Of a stretch of DNA of 62,806 nt, positions 1 through 62,806 are shown piece by piece. The stretch spans positions 1 through 62,806 of the forward strand of contig NZ_VAVZ01000019.1 in assembly GCF_005771525.1 (NCBI RefSeq), in the 5' to 3' direction. The notes below the pieces were generated by a model. The model had not been told where the DNA came from, searched no databases, and saw only the letters and a program-made list of their open reading frames with translations. Both the position numbers and the translations under genes were made by a program. This DNA comes from Nesterenkonia salmonea. GTDB lineage: Bacteria > Actinomycetota > Actinomycetes > Actinomycetales > Micrococcaceae. Positions within the stretch are counted from its first letter, which is position 1. Each line of letters begins with the position of its first letter.

Positions 1-95
1 ACAAAGTCGCCCGAGCACGAACCAGCCTCAACGAACAGGCAAACCAAAACTGAGACAGACCACTAGCGCGCCTCATGCGAGGCAGGTATTGACGT

Positions 96-470
96 TCAGC
101 TCCAGACGGCCAGTCCGGAAATGTCCTCCGGGAGCGCGTTCACAAACGATGTCCGCTCGCCTGGTGTCACCGCATCAGCGATCACAGAGATCGTAGCGTG
201 AGTGACACGCGTGGCGGCTTCGCGATCGAGGTCTAAAGCTGATTCGATCCGACCCAGCAGCGTGTCCCTCGTCAGATCCTCCGCCGCCTCGCCAGAGGCT
301 AATGCTCCCTTGTACTCCTCCGGCAGCTGTGCGGCAATTTCGCGTGCCTCCGAGCCGATGTTGAGACGGCTGAGTTCAGCCAGAACCGCAGTGCCTGCCT
401 CATGTGCCGCCTCTGTGGATTCCAGCTCGGCACGTTCCTTGATAATGGTGTCAATCTCTTCAGTCTGCAC
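96..470 (-). CDS. DUF2267 family protein
   Basis: A small acidic protein of 124 residues that matches the DUF2267 pattern: a helical domain with a conserved A-AQLP motif near residues 46-50 and a second half rich in Glu and Asp. The GTG start at 470 is chosen because GGAGG lies at 476-480, a good ribosome-binding distance upstream. The function of DUF2267 proteins is not established. A short perfect stem (GCCTC/GAGGC, 70-83) follows the stop but has no T-tract. The gene stands alone and diverges from the ATP-grasp gene to its right. Confidence 0.75.
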   Translation of the reverse strand: MQTEEIDTIIKERAELESTEAAHEAGTAVLAELSRLNIGSEAREIAAQLPEEYKGALASGEAAEDLTRDTLLGRIESALDLDREAATRVTHATISVIADAVTPGERTSFVNALPEDISGLAVWS

Positions 471-678
471 TCATGCCTCCTGTTCAATATGGGTCGTCTT
501 GATGTCTCGCCACGCTATCTGCTCAACCATGGTCAGCTGCAACCTCGCTTGGTCTCCTGCGGCATCATGGGAGTCGCCCCTGACACGTACGTGCCCGGTG
601 CTCGCGGCTTCCGTGTTGGCATATTTCTCCCTGTAAAGTCATCTTCCAGGGGGCTTCCGAGAAGGTCTCAATGGCCTG

Positions 679-1845
679 GTGGAGGTGCGTCGTGAGAGAG
701 CAGAGGTTAGGCCCGTGGAACTAGAAGAGACACACCAGTATTTGGTGAAGCACGACATCAAGGGCGGCCTCACCGTGACCCTCTTAGCCAGCCGAGCGTT
801 GGAAAAGGGGATACCCATCTCCGGGGATTCCAAGCGGCGTTTGACCATGAAGGTCGGCAATCGAAGCGTCTGGTTCGACGGCGCCCGCTCAAACCTGAAT
901 GATCTGCTTGCCCGCCGCTGCACCCGATACAAGGATGTGACCAGCCGCCTGCTCCTCAATAGAGGTGTCCGGGCCCCTGAGAACATTGCCTTCGGCCATC
1001 ACCAATTGGATGAAGCGTGGAGCTGGGCGTCGCATCAGACTCCCGTTGTCGTGAAGCCACCCAACGAGGGCATGGGCTCATCAGTTCATATTGGGATCTC
1101 CGAGTTCACCGAATTCGAGGCCGCGTTCAAAGACGTCGCTTCCCAGTCCGACTATGTCTTGGTCGAGCGCTTCGTCGAAGGAGTGGAACATCGAGTGCTG
1201 TTGGTCTACGGCAAAGTTGCTGCCGCCGCACGACGTGTGCCTGCCAATGTCATCGGAGACGGTTCCTCCACTGTTGCCGAGCTCATTGAGGAGAAGAACA
1301 GGCAACGCACTGCATCGCAAAACCCTGTGCATTACCAAATCCCTGTCGACGACGTCGTTGTCAAAGAGCTGAAAAAGAGTCAGCTCACCTTGGAATCGGT
1401 CCCCGAAGATGGTCAGCAAGTCTGGCTGCGCCCAAACTCCAACGTCCACAGCGGGGGAGACGGCGTGGACGCCACAGATGAGCTCACCCCTGAAGAGATC
1501 CGCATGGCCGAAGACGTGGCCAAAGCCATACCCGGCCTGCGCGTCGCTGGAATTGACATGCTCCTTCCGCGCGAGGGGCAAGGGGATAAACCCTATGTGC
1601 TCGAAGTCAATAGCAGCGCCATGATCACCGGTCATCACTACCCTTGGACCGGTCAGAGTCGGGACGCCGCTGGCATGCTGGTGGATGCCATGTTCGCCGA
1701 CGCCGCTTCCAAGAAGAATCAGACACCTCAGAAGCCGGTTATGACAGTGAAAGAACCGGAAGTCCGCACCTCATCGCGGCTGCGCAAGCAGATCCGTATC
1801 CTGCGCCGACGGCTGCAGTGGTTGACATCCAGGAAGCTCCGGTAA
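679..1845 (+). CDS. ATP-grasp enzyme, cyanophycin synthetase/glutathione synthetase-like
   Basis: About 388 residues. A pre-ATP-grasp domain (residues 20-100, with an F/W-DG pattern before a run of Arg) is followed by an ATP-grasp fold: PVVVKPPNEGMGS near 116-128 is the ATP-binding Lys and glycine loop, and VLEVNSSAM near 312-320 is the metal-binding Glu/Asn pair. Enzymes of this group form amide bonds between a carboxylate and an amine using ATP; the substrate cannot be told here. The tail after about residue 350 is Lys/Arg-rich. The start is uncertain: GTG 679, or GTG 715 just before VELEETHQYL. It is related to the ATP-grasp domain of the gene split by the transposon near 41-42 kb, so the two may share a pathway (inference). 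Confidence 0.75.
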   Translation: MEVRRERAEVRPVELEETHQYLVKHDIKGGLTVTLLASRALEKGIPISGDSKRRLTMKVGNRSVWFDGARSNLNDLLARRCTRYKDVTSRLLLNRGVRAPENIAFGHHQLDEAWSWASHQTPVVVKPPNEGMGSSVHIGISEFTEFEAAFKDVASQSDYVLVERFVEGVEHRVLLVYGKVAAAARRVPANVIGDGSSTVAELIEEKNRQRTASQNPVHYQIPVDDVVVKELKKSQLTLESVPEDGQQVWLRPNSNVHSGGDGVDATDELTPEEIRMAEDVAKAIPGLRVAGIDMLLPREGQGDKPYVLEVNSSAMITGHHYPWTGQSRDAAGMLVDAMFADAASKKNQTPQKPVMTVKEPEVRTSSRLRKQIRILRRRLQWLTSRKLR

Positions 1846-1861
1846 GGAGCCAAGGTCAAAA

Positions 1862-1877
1862 AGTGATCTCGGTCACA
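1862..1877. promoter_or_regulatory. candidate GlxR/CRP-type operator upstream of pckG
   Basis: AGTGATCTCGGTCACA is a near-palindrome that fits the actinobacterial GlxR/CRP consensus TGTGANNTANNTCACA at most fixed positions. It lies about 206 bases before the pckG start, in the only intergenic space available for a pckG promoter. Regulation of gluconeogenesis by cAMP-dependent regulators is known in actinobacteria; its action here is inferred. Confidence 0.45.
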
Positions 1878-2082
1878 CTTCTGCGAGTAGTTCACCTGAT
1901 TGTGACATTGGCGCGTTAGAGTTAGCGCTGTCTCCTCCTGACGCCGCAGGCCCATCGCGGAAGCAAGGACGGCACGTACAACGTAGTACGCGCCACGGAC
2001 CGTTCGCGGTCCACCTGCCCTTCGCATGGTGTGGCAGAGGGAGAAGGCGCGATACATCTGTCACCCAATGGAGGGAAAAACA

Positions 2083-3933
2083 GTGAACACCGTTGCAATG
2101 GCGCCCGGTGAAAATATTTGGGACATCGCCAAGGATGCCCCCACTACACACCAGAAGCTCATCGACTTCGTCGCTTCGATCGCGGAGCTCACAGAGCCGC
2201 AAAACGTCCACTGGGTGGACGGTTCGGAAGAAGAACACACTCGGCTCACCGATCACCTCGTGGACACCGGAACCCTGACTCGCCTCACCAGTCCGGACTT
2301 TCCCAATTCCTTCGCCGCCTTCTCCGACCCGGCCGACGTCGCCCGCGTGGAATCGCGGACGTTCATCTGCTCTGAGAAGGAGCGCGACGCCGGTTTCACT
2401 AATAACTGGGTGGAGCCGGAGGAGATGCGCAAGACTCTCAGCGGAGTATTTCAGGGCGCAATGCGGGGCAGGACCATGTATGTCATACCGTTCGTCATGG
2501 GCCACCTCGAAGCCGATGACCCGAAGTTCGGCGTGGAGATCACAGATTCCGCCTACGTCGTGACCTCGATGCGCATCATGGCGCGCATCGGCACCGATGT
2601 TCTGCGCAAGATCGAGGAGCTCGACGCGTTCTTCGTCCCCGCCGTGCACTCGGTGGGCGCCCCGCTGGAGCCCGGCGATGAGGATGTGCCGTGGCCCTGC
2701 AATGAGGACAAGTACATCGTCCACTTCCCGGAGAGTCGGGAGATCTGGTCCTTCGGCTCCGGCTACGGGGGCAACGCCCTGTTGGGGAAGAAGTGCTACG
2801 CGCTGCGCATCGCCTCGGTGATGGCGCGCGATGAGGGCTGGCTCGCCGAGCATATGCTCATCCTGAAGCTCACCAGCCCCGAGCAGAAGAGCTACTACAT
2901 CTCCGCAGCCTTCCCCTCGGCCTGCGGCAAAACCAACCTCGCGCTGATCGACCCCACCCTGGAGGGCTGGAAGGCTGAGACGCTCGGTGATGACATCACC
3001 TGGATCCGGCCCGGCGCAAACGGTGAGTTCCGGGTGATGAACCCAGAGGCCGGATACTTCGGGGTGGCACCGGGCACCGGGTGGCACACCAACGCCAACG
3101 CCATGCGCGCCATCGCCAAGGGCAACTCCATCTTCACCAACTGCGCCCTTACAGATGACGGCGGGGTCTGGTGGGAAGGCATGACGGAAGAGACTCCAGA
3201 ACACCTCATCGATTGGACTGGTCAGAACTGGACCCCAGACTCTGACGAACCAGCAGCGCACCCCAATGCCCGGTTCTGCACTCCCATTGACCAGACTGAC
3301 ATGCTGGCGCCGGAGTACTTTGAACCGAACGGAGTGAAGCTCGACGCCATCCTTTTCGGCGGCCGCCGGAAGACGACAGTGCCGCTGGTGACCGAAGCGC
3401 GTGATTGGAACCACGGCATTTTCTTCGGCGCCACCCTCTCATCGGAGACGACCGCTGCAGCCGAGGGGCAGGTGGGTACGGTACGCAGGGACCCCATGGC
3501 CATGCTGCCGTTCATCGGATACGACGCCGGTGACTACCTCAAGCATTGGGTGGAAGTCTCCGACGCCGCCTCAGAAGAGGACCTGCCCAGGATCTTCCTG
3601 GTCAACTGGTTCCGCCGCAACCGTGACGGCGGTTTCGCGTGGCCTGGATTCGCGGAGAACACCCGTGTTTTGAAGTGGATTGTGGAACGGCTTGAAGGAC
3701 ACGGGGAAGCTACCGAGACTCCCATCGGTTTCACTCCGACTCCCGAGGCCCTAGATCTCAGCGGACTCGAGGTCAGTGACCAAGACATAGAAGATGCGCT
3801 CAAGGTCGACCCCGCAGAATGGGCCGAAGAGCTGGTGGGGATTGACGAATGGTTTGGAGAATTCGGAGAATCCCTGCCTGAGACGATTCGCGCTGAAGCA
3901 GAGCAACTGCGTCAGCGCATCAAAGCCGACTAG
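2083..3933 (+). CDS. pckG: phosphoenolpyruvate carboxykinase (GTP)
   Basis: This enzyme converts oxaloacetate plus GTP to phosphoenolpyruvate, CO2 and GDP in the cytoplasm, the first committed step of gluconeogenesis. At 616 residues it has the normal length of the GTP-dependent class. The nucleotide-binding loop [11 protein letters not shown] is present, as is the downstream [13 protein letters not shown] segment typical of the GTP enzyme. GTG 2083 is preferred over in-frame codons further upstream because GGAGGG stands eight bases before it and the protein then begins like other family members. The gene is single, with a long leader containing a GlxR-like site, and ends at a strong two-way terminator shared with rmlA. 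Confidence 0.97.
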
Positions 3934-3946
3934 AGGAACACTCTTC

Positions 3947-3987
3947 GAGGTCTGCTGGTGAGCGCATGGTGTGCCCGCCAGCAGACC

Positions 3988-3989
<2 letters not shown>
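3947..3989. terminator. bidirectional hairpin terminator between pckG and rmlA
   Basis: A perfect 12-bp inverted repeat, GAGGTCTGCTGG at 3947-3958 and its complement at 3978-3989, lies between the convergent genes pckG and rmlA. The right arm touches the rmlA stop codon. The loop is 19 bases and there is no strong T-run. Confidence 0.7.
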
Positions 3990-4866
<877 letters not shown>

Positions 4867-4878
4867 TATCCCACGCGG

Positions 4879-5892
<1,014 letters not shown>

Positions 5893-5893
<1 letters not shown>

Positions 5894-7284
5894 TGACCGA
5901 ACTCAGCGCCCACCCAACGCCGATTCCAGGCCTGTTAGTGTTCGACCTGCCGCTTCATGGAGACTCACGTGGATGGTTCAAGGAGAACTGGCAACGCGCA
6001 AAGATGACTTCTCTGGGTCTCCCAGACTTCGGCCCCGTTCAGAACAACGTCTCGTTCAACGAAGAGGCTGGTAGCACTCGAGGGCTGCACGCTGAACCCT
6101 GGGACAAACTGATCTCCCTAGCGCACGGGCGGATCTTCGGCGCTTGGGTGGATCTGCGGCCAGGTGAGACATATGGGACGTCATTTTCTTTGGACATGGG
6201 TCCTGAGAAAGCGGTGTTTGTACCGCGGGGGGTTGCCAACGGATATCAGGCACTCGAGCCGAAAACCGTCTACTCCTATCTAGTGAACGATCACTGGAGC
6301 CCGCGGGCTCGCGATTCCTACACGTATCTCAACCTCGCCGATCCAACGATCGGTATCGACTGGCCGATCCCACTGGACCATGCAGAGCTCTCTGACGCCG
6401 ACCGCTCCCATCCCTTCTTTCCCGACGTCGACCCTGTGGCGCCCAAACCGCCAGTCATCGTCGGGGCCTCCGGGCAGTTGGGTCGGGCGCTCGTTGAACA
6501 CTTTCCTGAGGCAGTAGGCCTAGCTCGGACGGACATTGACCTTTGCGATCCGGCGTCGATAGATGCCACGGACTTCTCCCAGTTCGGAGTGATCATCAAC
6601 GCGGCCGCCTACACGGCCGTAGACGCAGCTGAGACGAAACAAGGCCGGCGCGAGTGCTGGCAGGTCAATGTCACAGGGCTGGCGCACTTGGTAGAGCAAG
6701 CCCGCAAACACAGAGTGCCGATGGTGCACATCTCGTCCGACTACGTTTTCGACGGTACCCAAGAAACGCACGACGAAGACGAGCCGCTGAGCCCCTTGGG
6801 CGTATATGGGCAAACCAAGGCCGCCGGAGAGAAGCTGGTTTCAACTCTGCCCAAGCACTGGATCGTGCGCACCAGTTGGGTCATCGGCCAAGGCAACAAC
6901 TTTGTTCGCACAATGGTTGGGCTGGCCTCACGAGGGGTAAACCCGTCCGTAGTAGGTGACCAATACGGTCGTCTGACGTTCACCCGGGATTTGGTCGACG
7001 GCATCGACCACCTCATTCGAACAGCTGCGCCCTTCGGCACCTACCACCTCACTAACGCTGGGCCTCCCCAGAGCTGGGCAGATATTGCCAAACGCGTCTT
7101 CGAACTCTCGGGCCGTTCCTCTGATGACGTCACAGAAGTGACAACAGCCCAGTACGTATCGGAGAAACAGTCCGCGCCACGCCCGCGGAACAGCACATTG
7201 AATCTTGACAAAATCTCCGCCACTGGTTTTCGCCCTGTTCCTGCGGAAAACCGACTTTTCGATTACCTCGATGAAATTCAGTGA
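5893..7284 (+). CDS. rmlCD: fused dTDP-4-dehydrorhamnose 3,5-epimerase / dTDP-4-dehydrorhamnose reductase
   Basis: A 463-residue fusion of the last two rhamnose enzymes. Residues 1-180 are an RmlC cupin, with GLH and VFVPRGVANGYQ marking the epimerase active-site region. Residues 190-463 are an RmlD reductase: the NAD(P)H-binding GASGQLGRALV, then SSDYVFDG and the YGQTK catalytic pair. The ATG at 5893 overlaps the rmlB stop (TGATG), so longer starts inside rmlB are rejected. Such fusions are known in Micrococcales and allow the unstable keto intermediate to pass between domains (inference). Confidence 0.93.
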
Positions 7285-7395
7285 ACTCTCAATGCGTGGG
7301 CCTATTCGTTATACACCATCGCATCCGTATACTTCTGGCAGGGGCTGGCGCATAGTTCCGGGGGGAACCCACACTTTGAGTGAGGATATGACGGT

Positions 7396-8919
7396 ATGAC
7401 GCTGCGACAGGTACTTGGAATTATTGGGCATCGCTGGATTTTAGTGCTGCTGACAACGATCCTGATCGGGGGAGCGACAGCCGCGTACGCACTGCTCACA
7501 CCGCAGGTCTACGAATCCTCGACCACTCTTCGCTATAGCGAGGCCGCGGCCACGACTCTTGAAGGCCCCGGCGGATACCAAGGCATGGAGCTAGACCTGG
7601 ACACATTCTTCGTCACCTCAGAGGAAGTACTTGAGGGGGCGGCGGCGGAGACTGGTGATTCCGTGGCTGAACTGCAGGAGTCCACCAGCGTGGCCCTGCT
7701 CGAAGGCGTAAGAACGCAACGTCTTGAGATCACAAGTGAGGCAGAGTCCCCGGAACAGGCTCAGGCCCGAGCCAATGCTGTGGGCGAGGCATACACTTCC
7801 CACCTCCAGTCACAGGTCGATGCCAGTCTGGCCGAGTTGGAAGCTGACCTTGAAGAAGCCGATGTGGTGCGGGAAGAAGCTATCGAGGCCGTGGGCGAGG
7901 ACCCTGAGGACACATTCGTTCAGGACCAATTGGGTGTGGCGCTCTCGGAACACGCTGAACTGGCGAGTCAGATAGACGCCATCGAAAATGCAGGCCCCCC
8001 AGTCACGACGCTCCAGACGGCCTCTCCCGGAGGTCGCGTCGGCACAGACCTTCCTCTCCTGATCGTGATCGGCATCATCAGTGGGCTCATCGCAGGTGCC
8101 GGAGTTGCGCTGATTCGGGACCTCTTTGACGACCGTATGCGCACTGCATTGGCCATGCAGGAAATAGCTGAACAACCGCTTCTTGCCGAAATCCCGCTGG
8201 TAGAGAAACGGGGAGCTGACGATCTCTCACTACCCCTGGCAGGAATCGCGCCAACACCCTTCAATGAGAGCATTCGCAACCTGCGAACCTCGCTACAAGT
8301 CTCCTACTCGGAGCAGCATGCCGTCATCGCCATTACCAGCCCGATGCCAGCGGACGGTAAAACGTTCCTTACAGCCAACTTGGCCGTCTCAGTGGCACGC
8401 AGCGGGCGCAGCGTGGTCATCGTCAGCGGTGACTTGCGACGCCCTCGTGTGGAGTCTTACTTCGGGGAGCAAACAGAAAAAGAAGGGCTCTCTGAAGCTC
8501 TACGGTCCGATGCCGCAACCGAGCAGATTCGTGAGTTTTTGCTGCCCACTCAATTCGACGGACTTCGCCTGCTGCCGGCTGGGGTGGCTCGGTCCCAGCC
8601 TGCAGATCTCTTGGCGGGTGACTCCCTGCCCCGGGTGATCGAACGCCTGAGGGAGTTGGCGGATGTCATCCTCATTGATACGCCTCCAGGGATGGTCATT
8701 GCCGACGCCACGCTCTTGGGCGCTCAAGCCGACGGCGTGGTCGTGGTCTCATCGGTGAAGTCCACCAGTAAGCGCAACCTCCTCTCCACCTTAGAAACGC
8801 TAGAGTCCAGCGGTTGCTCGGTCGCAGGCATCGTTGCCAACCGTTCCAAGCGCCGAACGATGCCCCGGAGTTACGACTCTTATCTGGAAACTGCCAGTGA
8901 TGTGGACGCGAAAAGCTGA
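7396..8919 (+). CDS. Wzc/CpsCD-like chain-length regulator and tyrosine autokinase
   Basis: A 507-residue membrane protein. The N-terminal Wzz-type domain has one membrane helix near residue 18-35 and a second near 215-235, with a Glu-rich extracellular coiled region between. The cytoplasmic C-terminal half is a bacterial tyrosine-kinase ATPase: Walker A-like PADGKTF near 317, Walker A' region VSGDLRRP near 343 and Walker B LIDTPPG near 424. The first Asp of the usual A' motif is Ser here. Only two tyrosines (SYDSYLE) stand near the C-terminus, fewer than in Wzc. It probably controls polymer length and export, opposed by the LMW phosphatase at 23742. GAGGAT precedes the ATG. Confidence 0.85.
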   Translation: MTLRQVLGIIGHRWILVLLTTILIGGATAAYALLTPQVYESSTTLRYSEAAATTLEGPGGYQGMELDLDTFFVTSEEVLEGAAAETGDSVAELQESTSVALLEGVRTQRLEITSEAESPEQAQARANAVGEAYTSHLQSQVDASLAELEADLEEADVVREEAIEAVGEDPEDTFVQDQLGVALSEHAELASQIDAIENAGPPVTTLQTASPGGRVGTDLPLLIVIGIISGLIAGAGVALIRDLFDDRMRTALAMQEIAEQPLLAEIPLVEKRGADDLSLPLAGIAPTPFNESIRNLRTSLQVSYSEQHAVIAITSPMPADGKTFLTANLAVSVARSGRSVVIVSGDLRRPRVESYFGEQTEKEGLSEALRSDAATEQIREFLLPTQFDGLRLLPAGVARSQPADLLAGDSLPRVIERLRELADVILIDTPPGMVIADATLLGAQADGVVVVSSVKSTSKRNLLSTLETLESSGCSVAGIVANRSKRRTMPRSYDSYLETASDVDAKS

Positions 8920-10405
8920 ACCCCCGTCGCGGTATTCGCGAGGGCTAAAAAGCTGCCGTCCCCGCTTACAGAGCATTCGTTCGGCCTGCTACCACCCATG
9001 GAAGGCGGCTGTATCGCTGATACTGGCGAGCCTAGTCCTGGGCTGTTCCACGGACCCTGACCCGTTGGCAGACGACCCCGATGGTCTTACAGGTATGTCA
9101 ATTGTTGCCCATCACGACGACGATCTGGGCCTGATCAACCCCTCTATAGAGGACGACTTACGGCAGGGAGCTGCGGTACAAACCATTTACATCACCGCTG
9201 GGGATGCTGGTCAAGGCTGGGGCGACTATCCCAAGGGCAGAGAAGAGGGAATTAGGGCCGCCTACGCCCATATGGCCGAGGAATCCTCCCCCTCATGGAC
9301 CTCGGGTGAAGTGTCCGTTGATGGCATGAGCATCGCATACTCCGAGCTTGATGGAGCTGACATACGTCTCTATTGGCTGCGGCTTCCGGACTCCTACCCG
9401 CCAAGACTGGCCGAGTTGTGGTTGGAAGAAACCGAAGCTCTGGAAGCTGTCGACTCTGGTGAGGCGTATACCAAAGATGATCTGATCTCAGTGCTGTCGA
9501 GCTTGATCGATCTTCACGATCCGGCAGTGGTTCGGCACTTGAATTCACGCGATGAGTTCGGAGCGGGAGATCATCTTGACCACGTTGCAGCTGGGCGCTT
9601 TGCGGCGGCGGCGGTGGAAGCCTCCGAGACAGCACCGACCAGTGCCATCTATGGGAGTATGCAGCTCGCTGGGTTGCCGAATACGATACTGACTCCGGAA
9701 GAGCAGCAGCGCAAAGAAGAGACAGTGGCGGTCTACGCGCCGTACGACGAGATTTTCGGGAAACATTGGGATCAGGATGAGCAGGTGGGTATGGCTCTTG
9801 AACGAGACTTCTCCATCCCATCGGCTGAACCACCGACGTTATCGAATCCGCAAGAAGCGAGCCTGTTCAACGACGCCACTTTGCCTGATCCAGACCCGGA
9901 AGGGCAAGAGACTTCGCCGGCGACAGTGGCCACAGCCTTCGAGGTCGGAGGGGACAACGACTGGAGCGCCGTCGGGGGCAGAGTGCAACTGGCTGCCGGG
10001 GCGGACGCTGATGTTGAAGGGGGCGGGTACTTCGCGCATCTGTGGAAGTCTCACGACCAACTGCCTGGTACCTGGCTTGCCTCGAGTACCTGTGATGACG
10101 TTGTGCGGGGTCAATGGGCCGAGTGCCGATTCGTCCAGCCCGTGGCGCTGGATGAAGACAGTCAGTACTTCATCGCTGTCACATTCCCCCGGGGACGCGA
10201 GCCCAACGTCTCTGACGTCATTCCGCAGGATGGTTACGAGTCAGAAACACCTGGCTTGTCAGTTCCAGGTGCCGACAGCAGCCCACAAGGGCTTATGCGT
10301 CGGGGAATGGGCGCAGCTGAAGGATGGGCGCCGGTGACTCCGGATCCGGGTGCGTGGCGCGGGGCAGACGTTCTCCTGGAGTACGAGCCCCGCTCTGCTC
10401 AGTGA
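8900..10405 (+). CDS. lipoprotein with PIG-L deacetylase domain and DUF4082-like C-terminal domain
   Basis: The predicted start at ATG 8900 lies 20 bases inside the end of the kinase gene. A long basic leader ends in a lipobox (LVLGC), so the protein should be a lipoprotein on the outer face of the membrane. AHHDDD after the signal and DHLDH around residue 228 are the zinc-binding motifs of the PIG-L/LmbE family, which removes acetyl groups from GlcNAc-type sugars. The last 160 residues (F-H-LW, GTWLAS, QYFIAVTFP) look like DUF4082, a domain often attached to secreted glycan enzymes. It probably trims acetyl groups from the exported polymer. Confidence 0.75.
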   Translation: MWTRKAEPPSRYSRGLKSCRPRLQSIRSACYHPWKAAVSLILASLVLGCSTDPDPLADDPDGLTGMSIVAHHDDDLGLINPSIEDDLRQGAAVQTIYITAGDAGQGWGDYPKGREEGIRAAYAHMAEESSPSWTSGEVSVDGMSIAYSELDGADIRLYWLRLPDSYPPRLAELWLEETEALEAVDSGEAYTKDDLISVLSSLIDLHDPAVVRHLNSRDEFGAGDHLDHVAAGRFAAAAVEASETAPTSAIYGSMQLAGLPNTILTPEEQQRKEETVAVYAPYDEIFGKHWDQDEQVGMALERDFSIPSAEPPTLSNPQEASLFNDATLPDPDPEGQETSPATVATAFEVGGDNDWSAVGGRVQLAAGADADVEGGGYFAHLWKSHDQLPGTWLASSTCDDVVRGQWAECRFVQPVALDEDSQYFIAVTFPRGREPNVSDVIPQDGYESETPGLSVPGADSSPQGLMRRGMGAAEGWAPVTPDPGAWRGADVLLEYEPRSAQ

Positions 10406-10543
10406 CCCTCGCAGCCCAATAGTCTTGCAGCTATAATGGCCTCAGGGGGCAATCGAAGGGTATTTCGCGCGCTGTGATGGGGGAGCGGGTTATGCCATGC
10501 GCATTGGGTCACGACTCGCGGGTTCTACCGGAAGAAGGCAAGA

Positions 10544-11701
10544 GTGGATGTCCAATTTGTGCCGCTGGTAGATGCGGTTCACGGCATATCTGGCTGGGAA
10601 GATCTCGCCGAGACAGCGGCAGAACCCAATGCATTCCTTGATCCCCGATTCCTCCGGCCCTGCGCATCGCATTTGGAAGAAGCTGAAGACGTGGAACTCG
10701 CCGTGGTGCGGGATGGAAACGAACTTGTGGCACTTCACGCCTTCTCCGACCAACCGATCCAGCTACGTGGCGTGGCTCCCGTCGCCACGTCAACGTCAGG
10801 TCGATTCTTCGATCAGGTTATGGCTGTTCGCCGTCCGTTGATCAGTGGAACAGACCCTGCTGGGGCGGCCACGTCTCTTCTCCAAGCCATGAGCCTGAGT
10901 GAACGCCCCGGGGTCCTCGCGATGGTCGGCGCCCCAGGCGAAGGCAAAGTCGCTGAAGCTATTCGAGCGGCGGCAGTCGACTGCAACATGCCGCGCCATA
11001 CCTTGTCGACCTTTGAAACTGCCTGGTATCGACGCAAATCCGTACCGCCAAGAAAATCAGCCGGAGCGCGCGAGCTCGTCGATATCGTGGCAGGTCAGAC
11101 GTACTTGAGTACTTCGGCGCGAAAAAAGATGAAGCAGCGCCTCCGTGCTATGGAGCGCACATTTGGCCCGGTGAGCTTGGTTGACCGCAGCAAAGATCCA
11201 CTTGCGGTGGACGACTTTCTCGCTCTGGAGAATGCAGGTTGGAAGGGCGACGTATCTCAGGGCGGAGCGGCCTATGCGGCCGAGTCCAAGAGCGCGTGGC
11301 TGCGTGAAGTGGCACATCAGTTCCGAGATTCTGGTCACTTGTATGTGAATGAGCTTCGTGCCGGAGCGACAACGGTCTACCTCGCGATCGAGCTGCGATC
11401 AGGCGACGGTGTTTTCGCACTCAGAGAGACCTTCAACGAGGAAGCCGCAAAGTTCAGCCCCGGTCTCTTGGGGCGAGTATTGGTCCAGAACAGGATTCTC
11501 TCCATACCGGGTGTTCAATTCTATGATCCATGCATGGGTGAGGCAGCGCCAGAGGTGCAGCGGCTTCTTCCTGAGCGCCGAACGCACGAGACATATATGC
11601 TGGCTGTTCGGGGCACAGGACGCAAGGCTGCTCTGCGCATGTACTCTCGACTTGGTGCACGACACCGGGCAAAACGAGATTCAGAGGGGGGCGAATCGTG
11701 A
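10544..11701 (+). CDS. FemAB/BioF2-like GNAT acyltransferase 1
   Basis: A 385-residue cytoplasmic protein. The central Lys/Arg-rich stretch around residue 190 (SARKKMKQRLRAMER) followed by WKGD and a GNAT-like half resembles the BioF2-like/FemAB acetyltransferase family found in polysaccharide loci. GTG 10544 has AGAAGG upstream. The gene shares a four-base start/stop overlap with its paralogue downstream, so the two are co-translated and may form a heterodimer (inference). The acyl donor and acceptor are unknown; aminoacyl or acetyl decoration of the glycan is a reasonable guess. Confidence 0.65.
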   Translation: MDVQFVPLVDAVHGISGWEDLAETAAEPNAFLDPRFLRPCASHLEEAEDVELAVVRDGNELVALHAFSDQPIQLRGVAPVATSTSGRFFDQVMAVRRPLISGTDPAGAATSLLQAMSLSERPGVLAMVGAPGEGKVAEAIRAAAVDCNMPRHTLSTFETAWYRRKSVPPRKSAGARELVDIVAGQTYLSTSARKKMKQRLRAMERTFGPVSLVDRSKDPLAVDDFLALENAGWKGDVSQGGAAYAAESKSAWLREVAHQFRDSGHLYVNELRAGATTVYLAIELRSGDGVFALRETFNEEAAKFSPGLLGRVLVQNRILSIPGVQFYDPCMGEAAPEVQRLLPERRTHETYMLAVRGTGRKAALRMYSRLGARHRAKRDSEGGES

Positions 11702-12936
11702 GAACGCGAATTCTCCGTGTGGCAGAGCTGTCCCAAGGCGATGTCCTCAGATGGCAGGCACTTGCTGAGCGAGCGATAGAGCCCAACGCCTATCTGGACC
11801 CCCGCTGGCTCCACACCTCAGTTCTGACGCACCCGGATGCCGCCGACATGATGGTGGCACTCGTAGAGGATGACGACGATCTCCGCGGTCTGCTCGCTTT
11901 CACTGTGGAACCGGCCTGGCAGGGTTTTCCGTTCCGTGCTGTGTCGACGGCGGGCCGCTTCTTGCACACTCATGCCGAGCGGCATCATCCACTCATCGAT
12001 CCTCGAGAGCCAGTTGCCACGATGGAGTCGCTGCTTCGAGGCTTGCGGGCCAGCCGCCTTCCCGGACTTTTCGCCCTCCATAAGTTCGTTGGCGATGGTC
12101 CACTCGCGGCCGCACTGGAGCAAGCCGTGACACGATCCGGTGTCTTCGTGCAGGAATTACTCCGCCAGCCATGGGCCTTTGCTGAGTCAGAACGCCCCAC
12201 CCTGCTCCCGAACTCGAACGTCTCAGAGGACGGTCGGCTAGAGCTGACTCCTGAATTTATGCTGCCTCTTTCGAGTAAGAAAGCAACGCAGAATCTCCGA
12301 AGGCGTGCCAGAGGCCTCCTGAAAGAGCTCGGCGCCCCGGTGGTGCTTATCGACCGCAGTGACAGCCCTGAAGCTATATCCGACTTCCTCACGTTCCAGG
12401 CCTCGGGGTGGAAGGGAGACGCTTCCGCTGGTGGAACAGCGATGGCGCTGTCCGAGCATACGGAGAAATGGTTCCGAGAGGTCTCCGAACGGTTCGGGAG
12501 CGACGGAGACCTGCGAATTTTCCAAGTGGAATCAGGAAAAACGGTTCTGTATATGAGCGTGTGCTACAAGTCGGGCGGGGGCGTCTTCGGGATCATTGAT
12601 TCGTACAATGAGGATTTTGGACGTTACAGCGTGGGGCACATGGGCCGCATTTTGGGGCTCGATATGTTGAATTCCCGAGACCCCGACACGCTATTCGACC
12701 CCGACCTCGACCCTTTCTACTCATCTAGTACTGCGATCTACCCCCATCGGCGAGAGAGGGTGAACCTTCTGATGTCTCTGGGCGGTCCCATTTCACCGTT
12801 GCTTCTGCGGGCGGTGCCGCTGGCCCGCAGATCTCGGGAGCGTGTGCGCGAACTCCTTCGGCGCAAAGGGGGCGAGGACGGTCCTGAAGAGAAAAGCCCT
12901 TCGCCTCAGGGCAAGGTCTCTGGAGGCGTAAGCTGA
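11698..12936 (+). CDS. FemAB/BioF2-like GNAT acyltransferase 2
   Basis: A 412-residue paralogue of the preceding protein. Both share an N-terminal EPNA-LDPR-L motif, a central basic helix (here SSKKATQNLRRRARGL) followed by the WKGD motif, and similar C-terminal halves. GTG 11698 overlaps the previous stop (GTGA). The 3' end runs 31 bases into the convergent glycosyltransferase gene, an unusually tight tail-to-tail overlap. The role is inferred from family and context: decoration of sugar or lipid-linked intermediates. Confidence 0.65.
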   Translation: MRTRILRVAELSQGDVLRWQALAERAIEPNAYLDPRWLHTSVLTHPDAADMMVALVEDDDDLRGLLAFTVEPAWQGFPFRAVSTAGRFLHTHAERHHPLIDPREPVATMESLLRGLRASRLPGLFALHKFVGDGPLAAALEQAVTRSGVFVQELLRQPWAFAESERPTLLPNSNVSEDGRLELTPEFMLPLSSKKATQNLRRRARGLLKELGAPVVLIDRSDSPEAISDFLTFQASGWKGDASAGGTAMALSEHTEKWFREVSERFGSDGDLRIFQVESGKTVLYMSVCYKSGGGVFGIIDSYNEDFGRYSVGHMGRILGLDMLNSRDPDTLFDPDLDPFYSSSTAIYPHRRERVNLLMSLGGPISPLLLRAVPLARRSRERVRELLRRKGGEDGPEEKSPSPQGKVSGGVS

Positions 12937-13826
12937 GCGACCGCGCCTGTTTGGGCTCGGCTGTAACCTAGCCGGTGCGCCAGCGCAGCAGCGTGGGGAA
13001 TAACCTCAGAAGGTCGCCGAGCGATCCTCATGACTTTTCTCTGTATTCTCCGTCGTCGACTCGGGGCTGGTTCAGCCCCACCGACAGTCTCTGGGAGGGA
13101 AGGCCCTAGAGGCGCATGGGCGTACGCCTCTCTCACGCGCGAGTAGCGCTGCGACAGCAGGCGAGTTCCGGAGCCTTTGGCATAGGCCTGACGCAGCGAA
13201 GCCAGAAGGCCGTCTCGCTTGCGTACGTGCACGATAGCCTCAGGCACACCCAGGAGGTTGTAACCCGCCAACTGGACTCGCCAGGAAAAGTCAAGGTCTT
13301 CGCCAGCACTCAATGACTCCTCGAAGCCACCTACTTCGGCAAACACCTCAGCGTGAATACCCATGTTTCCCGACCCACCTGCCGGAAGCTGGGGGAGTGC
13401 CTCGTTATAGAACGTAGGCTCATTCCACCCGAAATCCCAGTCGCGGCCCCGGTTGAGCAATGAATGCTCTACAGCACCCACCGCAAAGGGAGCCTCCAGG
13501 AGTGCGTGGTGCATCGCACTCACCCAGCCGGCGCTGACCACATCGTCAGCATCGCAAAAGAGCAAATGAGGTGACCGGGCAGCAGCTGCTCCGATATTGC
13601 GTGCTGCTGAAGCGCCCCGCCGGGATGAGGCATCGATCAGGCGAAGGCCCCCGAACTGAGGGGAAAACGCTGCGGTGACCTCCGGGGTCGAATCCGATGA
13701 ACCGTTGTCGCACACCAGGACCTCAAAACGGACGGTAGTCTCCTGTGACGCAGGGGCCTCCAACTGCTCGGTGAGGGTCTCTTCAGCGTTGTATGCGGGA
13801 ATGATGACGCTCGCATCGTAAATCAT
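12906..13826 (-). CDS. family 2 glycosyltransferase
   Basis: A 306-residue cytoplasmic inverting glycosyltransferase of the GT-A fold. SVIIPAYNAEETL at the start binds nucleotide, LLFCDADD near residue 88 is the metal-binding DxD region, and GGFEESLSAGEDLDF near 167 carries the catalytic acid. The C-terminus is basic. The gene follows the polysaccharide deacetylase with an ATGA overlap, so the pair is co-translated; the sugar transferred may therefore be an N-acetylhexosamine, but this is inference. Confidence 0.88.
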   Translation of the reverse strand: MIYDASVIIPAYNAEETLTEQLEAPASQETTVRFEVLVCDNGSSDSTPEVTAAFSPQFGGLRLIDASSRRGASAARNIGAAAARSPHLLFCDADDVVSAGWVSAMHHALLEAPFAVGAVEHSLLNRGRDWDFGWNEPTFYNEALPQLPAGGSGNMGIHAEVFAEVGGFEESLSAGEDLDFSWRVQLAGYNLLGVPEAIVHVRKRDGLLASLRQAYAKGSGTRLLSQRYSRVREAYAHAPLGPSLPETVGGAEPAPSRRRRIQRKVMRIARRPSEVIPHAAALAHRLGYSRAQTGAVAQLTPPETLP

Positions 13827-14629
13827 TCTCGCCTCATTCGGTCTCGAAGTGCGCTACGCACCTGCCGATGATTGCTGAGCAACTCATGTGCGGTCACGGT
13901 GCCGAAGTTTCGCTGGCTGAGACCGTCCAGAATGTGAGAAAGAACCTCGGCCTTATTGAAAGTGGGGAGGCGTTCGCCGTCACCGAGCATCTCCGGATCA
14001 GCTCGGTGATCATGCAAAAGGAGAACAGCGCCAGGAAACACGGCCTGCAGAGCTCGATCTGCGACCACAACGGTCTCGTCATCAATCCAATCCCAGGCAT
14101 GGCCAGACCAGATGGCCAGTTCCATCCCCATCCGGCGTATCCCTAGTGCCTGCCGCCACGTGTGTTTGCCGTAGGGAGGCCTGAAGAGCTTTACCTCAGT
14201 CTGCGCAATGCCCTCCACGAGGTCTTTGGCCTGACGAATGTTCTGCAACGCTTGGGCATCACTGAGCCGTGTCAATGCGGTGTGATCAAGGCCGTGCAGT
14301 GCGACCTCGTGCCCCTCCGCAGCGATGCGCCGAACGATATCGGGATTCTCAGCAGCTTGGCTCGCCAACACGAAGAACGTTGCGCGCGCCTGCCGCTCTG
14401 CAAGCACATCAAGAATGCCAGGCGTGTGCTCAGGATGTGGCCCATCATCGAAAGTGAGGCTGACTAATGGTTCAACAGTGTCCACGCAGAAGACCCCGAA
14501 AGGTCTCGTTGCCAATGCCGGCAGCGGCACAGGCGCGAGGGACAATTGCGAAAACTGCCCGCCTCTGGGCGCAGGTTCACGCCAAATGTCCCGCGACCGC
14601 ACAAGAAGCGGCGAAGGTTGCTTGAACAT
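13823..14629 (-). CDS. polysaccharide deacetylase (NodB family)
   Basis: A 268-residue NodB-domain protein. LTFDDGPHP (residue 58) gives the catalytic base and metal-binding Asp, the HGLDHT segment gives the metal-binding histidines, RPPYGKH gives the substrate-binding motif, and LLLHDH gives the catalytic His. No clear signal peptide is seen, so it may act on a cytoplasmic or membrane-face intermediate. It removes N- or O-acetyl groups from a sugar. It is upstream of, and translationally coupled to, a GT2 gene. Confidence 0.85.
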   Translation of the reverse strand: MFKQPSPLLVRSRDIWREPAPRGGQFSQLSLAPVPLPALATRPFGVFCVDTVEPLVSLTFDDGPHPEHTPGILDVLAERQARATFFVLASQAAENPDIVRRIAAEGHEVALHGLDHTALTRLSDAQALQNIRQAKDLVEGIAQTEVKLFRPPYGKHTWRQALGIRRMGMELAIWSGHAWDWIDDETVVVADRALQAVFPGAVLLLHDHRADPEMLGDGERLPTFNKAEVLSHILDGLSQRNFGTVTAHELLSNHRQVRSALRDRMRRE

Positions 14630-14714
14630 GATGCCCCCAGACGTGGTGCTAGCCCTAAGTAGTAGTCTAATGTCTGCAAAGTCTCAGAGGATCAACTCGT
14701 GAAAGTTGGGAACT

Positions 14715-15656
14715 GTGAACGAAAATTCAGCGGGTGCTCAAGGCCCAGCTCCGAGTGACCACAGCTCACTTTCCGGCCTGCCAGAAATTGTGATCGTAGC
14801 CTATGGATCCCCGGAACTGCTCACAAGTACCCTTGCGCCCCTAGGCGGGTGCACCGTGACCATCGTGGACAACTCTTCGATGCCTGAGATAGCGGAAATC
14901 GCAGAAGCGGCCGGCGCCACATATTGGGACCCCGGAGAAAATCTCGGTTTCGGCGCGGGAGTAAATTACGCCCTGGCACGCCGTCAGATTCCTGGATCGG
15001 ATGTTCTGCTTCTGAATCCCGATGCGGTAATTGAGCCTTCGGAGATTCTCCTGTTGAGCGAAGCTCTACATGCCGTCCCACGCATTGCCTGCGTGGGACC
15101 GGGGCAGGTAGACCTCAACGGAAATCGTGCCCAAGTCACGTGGCCGTACCCGCGCCCTTCGCAGTACGTTGCAGATGCGGTCAAGCTTGGCCGCTTGGTG
15201 CGCAGTGAGCCCCGCTACGTCATCGGTTCGGTCCTGCTGCTGAACGCAGCGGCACTTGCTGATATCGGAGGCTTTGACGAGGAGTTCTTCCTCTACGCCG
15301 AGGAGGCGGATTGGGAGTACCGTGCTCATGAGGCGGGCTGGCGCAATGTTGCTGTTGACGACATCACAATTCTCCACATCGGTGGTGGTACAAGTTCTGA
15401 CCCGGTACGGCGGGAGGTTTTTCTGCAGGCCGGTCAGCAGCGTTTCTTGCTGAAGCATCACGGCTCTCTGGGATGGCACGCTGCGCGGTGGGCCACTGTG
15501 CTTTCCAGCATTCCGCGGATCCTTCTGTTCCGGGGTGATAGGCGCGGCCAAGCGAAGGCGCGGGGCTCCCTGTTCTTGCATGGCCCGATCGCGCTCGAGT
15601 CGAAGTATCGACCGGAACCCAAGAGGCAGGCGAGAGCTACTGAGGGGCCGCCTTAG
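14715..15656 (+). CDS. rhamnosyltransferase-like family 2 glycosyltransferase
   Basis: About 313 residues. VIVAYGSPELL, TIVDNSS, NLGFGAGVN, LLLNPDA and GGFDEEFFLYAEEADW form the WbbL/RfbF-type GT2 pattern, a group rich in rhamnosyltransferases, which suits the dTDP-rhamnose operon nearby. It is closely similar to the C-terminal half of the fused enzyme at 21689-23659. The start may be GTG 14715 or TTG 14706. Its TAG stop interlocks with the TAA stop of the convergent gene, overlapping by four bases. Confidence 0.85.
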   Translation: MNENSAGAQGPAPSDHSSLSGLPEIVIVAYGSPELLTSTLAPLGGCTVTIVDNSSMPEIAEIAEAAGATYWDPGENLGFGAGVNYALARRQIPGSDVLLLNPDAVIEPSEILLLSEALHAVPRIACVGPGQVDLNGNRAQVTWPYPRPSQYVADAVKLGRLVRSEPRYVIGSVLLLNAAALADIGGFDEEFFLYAEEADWEYRAHEAGWRNVAVDDITILHIGGGTSSDPVRREVFLQAGQQRFLLKHHGSLGWHAARWATVLSSIPRILLFRGDRRGQAKARGSLFLHGPIALESKYRPEPKRQARATEGPP

Positions 15657-16666
15657 GGGGGCGCGCCGCTATTGGCTTGTCCGGCGCCTATGAGGTCGTT
15701 TCGTCTTGCAGCAAAGGCGGCTGGGAATCCGGCTGCGAGCCCTGAGAGCTCTACCGGGATCCACGTCAGTGGTTCCGGAGCTGCTAAGCGTTCACGGAGT
15801 CGGCGTCGACTCCCGTCTGGATGGGTGCGCCCTAGACTCTGAACGAACTTGCGCACATGATTGGGCTGCTCGCGGACAGTGGTCCAGAGAAACCTGTACG
15901 TCAGAGGGTCCCTCCACCCTAGAGCCCGGAGAAGCACCATGACATGGTCGCGGCGTTCCGTGTAGCAAAAGCGGTAACTCATCCTGTTCTTCTCATCTGT
16001 TCGGCCAGCTGCGGGTGCTTCTACTACGGCCGCAGGCTGAAAGATAAGTCGGCCCCCCTTCGCTCGCAGCCGCAGAGCCGCATCTGTCAGCTCGCGACCG
16101 CCCCTGCCGGGGTATCCGATGCGGCGTATACCCCCAATGCTCTCCAGTGCGGTGCGGCGGAAGGACACATTCGTGCTGGGCACGTGGTCCACTTCAATGG
16201 GGCGTCCAGGATCCGCCCCAAAATTATCCGTGAGATTGCCATTTGGCAGCAAGCACCCAATTTCGCTGATGCCGTTTGTCGCCTCACCCGGGATGCCGTT
16301 CGCCACTCGGCCACTCACGCCGGCCACGGATTCGTCCTCATAGGGCATCATCAGTTCGTTGAGCCAGCTTGGCTCGGCACGGGAAGTGTCGTCGATGAAC
16401 ACGACGACGTCACCTGCGCTTGCCGCAACACCTAGGTCATGAGATGGATTGCTCGCGCCCTCAGCAGGTTCGTCGGGAAGGAAGTGAAACTCGGGGAACT
16501 GTTGGCGAGCAGTTTGGACGGCCGGATCGTCCCACTGTGCGCCGACAATGAGCACCTCAGCTGGCTTGGTATCCAGGTCTTTGAGGTGCTTCAGACAGGC
16601 AAGGAGATCACCATGGTAGTTTCTCGCAACCACGATGACCGTGACGCTCAGCTTCGCTAGGCTCAC
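15653..16666 (-). CDS. family 2 glycosyltransferase
   Basis: A 337-residue GT2 enzyme. VTVIVVARNY opens the domain, VVVFIDDTSRAEPSW near residue 90 is the DxD region, and NVSFRRTALESIGG carries the acceptor-side motif. A longer upstream reading exists, but GTG 16666 overlaps the previous stop (GTGA), which fits translational coupling. It resembles the GT2 at 30373 in the segment NGIPGE / N-LTDNFG, so the two probably handle related substrates. It is the last gene of the leftward wzt-wzm operon. Confidence 0.82.
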   Translation of the reverse strand: MSLAKLSVTVIVVARNYHGDLLACLKHLKDLDTKPAEVLIVGAQWDDPAVQTARQQFPEFHFLPDEPAEGASNPSHDLGVAASAGDVVVFIDDTSRAEPSWLNELMMPYEDESVAGVSGRVANGIPGEATNGISEIGCLLPNGNLTDNFGADPGRPIEVDHVPSTNVSFRRTALESIGGIRRIGYPGRGGRELTDAALRLRAKGGRLIFQPAAVVEAPAAGRTDEKNRMSYRFCYTERRDHVMVLLRALGWRDPLTYRFLWTTVREQPNHVRKFVQSLGRTHPDGSRRRLRERLAAPEPLTWIPVELSGLAAGFPAAFAARRNDLIGAGQANSGAPP

Positions 16667-17499
16667 TTCCCCACGCCCTCGGGAACGGTCACGAGGCGAT
16701 ACCATTCGCTGCGTCGCAATGGCGAGGTCAGCACGGATTGCCGGGGCCTGCGTTGGCGGCGTGCCCACCGTTGATAGACAACTGGTTGGGAATAGTCCTG
16801 GGCGTGTCCGGACCAACCGAACTTACGCCGGATCGTGGCGTGGTCTCGAACCCATGAGTAGTGAAGCACCGCTGATTCCGGGCTGATGACCTCATGAACT
16901 GTGCTTCCATGGTTATGGTGCGGATCGGTGTTCCACGGTCGGAGATCAACTCGATAGAGCGGGACCTCAGCCTGCCGTGCCTGCACAAGTTGCGTTCCTG
17001 CCCGGATCGCCAGTGGACCGGGGAAAGAAGCTGCTGGTCGGCCGAACCTGGTGCTGGCCTCCAAAAAACGCCCGGGCCCCACTTGCGCATATAGCCACCG
17101 CGACGGGTAGTCCATGGCGGATGCCCCGAGGGACTCAGCTCGGTGCAGCGACCGGAAAAACTGTTCTGGATCGAGCATGACCTCATCGGTATCCAACTGC
17201 AGTACCCAATCTGCGCCTTCAGATGCCAGATCCAGTGCTTGCTGCCGTTGATGGGTGTCATTGTCGAGGGGATCATGGTCGAGCCGGGCATAGGATCCTG
17301 GTGCATGGACGCACTTATTGTTTGTGTCCACCGTCTCGATCACGTCGAGGCACTCCTGGACAGGAATGGCAGTGCCGGTCCAGGAGACTGATGTCTTGTC
17401 ATAGGACAGCACTATGCGGTCCACATGGTGGTAGTACGAGCGCAGGCTCTCGCTCAGGAAGTTCGGGTCAGCGACGAGCACATAAGCGGTGACGCGCAT
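16663..17499 (-). CDS. glycosyltransferase, GT2/GT92-like
   Basis: A 278-residue protein starting MRVTAYVLVADPNFL and carrying WVLQLDTDEVM near residue 117, the DxD-like motif of GT92/GT2-like enzymes. A downstream HEVISP segment and a basic C-terminus are also typical. ATG 17499 overlaps the stop of the permease gene (TAATG). It acts in the cytoplasm on an undetermined sugar. Family assignment is less certain than for its neighbours. Confidence 0.7.
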   Translation of the reverse strand: MRVTAYVLVADPNFLSESLRSYYHHVDRIVLSYDKTSVSWTGTAIPVQECLDVIETVDTNNKCVHAPGSYARLDHDPLDNDTHQRQQALDLASEGADWVLQLDTDEVMLDPEQFFRSLHRAESLGASAMDYPSRWLYAQVGPGRFLEASTRFGRPAASFPGPLAIRAGTQLVQARQAEVPLYRVDLRPWNTDPHHNHGSTVHEVISPESAVLHYSWVRDHATIRRKFGWSGHAQDYSQPVVYQRWARRQRRPRQSVLTSPLRRSEWYRLVTVPEGVGK

Positions 17500-18326
17500 T
17501 AGATGTAATCCGCGAACTCACGTTCGTTCTTTTGGAAGACGAGAATGCCCAGAAAGAGGACGGCCGGCGCTGCCACAATGAGGGCGATGAACTGCCATGA
17601 TGGCGGTGCCTCGGCTCCTAAGGTCGACCAGCGGAAGACTTCGAGGAACCACGTGATCGGGTTCGCTTCGAAGAACCACCGAATGTTCTGCGGAACGGCG
17701 TTCAGAGAGTAGGCGAGTGGGCTGGCATACATCAGCACCTGCAAAACCCAGGGCAGGACGTAGCCAACATCCCGGTATTTCACCAGGTAGGCCGCCGCCA
17801 TTAGGCCCAGTCCAAGCCCGAGCATGAGAATCAGAAGGACCCAGACAGGCAGCAGGAGAATGGGCCAACCGGGGTTGATTCCGAAGATAAACAGCAGCGC
17901 CACCAGCAGTGTGAGGCTCACCAGGAAGTCGACGACAATCGACACGACGCTCGAGGCCGGCACAATAAGCCGAGGGAAAAACACCTTCTGTACGAGCGAC
18001 TGATTGCTCACCATAGAGGTCGAGGCCTGGCTCACTGCCCCGTTGAACAGGTTCCAGGCCAGCATTGCGGCAAGAGTGAAGACGAAGGTCGGAATGCCGT
18101 CGGAATCTAAACCGGCGATAACTCCGAACACAATAGTAAAGACACCAGCTGTGACGAGAGGCTGAAGCAGTACCCACGAGATACCGAAAATGGTCTGCCG
18201 ATAGCGGACGATGATGTCCCGTTGAGCCATTCGCACCGCCACTTCACGCGAACGCCAGATTTCGCGCCACTGGGGGAGGTTGAGCCGACCTGGCGGCGTG
18301 ATCGAAGTGGGCTTAGGCTTCTGCAC
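17499..18326 (-). CDS. wzm: ABC-2 type polysaccharide exporter permease
   Basis: A 275-residue integral membrane protein with about six membrane helices. REVAVRMAQRDIIVRYRQTIFG near the N-terminus is the amphipathic entry helix typical of Wzm/TagG permeases. GTG 18326 is chosen because AAGGAGG lies at a good distance inside the end of the upstream ATPase gene; a longer upstream reading overlaps that gene. Together with Wzt it exports a completed lipid-linked polysaccharide across the membrane. Confidence 0.9.
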   Translation of the reverse strand: MQKPKPTSITPPGRLNLPQWREIWRSREVAVRMAQRDIIVRYRQTIFGISWVLLQPLVTAGVFTIVFGVIAGLDSDGIPTFVFTLAAMLAWNLFNGAVSQASTSMVSNQSLVQKVFFPRLIVPASSVVSIVVDFLVSLTLLVALLFIFGINPGWPILLLPVWVLLILMLGLGLGLMAAAYLVKYRDVGYVLPWVLQVLMYASPLAYSLNAVPQNIRWFFEANPITWFLEVFRWSTLGAEAPPSWQFIALIVAAPAVLFLGILVFQKNEREFADYI

Positions 18327-18327
18327 C

Positions 18328-19536
18328 TCAAGCCTCCTTGTAGTCGAAGTTGACGAAGACGAGCCCTTTTTCGGTGCCCGAAGATTCGGTGAATTCGGGA
18401 TATGGCAGGTCGGGAAGGACCTCGAAACGCCACGCCCCCTCCCACGCGTCAAGAACGCCTGCCTGACATACGAAGACATCGACTGTGTACTGGCCCGGTT
18501 TTAGCCACAAGTCACGGATCAAGAGGTGCCCTTCATGGCGGTGGTTGGGGTCAAACCACTTGCCTACCAGCCGTGAGTCGCACTGGGCGATGACGGCTCC
18601 CTGATCATTGTTGATGTGGGCGGAGACGAAGTAGCTGCCAATCAGGTCTTTCGACGGCGGAGCTGCGAACCTGATGTCGATGTCGTCGCCTGATTTGACG
18701 AACTCGTCCTCCATAGAGACTCTCTCCAGGCGCAGCATTCCATTGCCTGGCCGAAGATCTGGATTCGATTGGGCAATGGCGAAACTCTCGAAGCTGTCCC
18801 GGTATGCCTCTAGAGTGCCTTCAACGGTGCCTGAGTAGGTTAACTTGCCGCGGTCCAGCAGCAGGGCGGATGTGCACAGGGCCTGCACTGTCTGCAGTTG
18901 GTGGCTGACATAGAGCACCGTGCGCCCACCTGAGGCCGCTTCCCTCATCTTGGCGATGGAGCGGCGTTGGAACTCGGCATCGCCGACGGCCAACACCTCA
19001 TCAATGGCGAGGATTTCCGTTTCCAGATGTGCTGCGACGGAGAATGCCAAACGAACCTGCATGCCTGAGGAGTAGCGTTTCACGGGGGTGGCCAGGAATT
19101 TTTCGATACCGGAGAAGGCAACAATCTCGTCGTACTGCTTGCGGATCTCCTGGCGGCTCATGCCAAGAATCGCGCCATTCAAGAAAATATTTTCCTTGCC
19201 CGTCAGCTCGGGGTGGAATCCGGTTCCGACCTCCAGGAGCGAACCGATGCGTCCGTTGAGTTCAATCTTTCCCCGTGTAGGCCCCGTGACTCGGGTCAGG
19301 AGCTTCAGCAGAGTGGATTTGCCGGCTCCGTTACGGCCAACGATTCCGACTGCTTCGCCCTGAGGGATTTCAAAGGACACATCATCCAAGGCATCAAAGA
19401 GCGTGTACTTTGCCATGCCGGTGGATCGCAGCCACTGTATTGCTGCTTGCGCGGCAGTTGACGGGCGTTCTCCGTTAGCGCCGAGTCTGTAGGTTTTGCC
19501 CAGACCTGAAACACTGACCGCTGGTATTTGTCCCAA
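18328..19536 (-). CDS. wzt: ABC exporter ATPase with C-terminal glycan-binding domain
   Basis: A 402-residue ATPase. Residues 1-245 hold Walker A (GRNGAGKST), the signature YSSGMQVRLAFS and Walker B (ILAIDEVLAVGD). Residues 260-402 form a beta-rich Wzt C-terminal domain, which in characterised exporters recognises the finished chain end. The start is TTG 19536 with GAGGGGG upstream; no better start is seen. It is the first gene of the wzt-wzm-GT-GT operon. Confidence 0.9.
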   Translation of the reverse strand: MGQIPAVSVSGLGKTYRLGANGERPSTAAQAAIQWLRSTGMAKYTLFDALDDVSFEIPQGEAVGIVGRNGAGKSTLLKLLTRVTGPTRGKIELNGRIGSLLEVGTGFHPELTGKENIFLNGAILGMSRQEIRKQYDEIVAFSGIEKFLATPVKRYSSGMQVRLAFSVAAHLETEILAIDEVLAVGDAEFQRRSIAKMREAASGGRTVLYVSHQLQTVQALCTSALLLDRGKLTYSGTVEGTLEAYRDSFESFAIAQSNPDLRPGNGMLRLERVSMEDEFVKSGDDIDIRFAAPPSKDLIGSYFVSAHINNDQGAVIAQCDSRLVGKWFDPNHRHEGHLLIRDLWLKPGQYTVDVFVCQAGVLDAWEGAWRFEVLPDLPYPEFTESSGTEKGLVFVNFDYKEA

Positions 19537-19675
19537 ATTACGTCCCCCTCTAAGACACGAATAAGCCCAACTTATCGAGTTGTTGTCAAGGAAGCGAGTG
19601 CTACGGGTGTGTCGGCTTCCGGGACTGCGTCTTTGGGTTCGCCGCGCAGTGCGTGAAAGCTACTAGAATTCAGGG

Positions 19676-20605
19676 ATGAACAGTGTGATGCCTCTGGTGA
19701 GCGTCATTCTTGCGACCAACAGAATAGGTCCTTTTTTTCCTGAAGCCCTCGCTTCAGTCGAGGCTCAGAGTTACTCAAATGTCGAGCTCATTGTGGTGGA
19801 CGACGGCGCGCCAGAATCGGCTGAAGTCGATCTAGCCGTCTCCTCAATCACCAACGCGCGGGTTATTCACCAGGCGGCGGCAGGCGTGAGTGTGGCCCGC
19901 AACGTCGGCATTGCAGCCGCACAAGGCGAGTACGTCGCCTTTCTCGACGACGATGACCGCTGGGACCCTCGGCGCCTTGAGCTGCAGGTGGGGCATTTTC
20001 TTGCCACTCCTCACGCCGTGGCTTGTTACTGCGGGATGCGCACGATCAATCACGAGGGAGAGGTGCTGGCGCATGCGGATCAGGTCCCCGTTGCTGACCG
20101 CCTTGACATCGCGCGGCGCAGTACTGGGATCATCCTTCCAAATACCATGGTGCGGCGAGCCGCGCTGGTTGCCGCCGGAGGGTTCCATGCGGGAATCAGG
20201 CTGGCTGAAGACCTGGATCTAATGCTCCGCCTAGCTGAGCGTGGCGACTTCCTGTTCGAACCACAAGCCTTGGTCGACTACCGCAATCATGGAAGCAACA
20301 CCACGCGTCGGCACCGAGACCTGGTGGAGAGCATCGAGCGGGTGCTTCGCCTGCACCGAGGCAATGCACACGAACGGGGAGACATCGACCTCGTTGAGGC
20401 GTTGGACGAGAGCCTGCGAAAGAACAGAAGGTTCGCGTGGTGGTCTGCTGGGCGCGCCGCGAAGGCTGAACTTCAGCACCGCCGTCCCTTCAAGGCCGCT
20501 GGGGAGTTCCGGTGGGCGCTCATGGCCGCACCTACTGGTCTGGTCGACGGCGGGCTGCGGAGTCTTCAGCGGATTCGGCGGCGGAGTTCAAAACAGCTGC
20601 CATAG
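19676..20605 (+). CDS. family 2 glycosyltransferase
   Basis: A 309-residue GT2 with SVILATNR, IVVDDGAPESA, VSVARNVGIAAAQGEYVAFLDDDDRW (the DxD region near residue 95) and AEDLDLMLRLAERG, the catalytic-acid region. The C-terminus is basic, consistent with peripheral membrane attachment. Its last 74 bases overlap the 3' end of the convergent GT4 gene, the longest overlap of this locus. The transferred sugar is unknown. Confidence 0.87.
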   Translation: MNSVMPLVSVILATNRIGPFFPEALASVEAQSYSNVELIVVDDGAPESAEVDLAVSSITNARVIHQAAAGVSVARNVGIAAAQGEYVAFLDDDDRWDPRRLELQVGHFLATPHAVACYCGMRTINHEGEVLAHADQVPVADRLDIARRSTGIILPNTMVRRAALVAAGGFHAGIRLAEDLDLMLRLAERGDFLFEPQALVDYRNHGSNTTRRHRDLVESIERVLRLHRGNAHERGDIDLVEALDESLRKNRRFAWWSAGRAAKAELQHRRPFKAAGEFRWALMAAPTGLVDGGLRSLQRIRRRSSKQLP

Positions 20606-21686
20606 CGGTCACTCTGTCGCTCCAGTCGGCCAGCTGAAAGGGGCCCACCTGCGCCGGTGGCTCAGCGATGAACTGAGCCACCGCATGGGGAAGATCATCG
20701 GAGGGCTGGATGACCACACCTGGTGTGTCCTCAAGTTCCCGGAAACCCGAAACAGGGGTGGCGGCGATTGGTCGTTCGGCAGCCTGATATTCATAGAGCT
20801 TGATGGGGTCGAGACTGTCAGTGAACTCATCCACCTTGTGGGGCACTACGAGCACGTCTGCGTGCTGGAGGTAGGCGGGAATCGTGTGGTGGGCCCGGGT
20901 GCCGAGGAGGCGGACGCCGGGCGCATGGTTCAACAGCGTGGTGTTCTCGGTGCTCAACGCGTTCGGGCCGACCAGGACTAGCGCGGCGTTCAGGGCGGCG
21001 AGTTGCCCCCCGATGCGCAGGCATAGATCCACATCCAGTCGGTCTTCGTGCAGGGTTCCGACGTACACAGCAGACCGGGAGTCTCCCATATCTGTAGGGC
21101 GGGGTAAGGGTTCGCGGTACCGTGCCACATCCACGGCATTCCGGATGAGTTCGATGGGCCGTACTCCTCCCTTGGAATGCGCAAGGTGGGGGGAGCACAC
21201 CACAACTGCGTCACATCTCTGCACGAGCTTTTGGTCGTTGGTGACGATTCGTTGGTGCTCGCGCGGTGGGCGCTCGGCGGCCGCCCAATCATCGGTGATG
21301 TCATAGAGGGACGTCCAGTTGGTGGCGTGGACCATATGGGCCCAACCAGGGTCATTGATCCACAACACCGGTGATTTCATCCCCAGACGGTGCACGGCGC
21401 CGCGAACCCCGCGACGAAGCAAACTGTGGGCCCACGGGCCGACAGCGCGTGGCAACCATTTGGTGAGTTCGAGCCTATGCAAACGGCCACCGTATCCAGG
21501 GACAGGTATCAGACCCTGCCCGAGCTGCGCCTTCTGGCCAGTGCGGATCTGATGCAACGGATCACGGGTCGGCTCAACGAAAAGAACGCGATGCACTGTC
21601 TGTTGGCGTAGCAACCCGTCCACCAGAAACTGATTGCGCCGCCAGACATCGTCCCAGGGCTCGAGGGAACACACGATCAGATCCAT
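20532..21686 (-). CDS. family 4-like glycosyltransferase
   Basis: A 384-residue GT-B fold enzyme. The N-terminal half starts MDLIVCSLEPWDDVWRRNQ; the C-terminal half has YVGTLHEDRLD, LVLVGPNAL, and DSLDPIKLYEYQAAERPIAATP, the E-x7-E-like nucleotide-sugar site of this group. ATG 21686 follows the stop of the upstream gene by two bases, so longer starts are rejected. It overlaps the convergent GT2 by 74 bases. The substrate is unknown. Confidence 0.82.
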   Translation of the reverse strand: MDLIVCSLEPWDDVWRRNQFLVDGLLRQQTVHRVLFVEPTRDPLHQIRTGQKAQLGQGLIPVPGYGGRLHRLELTKWLPRAVGPWAHSLLRRGVRGAVHRLGMKSPVLWINDPGWAHMVHATNWTSLYDITDDWAAAERPPREHQRIVTNDQKLVQRCDAVVVCSPHLAHSKGGVRPIELIRNAVDVARYREPLPRPTDMGDSRSAVYVGTLHEDRLDVDLCLRIGGQLAALNAALVLVGPNALSTENTTLLNHAPGVRLLGTRAHHTIPAYLQHADVLVVPHKVDEFTDSLDPIKLYEYQAAERPIAATPVSGFRELEDTPGVVIQPSDDLPHAVAQFIAEPPAQVGPFQLADWSDRVTAMAAVLNSAAESAEDSAARRRPDQ

Positions 21687-21688
21687 GG

Positions 21689-23659
21689 TCACCGCTCTCC
21701 GACGCCGCCGGCACGGGGCGCCCTGGTATAGAACCGCAAGCGCCACTTCGCTCGGTCCCGAGTGTCCCCGCGGGCCACCGCAGCACGGGCCAATGCACCG
21801 GCGAGCACGGCCGCTCGGAACGAGAACTCCCCGGTCCGGCCGTAGTGCTTATCCATAAAAGCAAGAAGTGAGGTGTTGAACATCTCCATTCTGCGAACTG
21901 AATCTCCACCGGTGCCCGCGCCAACATGAGTGGCGGTGGCCTCAGACACTAAACCGGTTTTCCAGCCCCGTTTGACGGCTCGTAACTGCCAGTCGGTTTC
22001 CTCCGCGTAGAGAAAGAACCGCTCATCGAATCTTCCAACATCAGCCAACGCAGAGCCGCGAAGCAATAGCACCGAACCAATGATGAAGCCTGCACGGTTG
22101 TTAAGACGTCCGAGCCCGATCGCTTCGAGCCACGCGGCTCCGGGCCCTGGAAATGGCCAGGACACCCGTTCAGGGACCCCGGTTCTCGGGTGCTTCTGCA
22201 CGGGAGCGACGCACGCCAGGTGCGGGTTTTCGTGCAACCCGACGTGCAGCGACCGTATGGATTCAGCGGTGACGGTGGCATCTGGGTTCAGTAGCAGGAC
22301 ATCGGAAGTGCTCAGCCCGCGCTGTTCCAGGGAGTCCAAGGCCATGTTCACCCCGGCGGCGAAACCAAGGTTGCCGCCGGGATCGATGTAGTGGGCACCA
22401 TAGAGTTCCGCGACGTCGCGCGTCTCCGCAGAGGAGGAGTTGTCGACGATCGTGATGGAGAACCCGGTCAGGGGCCTTATGGCATCTGCCAGCGGTTCAG
22501 CTGGGCCATAGGCCACAACCACGATTTCTGGTGGAGCTTCGGGATTATCCACAGGTGTTAGCGCTTCCTGGTAGAACGTGAGTTGTTCAGTGGCTATCGA
22601 AGGCCAGTCGAACTGCTGGGCTCGGTGAAGTCCGGCATCTCTGAGGGTGGACCATCGGACAGTGTCCGTCACCACAGCTAGGGCTTCTCTGATGGCCTGG
22701 GGGTCTCCAGGTTCTACCAGGATCCCGGCGTCGGCCACCACATCCTGGAGTGCGCCGGTGCGACTGGCGATGACGGGGACCCCGGAAGCAAATGCCTCGA
22801 TCACCACCCGCCCGAACTGCTCCAACCATCCGGGAGTGGGGAGCGATGGAACCACAAGCACGTCGAGCTCCCGGTAGAAGTCTGGCAGCTGATCACCCAG
22901 ATGACCTCGAAAAGCAACCTGATCAGCGATGCCCAAGGTGTCAGCCAGCGCCTCCAATTCGGGGCGTTGAGGACCATCACCGGCGATGTCTAGCTGATAC
23001 TGGGGCGCCTCCGAGATTGCGGTGAGCAAGACGTGCGCGCCCTTGTGGGATTCGAGGCGGCCAGCGAAGCCGACGCGCACCGGAGTCTGCGGCCGCTGAC
23101 GTTCACTCGGGGTGAAGACACTGACATCTGTGCCTAGGCCAATTAACCGCGCCGGAGCGCGTAACCCTTTCCGTTGCAGAATCTCCCCAGCCTCACTGTT
23201 GCAGACGTACACCCCGGCGGTCCTGCGCAGTGCGTAGCGCTCAAACCAGCGGAAGGGGACCGGGTAACGCTTATAAATGTTCTGCGCAGAGTAGAGAACA
23301 AAGGGTGTCCGAAGTCCGCGCAGCCGTCGCATGGCAAGCACTTGAGCCGCAGCCAGGGAGAACGGCTCCTCGTGGAGATCGATGAGATCCCACCGCTGCC
23401 CGAGCAGCTTCCAGAGAGGCACAGGTGAATAGACGAAAGCGTTGGGATGTGTCCCGAATGTGCGCACGCCTGTGACGAAATGATCCTGGCCTGCGTGGAG
23501 GTCAATGTTCTTGCCGCCCTCATTCCAGCGTTTGGCGGACACCAGAGTCACATCGACGTGTTGTTTGCGCAGTTCACGTTCCCGTTGCCGCCAAGGAGTC
23601 ACGACGCCGTGATGGGCGACCCTAAGGACACGCATGGCATGAGTCACCGCGCCTGTCAT
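21689..23659 (-). CDS. bifunctional GT4-GT2 glycosyltransferase fusion
   Basis: A 656-residue two-domain enzyme. Residues 1-385 form a GT4 domain (VGFAGRLESHKGAHVLL, and EQFGRVVIEAFASGVPVIAS with the E-x7-E motif). Residues 390-656 form a WbbL-like GT2 domain (IVVVAYGPAEPL, TIVDNSS, GNLGFAAGVN, LLLNPDATV, FDERFFLYAEETDW). The GT2 half is closely related to the free-standing enzyme at 14715-15656. GGGGGGA lies just upstream of ATG 23659. The fusion probably adds two successive sugars of the repeat unit (inference). Confidence 0.88.
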   Translation of the reverse strand: MTGAVTHAMRVLRVAHHGVVTPWRQRERELRKQHVDVTLVSAKRWNEGGKNIDLHAGQDHFVTGVRTFGTHPNAFVYSPVPLWKLLGQRWDLIDLHEEPFSLAAAQVLAMRRLRGLRTPFVLYSAQNIYKRYPVPFRWFERYALRRTAGVYVCNSEAGEILQRKGLRAPARLIGLGTDVSVFTPSERQRPQTPVRVGFAGRLESHKGAHVLLTAISEAPQYQLDIAGDGPQRPELEALADTLGIADQVAFRGHLGDQLPDFYRELDVLVVPSLPTPGWLEQFGRVVIEAFASGVPVIASRTGALQDVVADAGILVEPGDPQAIREALAVVTDTVRWSTLRDAGLHRAQQFDWPSIATEQLTFYQEALTPVDNPEAPPEIVVVAYGPAEPLADAIRPLTGFSITIVDNSSSAETRDVAELYGAHYIDPGGNLGFAAGVNMALDSLEQRGLSTSDVLLLNPDATVTAESIRSLHVGLHENPHLACVAPVQKHPRTGVPERVSWPFPGPGAAWLEAIGLGRLNNRAGFIIGSVLLLRGSALADVGRFDERFFLYAEETDWQLRAVKRGWKTGLVSEATATHVGAGTGGDSVRRMEMFNTSLLAFMDKHYGRTGEFSFRAAVLAGALARAAVARGDTRDRAKWRLRFYTRAPRAGGVGER

Positions 23660-23741
23660 CCTGTCCCCCCGCAGTTCGCCAATATCAGACTATGATGACA
23701 CAGACCACCATTTTCTCACCGAATGGACGAAGCGAGGTCCC

Positions 23742-24383
23742 GTGGTGCACCAGACTCGACTGATGCCTCAGGATCACACTGCCCCGCAGTCTGGCGCGGA
23801 ACCTCAGCGGAATTCTGATGAGATCTCGATGATTTTTGTCTGCCGGGCCAATCGTTGCCGGTCACCGCTTGCTGAACACATCGCCCGCCACCGGGCCTCG
23901 CAGTGGGGGCTGGCGGTCAGCACCTCATCGATGGGTTTTCTAGCTTCAGGTGCTCCTACGCCACCTGCTGGTGTTCAAGCAGCGGCTGAGCAGGATATTG
24001 ACCTGTCGAGGCACCTGAGTCAGCAATTGGACCCTGAACAGTTGCGGGACGCGGATGTCATTCTGGCATCAGGACGAGCTGAAGCTCGTGACCTGGTGGC
24101 AAAAATGCCTGAACTTTGGCCTCGTGTCTTCACCCTGAAACAGTTCGACGCTCAGCTTGGCGCGGATCCGATCTCATCGGAGGAGGGCTTTTCCTCCTGG
24201 GTCCTCCGGTCCGGAGAGTCGCGATCACGCAACGTGCTTTTGGGCAGTAGCTCCAGGGACGACATTGCCGACCCGGTGGGAAGGCCCCCTCGGATATGGC
24301 GGAGGACAATCCGGGAGCTTGATGAGCTGATCCGCAGCGTGCTCGGGCGTTCCGCGGGAGCTATCCCCAGAGCGGAAGTCTGA
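23742..24383 (+). CDS. low-molecular-weight protein tyrosine phosphatase (Wzb-like)
   Basis: A 213-residue phosphatase with the complete P-loop CRANRCRSPLAE (CX5R) near residue 34 and the DPVG general-acid loop near 185. In polysaccharide loci such enzymes dephosphorylate the Wzc-type kinase, here probably the protein at 7396. About 30 residues precede the catalytic domain, so the GTG 23742 start is not certain. A TATGAT -10-like sequence lies at about 23692. It heads a long rightward operon. Confidence 0.88.
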   Translation: MVHQTRLMPQDHTAPQSGAEPQRNSDEISMIFVCRANRCRSPLAEHIARHRASQWGLAVSTSSMGFLASGAPTPPAGVQAAAEQDIDLSRHLSQQLDPEQLRDADVILASGRAEARDLVAKMPELWPRVFTLKQFDAQLGADPISSEEGFSSWVLRSGESRSRNVLLGSSSRDDIADPVGRPPRIWRRTIRELDELIRSVLGRSAGAIPRAEV

Positions 24384-24388
24384 TACAG

Positions 24389-25762
24389 ATGACGAATGTG
24401 AGTGTCCGCCCCGGCGTAGGGGGCAGCACGCGACGTTCTGTGGGCAGCATCGCAGCTGCCATGACGGGGGTCTTCGCCCTGGTGGCTCTCTGCGCGGCGC
24501 TGGGCGTGGTCACTGTCGAGTTCGAAACCTTGGCTCTTATGCTCGCGATCGGTATCCTCGCGATCGGCCTTGTGTCCACCGATATCGGAATCCTGCCGGT
24601 CCTTGCGTTTCCCGCCACGCTCGTGATGGTGCGGACCGGGCCGCTGAGCGTTTCAGACTTGGTGCTGGCAATGGCGATCCTCCCGGCGCTCTTGCTCTAC
24701 CGCCGCAGCGACACAGCGCCCATGCGGAACTTGATGTGGGCAGGTGTCGCCTACCACGTCCTTCTCATACCCACGCTGCTGATGAACGTCTATGTGGAAA
24801 ACTTCCTGGAATGGTTCCACACCATTGCACTGGTCATGGGGGGACTCGCAGTGGGTTGGGTGGTGGGACGTCAGGGGTATGCCCGGAGCGCGCTGACCCT
24901 GTACGTGGTGGGATGCGTCGGCATCGCGGTTGCCGCCATTTTTACTGGGCTGCTGATGTTCGCCCAAGGAGGGTCCTTCGGCCCCGTATATCTACCCGCT
25001 CTGCACAAGAACTTCATCGGCAATAGCTTGGCCTTCGCGTTCCTCATGCTCTGGATACGCCCGGCGTGGCTGCGTTGGAATAGGCAACTAGCGATTCTGG
25101 CCATGGTGGTTTGCGCAGGAGGCATCGCGGCCTCCGGAGCAAGGCAAGCGATGGTCTCAGTGATCGTTGTCATCGCCGTACTGGCGTTGCGCAGCCGCTC
25201 ACGCGGAGGGGGAAGAGGGCGGCTTCTGCTGTTAGCCCTCATACCCGCGATTTTTCTCATCTGGAACTCTGTCAGCGCGCAGTTCGAAGAAGACAACCCC
25301 TTCAACTCTGCGGCTCAACGACTTGAGTGGTTCGGCGAATCGCTCGAGGTGTGGCAACATTCTCCGCTCTTCGGCGTGGGACTCCGCTGGTGGTACACCG
25401 GTAACTACCCAGGGTTCCAGCCGCCCAATGGCTTCTTGGAGATGCTCTCCTCAGCCGGCGTCGTCGGGCTGCTTGCTTTTCTGATTCTCTGTGTTGCCAG
25501 CCTATGGGTGGTGTTCAAACTTCCGCCGCGGTACGGGCAGATTGCCTTGGCCGTTATGCTCGCACGTTTTGTCCAGGGGCAGCTTGATCTCTTTTGGGTG
25601 GCAGGGCAAGCCTCAATACCGTGGATGGTCGCGGGCCTGGCGATCGGCGTGATGGCGCTGGAGCGAGCAAACGGGGTTCCGGAGGCCATGCCCACAAGGG
25701 ATCGACGTGCCCAAGGGATCCCATGGCGAGGGCGGCCCCCGGCCCGCAGGAACGATTCGTGA
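24389..25762 (+). CDS. O-antigen polymerase/ligase-like membrane protein (Wzy_C)
   Basis: A 457-residue membrane protein with about eleven hydrophobic helices and a large outward loop near residues 285-340. That loop carries NPFNSAAQRLEWFGESLEVWQHSPLFGVG, the R-x-EW and H-x-xxGxG pattern of the Wzy_C (PF04932) family. It would polymerise repeat units or ligate chains on the outer face. It is separated from the phosphatase gene by five bases and overlaps the next GT gene by four. A Wzx flippase is not seen in the window. Confidence 0.8.
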   Translation: MTNVSVRPGVGGSTRRSVGSIAAAMTGVFALVALCAALGVVTVEFETLALMLAIGILAIGLVSTDIGILPVLAFPATLVMVRTGPLSVSDLVLAMAILPALLLYRRSDTAPMRNLMWAGVAYHVLLIPTLLMNVYVENFLEWFHTIALVMGGLAVGWVVGRQGYARSALTLYVVGCVGIAVAAIFTGLLMFAQGGSFGPVYLPALHKNFIGNSLAFAFLMLWIRPAWLRWNRQLAILAMVVCAGGIAASGARQAMVSVIVVIAVLALRSRSRGGGRGRLLLLALIPAIFLIWNSVSAQFEEDNPFNSAAQRLEWFGESLEVWQHSPLFGVGLRWWYTGNYPGFQPPNGFLEMLSSAGVVGLLAFLILCVASLWVVFKLPPRYGQIALAVMLARFVQGQLDLFWVAGQASIPWMVAGLAIGVMALERANGVPEAMPTRDRRAQGIPWRGRPPARRNDS

Positions 25763-26913
25763 GGCCCCTGGTGCACGCGATCACCCCTGGTGATCATTTT
25801 TCTCCACAGACTGGTAGCGCTGTGCCCACCGTGATTGATGCGCTGGCCCGGTCAGCACACCTGGACGACCATGCAGGACCCCAGAGCGTTCTTGTGGCGA
25901 AGGGAACATACCCAGAGCGCTACGACTCAGTGGCCGCAGTCGAGTACCACCAGAGAATGGCGCCGAGTCGGCTTCAGCGAGGAGCCGACCTGCTCGCCGG
26001 CCGGCTCAGTGGGGCCCGTCCGTTCCAGCAGCGAAACCTCCACGCGATGCTGACTGAGCAGCACATATGGCCGCCATCAATTGTCGTCGCCCATAACCTG
26101 ATCCAGCTGGTACCGCTGGTGGACGCTGACCGTCACCAGGCTGTGCTCTATGCCCACAACGATTTGTTCCGAACCTACAGCCGACGTGAGGCCGCCAAAG
26201 TTCTCGACTCAGTAGGGCCGATCGTCTCCGTCAGTGAATTCTTGGCTGAGCGGATTCGCCAGCGGCTCCCCGGGCCACTGCAGCAGCGGGTCGTGGTGGT
26301 CCCCAACGCGGCAGATTGTGAGACGTTCACCCCCCGTGCGGCAGAGGGCACCGCCGAATCTGGCCCGCTCAGGGTGGCTTTCGTGGGCCGTGTGGTCCCA
26401 GACAAGGGAGCCGATGTGTTGTTACGGGCCGCGGCTCTGCTGAAGGATCCAGACCTAGAGATCACGGTGGTGGGCAGCACAGGCTTCGATCGTGGGGCCG
26501 AATTGTCCTCCTTTGAACGCACACTCCGCGAATTGGCAGACGGGCTGAAGGTGCCCGTGTCTTTCCGCCCCTTCACGGACCGGAACGCTCTGCCAGGACT
26601 TTTGCGGTCCCAGGACGTTCTTGCTGTGCCTTCCCGGTGGCCGGAGCCATGGGGTCTCACCGTTTCAGAGGGTCAGGCCGCGGGGCTTGTGGTGCTGGCG
26701 AGCAATATCGGAGGTATCCCGGAGGCGATTTCGGACCACAGCCACCTGGTCCCACCAGATGATCCTGAAGCGTTGGCTGAACAGCTCCAGCGGTTTCTTG
26801 CTGACCGTGAGCTACTCGCTGAACACAGCCGTTCCGCACGCGCCCACGCTGAAGCTCATGACTGGCGCGAATCGTGGCGCATATTCCAACGGCACTTAGC
26901 GAAGGCGATGTGA
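25759..26913 (+). CDS. family 4 glycosyltransferase
   Basis: A 384-residue retaining GT-B enzyme: VAFVGRVVPDKGADVLLRA near residue 205, PSRWPEPWGLTVSEGQAAGLVVLAS near 295 (E-x7 type site). GTG 25759 overlaps the previous stop (GTGA) and has AGGAA upstream; an ATG at 25723 in the same frame is less likely. It is the second of five consecutive glycosyltransferase-related genes after wzy. The sugar is unknown. Confidence 0.85.
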   Translation: MRPLVHAITPGDHFSPQTGSAVPTVIDALARSAHLDDHAGPQSVLVAKGTYPERYDSVAAVEYHQRMAPSRLQRGADLLAGRLSGARPFQQRNLHAMLTEQHIWPPSIVVAHNLIQLVPLVDADRHQAVLYAHNDLFRTYSRREAAKVLDSVGPIVSVSEFLAERIRQRLPGPLQQRVVVVPNAADCETFTPRAAEGTAESGPLRVAFVGRVVPDKGADVLLRAAALLKDPDLEITVVGSTGFDRGAELSSFERTLRELADGLKVPVSFRPFTDRNALPGLLRSQDVLAVPSRWPEPWGLTVSEGQAAGLVVLASNIGGIPEAISDHSHLVPPDDPEALAEQLQRFLADRELLAEHSRSARAHAEAHDWRESWRIFQRHLAKAM

Positions 26914-26935
26914 CGAGGTCTACTCAGGGGGAGTT

Positions 26936-28057
26936 ATGACAAGAGTCGTTCAGATTGTGCCCGAACTGCGCACCGGCAGCGGGGTGGAGGCAGTGGCTTA
27001 CCACCTTGAGCAGGAGTGGGCGAAGCTGGGGGTAGACACCAGCCACTTCACGCTCGCAGATGCTGGGGGAGGGTGGCTCCCCGAAGCCGGAACCGGCTTA
27101 GGAGGAAAACTCACGCTAGCAACGAGGGTCGTGTGGTTCTCCACTGTGGGGACTATTCGGGCACGGCGGATGATGACCCGGCAACCGGAAGGCACTGTCA
27201 TTATTTGCCACAACGACGCCCTGGCTGGAGATGTCTACGTCAACCACGGCATTACCGCAGAGGCGATGAAGGCTCGTGGCAACCGGTTCGCGCGCATGGT
27301 GCGCAATCCGCTTCACCTCTTCGTCTGGGTCCGCGACGCACTCCGGTTCGCCGCCGGAACTCACCAAGTAGTGGTCAATCTCAGCGGTTCCGAAGAAGAG
27401 GCCCTCCGGCGCAGCTACCCGAGCATCCGGTCACGGACGGTGATCATCGGCAACGGTGTCGATACTGACCGCTACCGGCCTGACCCCGACTCAAGGGCCG
27501 CCACGAGGGCCAGTCTGGGCATTGACCCAGGTGCGGATGTGGGTGTGTTCGTAGGACACGAATACTCCCGCAAAGGACTACCGCAGATCTTGGAGGCCAT
27601 GACCGGGTTGCCGGATTTTGTGCTGCTGGTGGTGGGTGGGTCCACCGACATGATGGAGCACGCGAAAGCCGAAGCAGCCAGCCTGGGGGTCGCTGACCGA
27701 GTGCGTTTCCTTGGACAGCAGCCAGACCCGCGGCCCTACTTTCACGCAAGCGATGTCTTTGTGTTCCCGAGCGCGTACGAATCCTACGGTCTGGTGATCC
27801 TGGAAGCCTTGGCCTGCGGAGTACCCGTTGTTGCTACAGCTGTTGGTTGCGTACCTGATGTGCTCACAGAAGGCGTCAACGGTGCCATTGTCGCCCCGGG
27901 AGGGGAATCCGTCCGGGAAGGCATTCGGCGGTGCCTGGCCGGGGATCGGCAGGCACAGGCGCAAGCAGCCAGAGAGACCGCAGAAGACCACTCGTGGACT
28001 GCGCTCGCCAGAGAGTACCTCGAGCTCTTCGACTCGTTACGTGGAGGATCCCGATGA
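26936..28057 (+). CDS. family 4 glycosyltransferase
   Basis: A 373-residue GT4 enzyme. RTGSGVEAVAYHLEQEW at the N-terminus is the acceptor-side glycine loop, VGVFVGHEYSRKGLPQILEAM marks the linker into the donor domain, and SAYESYGLVILEALACGVPVVAT is the E-x7-E nucleotide-sugar motif. GGGGG precedes the ATG. It overlaps the next gene by four bases (ATGA). Confidence 0.88.
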   Translation: MTRVVQIVPELRTGSGVEAVAYHLEQEWAKLGVDTSHFTLADAGGGWLPEAGTGLGGKLTLATRVVWFSTVGTIRARRMMTRQPEGTVIICHNDALAGDVYVNHGITAEAMKARGNRFARMVRNPLHLFVWVRDALRFAAGTHQVVVNLSGSEEEALRRSYPSIRSRTVIIGNGVDTDRYRPDPDSRAATRASLGIDPGADVGVFVGHEYSRKGLPQILEAMTGLPDFVLLVVGGSTDMMEHAKAEAASLGVADRVRFLGQQPDPRPYFHASDVFVFPSAYESYGLVILEALACGVPVVATAVGCVPDVLTEGVNGAIVAPGGESVREGIRRCLAGDRQAQAQAARETAEDHSWTALAREYLELFDSLRGGSR

Positions 28058-29103
28058 CGCGACCGCTTCAGGTAGTACACGCCATCCGCTCCAGCGGCTT
28101 CGCCGGCGTTGAACGGCATGTATGTGTGCTCGCTCGAGCCCAGGCAGAGACAGGAAACCTTGTCACCGTTATCGGAGGTGACCCTGAGCGCATGTCACAG
28201 GCGCTGCAGGGCGCAGACGTGCGATTCCTACCCGGTGAGACGGTACGAGCGGTCACCAAGGCCATTGCGCGCAACGCCCGCGAAGCCGACATCGTGCATT
28301 CTCATATGACGGCTGCTGAGTTCGCCGCCGCCCTGGCCTCCCTCGGCCCGACGCGGCGTCGTCCACTCATCGCCACCCGCCACTTCGCAGCCCCCCGAGG
28401 GCAGAGCAGATTTGGGCGTGTGGTCGCCGGGTTCATTTCCCGCCGGGTCAGTGCGCAGATCGCCATCAGCCAGTTTGTTGCCGACCGTGTGGAGGGCAGC
28501 TGTGAGATCGTCTACCCCGGAGTGCGGGCCATGGAGACACCGCAGGTACTACGTGAACCAGTTGTCCTGGTGGTGCAGCGGTTCGAAGCAGAGAAACGCA
28601 CCGACGTCGCAGTGGAGGCGTTCGCCCGGTCTGGACTCGCTGACCAAGGGTGGCGCCTGAGGCTCGCTGGCGATGGGTCACTCCGTGACGATCTGGAACA
28701 ACAGGCCAACGACCTCGGCATTGCCGAGGCAGTGGACTTTCTCGGCATGCGCTCCAATATCCCAGAGCTCATGGCAGGTGCCTCCCTGATGGTCGCGCCA
28801 TGTCCCATTGAAGGACTCGGCCTCGGAGTTCTAGAGGCCATGGGAGCCTCATTGCCAGTGGTCGCGAGCAAAGCCGGTGGGCATCTGGAGACACTGCCCG
28901 ATGAGGCCCACCGATACTGTTTTCCCGCCAATGACGCAGACGCAGCTGCTCGAGCTATCGAAGAGCTCGCTGCAAGTCCCGAACTGAGGAGGAGACTGGC
29001 CTCCCAGGGGTTGCAACGGCAGCAGGAACACTTCACCCCCGCCGCTCAAGCGGCTAGCACTGCGCAGATTTACGACGCCGTCCTCTTCCAGAAAGCGAGC
29101 TGA
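28054..29103 (+). CDS. family 4 glycosyltransferase
   Basis: A 349-residue GT4 enzyme: IRSSGFAGVERHVCVLARA, IVHSHMTAAEFAAAL, VLVVQRFEAEKRTDVAVEA, and CPIEGLGLGVLEAMGASLPVVAS. ATG 28054 overlaps the preceding stop (ATGA), and GGAGG stands seven bases before it, so longer upstream readings are rejected. It is part of the rightward GT block. The substrate cannot be assigned. Confidence 0.86.
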   Translation: MTRPLQVVHAIRSSGFAGVERHVCVLARAQAETGNLVTVIGGDPERMSQALQGADVRFLPGETVRAVTKAIARNAREADIVHSHMTAAEFAAALASLGPTRRRPLIATRHFAAPRGQSRFGRVVAGFISRRVSAQIAISQFVADRVEGSCEIVYPGVRAMETPQVLREPVVLVVQRFEAEKRTDVAVEAFARSGLADQGWRLRLAGDGSLRDDLEQQANDLGIAEAVDFLGMRSNIPELMAGASLMVAPCPIEGLGLGVLEAMGASLPVVASKAGGHLETLPDEAHRYCFPANDADAAARAIEELAASPELRRRLASQGLQRQQEHFTPAAQAASTAQIYDAVLFQKAS

Positions 29104-29105
29104 CC

Positions 29106-30299
29106 GTGCCTGCCACCCGCGTCGCGATCCTAGGGCACACGGCACAACTCGGGGGCGCAGAAATCGCGTTGTTGCGCCTGGTGGATGCACTTCCTGAGAC
29201 CTGGAGCATCACGGTGGTGCTGTTTTCCCATGGCGCGCTGGAAACGGAACTGCTCCAGCGTGGGGTCGCCGTGGAAGTCATGCCACTCGCTGCCCAAACC
29301 GTGACGCAAGGTCGCGCAGAACTGACCGATCCGCGTGTGCTGGCACGTTCGGTGCGCGATTCTGCAGCATTCACAGGTCAGCTCGCTCACCGCCTCTCCG
29401 ACCTAGGTGCGGAACTGGTCGTAGCAAACTCGCTCAAAGCGGCAGTTCTGGGATCCATTGCCGCCCGCCGAGCCCGGCTTCCTTGGGTGTGGCACCTTCA
29501 TGACCGGCTCAGCTCTGACTACCTACCCGCACCTGTCGTCACAGCTCTGCGCATGTTGGGGCGCACCGCACGCCATGTGGTGGCCAACTCTCAGCAGACG
29601 GCTCGTTTGACCCGACTTCCACCGCGTCGTGTATCGGTGGCGTACCCCGGGCTGCCAGAGGCGTCGTTTACCCAGGAGCATCCGCAGTCCACACCTCCTG
29701 TATTTGGTCTGCTGGGCAGAATCAGCAGCACCAAAGGACAGTTGGAGTTCGTCCAAGCAGCGGCGCTGGTGGCCGTAAGACATCCCACTGCAGAGTTCCA
29801 CATTGTTGGCGAAGCGCTTTTCAATGACCAGGATTACGCGGAACATGTGCGGAAACTCCCAAAGACACTCGGCATCGACGGCCGTGTGCGTTTCCTTGGC
29901 TGGACGGCGAACCCAGCCCAAGAGCTGGACCGGTTTACGGCGCTGGTTCACGCCTCTCCAGTGCCGGAGCCGTTCGGACAGGTCATTGTCGAAGCGATGG
30001 CACGCAAAGTGCCGGTCATCGCTACCGTGGGAGGAGGCGTCGCAGAAATCCTCACTGAGGTATCAGACCCTCCCACCGTGGAGCCTGGCAACGCCCTGCG
30101 CACCGCGAATGGTCAGCTGGTCGCACCCCAGGACCCCACGGGTCTGGCCGCGGCAATGAACTGGGTCCTTGATCATCCGGCGGAGGCCTCCATACTGGCA
30201 CAGACCGCGGCAGAGTCGGCCGTACGCAGATTCTCCATTGCCTCCACGGCGGCCGTCTGCACCGCGGTGTGGAAAAACGCCATAGCTGGGCACCACTAG
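29106..30299 (+). CDS. family 4 glycosyltransferase
   Basis: A 397-residue GT4 enzyme beginning two bases after the previous stop with GTG 29106. TAQLGGAEIALLRLVDAL is the acceptor-side motif, VFGLLGRISSTKGQLEFVQA is the inter-domain link, and SPVPEPFGQVIVEAMARKVPVIAT is the catalytic E-x7-E region. The sugar is unknown. Confidence 0.87.
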   Translation: MPATRVAILGHTAQLGGAEIALLRLVDALPETWSITVVLFSHGALETELLQRGVAVEVMPLAAQTVTQGRAELTDPRVLARSVRDSAAFTGQLAHRLSDLGAELVVANSLKAAVLGSIAARRARLPWVWHLHDRLSSDYLPAPVVTALRMLGRTARHVVANSQQTARLTRLPPRRVSVAYPGLPEASFTQEHPQSTPPVFGLLGRISSTKGQLEFVQAAALVAVRHPTAEFHIVGEALFNDQDYAEHVRKLPKTLGIDGRVRFLGWTANPAQELDRFTALVHASPVPEPFGQVIVEAMARKVPVIATVGGGVAEILTEVSDPPTVEPGNALRTANGQLVAPQDPTGLAAAMNWVLDHPAEASILAQTAAESAVRRFSIASTAAVCTAVWKNAIAGHH

Positions 30300-30372
30300 A
30301 GGACCGCAGACGCCGACCTGGGATATCCTGCTCTTCGGACAAGCTCTGTCCTCCCGGGAGGTGGCAGGAAAA

Positions 30373-31320
30373 ATGTCAGAACAGCCAAGACACAGTGTCT
30401 GCGTGGTCACCTACGAACGCCCTGAGTTCCTCAGGCGCTGCCTCGAGGCCCTCGCATCAAACGTCGCCGAGGACACTCAGGTGGTTGTTGTGGACGCCTC
30501 AGCGCAGAGCCAGCAGGGTACTGCGCGCAGCGCGTTTGAATCAGTTGTCTACGTTCACGCGCCCCAGCTTGCCGGTTGGATGACTCGTTCGAGGAACGAG
30601 GCGCTGCGGTGGGCAACCGGTGGCGTGGTGAGTTTTCTGGACGACGACGTCGTCGTGCGTCCCATGTGGCAATCAGCGTTGCTAGAAGCCTTCTCTGACC
30701 CCAGTGTTGAAGCGGTCTCCGGACGCACCTGCAACGGAATCGACGGTGAGGAGCGTTACGACCAGCCCATTGGACGCCTGCGGGAGGATGGCACTCTCAC
30801 GGAGGGGTTCGCGTCACTACCGGAAGGGCCGGTGGAGGTCGAACACGGCATCGGAGCCAATATGGCGTTCCGCCGATCGGTGCTGGCCAGGCTCGGTGGC
30901 TTCCGCGACGATTACCCAGGCACAGCTTTGAGAGAAGACACGGATATCTTCCTGAGAATCATTGCGCTCGGCGGACGCGTGCTCTTCGCCCCCGAGGCTG
31001 CTGTGGATCATCTTCCGGCGCCCCATGTGCGAGGAGCACGGTTCGACACTCGCTACAAGCTCTACGGCCGGCGCAATCATATGGTGCTGCTCGCCCGGAA
31101 CCGTGGCATCGGCTCATCAACCCTGCGGCGCTGGACGCTTCTGCAACTGCAGGACGTGACCCGTGCGCCCGGGGTGAAGGGGAAGGTGCAGCGCCTTGGC
31201 GTCACCCTGTGCGGAATCGGCTGGGGTACTGGGGCCATGATGCGTTCGGCTCGTTGGCGGCCGCTTCCACCGGAACGTCAGGATGCCTCTGCGCGTCAGT
31301 TGCGTGAACTCTTGTCATAA
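30373..31320 (+). CDS. family 2 glycosyltransferase
   Basis: A 315-residue GT2 enzyme: SVCVVTYERPEFL, VVVVDASA, GVVSFLDDDVVVRPMW (DxD), NMAFRRSVLARLGGF and REDTDIFLRI. ATG 30373 with AGGA upstream is preferred over GTG 30361. It resembles the GT2 at 15653-16666 in its middle section. It ends the rightward operon and overlaps the convergent PAP2 gene by 25 bases. Confidence 0.86.
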   Translation: MSEQPRHSVCVVTYERPEFLRRCLEALASNVAEDTQVVVVDASAQSQQGTARSAFESVVYVHAPQLAGWMTRSRNEALRWATGGVVSFLDDDVVVRPMWQSALLEAFSDPSVEAVSGRTCNGIDGEERYDQPIGRLREDGTLTEGFASLPEGPVEVEHGIGANMAFRRSVLARLGGFRDDYPGTALREDTDIFLRIIALGGRVLFAPEAAVDHLPAPHVRGARFDTRYKLYGRRNHMVLLARNRGIGSSTLRRWTLLQLQDVTRAPGVKGKVQRLGVTLCGIGWGTGAMMRSARWRPLPPERQDASARQLRELLS

Positions 31321-32093
31321 CCGGGGGCGCTTTCGGGAAGAAGTACCCAGCACGCCGCGGCGAACATCCCGAATAGTGCGCCCACCGCCAGGGCCGCCCG
31401 CGGGTCACCAGGGATAAAGACGTTCGGGAAGACAAGCATCACTAACGACGCCGCCCCCGCCACACTTGCCACCAGCAACCCCCACCTCACCGCATAGCTG
31501 GTTTTACGACGGGGCCGTGTCAGTGCGAACACGGCGCCGGCGATGAGGATACCTCCGAAAGTGTCACTGGGTCTGTGGGCAAAAGTCGCCATAGAAGCAT
31601 AGGAAGCTGCCGTCACCGTCACAACAGCCATCACGGCAACGGGCCAGCGCCAGCGATTCTTCTGCGGGACGAGCCTGAGGCACACCAACACCAGGACACA
31701 GAGTGCGGCCACGTGACCGCTCGGCCACGTGTTGTAGTCATACGATTCGACCCCCAGCTCTGGGCGCCACAGAACGCGCCTGAGCAGCGTCGCGCCACCG
31801 GCAGCGAGGACCGAACATAGAAAGGTCACCATCACCAGGCGCCACTGTCCCCGGATGAGTGCCACAACCCCTAGCACCACTGCGATGACGCTGAACACGG
31901 CGATGCTCCCGGTCCGCAGGACTCCGAAGATGCGCAGTTGGAGTTCCACGGGCATGTGAAGGAAGTTGGCCCCCAGGGCTGCGGCGTCGATCTGTTGTCC
32001 CAGTTGAAGCAGAACAAAAGCAATGTAGCAGGCCACCGCAGCAAGAAAATACGTGGCCGCGCTGATGAAATTCCACGGTAGGGGCTTAGTCAC
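31296..32093 (-). CDS. PAP2-family membrane phosphatase
   Basis: A 265-residue membrane protein with about six helices. The phosphatase signature is split in the usual way: LLRRVLWRPELG, WPSGH and AHRPSDTFGG, all placed near the outer face. In a polysaccharide locus a PAP2 enzyme commonly recycles undecaprenyl diphosphate, but other lipid phosphates are possible. GTG 32093 overlaps the end of the upstream GT gene by eight bases. Confidence 0.8.
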   Translation of the reverse strand: MTKPLPWNFISAATYFLAAVACYIAFVLLQLGQQIDAAALGANFLHMPVELQLRIFGVLRTGSIAVFSVIAVVLGVVALIRGQWRLVMVTFLCSVLAAGGATLLRRVLWRPELGVESYDYNTWPSGHVAALCVLVLVCLRLVPQKNRWRWPVAVMAVVTVTAASYASMATFAHRPSDTFGGILIAGAVFALTRPRRKTSYAVRWGLLVASVAGAASLVMLVFPNVFIPGDPRAALAVGALFGMFAAACWVLLPESAPGYDKSSRN

Positions 32094-33213
32094 GGGAGCT
32101 CGCCACGACATCCTGGAGATGTCGGACAAAGCGCGCTTTACCGAATTTCTCTGAGTGAGCAGTGATCCGCTCGCGGTCCCATGGGCGATCAATGAGAACA
32201 GAAATAGCGTTGCGGATGGAGGCGTCGCTGGGGTCTTCGAAGAAGACGCCGTTGACCTCGGGATCGATAGTGTCCAGATATCCTCCCGCGTGAAGTGCAG
32301 CGGTAGGTTTTCCAAAAGCTGCCGCTTCCAGGGGAGTCAGTCCGAAGTCTTCGAAGGAGGACGCAACGAGCCCGACGCTCGCGGAGTACAGCCAGCGGAG
32401 CACTTCCTCCGACACGCCTCCCATGACATGAGAATCCGGTGAGTTCTTGGTGAGTTCGCGCAGCCGGGCTTCATCCGGTCCTCGACCGACCACAACCAGC
32501 CCGAGACCGTCGACGCCTTGGACGGCACGAATCACCGCATCAACGTTCTTATAGGGAAGCAGACGAGCGACACAGAGAACGAACGGTCTCTTGATGGGAA
32601 GGGATTCCGTAGGGCCTTCCGGGTCCATGGCAGGAGGGGGCGGCAGCACCTCGGCCTCAATGCCGTAGGCATCTGCCACAGCCTCTCGGACTACGGTGGA
32701 ATTGACCAGATAGCGGTCAGCTTCAAGCGCTCGCCGAGTGTCCCAGGCCCGCAGCGATGGTGACATCAGTCCCAGTGCGGCGGAGGCCAGGAGGTGCCGT
32801 GCCTTATGCGGCAAGCTGCCGTCAAAGGAGCCGAGGTAGCGTTCCTTCTGGTAGAGCCAACGAGCTGGAGCATGACAGTAGACCACCTTCTTGCCTGTGG
32901 TCGGCATCGCGTGGGCCCACCCTGAAGAACTCGCCAGGACGACGTCGGCATCGATCTTCATAGTGGACACACCAGGAGCTAGGAACGGCAACGCCAGGCG
33001 GTGGTTTCGTCTGAGCAGCGGTATCCGGTTCAGCGCGGATGTTCGTACATCGAGTTCTCGGAAGTCGTCGAAGGTTCCATCCGGATCGTACAGTGAGGTG
33101 AAGAGCGGCGCGTCAGGGAAAGCTGACGCCATAATCGCGGCAACCCGTTCAGCTCCGCCGCGTTGGGTGAGGTAGTCGTGCGCCAGCGCCACCGGTGTAC
33201 GAGTGTTCATCAT
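32086..33213 (-). CDS. family 4 glycosyltransferase (WbaZ/mannosyltransferase-like)
   Basis: A 375-residue GT4 of the group that starts with VALAHDYLTQRGGAERV and has YCHAPARWLY near residue 115, a pattern shared with WbaZ-type mannosyltransferases. CVARLLPYKNVDAVIRA and SFEDFGLTPLEAAAFGKPTAAL form the donor domain with the E-x7 region. It lies in a leftward operon between another GT4 and the PAP2 gene. Mannose as donor is only a family-based guess. Confidence 0.84.
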   Translation of the reverse strand: MMNTRTPVALAHDYLTQRGGAERVAAIMASAFPDAPLFTSLYDPDGTFDDFRELDVRTSALNRIPLLRRNHRLALPFLAPGVSTMKIDADVVLASSSGWAHAMPTTGKKVVYCHAPARWLYQKERYLGSFDGSLPHKARHLLASAALGLMSPSLRAWDTRRALEADRYLVNSTVVREAVADAYGIEAEVLPPPPAMDPEGPTESLPIKRPFVLCVARLLPYKNVDAVIRAVQGVDGLGLVVVGRGPDEARLRELTKNSPDSHVMGGVSEEVLRWLYSASVGLVASSFEDFGLTPLEAAAFGKPTAALHAGGYLDTIDPEVNGVFFEDPSDASIRNAISVLIDRPWDRERITAHSEKFGKARFVRHLQDVVASSRD

Positions 33214-33266
33214 CGTTGCTGCCCTATCTGGTCGGCCGATTCAGCTTCTGGCGGGTTGAGTGGGTC

Positions 33267-34310
33267 TCACCGAAGGGCTTTCCACACCCGAGAATGGCCG
33301 TCAATGCAGCGTTGCCAAGTGAAATCCGCGGCCCGGGACATGGCGCGTTGGCGGAGTTGATGGACATCGCTGCCCTCGGCTACCGCGTCCAGGACACCTT
33401 CGGTGATGCCTTCTGCGGTGGGCTGCACCAGCAAGCCTGCGTCGCCGACAATCTCTGGAAGCGCCGAGGTCTCCGCGGCCACGACTGGGACTCCCGCCGC
33501 CATCCCCTCGAGTGCAGGCAGGCCGAATCCTTCATAAGTGGATGGCACCACCACAGCTGCTGCGCTGCCCACCAGCGAAGGCATCAGCGCCTCTGGTTGA
33601 CTGCCGAGCAGTCGTACCCCGGGAAGGCCGGAGAATAGGCTGGTGCGCCGGGGATGTGGCGGCCCAGAGAGCGCCAGCAGAAGGTCAGGGCGGGACTGGT
33701 GGATGACTGGCCAGGCTTCCGCCAGCGCCTTGAGGTTCTTGCGTTCGGAGGCGCCCCCAAAATGCAGGACGTAGGGGCGGTCCAGGCCCAGGCGCTCCCG
33801 TTCCTGGTCCTCTAGCGGCGGCGGGTTGAAGAAACGGCCATCGACTCCGTTGTAGACCACGACGGGGTTGCGCACACCGAGAAGTTCCTGCACCTCGTTG
33901 GCTGAGAATTCGGAAACACAAATGACAGCATCGGCGCGCTGTGCTTCCTCGACAGCTGCCTTAATGGGAGATGCCTCATCGTTGAATCGCCAGGCCACGG
34001 TGTCGTGGATGGTTGCCATATCCGGGCCCGGGCCGGGGGGAAGGAGCAGGTCCATACGGTGAACGATCGCGTCCTTAGAGCCGTATATGAGTTTGCCTAG
34101 CATTTTGCGTTGGCCTAGTGAGGCGTTTTGCAACCAGTTCATGGGTAGCCGGCGGTTACCTGACAATGGAGAGCGCATGGATCGAGCCACAACCTCGGAC
34201 ACCTTCCATCCAGGCATCGAAGCGGGTGCCGCTGCGCTGATTTCACGCTGGTAGCGCTCGGCGCCCATCGGCGTATCGGACGCAGTGGTTGCCAGGATTA
34301 GCCTTGACAT
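33267..34310 (-). CDS. family 4 glycosyltransferase
   Basis: A 347-residue GT4: PMGAERYQREI at the N-terminus, MATIHDTVAWRF, VICVSEFSANEV, VLHFGGASERKNLKALAEAW and STYEGFGLPALEGMAAGVPVVAA. ATG 34310 with AAGGGGAG upstream is preferred to an in-frame start 57 bases earlier. It is the first gene of the leftward GT4-GT4-PAP2 operon and diverges from the GT4 at 34423. Confidence 0.87.
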   Translation of the reverse strand: MSRLILATTASDTPMGAERYQREISAAAPASMPGWKVSEVVARSMRSPLSGNRRLPMNWLQNASLGQRKMLGKLIYGSKDAIVHRMDLLLPPGPGPDMATIHDTVAWRFNDEASPIKAAVEEAQRADAVICVSEFSANEVQELLGVRNPVVVYNGVDGRFFNPPPLEDQERERLGLDRPYVLHFGGASERKNLKALAEAWPVIHQSRPDLLLALSGPPHPRRTSLFSGLPGVRLLGSQPEALMPSLVGSAAAVVVPSTYEGFGLPALEGMAAGVPVVAAETSALPEIVGDAGLLVQPTAEGITEGVLDAVAEGSDVHQLRQRAMSRAADFTWQRCIDGHSRVWKALR

Positions 34311-34422
34311 GGAGCTCCCCTTCTTGCCGCTGAACCGCAGCTGCCCGCGAGTCGACATGCACCGCAAAGCTGGCCAGTACCATTAGCTTAGTTGACGTCG
34401 GCGGGATGAACAGGGGAACTGA

Positions 34423-35562
34423 ATGCGAATCGCCTTGATCGCCAGCTCCTTTTTGCCGCGCAAAGGTGGCGTGGAGGAGCACGTCGCTAATACTGCGCTA
34501 CAGCTTAGGGCCCTGGGCCATGAGGTGGTGGTCTGGGCGGCTGACCAAGGTGATGAGGTGCCCCGAGATTTTCAGGGGATCCCTCTGCGGTACCTTCCTA
34601 CGCCTTTGCCCGCTCGTGCAGCCGGCCCGGCAGTCCGATTCCTCGCTTCAGCGCCGCGGGCATGGACCCAGTGGCTGCGTGCGTGGCGCCGGGATGCCCC
34701 TGACATCCTCCACCTGCACTGTTTCGGCCCCAACGGGCTCTACGCCACAGCACTTTCCCGCCTCACCCGGACACCCCTTGTGCTCAGCAACCACGGTGAG
34801 ACCTTTTCCGATGCCCACGGTGCGTTCGACCAATCTGGCTTGCTCCGCCGTGGTCTGAGGGCAGGATTGACACGCGCGGAAGTGGTGACATCGTGTTCGC
34901 AGTTTGCAGCTGCTGATCTCGAACGCTTCGGGATCGACCCTGGGGAAGTCCAGGTGGTGTTCAACGGGATCAATCTCCATGAAGCCGCCGACGGTTCGAT
35001 TCCTGAGCTCCCAGAAAGGTACGTGCTTGGGGTTGGTCGACTGGTCGGGACCAAAGGCTTCAGCAACCTGATCCGGGCATTCGCAGCGATCGCCGACCAC
35101 CCGACCGCCGCCGGCGTGCACCTTGTCATCGGAGGTGAGGGCCCGGAGGCCGACCAGCTGGCCAAGCTGGCCGCCGAGACGGGGATAAATGATCGAATTC
35201 ACCTTGTGGGGCGGCTTGACCGACCACAGGTGGGGACGGTGATGGCCAATGCGGAAATTCTGGTGGTGCCTAGCCTGGTCGAGGCTTTCGGCATCACGAT
35301 CCTGGAAGGGTGGAGGGCTGGAGTGCCAGTGGTCGTCACCAGGCATGGAGGCCCTCCAGAGTTCGTCGAAGACGGGGTGAGCGGGATCCTCATCGATCCC
35401 GAGGATGTGGTGACCATGGGTGAACACATCTCTGGGTTACTCGCTGATCAGCAGCGCCGTGGAGTAATCGGAGCCGCGGGTGCCGAAGCAGTCAAAGACT
35501 TCACGTGGGAGAACGTGGCCCAGCGCTACCAAGAGATGTACGACGCCGTCGGCCCCACCTAA
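34423..35562 (+). CDS. family 4 glycosyltransferase
   Basis: A 379-residue GT4: PRKGGVEEHVANTALQLRALGHEVVVWA, HLHCFGPNGLYATAL, LGVGRLVGTKGFSNLIRAF, and SLVEAFGITILEGWRAGVPVVVT with the E-x7-E region. It stands alone at the right edge of the polysaccharide locus, divergent from the GT4-GT4-PAP2 operon. Confidence 0.88.
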   Translation: MRIALIASSFLPRKGGVEEHVANTALQLRALGHEVVVWAADQGDEVPRDFQGIPLRYLPTPLPARAAGPAVRFLASAPRAWTQWLRAWRRDAPDILHLHCFGPNGLYATALSRLTRTPLVLSNHGETFSDAHGAFDQSGLLRRGLRAGLTRAEVVTSCSQFAAADLERFGIDPGEVQVVFNGINLHEAADGSIPELPERYVLGVGRLVGTKGFSNLIRAFAAIADHPTAAGVHLVIGGEGPEADQLAKLAAETGINDRIHLVGRLDRPQVGTVMANAEILVVPSLVEAFGITILEGWRAGVPVVVTRHGGPPEFVEDGVSGILIDPEDVVTMGEHISGLLADQQRRGVIGAAGAEAVKDFTWENVAQRYQEMYDAVGPT

Positions 35563-35602
35563 CTTGCCCACCGCACCGTCACATAATTTTCGCGATCCAC
35601 CT

Positions 35603-35614
35603 AAGGTTCACCTT
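35603..35614. promoter_or_regulatory. candidate iron-regulator (DtxR/IdeR-like) operator
   Basis: AAGGTTCACCTT is a short inverted repeat (AAGGT-TC-ACCTT) in an AT-rich stretch 26 bases before the siderophore ATPase gene. It shares the TAAGGTT core with the DtxR/IdeR box but matches only about half of the 19-bp consensus. The position and the iron-uptake operon make a Fur/DtxR-type site plausible. Confidence 0.3.
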
Positions 35615-35639
35615 CCTTTTAATTTGCTAACATATTGAT

Positions 35640-36488
35640 GTGCAAATTAATCACGCGTCTGCTGCGCTGCGGACAGAGTCGGTATCGGTCTCCTACGGAG
35701 CCGCCGCCGTCGTCGTCGATGCGAATATCGAACTGTCTCCAGGCGGCGTCACGGCCCTCATCGGTCCCAACGGCAGCGGCAAATCCACACTTCTCCGCGG
35801 GATCTCTCGGCTTGCCGACTCCACGGGAACCGTCACCCTGGACGGTGTGGACACCGCGGAACTGTCTCCACGTGCTTTCGCTAAGCGGCTGACTGTCCTT
35901 GCTCAACAGCGCCCCACCCCAGGGGGTCTGACGGTCACCGAAGTTGTTGAACTGGGAAGGCACCCGCATCGCCGGCGATTCAGCCGTGTGGACGCTGGTA
36001 GCCACCGAGCAGTAGAGCGTGCCATCGCACTGACAGGCTTGGATCCTCTGCGCGACCGGCCGGTCACTGAGCTCTCAGGGGGTCAGCTTCAACGAGTCTG
36101 GCTCGCCACGTGTCTGGCGCAGCAGACCGATGTCCTGCTTCTGGACGAACCGACCACCTTCCTGGACCTGAAGCATCAAATGAGCTTGCTGGATGTCATC
36201 CGTGACCTCGCCGATGACCACGGACTGACGATCGGCGTGGTGCTGCACGACCTGGAACAAGCAGCCGATATCGCCGACCAGGTAATCCTGGTCTCGGAAG
36301 GACGCATTGTCGCTAAGGGAACTCCTGCTGAGGTGATGACCGCGGAAAGGCTCACCAAGATCTTTGGAGTGACCATTGATGTCGCCTCAACACCTTCTGG
36401 TGACATGACGGTCCGCGCCCGCCGTTCTGGCCGGAGGCTCGGTCACCGTGTGGAGGACCGGGTAGAACCTGTCTTGCTTTCTGCCTGA
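35640..36488 (+). CDS. iron-siderophore ABC transporter ATPase
   Basis: A 282-residue FecE/FepC-type ATPase: Walker A GPNGSGKST near residue 41, Q-loop VLAQQ, signature LSGGQLQRVWLA, Walker B VLLLDEPTTFLD and H-loop VLHDLEQA. It powers the double permease encoded two genes downstream. GTG 35640 follows an AT-rich promoter region with a candidate iron box. The C-terminal 30 residues are basic and unusual for the family. Confidence 0.92.
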   Translation: MQINHASAALRTESVSVSYGAAAVVVDANIELSPGGVTALIGPNGSGKSTLLRGISRLADSTGTVTLDGVDTAELSPRAFAKRLTVLAQQRPTPGGLTVTEVVELGRHPHRRRFSRVDAGSHRAVERAIALTGLDPLRDRPVTELSGGQLQRVWLATCLAQQTDVLLLDEPTTFLDLKHQMSLLDVIRDLADDHGLTIGVVLHDLEQAADIADQVILVSEGRIVAKGTPAEVMTAERLTKIFGVTIDVASTPSGDMTVRARRSGRRLGHRVEDRVEPVLLSA

Positions 36489-36556
36489 GTTTCACCCACC
36501 TCCGTGTCTCCCTGGTCTCACTTTTTCTGTGCCCATTACCGAAAGGAACCCCGCCC

Positions 36557-37567
36557 ATGATGAAGCCCTCCACGAGCCTGCACAGAGTGACGGCCGTTGC
36601 CGCCGTTGCCCTCCTGGGCCTGACTGCCTGCGGAACCACTGATGTCGAAGAGACAGAGAACGGAGCAGAGCCCAACGACTCCGGGCCTGTCACTGTCACC
36701 GACTACCGCGGCGAAGAAATCACCCTCGATGCCCCGGCGCAGCGCGTGGTTACCCTCGAGTGGGCGCAGACGGAGAACGTGGAGGTTCTTGGAGGCCGCC
36801 ACGTGGGAGTCGCGGACCTAGAAGGTTATGAAACCTGGGCTACAGCTGCCTCAGTTGATGACGACGCCGCCGATGTTGGCATCCGCACCGAGCCCAGCCT
36901 TGAAGCTATAGGCCAAGCAGATCCGGACCTCATTCTGGGAGTTGATGTCTCCGTTCCTGAAGGCCTTCTCGAAGACCTGGAAGAGATCGCGCCTGTCGTA
37001 CTGCAATCCGGTGCAGACGCCGCGGACCCGCTGGGCAACATGGAAGAGAACTTCTACATGACGGCAGAGCTCCTTGGCGCCGAAGACCGCGCCGACGAGG
37101 TCTGGGCTGAGTTTGAGGAGACCCGGGACAACTCAGCCGAGGCCATTGCTGAGGCCGGAGTTGAGGGCACGCCTTTCGTGCTGGTCTACCCCACCGTGGA
37201 AGGCAACACCGCCACGTTCCGAATGCACGGCCCCGGAGCCCTGGCCCAGACGCTGGGAACAGAGATCGGCCTAGAATCCGCATGGGAGGACGAAGGCGAC
37301 GAAGCTTTCGCGATCAGCCAATCAGATGTCGAGGGTCTGACCTCACTGGATGATGAGACCATCCTGTACTGGTGGACCACAGCTGCCGATCCTGCCGACC
37401 CGTTCGAGCCCCTGGAGGACAACTCCGTCTGGACCTCTCTCGGATTCGTGGAGAACGAGGCCATGCACCCGGTGGAGGGAATCTGGATCTACGGCGGGCC
37501 CGCCTCAGCTGGCCAATGGATGGAGTACCTCACTGAGACAGCGATCGAGACTGCCGAACAACAGTGA
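36557..37567 (+). CDS. iron-siderophore substrate-binding lipoprotein
   Basis: A 336-residue FepB/FhuD-like lipoprotein. The signal ends in LLGLTACG, a lipobox, and an acidic linker leads to the periplasmic-binding-protein fold (VTVTDYRGEEITLDAPAQRVV, then ADPDLILGV). It captures the ferric siderophore outside the membrane and delivers it to the permease. It is followed by the permease with a GTGA overlap. Confidence 0.92.
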   Translation: MMKPSTSLHRVTAVAAVALLGLTACGTTDVEETENGAEPNDSGPVTVTDYRGEEITLDAPAQRVVTLEWAQTENVEVLGGRHVGVADLEGYETWATAASVDDDAADVGIRTEPSLEAIGQADPDLILGVDVSVPEGLLEDLEEIAPVVLQSGADAADPLGNMEENFYMTAELLGAEDRADEVWAEFEETRDNSAEAIAEAGVEGTPFVLVYPTVEGNTATFRMHGPGALAQTLGTEIGLESAWEDEGDEAFAISQSDVEGLTSLDDETILYWWTTAADPADPFEPLEDNSVWTSLGFVENEAMHPVEGIWIYGGPASAGQWMEYLTETAIETAEQQ

Positions 37568-39684
37568 CCTCGGTGAAGACTGCCGACGCCGTCGCGCCTC
37601 GGATTTCTGAGGCATCAGCTAGGGCGAGGTGGGTGGCTGTGGGGGCGATACTCCTCGCAGCGGCAACGCTGGTGATGCTCTCAGCAGTCCATCTCACCCA
37701 GGGCACTTCAGCAGCATCGCCTTGGGACCTGCTCGCGGCAGTCTTCACCACTGGCGACGCCGAGGCAACGGCTGGTCTGCGGGCGCTCGCCCTCGATTCA
37801 CGGCTGCCGCGCCTGGTCGGAGGGCTCGTGGTCGGGGCAGCTCTGGGCGTTGCCGGCTGCGCGCTGCAGGCGATGACGCGAAACCCCTTGGCCTCACCCG
37901 ACACGCTGGCGGTCAATGCCGGGGCTCATCTGGCTCTTACGGGAGCCGCGGCGTTCGGGATATCGCTTCCGGTACTGAGCTCGGCTGCGCTGGCATTCCT
38001 CGGCGGGGGCATTGCTGCGGGGATCGTGTTGACCCTGGCGGGGTTTTCAGAGCATGCGCCCATTCGGCTCGTTCTCGCCGGGACCGTGGTTGCCATGGGC
38101 CTGGCCTCAGTGACTGCGGCACTGCTGATGCTCTACGCGCAGTCCACCCAGGGGCTGTTCCTCTGGGGTTCGGGGACGCTCAACCTTTCCGGGATTTCCG
38201 GTCTGCTTCCCCTGCTTCCAGTGGTGCTTGCCGCAGCTATCGCCCTGGTGATGCTCTCACGGAGCACTGATGTGCTTTCGCTGGGGACCGACACCGCTCA
38301 GTCGATGGGCGTCAACGTGGCGTTCTTGCGCGGAGCATTGTTGATCTGCGCGGTTGTTCTCTCAGCAGCTGCGGTCACAATGGTTGGACCACTGGGCTTC
38401 GTGGGGCTCTGCGCCCCTGCCATTGTCCGGCTCGCTTCGGCCAAAGTCATCAGGTTTGGGCGATTCTCCTGGGCCTTGGGAGCCTCAGCCCTGGCAGGGG
38501 CACTCATTGTCATCGGCGCCGATGTGGCCGTTCGTGCCTTGGTCTTCGCAGTTGCCGGACCCAATCTAGCCGTGGCGATCCCCACCGGGGTGGTCACATC
38601 ATTGGTGGGGGCGGTCTTCCTGGTGGTGCTTGCACTACGGCTGCGCAGCGCAGGCGGCAACCAGGAGATCTCCGCGTTGCCGCTGCCGCACCGCATCACC
38701 CTCAGCCGAAGAGTTGTGCTGAGCTCCGCCGCGGTGGTGCTGCTGATTGTGCTGATCGGCGCGGGTCTGTTGCTGGGGGACTGGTGGTTGCGCATTGGGG
38801 ACATTCAGCTGTGGCTCAGTGGTGAGGCAGCTCGTTCGATCGACATCACCTTGAACTTCCGCAGTCCCCGAGTCGCCGCTGCAGTGCTGGGCGGCGCAGT
38901 GCTCGCCATCGCAGGGGCCTTAGTGCAGACCGTGACACGTAACCCGCTGGCTGACCCCGGGATCCTCGGCGTTGCGGCAGCAGGGGGAGCTGGGGCCATC
39001 GTCGCGCTGATTCTCTTCAGCTCTTCGGCGTGGACCATGTCCGCAGGAGCCGCAGCAGGTGCCGCACTGGCGGGCCTGATTGTTTTCCTGCTCGCCGGCT
39101 CCCACGGCAGCTCACCGGAAAAGGTCGTACTGGTCGGCATCGGGGTCATGACGGCTGCTCAGGCCATCACACAGCTGCTGATCGCCACAACGAATCCCTA
39201 CAACCAGGCCATGGCAATCTCTTTCCTGGGCGGGTCGACCTTCGGCACCACGTGGGGAGACCTCGGCCCGATTGTGCTGGTCCTGCTGCTTGCAGTCCCG
39301 CTCGTGGCGCTAATGCGGCGGGAACTCGACATCATCAGCATTGATGACCTCACCCCAAGGATCCTTGGCGTGCGACTGAGTTGGGTGCGGGCCGCGGCGC
39401 TCATCATGGCAGTACTTCTCTCAGCAACTGCTGTGATCGGGATAGGTGTCATCAGTTTCGTGGGGCTGGCGGCACCGCATATGGCGCGCATGCTGGTTGG
39501 CCGCGAGCACCGCTGGTTCCTGCCGCTGTCAGCACTGCTCGGCGGCGCCCTGGTGTCACTGTCCGATACATTCGGTCGGACGGTGATCGCTCCAGATCAG
39601 CTGCCGGCAGGACTCGTTGTGGCCGTCCTGGGACCGCCCTATCTGCTGTGGCTGCTGAAGCGCTCCACATCCAAGACCGTGTAG
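37564..39684 (+). CDS. fused FecCD-type iron-siderophore permease
   Basis: A 706-residue membrane protein made of two FecCD domains in tandem (about residues 15-345 and 385-700). Each has TRNPLA(S/D)P, a GPLGFVGL or GVISFVGLAAPH motif and about ten helices. One polypeptide therefore replaces the usual FecC/FecD heterodimer, as in FhuB. GTG 37564 overlaps the preceding stop. With the ATPase and lipoprotein it forms a complete ferric-siderophore importer. Confidence 0.92.
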   Translation: MTSVKTADAVAPRISEASARARWVAVGAILLAAATLVMLSAVHLTQGTSAASPWDLLAAVFTTGDAEATAGLRALALDSRLPRLVGGLVVGAALGVAGCALQAMTRNPLASPDTLAVNAGAHLALTGAAAFGISLPVLSSAALAFLGGGIAAGIVLTLAGFSEHAPIRLVLAGTVVAMGLASVTAALLMLYAQSTQGLFLWGSGTLNLSGISGLLPLLPVVLAAAIALVMLSRSTDVLSLGTDTAQSMGVNVAFLRGALLICAVVLSAAAVTMVGPLGFVGLCAPAIVRLASAKVIRFGRFSWALGASALAGALIVIGADVAVRALVFAVAGPNLAVAIPTGVVTSLVGAVFLVVLALRLRSAGGNQEISALPLPHRITLSRRVVLSSAAVVLLIVLIGAGLLLGDWWLRIGDIQLWLSGEAARSIDITLNFRSPRVAAAVLGGAVLAIAGALVQTVTRNPLADPGILGVAAAGGAGAIVALILFSSSAWTMSAGAAAGAALAGLIVFLLAGSHGSSPEKVVLVGIGVMTAAQAITQLLIATTNPYNQAMAISFLGGSTFGTTWGDLGPIVLVLLLAVPLVALMRRELDIISIDDLTPRILGVRLSWVRAAALIMAVLLSATAVIGIGVISFVGLAAPHMARMLVGREHRWFLPLSALLGGALVSLSDTFGRTVIAPDQLPAGLVVAVLGPPYLLWLLKRSTSKTV

Positions 39685-39786
39685 GGCGTAGTCGGTGGAA
39701 TTTTCACTCCGCTAGGCGCTAGTTCCTCCAGGAGGGCTGGGATATTGTTTGTCGAGGTACGCCAATGAACGACGAGGAGGTGTGGC

Positions 39787-40713
39787 GTGCAGCGAAGCAT
39801 TCCGGACACACCACAGGACCATTCTCCCGGAAGTCCCGCAGCGGCGCCCCAACTAGGTGCGCCTGTTCCCACTGCGACGGACCTCATGGGCTCCACTGGC
39901 GAAGAAATCCCTTTGCGGCCGGAAGATGTTGTTGAGGATCGTGAGCAGGCTCTGCGCTGGGAAGACGGAGGCTACGTACTACGCAATGTCACACGCCCCA
40001 CTCTGATCCCGTACCTGCCGGAACCTGAGAATGCGACCGGCGCCGCTGTGCTGATCGCTCCTGGGGGCGCCTTTCTCATGCTTTCCATGGAATCGGAAGG
40101 TGCCGACCTGGCGCATATGCTTCGCGAACGTGGGGTGGCTGCATTCGTGCTGAAGTATCGACTGGGTGACACAGGTCAAACGGTGGAGGATTTCACCGAG
40201 AAGATCACTCGCGTGTTCACCCAGCGTCAGGGATCCAATGTAGTTGATACAAGCGGTGGGCATCAGCGGCTAGCAGTTGATGATGTGGAACGCGCACTCG
40301 CGCTCATCCGCCGAAGAGCCGGGGAGTGGGGCGTGAGCCCGTCACGTGTCAGCACCATTGGGTTCTCAGCTGGCGCTTACGCCGTTACTGCTGCCCTGGC
40401 TTCGCGGGATTCCGAGTCGCGGCCCGATTCGATAGCGTGCATCTACGGCGGGAGGCTCCCTGAGGCCGTGGCCAAGACGGGCCAGAGTCTGCCGCAACTG
40501 TTTACTGCCGTGGATGTCCACGACCCGCTCTGCGCGGAGGACGTTCTGGAGCTCATCGGAACCTGGCGTCAGGCAGGAGCCCCAGTGGAGGGCCACATCT
40601 ATCCAGGTATGGTGCATGGTTTCGGAGTTAAGCCCACCGGGGCCGCAACCGACTCATGGGTCGACCGCTGGTTCGAGTGGCTAGACCGCCAGAGCCTGCT
40701 CAGCTTCTCCTGA
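39787..40713 (+). CDS. alpha/beta hydrolase, BD-FAE/acetyl-esterase-like
   Basis: A 308-residue serine hydrolase. IAPGGAFLML is the oxyanion-hole loop, GFSAGAYA near residue 197 carries the nucleophile, the VDVHDPL segment near 240 carries the Asp and GMVHGFG near 276 the His. GAGGAGG six bases before GTG 39787 supports the start. Siderophore esterases (Fes/IroE) belong to this fold, so release of iron from an imported siderophore is possible, but a sugar or xylan acetyl esterase is equally consistent. It is not overlapped with the transporter genes (102-base gap). Confidence 0.75.
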   Translation: MQRSIPDTPQDHSPGSPAAAPQLGAPVPTATDLMGSTGEEIPLRPEDVVEDREQALRWEDGGYVLRNVTRPTLIPYLPEPENATGAAVLIAPGGAFLMLSMESEGADLAHMLRERGVAAFVLKYRLGDTGQTVEDFTEKITRVFTQRQGSNVVDTSGGHQRLAVDDVERALALIRRRAGEWGVSPSRVSTIGFSAGAYAVTAALASRDSESRPDSIACIYGGRLPEAVAKTGQSLPQLFTAVDVHDPLCAEDVLELIGTWRQAGAPVEGHIYPGMVHGFGVKPTGAATDSWVDRWFEWLDRQSLLSFS

Positions 40714-40743
40714 TGCCCGGCAGCGAGGGCTTCAGCGAGGCCT

Positions 40744-42376
40744 TCACGAGATGATGCTGAGGCTGAAATCGTCGAAATTTCCTGCCATGACGTGATCGTC
40801 CTGCCAGTACCGCGGGGTCAGCGTGATGCCTTCAACCAGCACCGGGTGCTCGGGCTGTTTCGTGAACAGTCCGCGTCGCCTGAAAATCAGGTCGACGGCA
40901 GCCCAGCGCAGTTCGGGAACAGCACGCACTGCGCTGACTGCGATACGGCTGATCTCATTAATCTCTTTGGCCTTCAGAGGCCCTCGCGGTGACTTCTCGG
41001 TGATGAGTGAAACCCCGTCAGGCGTGGCGAGGACCCTGAGATGCCGGCCCTGCGGTCGGCTCTGGACCCAGGTCCTTTCAAAGGGCAACGCTGAGAGCTC
41101 AAGAGCCTCCTGGTCGGTCAGGTGAAGCATGCCGTTGGCGTCCCATGATTTCCTCACCTGCAGCATCACGACCTGTTGGGTTCGTCCTTCGATAAAGCTC
41201 TTCAGTCAGTCCGTGGTGGAGACCGATCGGCCTCGAACCATTGGCACTGACTCCTGTTCGAGGAACCTGAAGAGCAGGGGGTGGCGCCTGACGACTCGAC
41301 GGACGACGAAACGATCCTTCGAGGTGCGTCCTTCAGCGGTCACCCAGAGGCGCTCGCCGCTATGGGTGGTGACTTTGCTGAGTTTGTCGGTGAGCCGTCC
41401 AACGGAGAGCCCTTGCTTCAGCCACGAACGGTGGATCAGCTCACCCACCGTTGAGCTCTGCTGATTCCCGAGGCCCTGGGTCGGCAGGAATGCCTGCGGC
41501 CGTGAGGCAGCAGCTGGGAGCTTCACGGGTGCGTCACGAGCTGGTTCAGTGGAGGTGTCGTCGTAGCGCAGCTGGAAAATGTCTTGGGTGACGTCCTTGG
41601 GCTGCCCGTATGTGGGGAATGCGGCGGAGAGGAATCCGGCGTTGGTATTGACCTCTATGACGTAGGCCTTGCCGGTCTTGACGTCGGTGATGATGTCCAC
41701 CCCGCCCCAGGCTAGTCCCGGGATAGCGGCGATGGCTTGCCGAGCTGTGTCTTTGACATCCTCACTGGCATTGTCGATGTCCTGCTTGATGTCAGCTCCC
41801 ACGCTGTGACCACCAACATTCCGCACTGTCACCGTCTCTCCTAGCGGAGGAACGGACTCGACTCTGAGGCCATGCCGTCTGAGGAACTGGCGGGTGATCC
41901 TGTCGATGGGGATGGGGGCTTGGCCGAAGATGGTGCTGCTGGCCCGCTGAAGGTTCTTGTCCTTGATTAGTTGCTCGATGGTGGACACACCATCTCCCAC
42001 CACATGAGGAAACACCCGCACATTGGCGGCTACGACGCGATCGGAGGAGGCCATCACGCGCATTTCCTCTCCGACCTCAATATGTTCCTGGACGATCACC
42101 CCGTCTCGGTACTTGCGCGCGAAGGTGAAAGCACGGCGAATATCTTTCTCCAGCACGAGGTCAGTGGATACACCACGTCCTTGGCTTCCGTCCTGCGGTT
42201 TGATGACCACTGGGCCGTCTATGGTCCGCGCAGCTTCGACTGCCTCCTCCGCTGAACTGACGACGACAGTGCGAGGCGTTGACACACCGTGGGACCGTAG
42301 CAGTTCCGCGGTCAGCGCCTTATCTCCGACGACCGTTGATCCTAGGTCGGATTCGTGAGCAGTCGGCCCGTTGGTG
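40744..42376 (-). pseudogene. 3' part of the transposon-split CapA-ATP-grasp gene
   Basis: This is the downstream piece of a gene whose 5' part is at 51187-52430. It opens with TNGPTAHESDLG, in the same phase as the TNG that ends the other piece. The first section is an intact ATP-grasp domain: VVIKPQDGSQGRGVS (ATP-binding Lys and glycine loop), VQEHIEVGEEMRVM and YVIEVNTNAGF (metal ligands). A linker leads to a second ATP-grasp-like module starting near GLSVGRLTDKL. That module is cut by an in-frame TGA (41206-41208), yet continues in the same frame to 40744 (VVMLQVRKSWDANG, HLRVLATPDG, WAAVDLIFRRRG, HPVLVEGITLTP). Its ATP-binding Lys and Glu/Asn ligands are missing, so it looks catalytically dead. 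A hybrid reading can start inside the transposon (ATG 42546) and would fuse about 57 element-coded residues to the active ATP-grasp domain. Confidence 0.8.
42368..42376. repeat. target-site duplication, left copy
   Basis: CCGTTGGTG immediately precedes the left terminal inverted repeat. The same nine bases follow the right end at 51187-51195. If one more G is counted as part of each element end, the duplication would be seven bases. Confidence 0.8.
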
Positions 42377-42399
42377 TGTGAGTCGCAACGGTAAATGGC
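42377..42399 (+). repeat. transposon terminal inverted repeat, left
   Basis: Starts TGTGAGTCGCAACGGTAA and ends TGGC. It is identical to the inverted right end (51164-51186) at 21 of 23 positions, with G/A differences at positions 15 and 19. The ends begin TGT and finish ACA, as in Mu/Tn7/Tn5053-type elements. Confidence 0.85.
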
Positions 42400-42637
42400 A
42401 TGATTCCGGCGTCGATTTGCGGCCGATGGGGAGGGCCTGTCGGTACCCAGCGCAAGGAGGTAGGGCGGGATCTGCCAGCGCGCCAGCCATGCCAAGGGTG
42501 AGCCGGTGCGGCCCTGCTTGCTACCTTCAGGGAGTGCCCCGTCCATAGGGACAGTCCCGCATCGCAACAACCCGTCGATCACGACGACAATGACGCCGAC
42601 GCCCCGCACTCTGGACAGGATGTCCGTAGTTGTCTCG

Positions 42638-43243
42638 TCAGAGACCGAAGGCCCCGCCACCGACTAGGATGATGATGCCCAGACCGATCAAGACGATCGG
42701 GAACAAGATGTGTTCCCACCGCTCAAGGACTTCGGCGATCGGTGCTCGGGTGGCGACGAACTTGGCCAGCATGACCAGGAGCGCGACCAATACGAGGAAG
42801 ACGATGCAGTAGGCCATCACGGCCGCCGGTTCCACGTTGAGGAAGACGGGAACGTAGACGCCGATGTTGTCCCCACCGTTGGCGAAGGTGACTCCCGCGA
42901 CGGTCCAGACGCCGACCTTCTTGTCCGCGATCTTAGCGTCGTCATCGTCGTCATCGTCGTCGTCTCCGCGCCAGGCCTGCCAGGCGGCCCACAGACCCAG
43001 TGTCAGCGGGATGAGTCCGAAGTAAGGGATAGCCGCCGAGGGCAGAAACGCACCGGCACCCACAGTCACAAGCACAGCCGCACCGAGGATGCCCGCGAAT
43101 CCTAGGTACTGGCCGGCCGCGATTCGTGCCGTCGTCCCGCGTTGTCCCGAGCCGCGGGCGAAGAACAGCGAGACGACGATGATGTCGTCGATGTTGGTCG
43201 CGATGAACAGGCCGATCGCCTGCAAAATCGAGGACAGGATCAC
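42638..43243 (-). CDS. cadD: cadmium-resistance-type transporter (CadD family)
   Basis: A 201-residue membrane protein with about five to six helices. LQAIGLFIATNIDDIIVVSLFF and FANGGDNIGVYVPVF are the two hallmark Asp-containing motifs of the CadD (PF03596) family of the LysE superfamily. The cytoplasmic loop carries nine consecutive Asp residues, a possible metal-attracting stretch. GTG 43243 overlaps the sensor gene stop (GTGA). It lies at the left end of the transposon and is transcribed outward, towards the interrupted ATP-grasp fragment. Confidence 0.85.
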   Translation of the reverse strand: MILSSILQAIGLFIATNIDDIIVVSLFFARGSGQRGTTARIAAGQYLGFAGILGAAVLVTVGAGAFLPSAAIPYFGLIPLTLGLWAAWQAWRGDDDDDDDDDAKIADKKVGVWTVAGVTFANGGDNIGVYVPVFLNVEPAAVMAYCIVFLVLVALLVMLAKFVATRAPIAEVLERWEHILFPIVLIGLGIIILVGGGAFGL

Positions 43244-43599
43244 ACCTCCGCCCCTGCGTTCTCGCAACTGGCAACCGAGCAGGCGGGATCGAGGCACGGG
43301 GCGTGCTCGTCCACTGAAAGGGTGGTCTCGACCAGGGCGTTGAGCGCCCGCGTCAGGTGCGGATCGGCGATCTTATAGCGTGTCTTGCGGCCTTCGGGCT
43401 CGGCAACCACAATTCCGCAGTCGCGCAGGCACGCCAGATGGTTGGACACGTTTGGGCGGGTCAATTCCAATGCACGGGCCAGCTCCGCAGGGTAGGCCGG
43501 CCCCTCTAGCAGCGTCAGGAGAAGCCGTGACCTGGTCGGGTCGGCCATCGCTCGGCCCAACCGGTTCATCACGTTCAAGCGAGAAGTAACAGTCACCAC
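43240..43599 (-). CDS. cmtR: CmtR-like ArsR-family Cd/Pb sensor repressor
   Basis: A 119-residue winged-helix repressor very like Mycobacterium CmtR. The two DNA-helix cysteines are kept (NHLACLRDCGIV) and so is the C-terminal one (DEHAPCL); together these are the Cd/Pb ligands in CmtR. It should repress its own operon until cadmium or lead binds. The GTG start at 43599 sits at the predicted transcription start, so the message may be leaderless. A second GTG at 43596 is also possible. The last ten residues contain extra Cys. Confidence 0.88.
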   Translation of the reverse strand: MVTVTSRLNVMNRLGRAMADPTRSRLLLTLLEGPAYPAELARALELTRPNVSNHLACLRDCGIVVAEPEGRKTRYKIADPHLTRALNALVETTLSVDEHAPCLDPACSVASCENAGAEV

Positions 43600-43606
43600 T
43601 CGCTGA

Positions 43607-43634
43607 ACTATACAGTAAGGACTGAATCCTCCAA
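43607..43634 (-). promoter_or_regulatory. promoter of cmtR-cadD
   Basis: TTGGAG (-35, 43629-43634) and TATAGT (-10, 43607-43612) are 16 bases apart. Transcription would begin at about 43600, next to the GTG at 43599, implying a leaderless mRNA. TTCAG occurs twice around the -10 and may be part of the repressor site. Confidence 0.55.
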
Positions 43635-43706
43635 CCCTTGCCTTCTTATCGGCAGCGCACCAACTCCTCGGTTCTGGAATGTCCTTTATTCTCAGCGGGG
43701 CCTGCC

Positions 43707-43728
43707 TGTGGCTCGCAACGGTAATGGC
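43707..43728 (+). repeat. internal copy of the transposon end sequence
   Basis: TGTGGCTCGCAACGGTAATG (then GC) matches the left end with two substitutions and one missing A. It faces the same way as the left terminal repeat and lies between cmtR and the first merR gene. It may be an older end of a smaller element (43707-51186) or an internal transposase-binding site. Confidence 0.7.
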
Positions 43729-43778
43729 GGTCTTCTCACGCCGCTATCTGTCGCTTGTATCGATCGACAGCCCTGGGG

Positions 43779-44180
43779 TTATGTGAGGGACTTGAAGGCG
43801 CACTCGGACTGACAGGGCTCTGAACTATCTGGGCAGGTGGCCACGTGGTCGAGCGAACTCACCAGAACGGCCCGTAGCTCTACCAGGTTGCGGATGCTGT
43901 CTTCGACCTCACGCAGCCGCTCAGTGAGCACTGGGTGCAGGGTATCTCGGGTGTTGGTGCAGGTCCCGGTTTCTGTGACCTCGAGAAGCCACTTGATCTG
44001 CTCAAGGTCCAGGTTCATCTTCTTGGCCACACTGATGAACCGCAGATGCTCCAGCGCCTCAGATCCATATTCGCGGTAGCCGTTCGCGGCCCGGGTCGAA
44101 CTGATCAAGCCGAGCTGTTCGTAGTAGCGCAGGGTGGTAGCGGGGACCCCACTGCTCTCGGTGACCTCAGAGATACGCAT
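43779..44180 (-). CDS. MerR-family metal-responsive regulator
   Basis: A 133-residue MerR-type activator: MRISEVTESSGVPATTLRYYEQLGLI is the DNA-binding helix-turn-helix, followed by the coiled dimerisation helix. Cysteines occur at GTCTNTRD and in the tail CPDSSEPCQSEC, typical of metal-binding members. It follows the ACR3-like permease gene in the same direction (28-base gap), and a MerR-type promoter precedes that permease, so it probably controls its own operon. The inducing metal is unknown. Confidence 0.85.
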   Translation of the reverse strand: MRISEVTESSGVPATTLRYYEQLGLISSTRAANGYREYGSEALEHLRFISVAKKMNLDLEQIKWLLEVTETGTCTNTRDTLHPVLTERLREVEDSIRNLVELRAVLVSSLDHVATCPDSSEPCQSECAFKSLT

Positions 44181-44208
44181 ACCTACACCCTTCCACGGAG
44201 ATGGAGTG

Positions 44209-45201
44209 TCATCGGTCGCTGTTCGTTGCGGAAACCTGTTCGACCGGGTCCGGCTTGTCACGGTGGCGAATGATCTGACTCAGTGCGGCCAGGATCGGGA
44301 GCTCGATCAAGGGCCCTACCACCAGGGCCACGGCGATCAGTGGCCGGTCCGGGAATGCGGCGACCGCGATACCCAGCGCGATGGGTGAGTTCCGCGCGGT
44401 GGTCACCATCGTCAGAGCCACCCGTTGAGGCCCCGTCAGGCGCATCAGTCGAGAAACGCCGGTGGCGACCAGCGGAAGGATGATGAAGAACGCCAGCAGC
44501 GGAGGCAGCAACAGCAGCATCTCGGCGCCGCTCTCAGCGACCACCGCCGCCTGCCAGGCAAACATCGCGAAGACTGCCACACACAGCAGCGGCATCACCA
44601 CCCGCTTCGCCCACAGGTTGACATGTTCATCGCGCCACTGCTCGCCCTTGAGGCGTGTGCTTGCCCAGCGCAGGGTGAAGGCCACCACCAGCGGGGTTAG
44701 AAGCATCAGCCCCACGGCTTCCAACAGGGTGCTGGAATCGACCATCGCAGCTTCACCGCCGAGCAGCATCACGTAGACCGGGAGCAGCAATAGCTGAAGC
44801 ACCAGGTTGATCGGCAACAGGGCGGCAGCGATCCCCGCATGGCCACGGGCCATCGCGGTGAAGATCAGGTACCAATCGGTGCACGGGGTGACCAGCAGCA
44901 GCAACAGCCCGATTCGCAGGTCAGGCTGTTCCCCGAGCAGCCCGAGGCCCAGCGCCCAGGCGAGAAGCGGGGTAAAGGCGTAGTTGAGCACCAGACTGAC
45001 CGCGACCAGCCCCTTGGCCTTGCCCACGTCTTTGAGGTGCGAGGCATCGAGCTGCACGAATACCGCGATGAGCATCACCAGTAGCGCTGGGATCACGAGA
45101 TGCTCGCCGTTGGCGCCCAATGGGCTGGCGATACCGACGCCTAATCCAACCAGTGCGGCGCCCGCGACGAACACGCTTTGAAGACGCTCAGCCCAAGTCA
45201 T
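44209..45201 (-). CDS. ACR3/bile-acid:sodium symporter-family permease, probable arsenite efflux
   Basis: A 330-residue membrane protein with about ten helices. LLLVTPCTDWYLIFTAMARG near residue 104 carries a Cys where ACR3 has its essential arsenite-binding Cys, and TTARNSPIALGIAVAAFP near 270 is the second conserved helix. ACR3 exports arsenite using the proton gradient. A MerR-type promoter, rather than an ArsR site, controls it here, and no arsenate reductase is next to it. Export of another metalloid or oxyanion remains possible. Confidence 0.75.
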   Translation of the reverse strand: MTWAERLQSVFVAGAALVGLGVGIASPLGANGEHLVIPALLVMLIAVFVQLDASHLKDVGKAKGLVAVSLVLNYAFTPLLAWALGLGLLGEQPDLRIGLLLLLVTPCTDWYLIFTAMARGHAGIAAALLPINLVLQLLLLPVYVMLLGGEAAMVDSSTLLEAVGLMLLTPLVVAFTLRWASTRLKGEQWRDEHVNLWAKRVVMPLLCVAVFAMFAWQAAVVAESGAEMLLLLPPLLAFFIILPLVATGVSRLMRLTGPQRVALTMVTTARNSPIALGIAVAAFPDRPLIAVALVVGPLIELPILAALSQIIRHRDKPDPVEQVSATNSDR

Positions 45202-45282
45202 CTGGTGGTCCTCTCCATCGGCAGCTGTGACAGGACCATTCCGCGGCAGCTGGGTTCAGCGGCAGGGGGGTCCTGCATCACC

Positions 45283-45314
45283 ACGGTAAACCTTCAAGTC
45301 AACTAGAAGGTCAA
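45283..45314 (-). promoter_or_regulatory. MerR-type promoter of the ACR3-merR operon
   Basis: Reading leftward, TTGACC (-35, 45309-45314) and TACCGT (-10, 45283-45288) are 20 bases apart, the over-long spacing that requires MerR-type DNA untwisting. The spacer region holds a dyad, ACCTTC-N10-GAAGGT (45290-45311). The leader to the permease ATG is about 75 bases. Confidence 0.75.
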
Positions 45315-45315
45315 G

Positions 45316-45704
45316 ACGAGTTTCGGTCTGTCCGTCTAGACCCCACATCTTCGGCTCCATGGACCTCGCCTCGATCCTTACCGCGAGCCCGTCGCCGGCA
45401 GTCTGGCCATCGACCACGATGCTGGCCATTGGAGCGGACCTGCTCACGGTCCAATGATCCACAGAGCTCTCATGCGCCTGGCAACCTATCCGATGGCCAT
45501 CTGAAAACTGTCGCTAGATATTCGGCCTGCTCTCTCACTGCTGCTGGGCTTGGGGCTGCTGAGCCCTGAGGTTTTTCAAGCCGTAGCCGGGCCTCGCGCA
45601 CGTGACCGGAGCGTTGTGGGGGCCTCCCTACGGCCTCGCTGTGTTCAACCTCCAGGGGCTCCCACCGAGCCGGCCCGCATCGTGGGGTTTGTCTTGATCT
45701 CTGG
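45316..45704. other. intergenic stretch without a convincing gene
   Basis: About 390 bases between the ACR3 promoter and the end of the broken reductase gene. A short hairpin (GGGCT-GCTG-AGCCC, 45553-45566) is followed by TGAGG and five T, a weak rightward terminator shape. No reading frame here has a ribosome-binding site and family resemblance. Confidence 0.5.
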
Positions 45705-47071
45705 TTAGAGCATCGATCCCAGGTCAGACCCGATGGAAGGATATATCGCCGGCGAGGATTTTACCTCCCGCGCCGTCAGCTCGTACTTCATGGCCAGGCT
45801 GATTGTGTTCACCAACTCTGCATAACCATGTCCGAACAGATGCGCCCCCACGATGAGATCACTCGAGCGGTCGACAAGAATCTTGACTGCCCCGGCTGTT
45901 TCGCCGACCCGATACTGGGAAAACCACCGACTGGTGTCGGTCTACCTGACATCGATATCCATACCGCGCGACCGGGCTTCATCCTCCAACGCCCCTACCC
46001 TGGCAAGCTCCGGGATCGTGAAGACCGCCGTCGGAGTCGCCCCGTAGTCAGGCACAGCATCCCCTGACTTCAAGATGTTTGATGCTGCGACTTTTGCCTC
46101 CATCACAGCTACCGGGGTAAGCGGCATCCCCTGGGTGTCAGCAGCATCACCGGCGGCATACACGGCTGAGTTCGTGATCGACTGCAGATCAGCTGTCACG
46201 TCGATGCCTCGTGGGCCATACGCCACGCCGCCGGCCTCAAGATCAAGCCGGGACAGATCAGGGACACGTCCTGCTCCATGAACGACAAGGTCCACTTCGA
46301 TCATCGTTGCGACGCCCTGCTGCTCGAGATGCACCTGATACCCGGCGGGTACTGCTTCCATGCCGGTGATGCTGGTGCCCGATTGCACGTCGACACCAGC
46401 CTGGGTGCCGCGTTGGATCAGCAGGTCCACCAGATCGGGGTCAAAACTCTTCAGCGGCCGCGAGCCACGGTCGATGATGATGGGGCGGGACCCGGCTCGT
46501 GCCGCGATGTGAGCGAATTCGAAGGACACGAACCCGCCTCCGACAAAGAGGACCCGAGGAGGAAGATCCTCGAGATTCAAGAACGCTGTGCTGTCGATCA
46601 CGTGCTCGTGACTATGGAAATCAAGCGGGGCAGGTGTGGCGCCGGTCGCGATCAGGATCTTTGGTGCGTGATAGCCCACACCGGAGACCTCAACTTCGGT
46701 CGGGCCGGTGAACACTGCGGTGCCGTGGAGTGTCTGCACCCCGTGCGCCTTGAGATCGTCTTCCATGCTGGTGGGCACACCATCGGTGAAGCCGTGCTTG
46801 TGCTTCATCAGCTGCGCCCAGTTCACCGATAAATAAGTCCCCCCTCATCGATGCCTTTATCCCCCATCAGATGTGCCGCATCCAGGATCTCAGCTCCCCG
46901 GCGCAGAATTTTCTTCGGGTCACACCCCCGCAGGGCGCAGGTGCCACCATAGGGAAGCGAGTCCACGATGGCCACACGCCAACCCTGGGATGCGCACTTG
47001 GTCGCTGCCGCTATCCCAGCCATGCCGGCCCCAATGACTATCAGTCCGTATTTCTCGGTCTTTTCCGTCAT
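45705..47071 (-). pseudogene. mercuric-reductase/glutathione-reductase-like flavoprotein, broken
   Basis: A pyridine nucleotide-disulfide oxidoreductase in three pieces. Piece 1 (47071-46823) has the FAD motif VIGAGMAGIAAA and the redox centre GGTCALRGCDPKK. The frame then ends, and piece 2 (46826-45942) continues one base out of phase with KILIATGATPAP, the NAD(P) motif LFVGGGFVSFEFAHIAARA and AVYAAGDAAD; a missing base near the G6 run at 46840 would explain this. Piece 3 (45941-45705) continues in the same frame after a TAG at 45942-45944 and carries the dimerisation domain (VGAHLFGHGYAELVNTI). There is no N-terminal HMA domain and no C-terminal vicinal Cys pair, so it is not a classical MerA. 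It is downstream of the thioredoxin-like gene. Confidence 0.85.
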
Positions 47072-47138
47072 ATCTGCACCTTGTCTGAAGCGCTGCGACC
47101 ATCACGCTGAGGGATTGATGTTCCTGGACGCTCTGTTT

Positions 47139-47453
47139 CTATCTCGGCGTGGAGTCAGCGGCTGCTGCTGCGGAGCGCAGCTGCTTCATGGTAGGGGCGC
47201 CAGCGATTCCCTCAGGAGTCATATACCTGCGACACGACAAGCCCACCGCCGAAGAGGTCTCCGAGAACCTGTCGAAACCATCGATCAGGACACTGGGGGA
47301 ACCATGAAAACCCAGCCGCTGAGCCTGGGCGTCACTCTCTACCAGCTGTGTGCTCAGACTGATGTCGGAGCGCTCAGCACACAGCGCCTGGAGCCGCTCA
47401 TGGGCAATCTTCCAATTGGGGCATCCCTCGAAGTACTGCAGCACGATTTCCAT
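47139..47453 (-). CDS. small thioredoxin-fold protein of mer-like operons
   Basis: A 104-residue protein starting MEIVLQYFEGCPNWKIAHERL, a single-Cys thioredoxin-like opening, with SPSVLIDGFDRF as the cis-Pro region (GSPS) and a later single Cys. Such small proteins are often found next to mercury and alkylmercury genes in actinobacteria. The ATG at 47453 sits at the predicted start of transcription of a MerR-type promoter, so the mRNA is probably leaderless. It is the first gene before the broken reductase. Confidence 0.65.
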   Translation of the reverse strand: MEIVLQYFEGCPNWKIAHERLQALCAERSDISLSTQLVESDAQAQRLGFHGSPSVLIDGFDRFSETSSAVGLSCRRYMTPEGIAGAPTMKQLRSAAAAADSTPR

Positions 47454-47459
47454 GGCCTG

Positions 47460-47501
47460 ATCATAAACCTTGTAGCCGGGTACAAGGTCAAGTCATATGA
47501 T
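47460..47501. promoter_or_regulatory. overlapping divergent promoters and MerR operator
   Basis: Leftward promoter: TTGACC (-35, 47486-47491) and TATGAT (-10, 47460-47465) are 20 bases apart, with the perfect dyad ACCTTGTA-N6-TACAAGGT (47467-47488) between. The start falls on the ATG at 47453. Rightward, a second TATGAT at 47496-47501 would start transcription at the merR GTG (47508). One operator thus covers both promoters, and both messages look leaderless. Confidence 0.75.
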
Positions 47502-47507
47502 TGGAAG

Positions 47508-47990
47508 GTGCTTATCGGAGAACTCAGCGCTGTCACCGGCATTGGCCGTCAGGCGATTCGCTTTTATGAACGCCAGGGCCTGCTGTCGAACCCGGAACGA
47601 ACGGGCGGCGGCTACCGTCGCTATGACGATCAGGCCGTCACTCGACTGCGGTTCATCCGCGCCGCCCAGGCCGCGGGCCTGACCCTGCAGGAGATCCTGG
47701 GCACGATTCAACTTCGCGAGACCGGCCAGATTCCTTGCGCACACGTCGCGGGTCTCGTCGAGCAGAAGCTCGCCGATGTTCGAGCCCGCCAGGTTGAACT
47801 CGAGGTGCTGGCCGCTGATCTCGAGCAGACCCTTCTTGCAAGCCAGAACCTCGACCCGGCCAATTGCGGCAACGATGAGGTGTGTCACATCGTGACAACT
47901 CCCGAACACAACCGGGCCAGCACCCATAGTTCTGAACACCATCCCGGGCCTCGTGCAGTGGGGATGGAACATCGTGGGCCCCTTAACTGA
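47508..47990 (+). CDS. MerR-family metal-responsive activator
   Basis: A 160-residue regulator: ELSAVTGIGRQAIRFYERQGLL is the helix-turn-helix, GGGYRRYDDQAVTRLRFIRAAQAAGL the second motif, then a long dimerisation helix. Cys at IPCAHV, DPANCGND and EVCHIV match the three-Cys pattern of MerR/ZntR-type sensors of divalent metals. The frame is open far upstream but that part is antisense to the thioredoxin-like gene; GTG 47508, just after the -10 element, is preferred. It is divergent from the operon it should activate. Confidence 0.85.
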   Translation: MLIGELSAVTGIGRQAIRFYERQGLLSNPERTGGGYRRYDDQAVTRLRFIRAAQAAGLTLQEILGTIQLRETGQIPCAHVAGLVEQKLADVRARQVELEVLAADLEQTLLASQNLDPANCGNDEVCHIVTTPEHNRASTHSSEHHPGPRAVGMEHRGPLN

Positions 47991-48155
47991 CGATTGACTG
48001 AGCCCAAAGTGGTCGTCCCAGTTCCTTGGTTGTGGGACGGACCTCACGAGCAGGCCTCCGGATCCACAGCTATCGGCGCGTCGGCATCCCAGAAGTTATC
48101 CCACAATCAGATTCCATCTATTCCGTACGATTCCGACTACTGGTACTCTCAGGCC
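47991..48155. other. candidate resolution (res) region
   Basis: 165 bases without a gene before the resolvase. A near-perfect inverted repeat, GGTCGTCCCA (48011-48020) and TGGGACGGACC (48033-48043), and three spaced ATTCC repeats (48111-48135) fit a multi-site recombinase target. This is inference from position only. Confidence 0.35.
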
Positions 48156-48782
48156 ATGGAATTGGGGTACGCACGAGTCTCGACGGCCAAACAGGATCTA
48201 GATCGACAGATCGATGCCCTACGCGAGGTCGGTATCACAGCCGACCGGATCTACGTAGACAAGAAATCAGGTGCCACCGTCAACCGGCCCGGACTCGGCG
48301 CGGCGCTGGACTATGCCCGCGACGGTGACGTGATCGTGGTCCACACCCTCGACCGGCTCGGACGCACCGTGCGTGACACCCTGAACCTCATTCACGACCT
48401 CGCCGAACGAGGAGTGGGAGTCCGCAACTTGGCAGACCCGATCAAGGTCGATTCATCGAACCCCAACGATCCGATGGCGCAACTGGCAGTGGTGCTGCTG
48501 GCACTGTTCGGACAGATGGAACGCACCTACACCCTCGAACGTGCCGCCCATGCCCGAGCAGTGGCCACAGCGAAAGGTCGCCGCGTGGGCCGACCCTCGG
48601 TGGTGGACCCGGACAAGCTGGCCTACGCAGCACACTTGCGCGAAACCGGGCATACCATCGCTGAGATCGTGACCAAGTCAGGGATTGCCCGGACCAGTCT
48701 GTATCGACACCTTCCACCCCGGCCTGCTGAATCGGTGACCGCCGGAGTAAACACCGAAGCCGACGCCGACTCAGAGATCTGA
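48156..48782 (+). CDS. serine recombinase/resolvase
   Basis: A 208-residue resolvase/invertase. YARVSTAKQDLDRQ holds the catalytic Ser near residue 10, and VVHTLDRLGRTVRD the conserved Arg region near 67. A C-terminal helix-turn-helix (ETGHTIAEIVTKSGIARTSLYRHL) binds DNA. ATG 48156 is chosen because it gives the usual N-terminus. It would resolve cointegrates made by the transposase encoded ten bases downstream. Confidence 0.92.
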   Translation: MELGYARVSTAKQDLDRQIDALREVGITADRIYVDKKSGATVNRPGLGAALDYARDGDVIVVHTLDRLGRTVRDTLNLIHDLAERGVGVRNLADPIKVDSSNPNDPMAQLAVVLLALFGQMERTYTLERAAHARAVATAKGRRVGRPSVVDPDKLAYAAHLRETGHTIAEIVTKSGIARTSLYRHLPPRPAESVTAGVNTEADADSEI

Positions 48783-48791
48783 TACCGGCCG

Positions 48792-50243
48792 GTGATAGCG
48801 ATGGCGCAGTTCACCCCAGAGAAGAAGATCACTCTGCTGCGCCAGCACGACGAAGGAGTCCCCTGGACGCGCATCGCCGAGGAATCAGGGGTGGCGCTGC
48901 GAACACTGACCCGCTGGTCCGCGAAATACCGCGCTGACCCGACCTCGCGTGGCCTGACGCGCCCGGTTCGTAGTGACCGTGGGAAACGACGAATCTCGGC
49001 TGAGCTCGTTGAACTGATCGAAGCATTGGCCCTTCGGTGGCCTGAACCCACAGCCGCGTTCATCCATCGCCGGGTCAGCGACATCGCCGATGACCGAGGC
49101 CTAACCGCACCGAGCTACTCCAGCGTCCGAGCGATCATCGACGCTATCGATCCTGGTCTACGGACCCTGGCTCAACACGGTGACGCTGCATACCGGGATC
49201 GGTTTGAATTGGTGCTGCGCCGCAGCGCCGCACGTCCGAATGAGCAGTGGCAGGCCGATCACACGCTTCTCGACGTTGCGATCCTGGATAAGACCGGCGC
49301 CCCGGTGCGCCCCTGGTTAACAGTGTTACTGGATGACTACTCGCGTGCGGTCGCCGGGTACACCCTCTTCCTGGGTGCCCCGACGGCGGAGCAGACAGCA
49401 CTTGCACTGCACCAGGCCATCAACCCCAAGACAGATCCATCCTGGCCCGTATGTGGTCTGCCCGATCTGATCTACTCAGACCACGGGTCGGACTTCACCT
49501 CCGCCCGGCTTGAGCGAGTCTGCCTAGACACCAAAGTCCAGCTCATCCACTCCCGGGTCGGTATTCCACAAGGCCGGGGAAAGATCGAACGGTTCTACGG
49601 GTCAGTCACCTCCCAGCTGCTGCCGCATCTGCCCGGGCACATACCCCACGGGACCAACGGAACCCCAGCCACTGACCCGACACTGACGCTCGAACAGCTC
49701 GACGCGATCATGGAGAAGTTCATCGTCACCGAGTACAACCAGCGCACCCACTCCGAAACCGATGAAGCCCCTGCCCACCGATGGGGCGCCTCCGGTTTCA
49801 TCCCACGTGCCCCCGCCCGGCCTGAGGAGCTTGACCTTCTGCTGCTGACCGCAGCCGCCACACGGAAGGTTCAGCGCGACGGGATCCAGTTCGCCTCCAC
49901 CCGGTACGTCTCCACGGTCCTAGCCGCCTACGTCGGTGAACAGGTGACAGTGCGGTTCAATCCCCGCGACGTCGGCGAGATCCGGGTCTACTTCCACGAC
50001 GAGTTCCTCTGCCGCGCGATCGCTCCCCACCTCGCGGCAGAGTCCGTCTCCCTCCAGGAGCTCCAGGCCGCCCGGACTCAACGCCGACGCGACCTGAAAC
50101 GACAGCTGCGACAACGACGCAGCCTTGCCGACGCGCTGCCGCTCGACTCGCGGTACACCCCTCCTGCGCCTGCCGAGGTAGAACCGCCCACCATCGAGGA
50201 TTCACCACCACGACACCGATTGCGTCTCTATGCCACCGAATAA
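48792..50243 (+). CDS. DDE transposase, TniA/Mu-type
   Basis: A 483-residue transposase. An N-terminal helix-turn-helix region is followed by the integrase core with the DDE triad at WQADHTLLDV, YSDHGSDF and GRGKIERFYGS. A Mu-type C-terminal beta domain (about 350-430) and a basic tail complete it. The start is GTG 48792 or ATG 48801. The ATPase gene overlaps its end by 14 bases. It should act on the TGTGAG...CTCACA ends described for the element. Confidence 0.9.
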   Translation: MIAMAQFTPEKKITLLRQHDEGVPWTRIAEESGVALRTLTRWSAKYRADPTSRGLTRPVRSDRGKRRISAELVELIEALALRWPEPTAAFIHRRVSDIADDRGLTAPSYSSVRAIIDAIDPGLRTLAQHGDAAYRDRFELVLRRSAARPNEQWQADHTLLDVAILDKTGAPVRPWLTVLLDDYSRAVAGYTLFLGAPTAEQTALALHQAINPKTDPSWPVCGLPDLIYSDHGSDFTSARLERVCLDTKVQLIHSRVGIPQGRGKIERFYGSVTSQLLPHLPGHIPHGTNGTPATDPTLTLEQLDAIMEKFIVTEYNQRTHSETDEAPAHRWGASGFIPRAPARPEELDLLLLTAAATRKVQRDGIQFASTRYVSTVLAAYVGEQVTVRFNPRDVGEIRVYFHDEFLCRAIAPHLAAESVSLQELQAARTQRRRDLKRQLRQRRSLADALPLDSRYTPPAPAEVEPPTIEDSPPRHRLRLYATE

Positions 50244-51135
50244 CCCTGGACATTCCATCCTCAACAAAGGCGAAGACGGGCGCCGGTTCCTGACCCAAGA
50301 CTTCGGAGAGGTCAACTCCAGCGCCCCACCGAGACCCGACCTGCCACCTTTTCAAACCACCCGGGAACATCGTCGCTTCACCGAGTTCGCGGCCCCCGTC
50401 AGGGCCCACCGCTACATCGGGCTCTGCTGGGGCCCGCCTGGGGTGGGCAAGACCCTTTCTGCGCGTCATTACGGCGGTATCGATGAGTGGGAGCAGTGGC
50501 ACTCTCTCTTCACTGAAGATCTCGGCCCGGTGCCGCCGCGAGTGCTCGAGGCCCGCACCGCGTTCTTCACCCCCACCGTGGCTGCGACCACTAAGCAGAT
50601 CGACCAGGGACTGCCGCGGGTCTGCCAGAAGATCTCGTTCGCTGTGGACTTCGCCGAGCACGGTGTGGTGGACCCCTACGTCCATACCGAGTCACGCTCC
50701 AGCGGACGCACTGAGCTGCTCATCATTGATGAAGCTGATCGTCTCAAGACCACAGGCCTGGAACAGGTTCGTGATTTCTACGATCATCACCACATGGGGG
50801 TGATCCTCATCGGTATGCCCGGGATCGAGAAGCGCCTCGCTCGATATCCGCAGCTCTATAGTCGGATTGGTTTCGCCCACGAGTATCGTCAGCTGACTGC
50901 GGATGAACTCACCGCGGTACTGACCACGCGCCTACCAGCAGCTGAGGGTGCCGCCGACGGTGGTGTCGCCCACGCGACAGCTGTCGCTACCATCGTGCGG
51001 ATCACAGGTGGCAACTTTCGTCTCGTGGATCGATTACTCACCCAGATCGAACGTGTGCAGACAGTCAATGGGCTCGACGAGTTGACCCCCGAAGTAGTGG
51101 AAGCCGCAAGGGACGCCCTCCTCATCGGTCACTAA
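50230..51135 (+). CDS. TniB-like AAA ATPase of transposition
   Basis: A 301-residue AAA protein: Walker A GPPGVGKT near residue 74, Walker B LLIIDEAD near 164 and the arginine-bearing region YSRIGFAHEYRQLT. TniB/MuB/TnsC-type ATPases select the target and stimulate the transposase. The gene overlaps tniA by 14 bases and ends 28 bases before the right terminal repeat. Confidence 0.9.
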   Translation: MPPNNPGHSILNKGEDGRRFLTQDFGEVNSSAPPRPDLPPFQTTREHRRFTEFAAPVRAHRYIGLCWGPPGVGKTLSARHYGGIDEWEQWHSLFTEDLGPVPPRVLEARTAFFTPTVAATTKQIDQGLPRVCQKISFAVDFAEHGVVDPYVHTESRSSGRTELLIIDEADRLKTTGLEQVRDFYDHHHMGVILIGMPGIEKRLARYPQLYSRIGFAHEYRQLTADELTAVLTTRLPAAEGAADGGVAHATAVATIVRITGGNFRLVDRLLTQIERVQTVNGLDELTPEVVEAARDALLIGH

Positions 51136-51163
51136 GGACGCCGATTACCGCTGCCGAAAAACC

Positions 51164-51186
51164 GCCACTTATCGTTGCGACTCACA
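51164..51186 (-). repeat. transposon terminal inverted repeat, right
   Basis: Read inward on the minus strand it starts TGTGAGTCGCAACGATAAG and ends TGGC, matching the left end at 21 of 23 positions. It lies just after the ATPase gene. Confidence 0.85.
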
Positions 51187-51195
51187 CCGTTGGTG
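51187..51195. repeat. target-site duplication, right copy
   Basis: CCGTTGGTG, identical to 42368-42376. On the minus strand it encodes the TNG codons that occur at the junction of both gene halves. Confidence 0.8.
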
Positions 51196-52430
51196 AGGAA
51201 CCGCTTGCCGTGAAGAGTTATCACGGATGTTGAATCCGCGAGCCAGTGGACCTTGGCCCCTTTCGCCTCCGCTCCCAGCGGCAAGATCATGGGGCCCGGT
51301 GGCCTATTGATCCTGGTGGCCGCATCTTCAAGCTCCGCGCTGGGAGTCAGCCGGGGGGACTCATTCGGGTCACCTGTCGGAGTGAGATTTTCGAGGCGGG
51401 AAGGGCGCTGATCAGTTGGCCACGCTCCCAGATCAAGTGCCAGGTGGTGGCCTAGCCCGTCCGAGCCTGTTGTCATCGCGGGGTTGCGGAACCGCCAGGG
51501 ACGCAGCGGCCGTTCAGCCAGCGCGCTGACGATCGTCTCAAAATCCTCCGCAGAGACTGCCCGAGTGCCTGTAGCCTCGCCCGAGTCTTCGACGGGGTAG
51601 AGCTTCAGAGTGACGCGCCGAGAACCGTCAACCCCGTGGATTTCCAACATGGCCCAAAGGGCGAACGGCGGTGGCTCCTCAACCCCGGTCGGGGAGTGTC
51701 CTGGTTGGTTCTGAGCGGTTGAGGGAGACTCTCCCAGCCCATAAACAACCCACCGCTCCCGTTTGCGATGCACCTCTTGGAGTCGTTGGGTGCCTGTGCC
51801 CAGAACGAGGTCGAAATCCTTATTGAGCATCTGATGGACCAGCGCGTACTGGGTGGTGTTCCGCCAGGCTGACTTCTTCCGCCAGGACGGCATAGCAAGG
51901 TGAAAGGCATCGAGACGCTCGTTCTCCAATCGCGGCCGGGGAACTTCCTGGGTGCTCAGAGGCGCAAGACCTGCGCGGTCATCCTCAGCCATAGTCGCAA
52001 GATTATTTGATGAGCCTTCTGGACGGATATGGGAGGCGTGGAAGTTCAGTTGCCCGCCGCCCGCTGCCGCGGGGATCTCCACGGAGAGTGGGTTCTTCGC
52101 CTCATGGAGGTTGCGGCCCACGCCAAAGGGGATGAGGCCTTGGTCGTGCAGCGAATCCAGCGCGGTTTCTACACCCGCAGAGGTGAGATTTGAGAGATTC
52201 TCCGGCGCCAGGTGAACTGCGTCTATGCCTATCTCTGGCATTCCAACCACGCCGTTTCGGACCTCAGCCAATCTCTCGGGTCGGATCGTTGCGATCACCT
52301 GATCAGCACTCTCTGTGAAGGCTGCTAGAGCTGAGGAATGCGCATTGGCTCCAGCTGATAGGTCTTCTAGTGGAAAACCTAGAATGAGCACCCGGTAACT
52401 TGGTGACATCGACGCGTTCATGGTGCTCAT
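51187..52430 (-). pseudogene. 5' part of the transposon-split CapA-ATP-grasp gene
   Basis: The first 414 codons of a gene whose remainder is at 42367-40744. The fold resembles CapA (poly-gamma-glutamate capsule/metallophosphatase-like): NLTSAGVETALDSLHDQG then FGVGRNLHEA, and DLVLGTGTQRLQEV then VVYGLGE. The histidines that bind metal in CapA (NNH and GHHPH) are absent, so this may be a non-catalytic domain. The last section leads towards the ATP-grasp domain. In its present state the frame runs 16 codons plus a stop into the transposon end. ATG 52430 overlaps the stop of the phosphomutase gene (ATGA), indicating an operon. Confidence 0.8.
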
Positions 52431-53836
52431 TGTTGAATCATGCTCAGCACCTGGTCGCGGATCGTGGTCATCTGCTGGTGGGTGTGCGCCTCACCGTTGA
52501 ACCGCAGGAACGGCTCGGTGTTTGATGGGCGGAGGTTGAACCACCAGGTGCCGTCGGTGGAGTTGATGGTCACCCCGTCTTTGCGGGTGATGACGACGCC
52601 GTCACCGGAGAAGTTGCCCACGACGCGCTCCATTGCGCCGGTTTTGTCCTCTACCTCCGAGTTGATCTCCCCGGAGGCGGCGTAGGGGTTGTATTCGGCA
52701 GCGAGTTCGTTGAGCCCCAGATCTTGTTCCCCGAGTGCTGCGAGGACGTGCATGGCTGCCAGCATCCCGGTGTCGGCGTTGAAGAAGTCCCTGAAGTAGT
52801 AGTGCGCGGAGTGCTCACCGCCGAAGACTGCGGATTCCTCGGCCATGACCGCTTTGATGTAGGAGTGTCCCACGCGGGTTTCGACAGCCCGGCCGCCGTG
52901 GCGTTCCACCAGTTCCGGGACGGCCTTTGAGGTGATCAGATTGTGGATGATCACGGGCCGTTCTTCCCCGTTGGCTTGGGCGCGGGCGATCTCCCGGCGG
53001 GCCACCAGTGCGGTCACTGCCGACGGCGAGACAGGTTCACCCTTCTCATCGATCACAAAGCAGCGGTCGGCGTCGCCGTCGAAGGCGAGGCCAATGTCAG
53101 CCTCATGGTCCAGAACTGCACGTTGAAGATCACGCAGGTTCTCTGGTTCCAGTGGATTGGCAGGGTGGTTCGGGAAGCTGCCGTCGAGCTCAAAGTAGAG
53201 CGGAATGATCTCCAGGGGAAGGTCACCGAGCCTTTCGCCTCCAAGTACCGCCGGTGTGGTCATTCCGGCCATACCGTTTCCGGCGTCCACGACCACCTTG
53301 AGGTGGCGGCCCTGGGACAGGTTCACCTGGGTGCGCAGATACGCGGCGTAGTCGGTGAGGAGATCTGCGGTGTTCACTGTGCCGGCGGCGTCGTGCTGGG
53401 GGATTGTTCCGGAGTCCAGGTAGGTTTGGGCAGCTTGGCGGATGTCTTCCAAACCGGTTTCTGCGCTGAGCGGCACGGCCCCGGCCTTCGACATTTTCAT
53501 CCCGTTGTAGCCGGCCGGGTTGTGGCTGGCGGTGAACACCACTCCGGGTGCATTCGCGGTTCCGGAGGCGTAGTAGAGCATGTCGGTGGAGATCAGCCCG
53601 AGGTCTGTGACGTTGGCCCCGCGCCAGGTGGCTCCCTCGGCGAAGCTTTGGGCGAACTGCGCTGATGAGGGCCGCATGTCTCCGCCTACCAGCACCTGTT
53701 GACCGGCGAGTTCCAGGACGTCGACGAAGGCGGCGCCGACCGCGCGCACGGATTCGGGGGTGATGGTTTCCCCGACGATTCCGCGGACATCGTAGGCTTT
53801 GAAGGAGTCAGAGAGCTCAATAGTCACGAGCCTCAT
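52427..53836 (-). CDS. manB: phosphomannomutase/phosphoglucomutase
   Basis: A 469-residue alpha-D-phosphohexomutase. FKAYDVRG at the N-terminus, the phosphoserine loop TASHNPAGYNG near residue 103, metal site DGDADR near 250, sugar-binding GGEHSAHYYF near 325 and phosphate-binding RPSNTEP near 435 are all present. It interconverts the 1- and 6-phosphates of mannose and/or glucose in the cytoplasm and could supply precursors for the glycan locus. The start is ATG 53836 or GTG 53827. It is coupled to the broken CapA-ATP-grasp gene. Confidence 0.93.
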   Translation of the reverse strand: MRLVTIELSDSFKAYDVRGIVGETITPESVRAVGAAFVDVLELAGQQVLVGGDMRPSSAQFAQSFAEGATWRGANVTDLGLISTDMLYYASGTANAPGVVFTASHNPAGYNGMKMSKAGAVPLSAETGLEDIRQAAQTYLDSGTIPQHDAAGTVNTADLLTDYAAYLRTQVNLSQGRHLKVVVDAGNGMAGMTTPAVLGGERLGDLPLEIIPLYFELDGSFPNHPANPLEPENLRDLQRAVLDHEADIGLAFDGDADRCFVIDEKGEPVSPSAVTALVARREIARAQANGEERPVIIHNLITSKAVPELVERHGGRAVETRVGHSYIKAVMAEESAVFGGEHSAHYYFRDFFNADTGMLAAMHVLAALGEQDLGLNELAAEYNPYAASGEINSEVEDKTGAMERVVGNFSGDGVVITRKDGVTINSTDGTWWFNLRPSNTEPFLRFNGEAHTHQQMTTIRDQVLSMIQQ

Positions 53837-53928
53837 CCTACGGGCGGAACCTCAAGATGCCGCTCAGCAGCGCACTGCGCAGGGGAGGGGTCTGACCAGG
53901 TCCTCCCGTATTGCGTACACTGGTTTAT

Positions 53929-54774
53929 ATGGAGATCCTTCTGCTCTTAGTCCTTGGGCTGGTGCTCTTCCTTTTCGTGCGGACCATGATGCAGCGCCAG
54001 GCGCAGAAGATGAACGACCGCATGCAACAGGAGATCACCCCTGAGACGGCTCGCCAGGCCGCATTGGCATTGAACGACGACCAGCACAAAGCTGTGTATC
54101 AGGCGATTGCCGCCGAGGATGCTAAGCGCGCCATGATGGTCTTCAAGCAGGCGACCGGCGCATCGGTCCAAGACTGTTTGGTGGCGGTGCAGGCCCTGTT
54201 CCGTTTTCCGCAGCCGAACCCTTCGGAGATCCGTTTCCAGGAGGGTTTCAACCTCAACCATGAGGATTCCTCCAGTGAGGACGTCAGCGAGGAGTACCTC
54301 GAGGACGCTATTGACGATGTCAGGGACGACGCCGATTCCGCACCCGGCTCTGATGAGGGACCTTTGGCTGAGGCTGACCCCAACACTGGTGAGATTGTGG
54401 GGGAGAACGCCTCCAATGTGCCCAATATCCCCAATGGCCAAAAGCCCACAACGGGTGAGGGCGATGATGATGAGATTGATGCCCGAGCACGGGAGCTGAT
54501 GGAGGCGTCCGGTTTCGATCCGGACCAGGAGCTGACCATCCCTGAGGAGTGGGCCTCTGAGGATGAGCAGGCCGGCTTCCACCTTGAGGTGCAGCGTGGA
54601 GATGAGAAGATCACGCTGTCTCATGACGACCTTGAGCCGTGGGTGCATGATCAGCTCTATGCGCTGCTGCGGGATGACCACGTGGACCAGGCCGCAGACC
54701 TTCTCGCCGCGAATTCTCCTCTGACCACGGAAGAGGCCCACCGCTTCCTGGTGGTCTTCAAGAACCAGGGCTGA
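53929..54774 (+). CDS. membrane-anchored acidic protein, unknown function
   Basis: A 281-residue protein with one N-terminal membrane helix (residues 3-18) and a long acidic cytoplasmic part. Residues 35-80 (a Gln/Ala-rich helical segment with ATGASVQDCLVAVQAL) faintly resemble the C-terminal domain of ribosomal protein L7/L12. A Glu/Asp-rich spacer follows, then a second helical domain. TACACT at 53916-53921 lies seven bases before ATG 53929, so the mRNA may be leaderless. It is followed by a 45-aa membrane peptide with a TGATG overlap. I do not recognise the family. Confidence 0.7.
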   Translation: MEILLLLVLGLVLFLFVRTMMQRQAQKMNDRMQQEITPETARQAALALNDDQHKAVYQAIAAEDAKRAMMVFKQATGASVQDCLVAVQALFRFPQPNPSEIRFQEGFNLNHEDSSSEDVSEEYLEDAIDDVRDDADSAPGSDEGPLAEADPNTGEIVGENASNVPNIPNGQKPTTGEGDDDEIDARARELMEASGFDPDQELTIPEEWASEDEQAGFHLEVQRGDEKITLSHDDLEPWVHDQLYALLRDDHVDQAADLLAANSPLTTEEAHRFLVVFKNQG

Positions 54775-54911
54775 TGACGACTCTCCAGCTCACGGCCGTG
54801 CTCCTGATTGGGTTGACCGTCATGCTCGTGGTGTTCCTGGGGTCCATCATGGTCAGCAACCGTAAGAACGCCGAGCGGAAAGCTCAGGGCCAAGACCCCC
54901 ACCAGGAGTAA
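54774..54911 (+). CDS. 45-residue single-span membrane peptide
   Basis: A short gene whose ATG overlaps the previous TGA (TGATG). It starts MTTLQLTAVLLIGLTVMLVV, a membrane helix, and ends in a charged tail NRKNAERKAQGQDPHQE. Translational coupling to the membrane-anchored acidic protein suggests a partner role. Confidence 0.6.
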   Translation: MTTLQLTAVLLIGLTVMLVVFLGSIMVSNRKNAERKAQGQDPHQE

Positions 54912-54938
54912 CTGCGGGTCGGAGGGCAGAACGGATGA

Positions 54939-55256
54939 CTGAGCCAGTGCGGCGTTCGTGAGACGCGTGAAGAGCTGGGTGTTGTCGTCAATGAGGAAGA
55001 CCTTGTTCCGCTGACGGTCATGCATCGCACCGGCGCGAACGGTCAGGCTATCGACGAGCGGGTGGACTTCTTCTTCGCGGTCCAGCACTGGGTGGGAGAG
55101 CCAAAGATCCAGGAGACCGACAAAGCCGAGGAACTGCGTTGGGCGGAGCCAACTGCCCTGCCATCTCCCATCGTCCCGCACGAACGTTTCGTCTTGGAAC
55201 GCTGGGCGCAGGCCACACTACCCGCCGTCACGACGTTCGGCTTCGATCTGTACTAG
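54939..55256 (+). pseudogene. NUDIX hydrolase, N-terminally truncated
   Basis: The open frame after a TGA at 54936-54938 begins inside a NUDIX box: VRETREELGV keeps the REx2EELG part. It continues with VMHRTGANGQAIDERVDFFF and WAEPTALPSPIVPHE, a typical family C-terminus. The first third, including the GG-x5-E half of the box, is missing, so the enzyme cannot be functional as read. The rest keeps good reading, suggesting recent loss. Confidence 0.7.
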
Positions 55257-55257
55257 C

Positions 55258-55284
55258 CCTGAGGTTCTTTGCCTCAGGTTTTCG
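55258..55284 (+). terminator. Rho-independent terminator
   Basis: CCTGAGG-TTCTTTG-CCTCAGG (55258-55278) followed by TTTTCGTCCT. It ends the rightward transcript of the NUDIX fragment and faces the leftward winged-helix gene. Confidence 0.75.
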
Positions 55285-55318
55285 TCCTTACCTGGAGTAG
55301 GTGCTGGCTCTCACGCGC

Positions 55319-55600
55319 CTATTCGTTGTCGTCCTTCAGGGCGGTCAGTAGTTCTCCGACTCGGTGATGGCGCTCCAAAGGGTGACGCAGAGGTAGTTCC
55401 GGATTGACCCGGTACCGGTTGCGGCGGCCGTCCCTTTCCCGGTCCAGATAGCCGGCATCAATGAGCTCAGCCAGGATCCGCTGAGCCGCACGTTCGGTGA
55501 TGCCCACCTCTTGGGCGATTTCTCTGACTCGTAGCCCTGGATCCCGGGCCACGCATATCAGTACATGAGCGTGATTGGTGAGGAACGTCCAGTCGGGCAT
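55319..55600 (-). CDS. winged-helix transcriptional regulator
   Basis: A 93-residue MarR/ArsR-like winged-helix protein: REIAQEVGITERAAQRILAELIDAGYL is the recognition helix region and RDGRRNRYRVNPE the wing. No metal-binding Cys cluster is seen. It is divergent from the bicarbonate transporter gene, with 99 bases between the starts. Two ACATGA repeats (55623-55637) just upstream of its start could be its binding site. Confidence 0.8.
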   Translation of the reverse strand: MPDWTFLTNHAHVLICVARDPGLRVREIAQEVGITERAAQRILAELIDAGYLDRERDGRRNRYRVNPELPLRHPLERHHRVGELLTALKDDNE

Positions 55601-55668
55601 GCTTCACCCTAGCGCATATACGACATGAAATACATGACAAGCAATTCGTGTAGTCTATGTCTCTGGTT

Positions 55669-55689
55669 GGGGTTTTCTGCCGAAACCCC
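55669..55689 (+). promoter_or_regulatory. hairpin in the sbtA leader
   Basis: GGGGTTT-TCTGCCG-AAACCCC forms a 7-bp stem ending eleven bases before the sbtA ATG. It may affect translation initiation or serve as an operator. A TAGTCT -10-like sequence lies upstream at 55651-55656. There is no clear Shine-Dalgarno sequence. Confidence 0.4.
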
Positions 55690-55699
55690 GTGGTGTTGG

Positions 55700-56656
55700 A
55701 TGTTCCTGGAAGGACTCACCGGCGTGCTTGATCCCGTCATCCTCTTCTTTGTGCTGGGCATTTCTGCTGGTCTGTTGCGCTCCGAGCTGCGCCTACCAAC
55801 TGCGGTCTACGAGCTCGTGACTATCGTGCTGTTGCTGGCAATTGGGCTCAAGGGCGGCGTCGAACTGGCGAAGCAACCGCTGGGTCAGCTGCTGCCACAG
55901 ATGGTGGGCGTCGTCGTGCTGGGATTTTTTCTCACGCTCATTGCTTTCCCCATCCTGCGGAAGCTGGGGCGTTTGCAGCGTGCCGATGCGGCGTCAATCG
56001 CTGCCCACTATGGGTCGGTGAGTGTGGGTACCTATGCGGTGGCGGTGGCTTATCTGGGCAGTCGGCAGGTCTCCTTTGAGGAGCACATGCCGCTGTTGCT
56101 GGTGCTCATGGAGGTACCGGCGATCCTGGTGGGAATTATTCTGGCTAGGGGTGTGACCCGCTCGACGAACTGGGGTTCTGTGATGCACGAGGTGTTCCTC
56201 GGTAAGGGCATCGTGCTTCTGATCGGTGGCCTGCTCATCGGCTGGGCGGCCGGCCCGGAGGGTGTGACTCCACTGGAGCCACTCTTCGTGGACTTATTCA
56301 AAGGGGTGCTGGCGTTATTCCTGCTGGAGATGGGCCTTATTACCGCCACGCAGCTGACGGGCCTTCGGCGCTATGGCCTGTTCTTGGTGGGCTTCGGTGT
56401 GGCCATGCCACTGTTCTCTGCTGTCGTGGGGACCGGTGCGGCCTATCTGCTGGGGCTCTCTCTTGGAGGAACCGTGGTTCTGGCAACTTTGGCGGCCAGT
56501 GCCTCCTACATCGCTGTGCCGGCGGCTATGCGGATTTCGGTTCCTGAGGCCAATCCCACACTGTCATTGGCGGCTGCGCTTGGCATCACTTTCCCGTTCA
56601 ATGTCCTTATCGGTATACCCGTCTATCACGTCATGGCCACCCTGGTGCATGGTTAG
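55700..56656 (+). CDS. sbtA: sodium-dependent bicarbonate transporter SbtA
   Basis: A 318-residue membrane protein with about ten helices in two repeated halves. LGISAGLLRSELRLPTAVYEL, IGLKGG and AAHYGSVSVGTYAVA match the SbtA (PF05982) family, which imports bicarbonate with sodium. ATG 55700 gives the usual N-terminus; an in-frame ATG 66 bases upstream would add a Cys-rich peptide not found in the family. SbtB follows 14 bases downstream. In a heterotroph it may feed carboxylases or pH balance (inference). Confidence 0.88.
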   Translation: MFLEGLTGVLDPVILFFVLGISAGLLRSELRLPTAVYELVTIVLLLAIGLKGGVELAKQPLGQLLPQMVGVVVLGFFLTLIAFPILRKLGRLQRADAASIAAHYGSVSVGTYAVAVAYLGSRQVSFEEHMPLLLVLMEVPAILVGIILARGVTRSTNWGSVMHEVFLGKGIVLLIGGLLIGWAAGPEGVTPLEPLFVDLFKGVLALFLLEMGLITATQLTGLRRYGLFLVGFGVAMPLFSAVVGTGAAYLLGLSLGGTVVLATLAASASYIAVPAAMRISVPEANPTLSLAAALGITFPFNVLIGIPVYHVMATLVHG

Positions 56657-56670
56657 CAAGGAGCGATCCC

Positions 56671-56973
56671 ATGAACTCACATAAGCGAAAACTACTGACT
56701 ATCGTCACTGAGGCGGCCTTGGAGAGCACTTTGGTCCGCGAGATTGAGAGCCTCGGTGCGCACGGCTACACCATTACTGACGCGCGGGGGAAGGGTGAGC
56801 ACGGCGTGCGCAACGCCGGCTGGGAAGCCAGTGCGAACATCAGGGTGGAGGTCGTGTGCGACGCTGAGACTGCCGCTGCGCTGGCCGCGCACCTACGTGA
56901 GCACTACTCACGGAATTACGCGATGATCCCCTACCTCAGCGACGTGGAGGTCCTCCGCCCGGAGAAATTCTGA
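56671..56973 (+). CDS. sbtB: SbtB, P-II-like regulator of SbtA
   Basis: A 100-residue P-II-fold protein: LLTIVTEAALESTLVREIESLGAHGYTITDARGKGEHG forms the ferredoxin-like core and T-loop, and NYAMIPYLSDVEVLRPEKF the C-terminal strand. In cyanobacteria SbtB binds adenine nucleotides and cAMP and closes SbtA. GGAG precedes the ATG. It lies 14 bases after sbtA. Confidence 0.85.
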   Translation: MNSHKRKLLTIVTEAALESTLVREIESLGAHGYTITDARGKGEHGVRNAGWEASANIRVEVVCDAETAAALAAHLREHYSRNYAMIPYLSDVEVLRPEKF

Positions 56974-57093
56974 CCTGCGGCATATGTGCTGGGGCACTAT
57001 GGGCGGTGGGTGCGGGATTCCAACAACTAGGTCATCGTCAGATCTCGGCCGTGTCGATTTTCAACAGTGTCAATCTCGAGAGGGAGAACCGAA

Positions 57094-57471
57094 ATGGTGA
57101 GTGCAGCGGAATTGGTAGATCTTGAACACCAGGGTTGGAAGGCCCTGTGTGACTCTACGGGTGCAGATTTCTACGGTGAGATGATGACTGACGACGCGGT
57201 CATGACGCTGGCTCATGGATTTGTCTTGGACAGACAGCAGGTCATTGATTCCCTCAACGAGGCTCCGCCGTGGAATACGTACGAGATATCTCAGGAACGG
57301 CTGATCTCGGCAGGCGACACGGCTGCAGTGCTGGTGTACCGAGGTGCTGCTTGGCGGGGCGAAAGCGCAGATCCTGAGTTCCAGGCATGGATGACAAGCG
57401 TTTACGTGAAGAAGCAGAGCCGCTGGAGGTTAGCCTCATACCAGCAGACCCCGATCCCACCTGGATCGTAG
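57094..57471 (+). CDS. NTF2-like/DUF4440 family protein
   Basis: A 125-residue single-domain protein of the SnoaL/NTF2-like fold: LVDLEHQGWKALCDSTGADFYGEMMTDDAVMT and the closing WRLASYQQTPI are typical of DUF4440 members. Such proteins bind or modify small ligands, and the function here is unknown. ATG 57094 has GAGAGGGAG upstream. Confidence 0.72.
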   Translation: MVSAAELVDLEHQGWKALCDSTGADFYGEMMTDDAVMTLAHGFVLDRQQVIDSLNEAPPWNTYEISQERLISAGDTAAVLVYRGAAWRGESADPEFQAWMTSVYVKKQSRWRLASYQQTPIPPGS

Positions 57472-57487
57472 CTCGAACTTCACGCGG

Positions 57488-57573
57488 CGGTGCGGGTGGG
57501 ATTCGAACCCACGGTAGGGGTTGCCTACAACGGTTTTCAAGACCGTCACCTTCGGCCGCTCGGTCACCGCACC
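57488..57573 (-). tRNA. tRNA-Ser (anticodon TGA)
   Basis: An 86-nt class II tRNA on the minus strand: acceptor arms GGTGCGG/CCGCACC, anticodon TGA (complement of 57537-57539) in a CTTGAAAA loop, a long variable arm (GTAGGCAACCCCTAC) and a T-arm GGGTTCGAATCCC. The discriminator is G, as expected for serine. No CCA is encoded. Confidence 0.95.
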
Positions 57574-57661
57574 TGGACTATGTCCGGCAGATTACTATAC
57601 GCCAAAGATGTCATTGCCCTCGAACCGGCCACAGGGAGCGGCACGTAGACTAGTCGGCACT

Positions 57662-58087
57662 ATGAAGCTGTTCAAAGGGCGTCGCCGAGCCAATAAGATT
57701 GACCAGGAGCTCGGCAAGGGGCTGTGGCGTCAGGCCCACGACCGGTTCGTCCGCGGATTGGACCGCTACCACCAGATCCTTGACGGCGTGGAGGACGACG
57801 CCGTCCACAACGAGTTGGTAGTCATAGGGGACCAGCTCGCCGATCAGCTTCCCCGAGTATACGAGCTCTGCCGCCGCGGGCAGCAGGACTTCCCGGCCAC
57901 TGAAATGCAGGTCCCGCCGGGGGCGCACGCACTGCACGGCGGGTTGTCCCGTGCGGCCAACCACTTGGCCACCACCGCCGAAGCTGAGGCGATGGTGCGG
58001 TTGAGCAACGGTGAGTTGGCCTCGGTGCATCACCGGGCGCGGCAAGTGCTGGACTGCCTCAATGAGGCGGAGTCCACCTTCAGCTAA
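57662..58087 (+). CDS. conserved actinobacterial protein of unknown function
   Basis: A 141-residue, mostly helical protein. It starts MKLFKGRRRANKIDQELGKGLWRQA and has a regular helix-rich body with several His and charged positions, and no signal peptide or membrane segment. I do not recognise the family. It lies just after tRNA-Ser in the opposite direction and is convergent with the acidic lipoprotein gene. Confidence 0.7.
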   Translation: MKLFKGRRRANKIDQELGKGLWRQAHDRFVRGLDRYHQILDGVEDDAVHNELVVIGDQLADQLPRVYELCRRGQQDFPATEMQVPPGAHALHGGLSRAANHLATTAEAEAMVRLSNGELASVHHRARQVLDCLNEAESTFS

Positions 58088-58233
58088 GACCTGTCGGAAG
58101 ACCCAATCTGCAGGTGGCCAGGTGGTGTGCATGATGCCGGTGGCCACATCCACGCGGATCCATGATTCAGCCGTAGTAGATGTCTTCATCCTCCAACGTG
58201 GTCTGAGGGGAGGACATGCTCTCTGCCGCACAC

Positions 58234-58282
58234 AGGAGGACCGGCAGCGGATGGGGTCCATCCGCCACCGGCCCTGCCTCCT
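58234..58282. terminator. long imperfect hairpin between convergent genes
   Basis: A perfect inner stem, GCGGATGG-GGT-CCATCCGC (58247-58265), is extended by CCGG/CCGG and AGGAGG/GCCTCCT outer arms. It sits between the gene ending at 58087 and the leftward gene ending at 58323 and may stop transcription from both sides. Confidence 0.55.
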
Positions 58283-58322
58283 ATATGTTGTGTGTGTACG
58301 TGGACCTTGCGCTGTTACTGAC

Positions 58323-59723
58323 TCAGTTCTGGACGAGTGCTTCGTTCAGTGAATCGATGGCACCTGCCAGGCTCTGAACATGCATGCTCAGGCCCTCCTC
58401 GATGTCCTCGGCGGGAAGCTCCCCGTCGGAGATGTCCTCGAAGAATTCACCGGCGTCGTACCGGTAGTTGTCGAGGTCCATCAGTGCTGATTCGGCGGCG
58501 GCGTCATCGCCTTCGGCCACGGCCCCGGCGTAGTCCACAAAGTAACCGATGTGGTCCCGCCACAGCTCCAGGAAGGGCTCGCGCTGCTCGTCACCGGCGA
58601 GCTCGCCGATAGCGTCGGCCAGTTCCACGGCGTTGTCATCGACGACGCCAGCTGCCGCCTCGAAGGACTCTGACTCGAGTCCATCATCGTCGGTATAGCC
58701 GACGAACACTGCTATGCCGGCCAGGTAGACGTGCTCGTTGAGGTTCGCGGTCAGCGCGCTGCGCAGCTCGGCGGCGTCGTCGTTGGGATCGCCTTCAAGG
58801 TCTGCTGCTTCGCTGAGACCCTCAGCCATGGTGGCGGAGCCCATCACCATGTGGTCGGCGGCTGCCTTCAGGTTGGCGAACGCTTCGGGGTCACCGGCGG
58901 CCAGTGAGTCTACCGCGGCTGCAAGAGTCTCAATATGCCCATTGATGGACTCGGTGACGGCGTCTGAGTCCAGTTCCCCGTCGGTGATCCGGTCGAAGAA
59001 GTCGCCGACGCCGTCGGCGTATTCGGTCAGGTCAGCCACGGCCTGGTCCATGCCTTCTTGGTCACCGGCTTCTGCGGCGACGGCGTAGTCGACGAAGTAG
59101 TCGATGTGTTCACGCCAGTTGCGCAGGAAGGATTCCCGGGCGTCGTCGCCGGCGAGTTCGCCGACCGCATCGGCCAGGGCCACGGAGTTTTCGTCCACGG
59201 TTTCGGTGGCGAGCTCGAACTCTTCAGACTCGGGGCCTGCCTCGTACGCAGTGGCCACGGCGATTCCGGCCAGGTAGACGTGCTCCTGGAACAGGGCAGT
59301 CAGTTCACCGCGGACTTCAGCGGCCTCAGACTGGGGGTCACCCTCGATGTCGAGTGCCTCGGTGAAGCCGGTGGCGAAGGTTTCGCCGGTCATGGGCATG
59401 TGCACGGCTGCGGTGCGGGCGTCAGCGAACGGGTCGCCGGTGCTCTCTGGTTCCACGGCGCTGAGATCGCCGGACTCGGAGTCTTCGTCGTCGTCCATGG
59501 CGTCATGGTCTTCCATGTCGCCGTCCATCTCGTCGTCGTCCTCCATGTCCTCGTCCATGTCATCGGAGTCCTGCTGGTCCTCCTCCATGGTCTCGGTCTC
59601 TTCCTGCATGGTTTCTTCCGGCATGGGCTCTTCGGCGTCTGCGCCGTTGTCTCCGCAGGCAGCCAGCGCCAGTGCCAGGGTCAGTCCCGTTGCTGCGCCC
59701 ATGGTGACTTTTGATGTTCGCAT
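58323..59723 (-). CDS. acidic lipoprotein with a duplicated helical domain
   Basis: A 466-residue secreted protein. The signal peptide ends in a lipobox (LALAACG), followed by an acidic Asp/Glu/Met-rich linker of about 70 residues. Two copies of a helical domain of about 150 residues follow: each has LTA(L/N)(F/L)-EHVYLAGIAV, a V(D)EN/DDNAV-LADA(V/I)GELAGD segment and W(R)-HI-YFVDYA. Each copy begins with A-HM-M, so a four-helix metal-binding bundle is possible. ATG 59723 has AAGGAG upstream. I do not know the family; EfeO-like or copper-binding roles are guesses. Confidence 0.75.
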   Translation of the reverse strand: MRTSKVTMGAATGLTLALALAACGDNGADAEEPMPEETMQEETETMEEDQQDSDDMDEDMEDDDEMDGDMEDHDAMDDDEDSESGDLSAVEPESTGDPFADARTAAVHMPMTGETFATGFTEALDIEGDPQSEAAEVRGELTALFQEHVYLAGIAVATAYEAGPESEEFELATETVDENSVALADAVGELAGDDARESFLRNWREHIDYFVDYAVAAEAGDQEGMDQAVADLTEYADGVGDFFDRITDGELDSDAVTESINGHIETLAAAVDSLAAGDPEAFANLKAAADHMVMGSATMAEGLSEAADLEGDPNDDAAELRSALTANLNEHVYLAGIAVFVGYTDDDGLESESFEAAAGVVDDNAVELADAIGELAGDEQREPFLELWRDHIGYFVDYAGAVAEGDDAAAESALMDLDNYRYDAGEFFEDISDGELPAEDIEEGLSMHVQSLAGAIDSLNEALVQN

Positions 59724-59938
59724 TGAATTTCTCCTTGTGTATCCGTTTCCAGGGTCACAAGGGGTTCGGAGCTCAGCGGCGGATGGATGGCGCAAATTTG
59801 AAATTCTTTTGGGGGAGGGTGCTGCGTGGGGGAGTGCCTAGTGCTGCATCGGGCTCATGGCGGTCATCCTGGAGGATGAGGCGGTTTTGGTCCTGGAGGC
59901 CCATCCGTCTTTGCGCTGCCGTCCATAACGTGGAGGGT

Positions 59939-60055
59939 ATGGAGAGTTTTCTGGAAACCCTGACCACTGTCGGCCAGATCTCAGCGGTGGTGCTCGTCGC
60001 GATGGCGCTGGCGTCCCTTGCTGTCTACCATCGCAACCGCCCCCAGGCGGAGTGA
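59939..60055 (+). CDS. 38-residue single-span membrane peptide
   Basis: A possible small gene: MESFLETLTTVGQISAVVLV starts a membrane segment and the tail HRNRPQAE is basic. GGAGGG lies almost against the ATG, so leaderless translation or no expression are alternatives. It is divergent from the acidic lipoprotein gene. Confidence 0.4.
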   Translation: MESFLETLTTVGQISAVVLVAMALASLAVYHRNRPQAE

Positions 60056-60417
60056 CGATGTGTGGGGTGGCTTTAGGTCCTGTGACATGGCGAGGAGCTC
60101 GCACCGTGAATCGTCCGAAAGGACCGTCTACCGTGGAGAGGTGGAGTGAGTTTTGCTGACATCAGCATCGGCCAGTCGTGACGCGGCTGTCTTTGAGTTC
60201 GGTGAGTAGCACTATGCAGCCACACGTCGCGGTGTAATTTCCTGACTGAATCAGAAACTCGCTATAGGTCGGCTGGAGTAGCGCGTTAGTGCTGCGCGAG
60301 ATATCGGTCGTTTCCCGGGATCGCGGCTGGCTCTACACTCCGCCTGCACCAGGAAGAACGCCAGCTACCACTGCTGAGAGAGCGCCCTTACCGACGTATC
60401 CTGCGCTGCTTTGCGTT
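60056..60417. other. 362-base stretch without a recognisable gene
   Basis: No frame here has a supported start and family resemblance. The composition becomes less GC-rich than in the housekeeping genes to the left. It may mark the edge of a foreign segment that carries the restriction-modification genes. Confidence 0.4.
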
Positions 60418-60912
60418 TTACGGGCTGCCACCGCCGCCGATTCGGCCACGACCGACGATTACGCCCACCGTAACAACCAACACTCCACCAACCGCCGTCA
60501 AGGACCTTCCGTACCACGTGTCGATGAAGTTCTTGTGCTTCGTGTCCTGTTCCGACTGGCCGCGAACCGATTCTCCGATGCGATCCGCGATCTGCATCTT
60601 CTGTTCAAAGGTCAATTCGGGTTCGTTAAGCATACCGATTAGGGCGGCACGCAACTCCTCGTGCGCGGCGTGAACGCGATCCGTGCTGCTGTCACTCGAA
60701 GTCAATGCCTTTCCAAACGACTCCCCGATCGTCTGCACTGAATCCGTCGCAAGCTCGCGAAAATGCGGAATCTGCTCGATGATCTTACTCTGGACGTTCT
60801 CGCTCAAATCGGGCAGCATCGACGTGAACTCCATGAACTTGTCCTTCGACAGCTCACGCCATGTCCCAATATTTAACGCCTTCTTTGCCTCGTCCTCACT
60901 ATTGACGCTCAC
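60418..60912 (-). CDS. hypothetical protein with a C-terminal membrane helix
   Basis: About 164 residues. A helical, charged N-terminal body (ELSKDKFMEFTSMLPDLSENVQ) is followed by a C-terminal membrane segment (SLTAVGGVLVVTVGVIVGRG) and a Gly tail. GTG 60912 with GGGGAAG upstream is preferred to the longer reading from 60963. Codon use is less GC-biased than in its neighbours, which suggests transfer. The family is not recognised. Confidence 0.5.
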   Translation of the reverse strand: MSVNSEDEAKKALNIGTWRELSKDKFMEFTSMLPDLSENVQSKIIEQIPHFRELATDSVQTIGESFGKALTSSDSSTDRVHAAHEELRAALIGMLNEPELTFEQKMQIADRIGESVRGQSEQDTKHKNFIDTWYGRSLTAVGGVLVVTVGVIVGRGRIGGGGSP

Positions 60913-61609
60913 AGCTTCCCCGCCTCTTCTCCGCTCTAACTCGTGCCTTGTACGGGCGATCAACGTTCTAGATGCGCCAAAACCGCAACTGCGCGGGATA
61001 AATCCACCCTAGGATCTTGTTGCCCAAACAGAAAGGGAAAGTTGATCTTGAACCACAACGTCTGAAAAAACAACGATTCCCGGGGCGGATTGGACCTTCT
61101 CGACTTGCTACCCACGAGGATCTTCTGACTCATCAAGCGCCGCCAACCTCTCGTAGAACGCCGTAGATCACAGTCTAGGTCACAGTTTCGTCCGTCCAAC
61201 GTGTCATCCGCCGACCTCTGACCTGTGACGAATTCTGACGCGCTCCAGCGTTCTCCGCGACCGCTCCGAGCTGCCTCCACTGCCGGCGCTGCTGTACCCT
61301 CGCGCGCCACTTCGTACCCGCTCCGTGCCAACGCCGCCTGCGAAGCGGGACCGTTGCGCCCTCAGCTCTCCGATTGGCCTCGGACAGCGATGTAGCGCAG
61401 GAGCCCTACGGACTATTCACCGATTCACCGAACTGTTCGGTTGAGATGACGAGTCCGCAAATAGCGGTTCTGAGCTTGTCAGCTCCCGCTCTGCGAGGAT
61501 CCAACTCCTGGTCAGATCGGTGCGGTGCACATCTGCATGTCCGAGGTCGCCGGTAGTGTGGATCACGAATCACTTAACACACCTGCGGGTGAGGGAGAAC
61601 CACAACCAC
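60913..61609. other. 697-base stretch without a recognisable gene, with a palindrome at 61427-61441
   Basis: No reading frame in this stretch is convincing. It contains one perfect odd palindrome, ACCGAAC-T-GTTCGGT (61427-61441), which could be an operator for the genes that follow. GAGGGAG lies just before the small open frame at 61610. Confidence 0.4.
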
Positions 61610-61696
61610 ATGAGCACGTCACCACTGGAGTCGCCGCTGCGCATCGGCCTGCCGTTGCCCCTCATCATGCCCGTTGCTGAGGAGGTGGCCCGATGA
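61610..61696 (+). CDS. 28-residue leader peptide overlapping the restriction-modification gene
   Basis: A short frame beginning MSTSPLESPLRIGLPLPLIM and ending in EEVAR. Its stop overlaps the next ATG (ATGA), and its last codons contain the GAGGAGG that serves as ribosome-binding site of the next gene. It may be a coupling leader or the end of a lost gene. Confidence 0.35.
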   Translation: MSTSPLESPLRIGLPLPLIMPVAEEVAR

Positions 61697-62806
61697 GGCT
61701 GAACCTAAAGTCCGTCGAGGAGCGCGTCCGCCCTCTCGGTGGTCGTGAGAGCTATGACCGGGAGTTCATCTTCGACCTGATGGCTGCCTATGGGCGGTCC
61801 AAGGGCAACATCACCCGGCTGCGCAACGGTTCGCTGAACGTCGCGGCCGACCGTGAAACTGAGGTCGCGCAGAAGAACGTCGTCTACTTCAAGCCGACCA
61901 GCGGCGATCTCTACGCCACCATTGATGAGCTACGCACCTCGCCGACGGTAGTCCGGTTCGCGACCCGATTTGTAATCGTCACAGATTATGTGGATCTCCT
62001 GGCGGTCGATACCAAGACCAATGAGACGCTGGCGATCCCGATCGCTGAGATCGACGAGCACTTCACGTTCTTCCTGCCATGGGCGGGCATGGAGAAGGCC
62101 CAGTATGTTGCCGAGGCTCATGCTGACGTCAAAGCTGCTGAGCGGATGGCGAAGCTCTTCGATGAGTTGCTGGCGATCAACCCGGATCTCAACGCCACCG
62201 AGACCAGCCGTCACGCCCTGAATGTCTTCTTTACTCGGTTGCTGTTCTGCTACTTCGCAGAAGACACCGGTGTTTTCAAAGAGGGTCAGTTCACCAGCGC
62301 AGTCGAGGCCTACACGCAGCTGGACGGATCAGATGTTGACCAGTTTCTGAACGACCTCTTCCTCGCCCTTGATACCGAGGACAGGGCGCAGAAGCCGAGC
62401 TACCTTGCTGACTTCGACTACGTCAATGGACGGCTCTTCGCTGCTGACCAGCGCCACACGGTGCCGAAGTTCAACAAGAAGTCCCGCGACGCTCTGGTTG
62501 AGCTCGGAAAGCTCCGCTGGGAAGAGATCAACCCGGATATCTTCGGCTCAATGTTCCAAGCTGTCGTGGCACCCGGCCAGCGCTCGGACCTCGGGCAGCA
62601 CTACACCTCTGTGCCGAACATCCTGAAGACCATTGACCCACTGTTCATGGACGAGCTCAAAGAGCAGTTCAACAAGCACTTCGACAGCATCCCGAAGCTC
62701 AAGGACCTGCGCCGTCGGATCAGCGAGATTAAGATCTTTGACCCGGCTTTTATGCGCAACAAGCATGTCTCACGAAACACCCAAAGGACTCTCCATAGAC
62801 TCGTAT
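61693..62806 (+). CDS. MmeI/YeeA-like type IIG restriction-modification enzyme, disrupted at the SAM motif
   Basis: About 350 residues read clearly as the N-terminal half of a large class IIG enzyme: RESYDREFIFDLMAAYG, the middle helical region LNVFFTRLLFCYFAEDTGVF, and DLGQHYTSVPNILKTIDPLF typical of MmeI/YeeA-like enzymes. The next motif should be the SAM-binding FDPACGSGNF, but after FDPA (62737-62748) the sequence changes to FMRNKHVSRNTQRTLHRLV, unrelated to the family. The gene is therefore interrupted there (mobile element, recombination or assembly joint) and then runs off the window. GAGGAGG precedes ATG 61693. Confidence 0.75.
   Translation, partial: MRLNLKSVEERVRPLGGRESYDREFIFDLMAAYGRSKGNITRLRNGSLNVAADRETEVAQKNVVYFKPTSGDLYATIDELRTSPTVVRFATRFVIVTDYVDLLAVDTKTNETLAIPIAEIDEHFTFFLPWAGMEKAQYVAEAHADVKAAERMAKLFDELLAINPDLNATETSRHALNVFFTRLLFCYFAEDTGVFKEGQFTSAVEAYTQLDGSDVDQFLNDLFLALDTEDRAQKPSYLADFDYVNGRLFAADQRHTVPKFNKKSRDALVELGKLRWEEINPDIFGSMFQAVVAPGQRSDLGQHYTSVPNILKTIDPLFMDELKEQFNKHFDSIPKLKDLRRRISEIKIFDPAFMRNKHVSRNTQRTLHRLV

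Follow-up and report, generated by a model that had tools for sequence, protein, structure and literature searches.

One of the described systems closest to the element considered here is Tn552 of Staphylococcus, which carries the transposition genes p480 and p271 and a resolvase, inserts at res sites and has no TniQ named in the available part of its description (PMC3276174). The same text gives its target repeats as generally 6 bp, with 10 bp for two plasmid families, so that a 6-bp repeat is not a strict feature of Tn552. A further pair is ISArsp9 and ISArsp14, which belong to the ISfinder class ISNCY and come from the Arthrobacter plasmids pA58H2 and pA2H2 (Romaniuk et al. 2018, PMC6305408). 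The accessible text of that paper terms them insertion sequences, gives ISArsp14 a 7-bp repeat and names ISBli29 as similar. Members of the Tn402/Tn5053 family are described, in the part of the source available, as carrying TniQ and making 5-bp repeats (PMC7765201), and the excerpted accounts of Mu and type V-K TnsB also give a stagger of 5 (PMC8705779, PMC9527255). The literature searched, with subscription journals mostly outside it, yielded no survey of repeat lengths for the Tn552/ISArsp9-type group, and the available text of a paper on the Brevibacterium mobilome (PMC6579920) makes no mention of TniB, Tn3 or Mu transposase. An entity named 'Tn552-II' (7-bp att, PMC12486829) was set aside, its excerpted description being of a tyrosine-recombinase type of movement.

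The window analysed is the whole 62,806-nt stretch of contig NZ_VAVZ01000019.1 of Nesterenkonia salmonea (GCF_005771525.1), with positions given on the forward strand. Inside a host gene in this window lies a transposon of 8,810 bp (42377-51186) with metal-resistance-type genes aboard. Its place is alongside Tn552 and the group of ISArsp9 and ISArsp14 published from Arthrobacter plasmids, and Tn402 is not its family. The features are as follows.

41206-42376, minus strand: C-terminal part of the host gene, cyanophycin-synthetase-like ATP-grasp, with its stop at 41206-41208
42368-42376: left copy of the 9-bp target duplication CCGTTGGTG, adjoining the left end
42377-42399, plus strand: left terminal inverted repeat, TGTGAGTCGCAACGGTAAATGGC beginning at 42377
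42638-43297, minus strand: cadD-type cadmium resistance transporter
43240-43599, minus strand: ArsR-family regulator
43707-43728, plus strand: inner left-end-like site, possible older left end, edit distance 3 from the left end
43779-44261, minus strand: MerR-family regulator
44209-45201, minus strand: ACR3/SBF-type transporter, score under the NCBIfam acr3 cut-off
45720-47071, minus strand: pyridine nucleotide-disulphide oxidoreductase (mercuric/glutathione reductase-like), reading frame broken
47139-47453, minus strand: DF-family (seleno)protein-like small protein, slightly under the NCBIfam cut-off
47514-47900, plus strand: second MerR-family regulator, coordinates being the extent of the tblastn match
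48015-48038, plus strand: palindrome GTCCCAGTTCCTTGGTTGTGGGAC, candidate res site upstream of the resolvase gene
48159-48782, plus strand: serine resolvase
48792-50243, plus strand: TniA-like DDE transposase with Mu C-terminal domain, 483 aa
50230-51135, plus strand: TniB-like AAA ATPase, 301 aa
51164-51186, minus strand: right terminal inverted repeat, TGTGAGTCGCAACGATAAGTGGC reading inward from 51186
51187-51195: right copy of the 9-bp target duplication CCGTTGGTG, adjoining the right end
51187-52430, minus strand: N-terminal part of the host gene, PGA_cap domain

The original prediction was of a precise transposon insertion with a target duplication and a single broken host gene, and this picture holds. 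The two inward-facing ends at 42377 and 51186 can be read directly in the sequence, agree at 21 of 23 positions and resemble each other over those 23 bp only, while the identical nine bases stand at both borders. Within its own genome the left end and the transposase each have a single match. On the minus strand both copies of the duplication encode T-N-G in the same phase, as had been claimed. When the two halves of the host gene are aligned separately to the locus of one relative (G006), their overlap is exactly these three residues. Other Nesterenkonia (G006, G014 and G028) have the gene unbroken, with both halves in one open frame rather than as separate conserved genes and with 56-65% identity over the aligned halves; among the genomes seen, no isolate of the same species with an empty site was found. 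What did not survive is the predicted length of the joined gene, 956 codons from 1244 + 1624 bases. The homologue aligns no further than the in-frame stop of the C-terminal part at 41206-41208, beyond which lies another stop, so that the host gene comes to about 801 codons plus the stop (1244 + 1162 bases), and 40744-41169 is a separate ORF. Given the observed ends, duplication, unbroken homologues and spread of repeat lengths, it is very probable that the whole of 42377-51186, a Tn552-like transposon, entered a gene for a PGA_cap/ATP-grasp fusion as a single unit, and that in its group the stagger of insertion varies between 6 and 10 bp.

The spread of repeat lengths comes from a survey of 92 tniA/transposase matches, 69 of them distinct. 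Exact flanking repeats of 6-10 bp stand beside TGTG ends in 34 of the 92, and none of these 34 pairs is of 5 bp. The same repeat search on the 92 matches with shifted flanks gave no repeat longer than 6 bp in six decoy runs, which marks the nine-base duplication as more than a chance agreement. The other 58 matches have no exact repeat, in part because the flank or contig is too short. Near-identical transposases left repeats of 6, 7 and 8 bp. The counts exclude one locus with an 11-bp repeat bearing one mismatch (L049) and count once the two pairs of L173, a single unit with two tni modules. An apparent 5-bp exception with the left end TATG (L041/L156) was rejected, since a 9-bp repeat, CAGGAGATA, appears if the end is placed two bases further in. 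Nine bases, which had been thought unusual, are therefore not so, 6-10 bp being typical within the Tn552/ISArsp9-type group. The target of one insertion (L143), CCGTTGAGG, resembles the CCGTTGGTG of Nesterenkonia, a likeness taken as coincidence; the ORF of the C-terminal half also matches L143 weakly across an element end, a match that is gone when host-derived residues alone are used and that thus reflects similar element ends.

Taken by itself, the Nesterenkonia copy also fits a duplication of seven bases in an element ending GTGTGAG on both sides, as one G lies outside TGTG at each border, and there is a published precedent in ISArsp14, with its CTGTGA ends and 7-bp repeat. Across 31 distinct insertions, in which TGTG itself was a search requirement, the base outside it is however not conserved (left: C 10, A 3, G 12, T 6; right: T 6, G 14, C 9, A 2), and ISArsp14, recovered through a wider fetch and outside the 31, has a 9-bp repeat, GGCTTCTTC, when delimited at TGTG. 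The duplication is therefore nine bases, and the seven-base alternative raised at the outset is very unlikely. Aligning other copies, which had been proposed as the way to fix the end, gave the same kind of end and none that was clearly different. The 31-insertion comparison thereby settles the end position and duplication length for the group, for which published entries are inconsistent (ISArsp14 being given as 7 bp plus one base). A different doubt concerns the family: the original prediction had compared the element with Tn402/Mu/Tn7-type elements, and in a Tn402/Tn5053-family member a 5-bp duplication might merely happen to look longer. Such elements have the same gene types, TniA, TniB and a resolvase, and the pairing of a DDE transposase with Mu C-terminal domain and an AAA partner is one of their features that is present here; as far as their available description goes, they also share a preference for res regions. 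Likewise, a serine recombinase gene lies within 1 kb of 16 of the 31 distinct related insertions and in the 3-4 kb bands of none (22 left and 29 right bands being long enough), although the Nesterenkonia copy has no such gene within 1 kb. Against this placement, the Nesterenkonia repeat is 9 bp and none of the exact pairs has 5 bp; the Tn402/Tn5053-like TniA sits on a separate branch, the longest in the transposase tree; and TniQ (PF06527), whose model does pick up a known TniQ, has no match among the element ORFs scanned, nor in any of 4 related plasmids, with the single control record positive. A search of the genome for TniQ was also empty, but its built-in controls were likewise silent. 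Tn402-type matches cover half of the query at ~29% identity, as against 83% of the transposase at ~44% for the staphylococcal matches listed, and it is on such listings, rather than a direct comparison with Tn552 itself, that the Tn552 link rests. Tn402 was accordingly rejected as the family, on the length of the repeat, the lack of TniQ and the place in the tree; a lengthened-looking 5-bp duplication is very unlikely, and the element is instead of the Tn552/ISArsp9 type. As a control, the known 5-bp repeat was recovered in 0 of 4 Tn402-type loci: L182 and L184 lacked a repeat or an end pair, L183 had no convincing ends, and L185 had ends matching at 19/25 with a 4-bp repeat.

The second left-end-like site at 43707-43728 suggests that the cadD/arsR cargo (42377-43706) was added outside an older end. 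It is possible, but unlikely, that the resemblance is due to chance and that the element was always a unit of 8,810 bp: this is the sole such inner site in the element, its flank has no duplication, and in 27 of the 31 elements no internal site comes within an edit distance of 4. However, 200 simulated elements yielded no match within that distance, and a second simulation none at 3. Moreover L166, with the same layout, has a free-standing 5,760-bp twin in L157 (5,750/5,760 identical), and six elements, which span both clades and have three kinds of right end, have one common left end with a cad block at the same +149 offset. The layered reading can be put more generally, and we lean towards it: the stagger left by one transposase can take any value from 6 to 10 bp, any compatible left end further out can replace the old one, cargo becomes layered, and left-end-plus-cargo modules are swapped between transposase clades.

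For the Nesterenkonia copy, the joining points on the target would have lain nine bases apart, with repair duplicating CCGTTGGTG; the stagger would not be fixed within the group but would range over 6-10 bp, differing between insertions by nearly identical transposases. Movement may have been replicative, with a cointegrate that was then resolved at 48015-48038, the candidate res site; the cadD/arsR segment was possibly gained when the outer left end was used instead of the one at 43707. What is noteworthy in this case is that the duplication varies in length and that left ends may be exchanged, and the insertions form a natural data set on how a Mu/TnsB-type transposase can tolerate a 6-10 bp stagger and on how such transposons may gain metal-resistance cargo through use of an outer end.

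In its comparison with Tn552, the element shares a DDE transposase of ~480 aa, an AAA ATPase and a resolvase, without TniQ. It differs from the available description of Tn552 in the inverted repeats (~120 bp in Tn552, clear similarity over 23 bp here), in the 6-bp repeat against 9 bp, and in cargo, drug-resistance in Tn552 and metal-type here. The likeness to ISArsp9 and ISArsp14 extends to TGTG-ended inverted repeats of the same type (TGTGAATCGCAACGGTAA...), the order resolvase-transposase-ATPase with passenger genes, transposases 75-76% identical and a long target repeat, which is 10 bp in ISArsp9, whose published ends and repeat are reproduced by this survey, and 9 bp in both TGTG-delimited ISArsp14 and the Nesterenkonia element. 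The host genus differs, Arthrobacter as against Nesterenkonia, as does the cargo, with sulfur/cytochrome and efflux modules in the former and cadD, ACR3-type and merR genes in the latter. The 8,810-bp element is thus a genuine but fairly ordinary representative of an already known transposon group.

The two 23-bp ends of the element, at 42377 (plus strand) and 51186 (minus strand), are identical at 21 of 23 positions, and the nine bases CCGTTGGTG directly abut each of them, exactly as the original prediction described. That prediction left a choice between nine and seven duplicated bases. Across 31 insertions of related elements the base outside the terminal TGTG is not conserved, and hence the element ends at TGTG and the duplication in the window is one of nine bases; the shorter length can be set aside. 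A search of the 140 contigs of the genome returned one match for the left end and one for the transposase. The insertion is real and well delimited, and the element is a transposon of known kind which, as a single case, holds no surprise.

The interrupted host gene gives a PGA_cap match in a domain search of the part to the right of the element; the part to the left resembles cyanophycin synthetases in their ATP-grasp region, scoring far short of the cut-offs for the full families. A search of 30 Nesterenkonia genomes, including the one that contains the window, gave 5 with a match for the N-terminal part. In three Nesterenkonia genomes (G006, G014 and G028) the two gene parts match open frames that share a contig and are equal in length (989; 1511; 970 and 985 aa). 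Separate alignments of the halves with the G006 locus take the N-half through ...FLTNG and begin the C-half at TNGPTAHES on the same homologue residues, an overlap of three residues that corresponds to the nine duplicated bases. The host frame has its stop codon at 41206-41208, and the joined gene is therefore about 801 codons in length instead of the 956 first proposed. Paralogous ATP-grasp genes, some with a fused PGA_cap part, are clustered in other Nesterenkonia genomes:

G006, contig C1, 870-903 kb: ATP-grasp paralogue cluster
G028, contig C12, 45-85 kb: ATP-grasp paralogue cluster
G003, contig C1, 425-477 kb: ATP-grasp paralogue cluster

The right side of the element encodes a serine resolvase, a DDE transposase with a Mu C-terminal domain and an AAA ATPase. 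An alignment of the transposase to the TnsB chain 7svw (E 8.7e-44) pairs QADHT with QCDHT, YSDHGSDF with YTDGGKDF and GRGKIER with EGGVVER, the motifs of the catalytic D, D and E residues. For the ATPase, the similarity to MuB-type and TnsC chains is weak (E about 1e-3). The resolvase gene is preceded by a palindrome at 48015-48038, which is likely the res site. An alignment of 20 such upstream regions, among them that of the window, shows the palindrome in most; in two related loci (L143 and L147) it is degenerate. The left side carries cadD, arsR, merR, an ACR3/SBF-type transporter gene, a broken disulphide oxidoreductase gene, a gene for a DF-family protein and another merR, the break reflecting either a true pseudogene or sequencing errors:

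Window 45720-47071: disulphide oxidoreductase gene, spread over more than one reading frame

How long are the repeats made by such elements? Related copies were drawn from 36 genome loci, plasmids and further genomes, and 92 tniA hits (69 distinct, as judged by the stretch at the tniA start) were examined for TGTG-ended pairs whose ends agree at 13/23 positions or more and which an exact repeat flanks. Exact pairs, one per hit, were found for 34, with repeats of 6 bp (5), 7 bp (5), 8 bp (8), 9 bp (13) and 10 bp (3) and none of 5 bp; for the remaining 58 hits no such pair was found. Six pooled decoy runs produced matches of 5 bp (3) and 6 bp (4) and none above 6 bp, so a 6-bp repeat may occasionally be due to chance and a longer one hardly ever. 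After removal of duplicates 31 insertions remained. The 16 whose transposase shares 60% identity or more with that of the window have repeats of 7 bp (1), 8 bp (2), 9 bp (10) and 10 bp (3), and the other 15 have 6 bp (4), 7 bp (3), 8 bp (6) and 9 bp (2), a difference with a Mann-Whitney p of 0.0002 when relatedness is ignored. Within the TniA tree, L160, L162 and L174 are parted by branches below 0.01 and have repeats of 6, 7 and 8 bp, and one shallow group (L063, L168, L169, L170 and L173) has 8, 8, 7, 7 and 6. Repeat length thus seems to differ between insertion events, spread about a centre that depends on the clade, single 6-bp repeats being the least certain cases; differing left ends in some pairs with close TniA may contribute.

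Inner sites at an edit distance of at most 3 from an end occur in 3 of the 31 elements, all in left-end orientation; in simulated sequence such sites were absent at distance 3 and averaged 0.67 per replicate at distance 4:

Window 43707: inner left-end-like site, edit distance at most 3
L051 8063: inner left-end-like site, edit distance at most 3, begins CGTG
L166 10697: inner left-end-like site, edit distance at most 3
L060: inner end-like site, edit distance 4

The L166 site coincides exactly with the left end of the 5,760-bp element of L157. The two segments agree at 5,750 of 5,760 positions, and an 8-bp repeat brackets the outer 14,016-bp unit of L166. In the extra 8.3 kb (L166:2441-10696) no second tniA or tniB was seen; this stretch includes genes for an MFS transporter and for a protein with matches to aminoglycoside adenylyltransferase domains. 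Of the 31 elements, 10 carry a cadD/arsR block. Six of these, one from the window's clade and five from the other, share an identical left end, with the block beginning 149 bp from it, and use three different right ends. On the simplest reading a left end lying further out can replace the inner one and so add cargo, and left-end-plus-cargo modules would be exchanged between elements; for the window element, the one inner site suggests such a replacement. The varied repeat lengths, like the exchangeable left ends, merit a specialist's attention.

A serine recombinase gene lies within 1 kb of an end in 16 of the 31 insertions (11/16 in the window's clade, 5/15 in the other), the window's own insertion being without one at that distance. 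In bands 3-4 kb out, of which 22 on the left and 29 on the right were of sufficient length, none of the 31 had such a gene. Of the six recombinases used as queries, four are the neighbouring ones of L033, L035, L036 and L037, and with these loci excluded the count is 12 of 27. In L034 a second tni element provides the neighbour, namely its resolvase, and the match in L157 is partial. In Kocuria, L057 and L064 have the related targets CATGCGGG and CCCGCATGT in opposite orientation, each adjoined by a recombinase gene, with repeats of 8 and 9 bp. Another Kocuria contig (L061, 3,887 bases) spans a related element from one base beyond one of its ends to exactly the other end, as if derived from a multi-copy or circular form.

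Among the transposase matches listed are staphylococcal proteins of about 44% identity, presumably the Tn552 transposase, and it is these that link the element to Tn552. The element is a member of the ISArsp9/ISArsp14 group of Arthrobacter plasmids, of which the relevant passages of Romaniuk et al. 2018 (PMC6305408) describe ISArsp9, with a 10-bp repeat, and ISArsp14, and name ISBli29 as similar. The published ISArsp9 repeat was reproduced here as L033. ISArsp14 appears in the same passages with CTGTGA ends and a 7-bp repeat; delimited at TGTG it has GGCTTCTTC on both sides, the same ambiguity as that met in the window. For Tn552, PMC3276174 gives repeats of 6 bp and also describes 10-bp ones around this transposon; for Tn5053/Tn402, PMC7765201 gives 5-bp repeats. 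The nine bases that were originally called unusual are therefore so against Tn402, but are ordinary for the element's own group.
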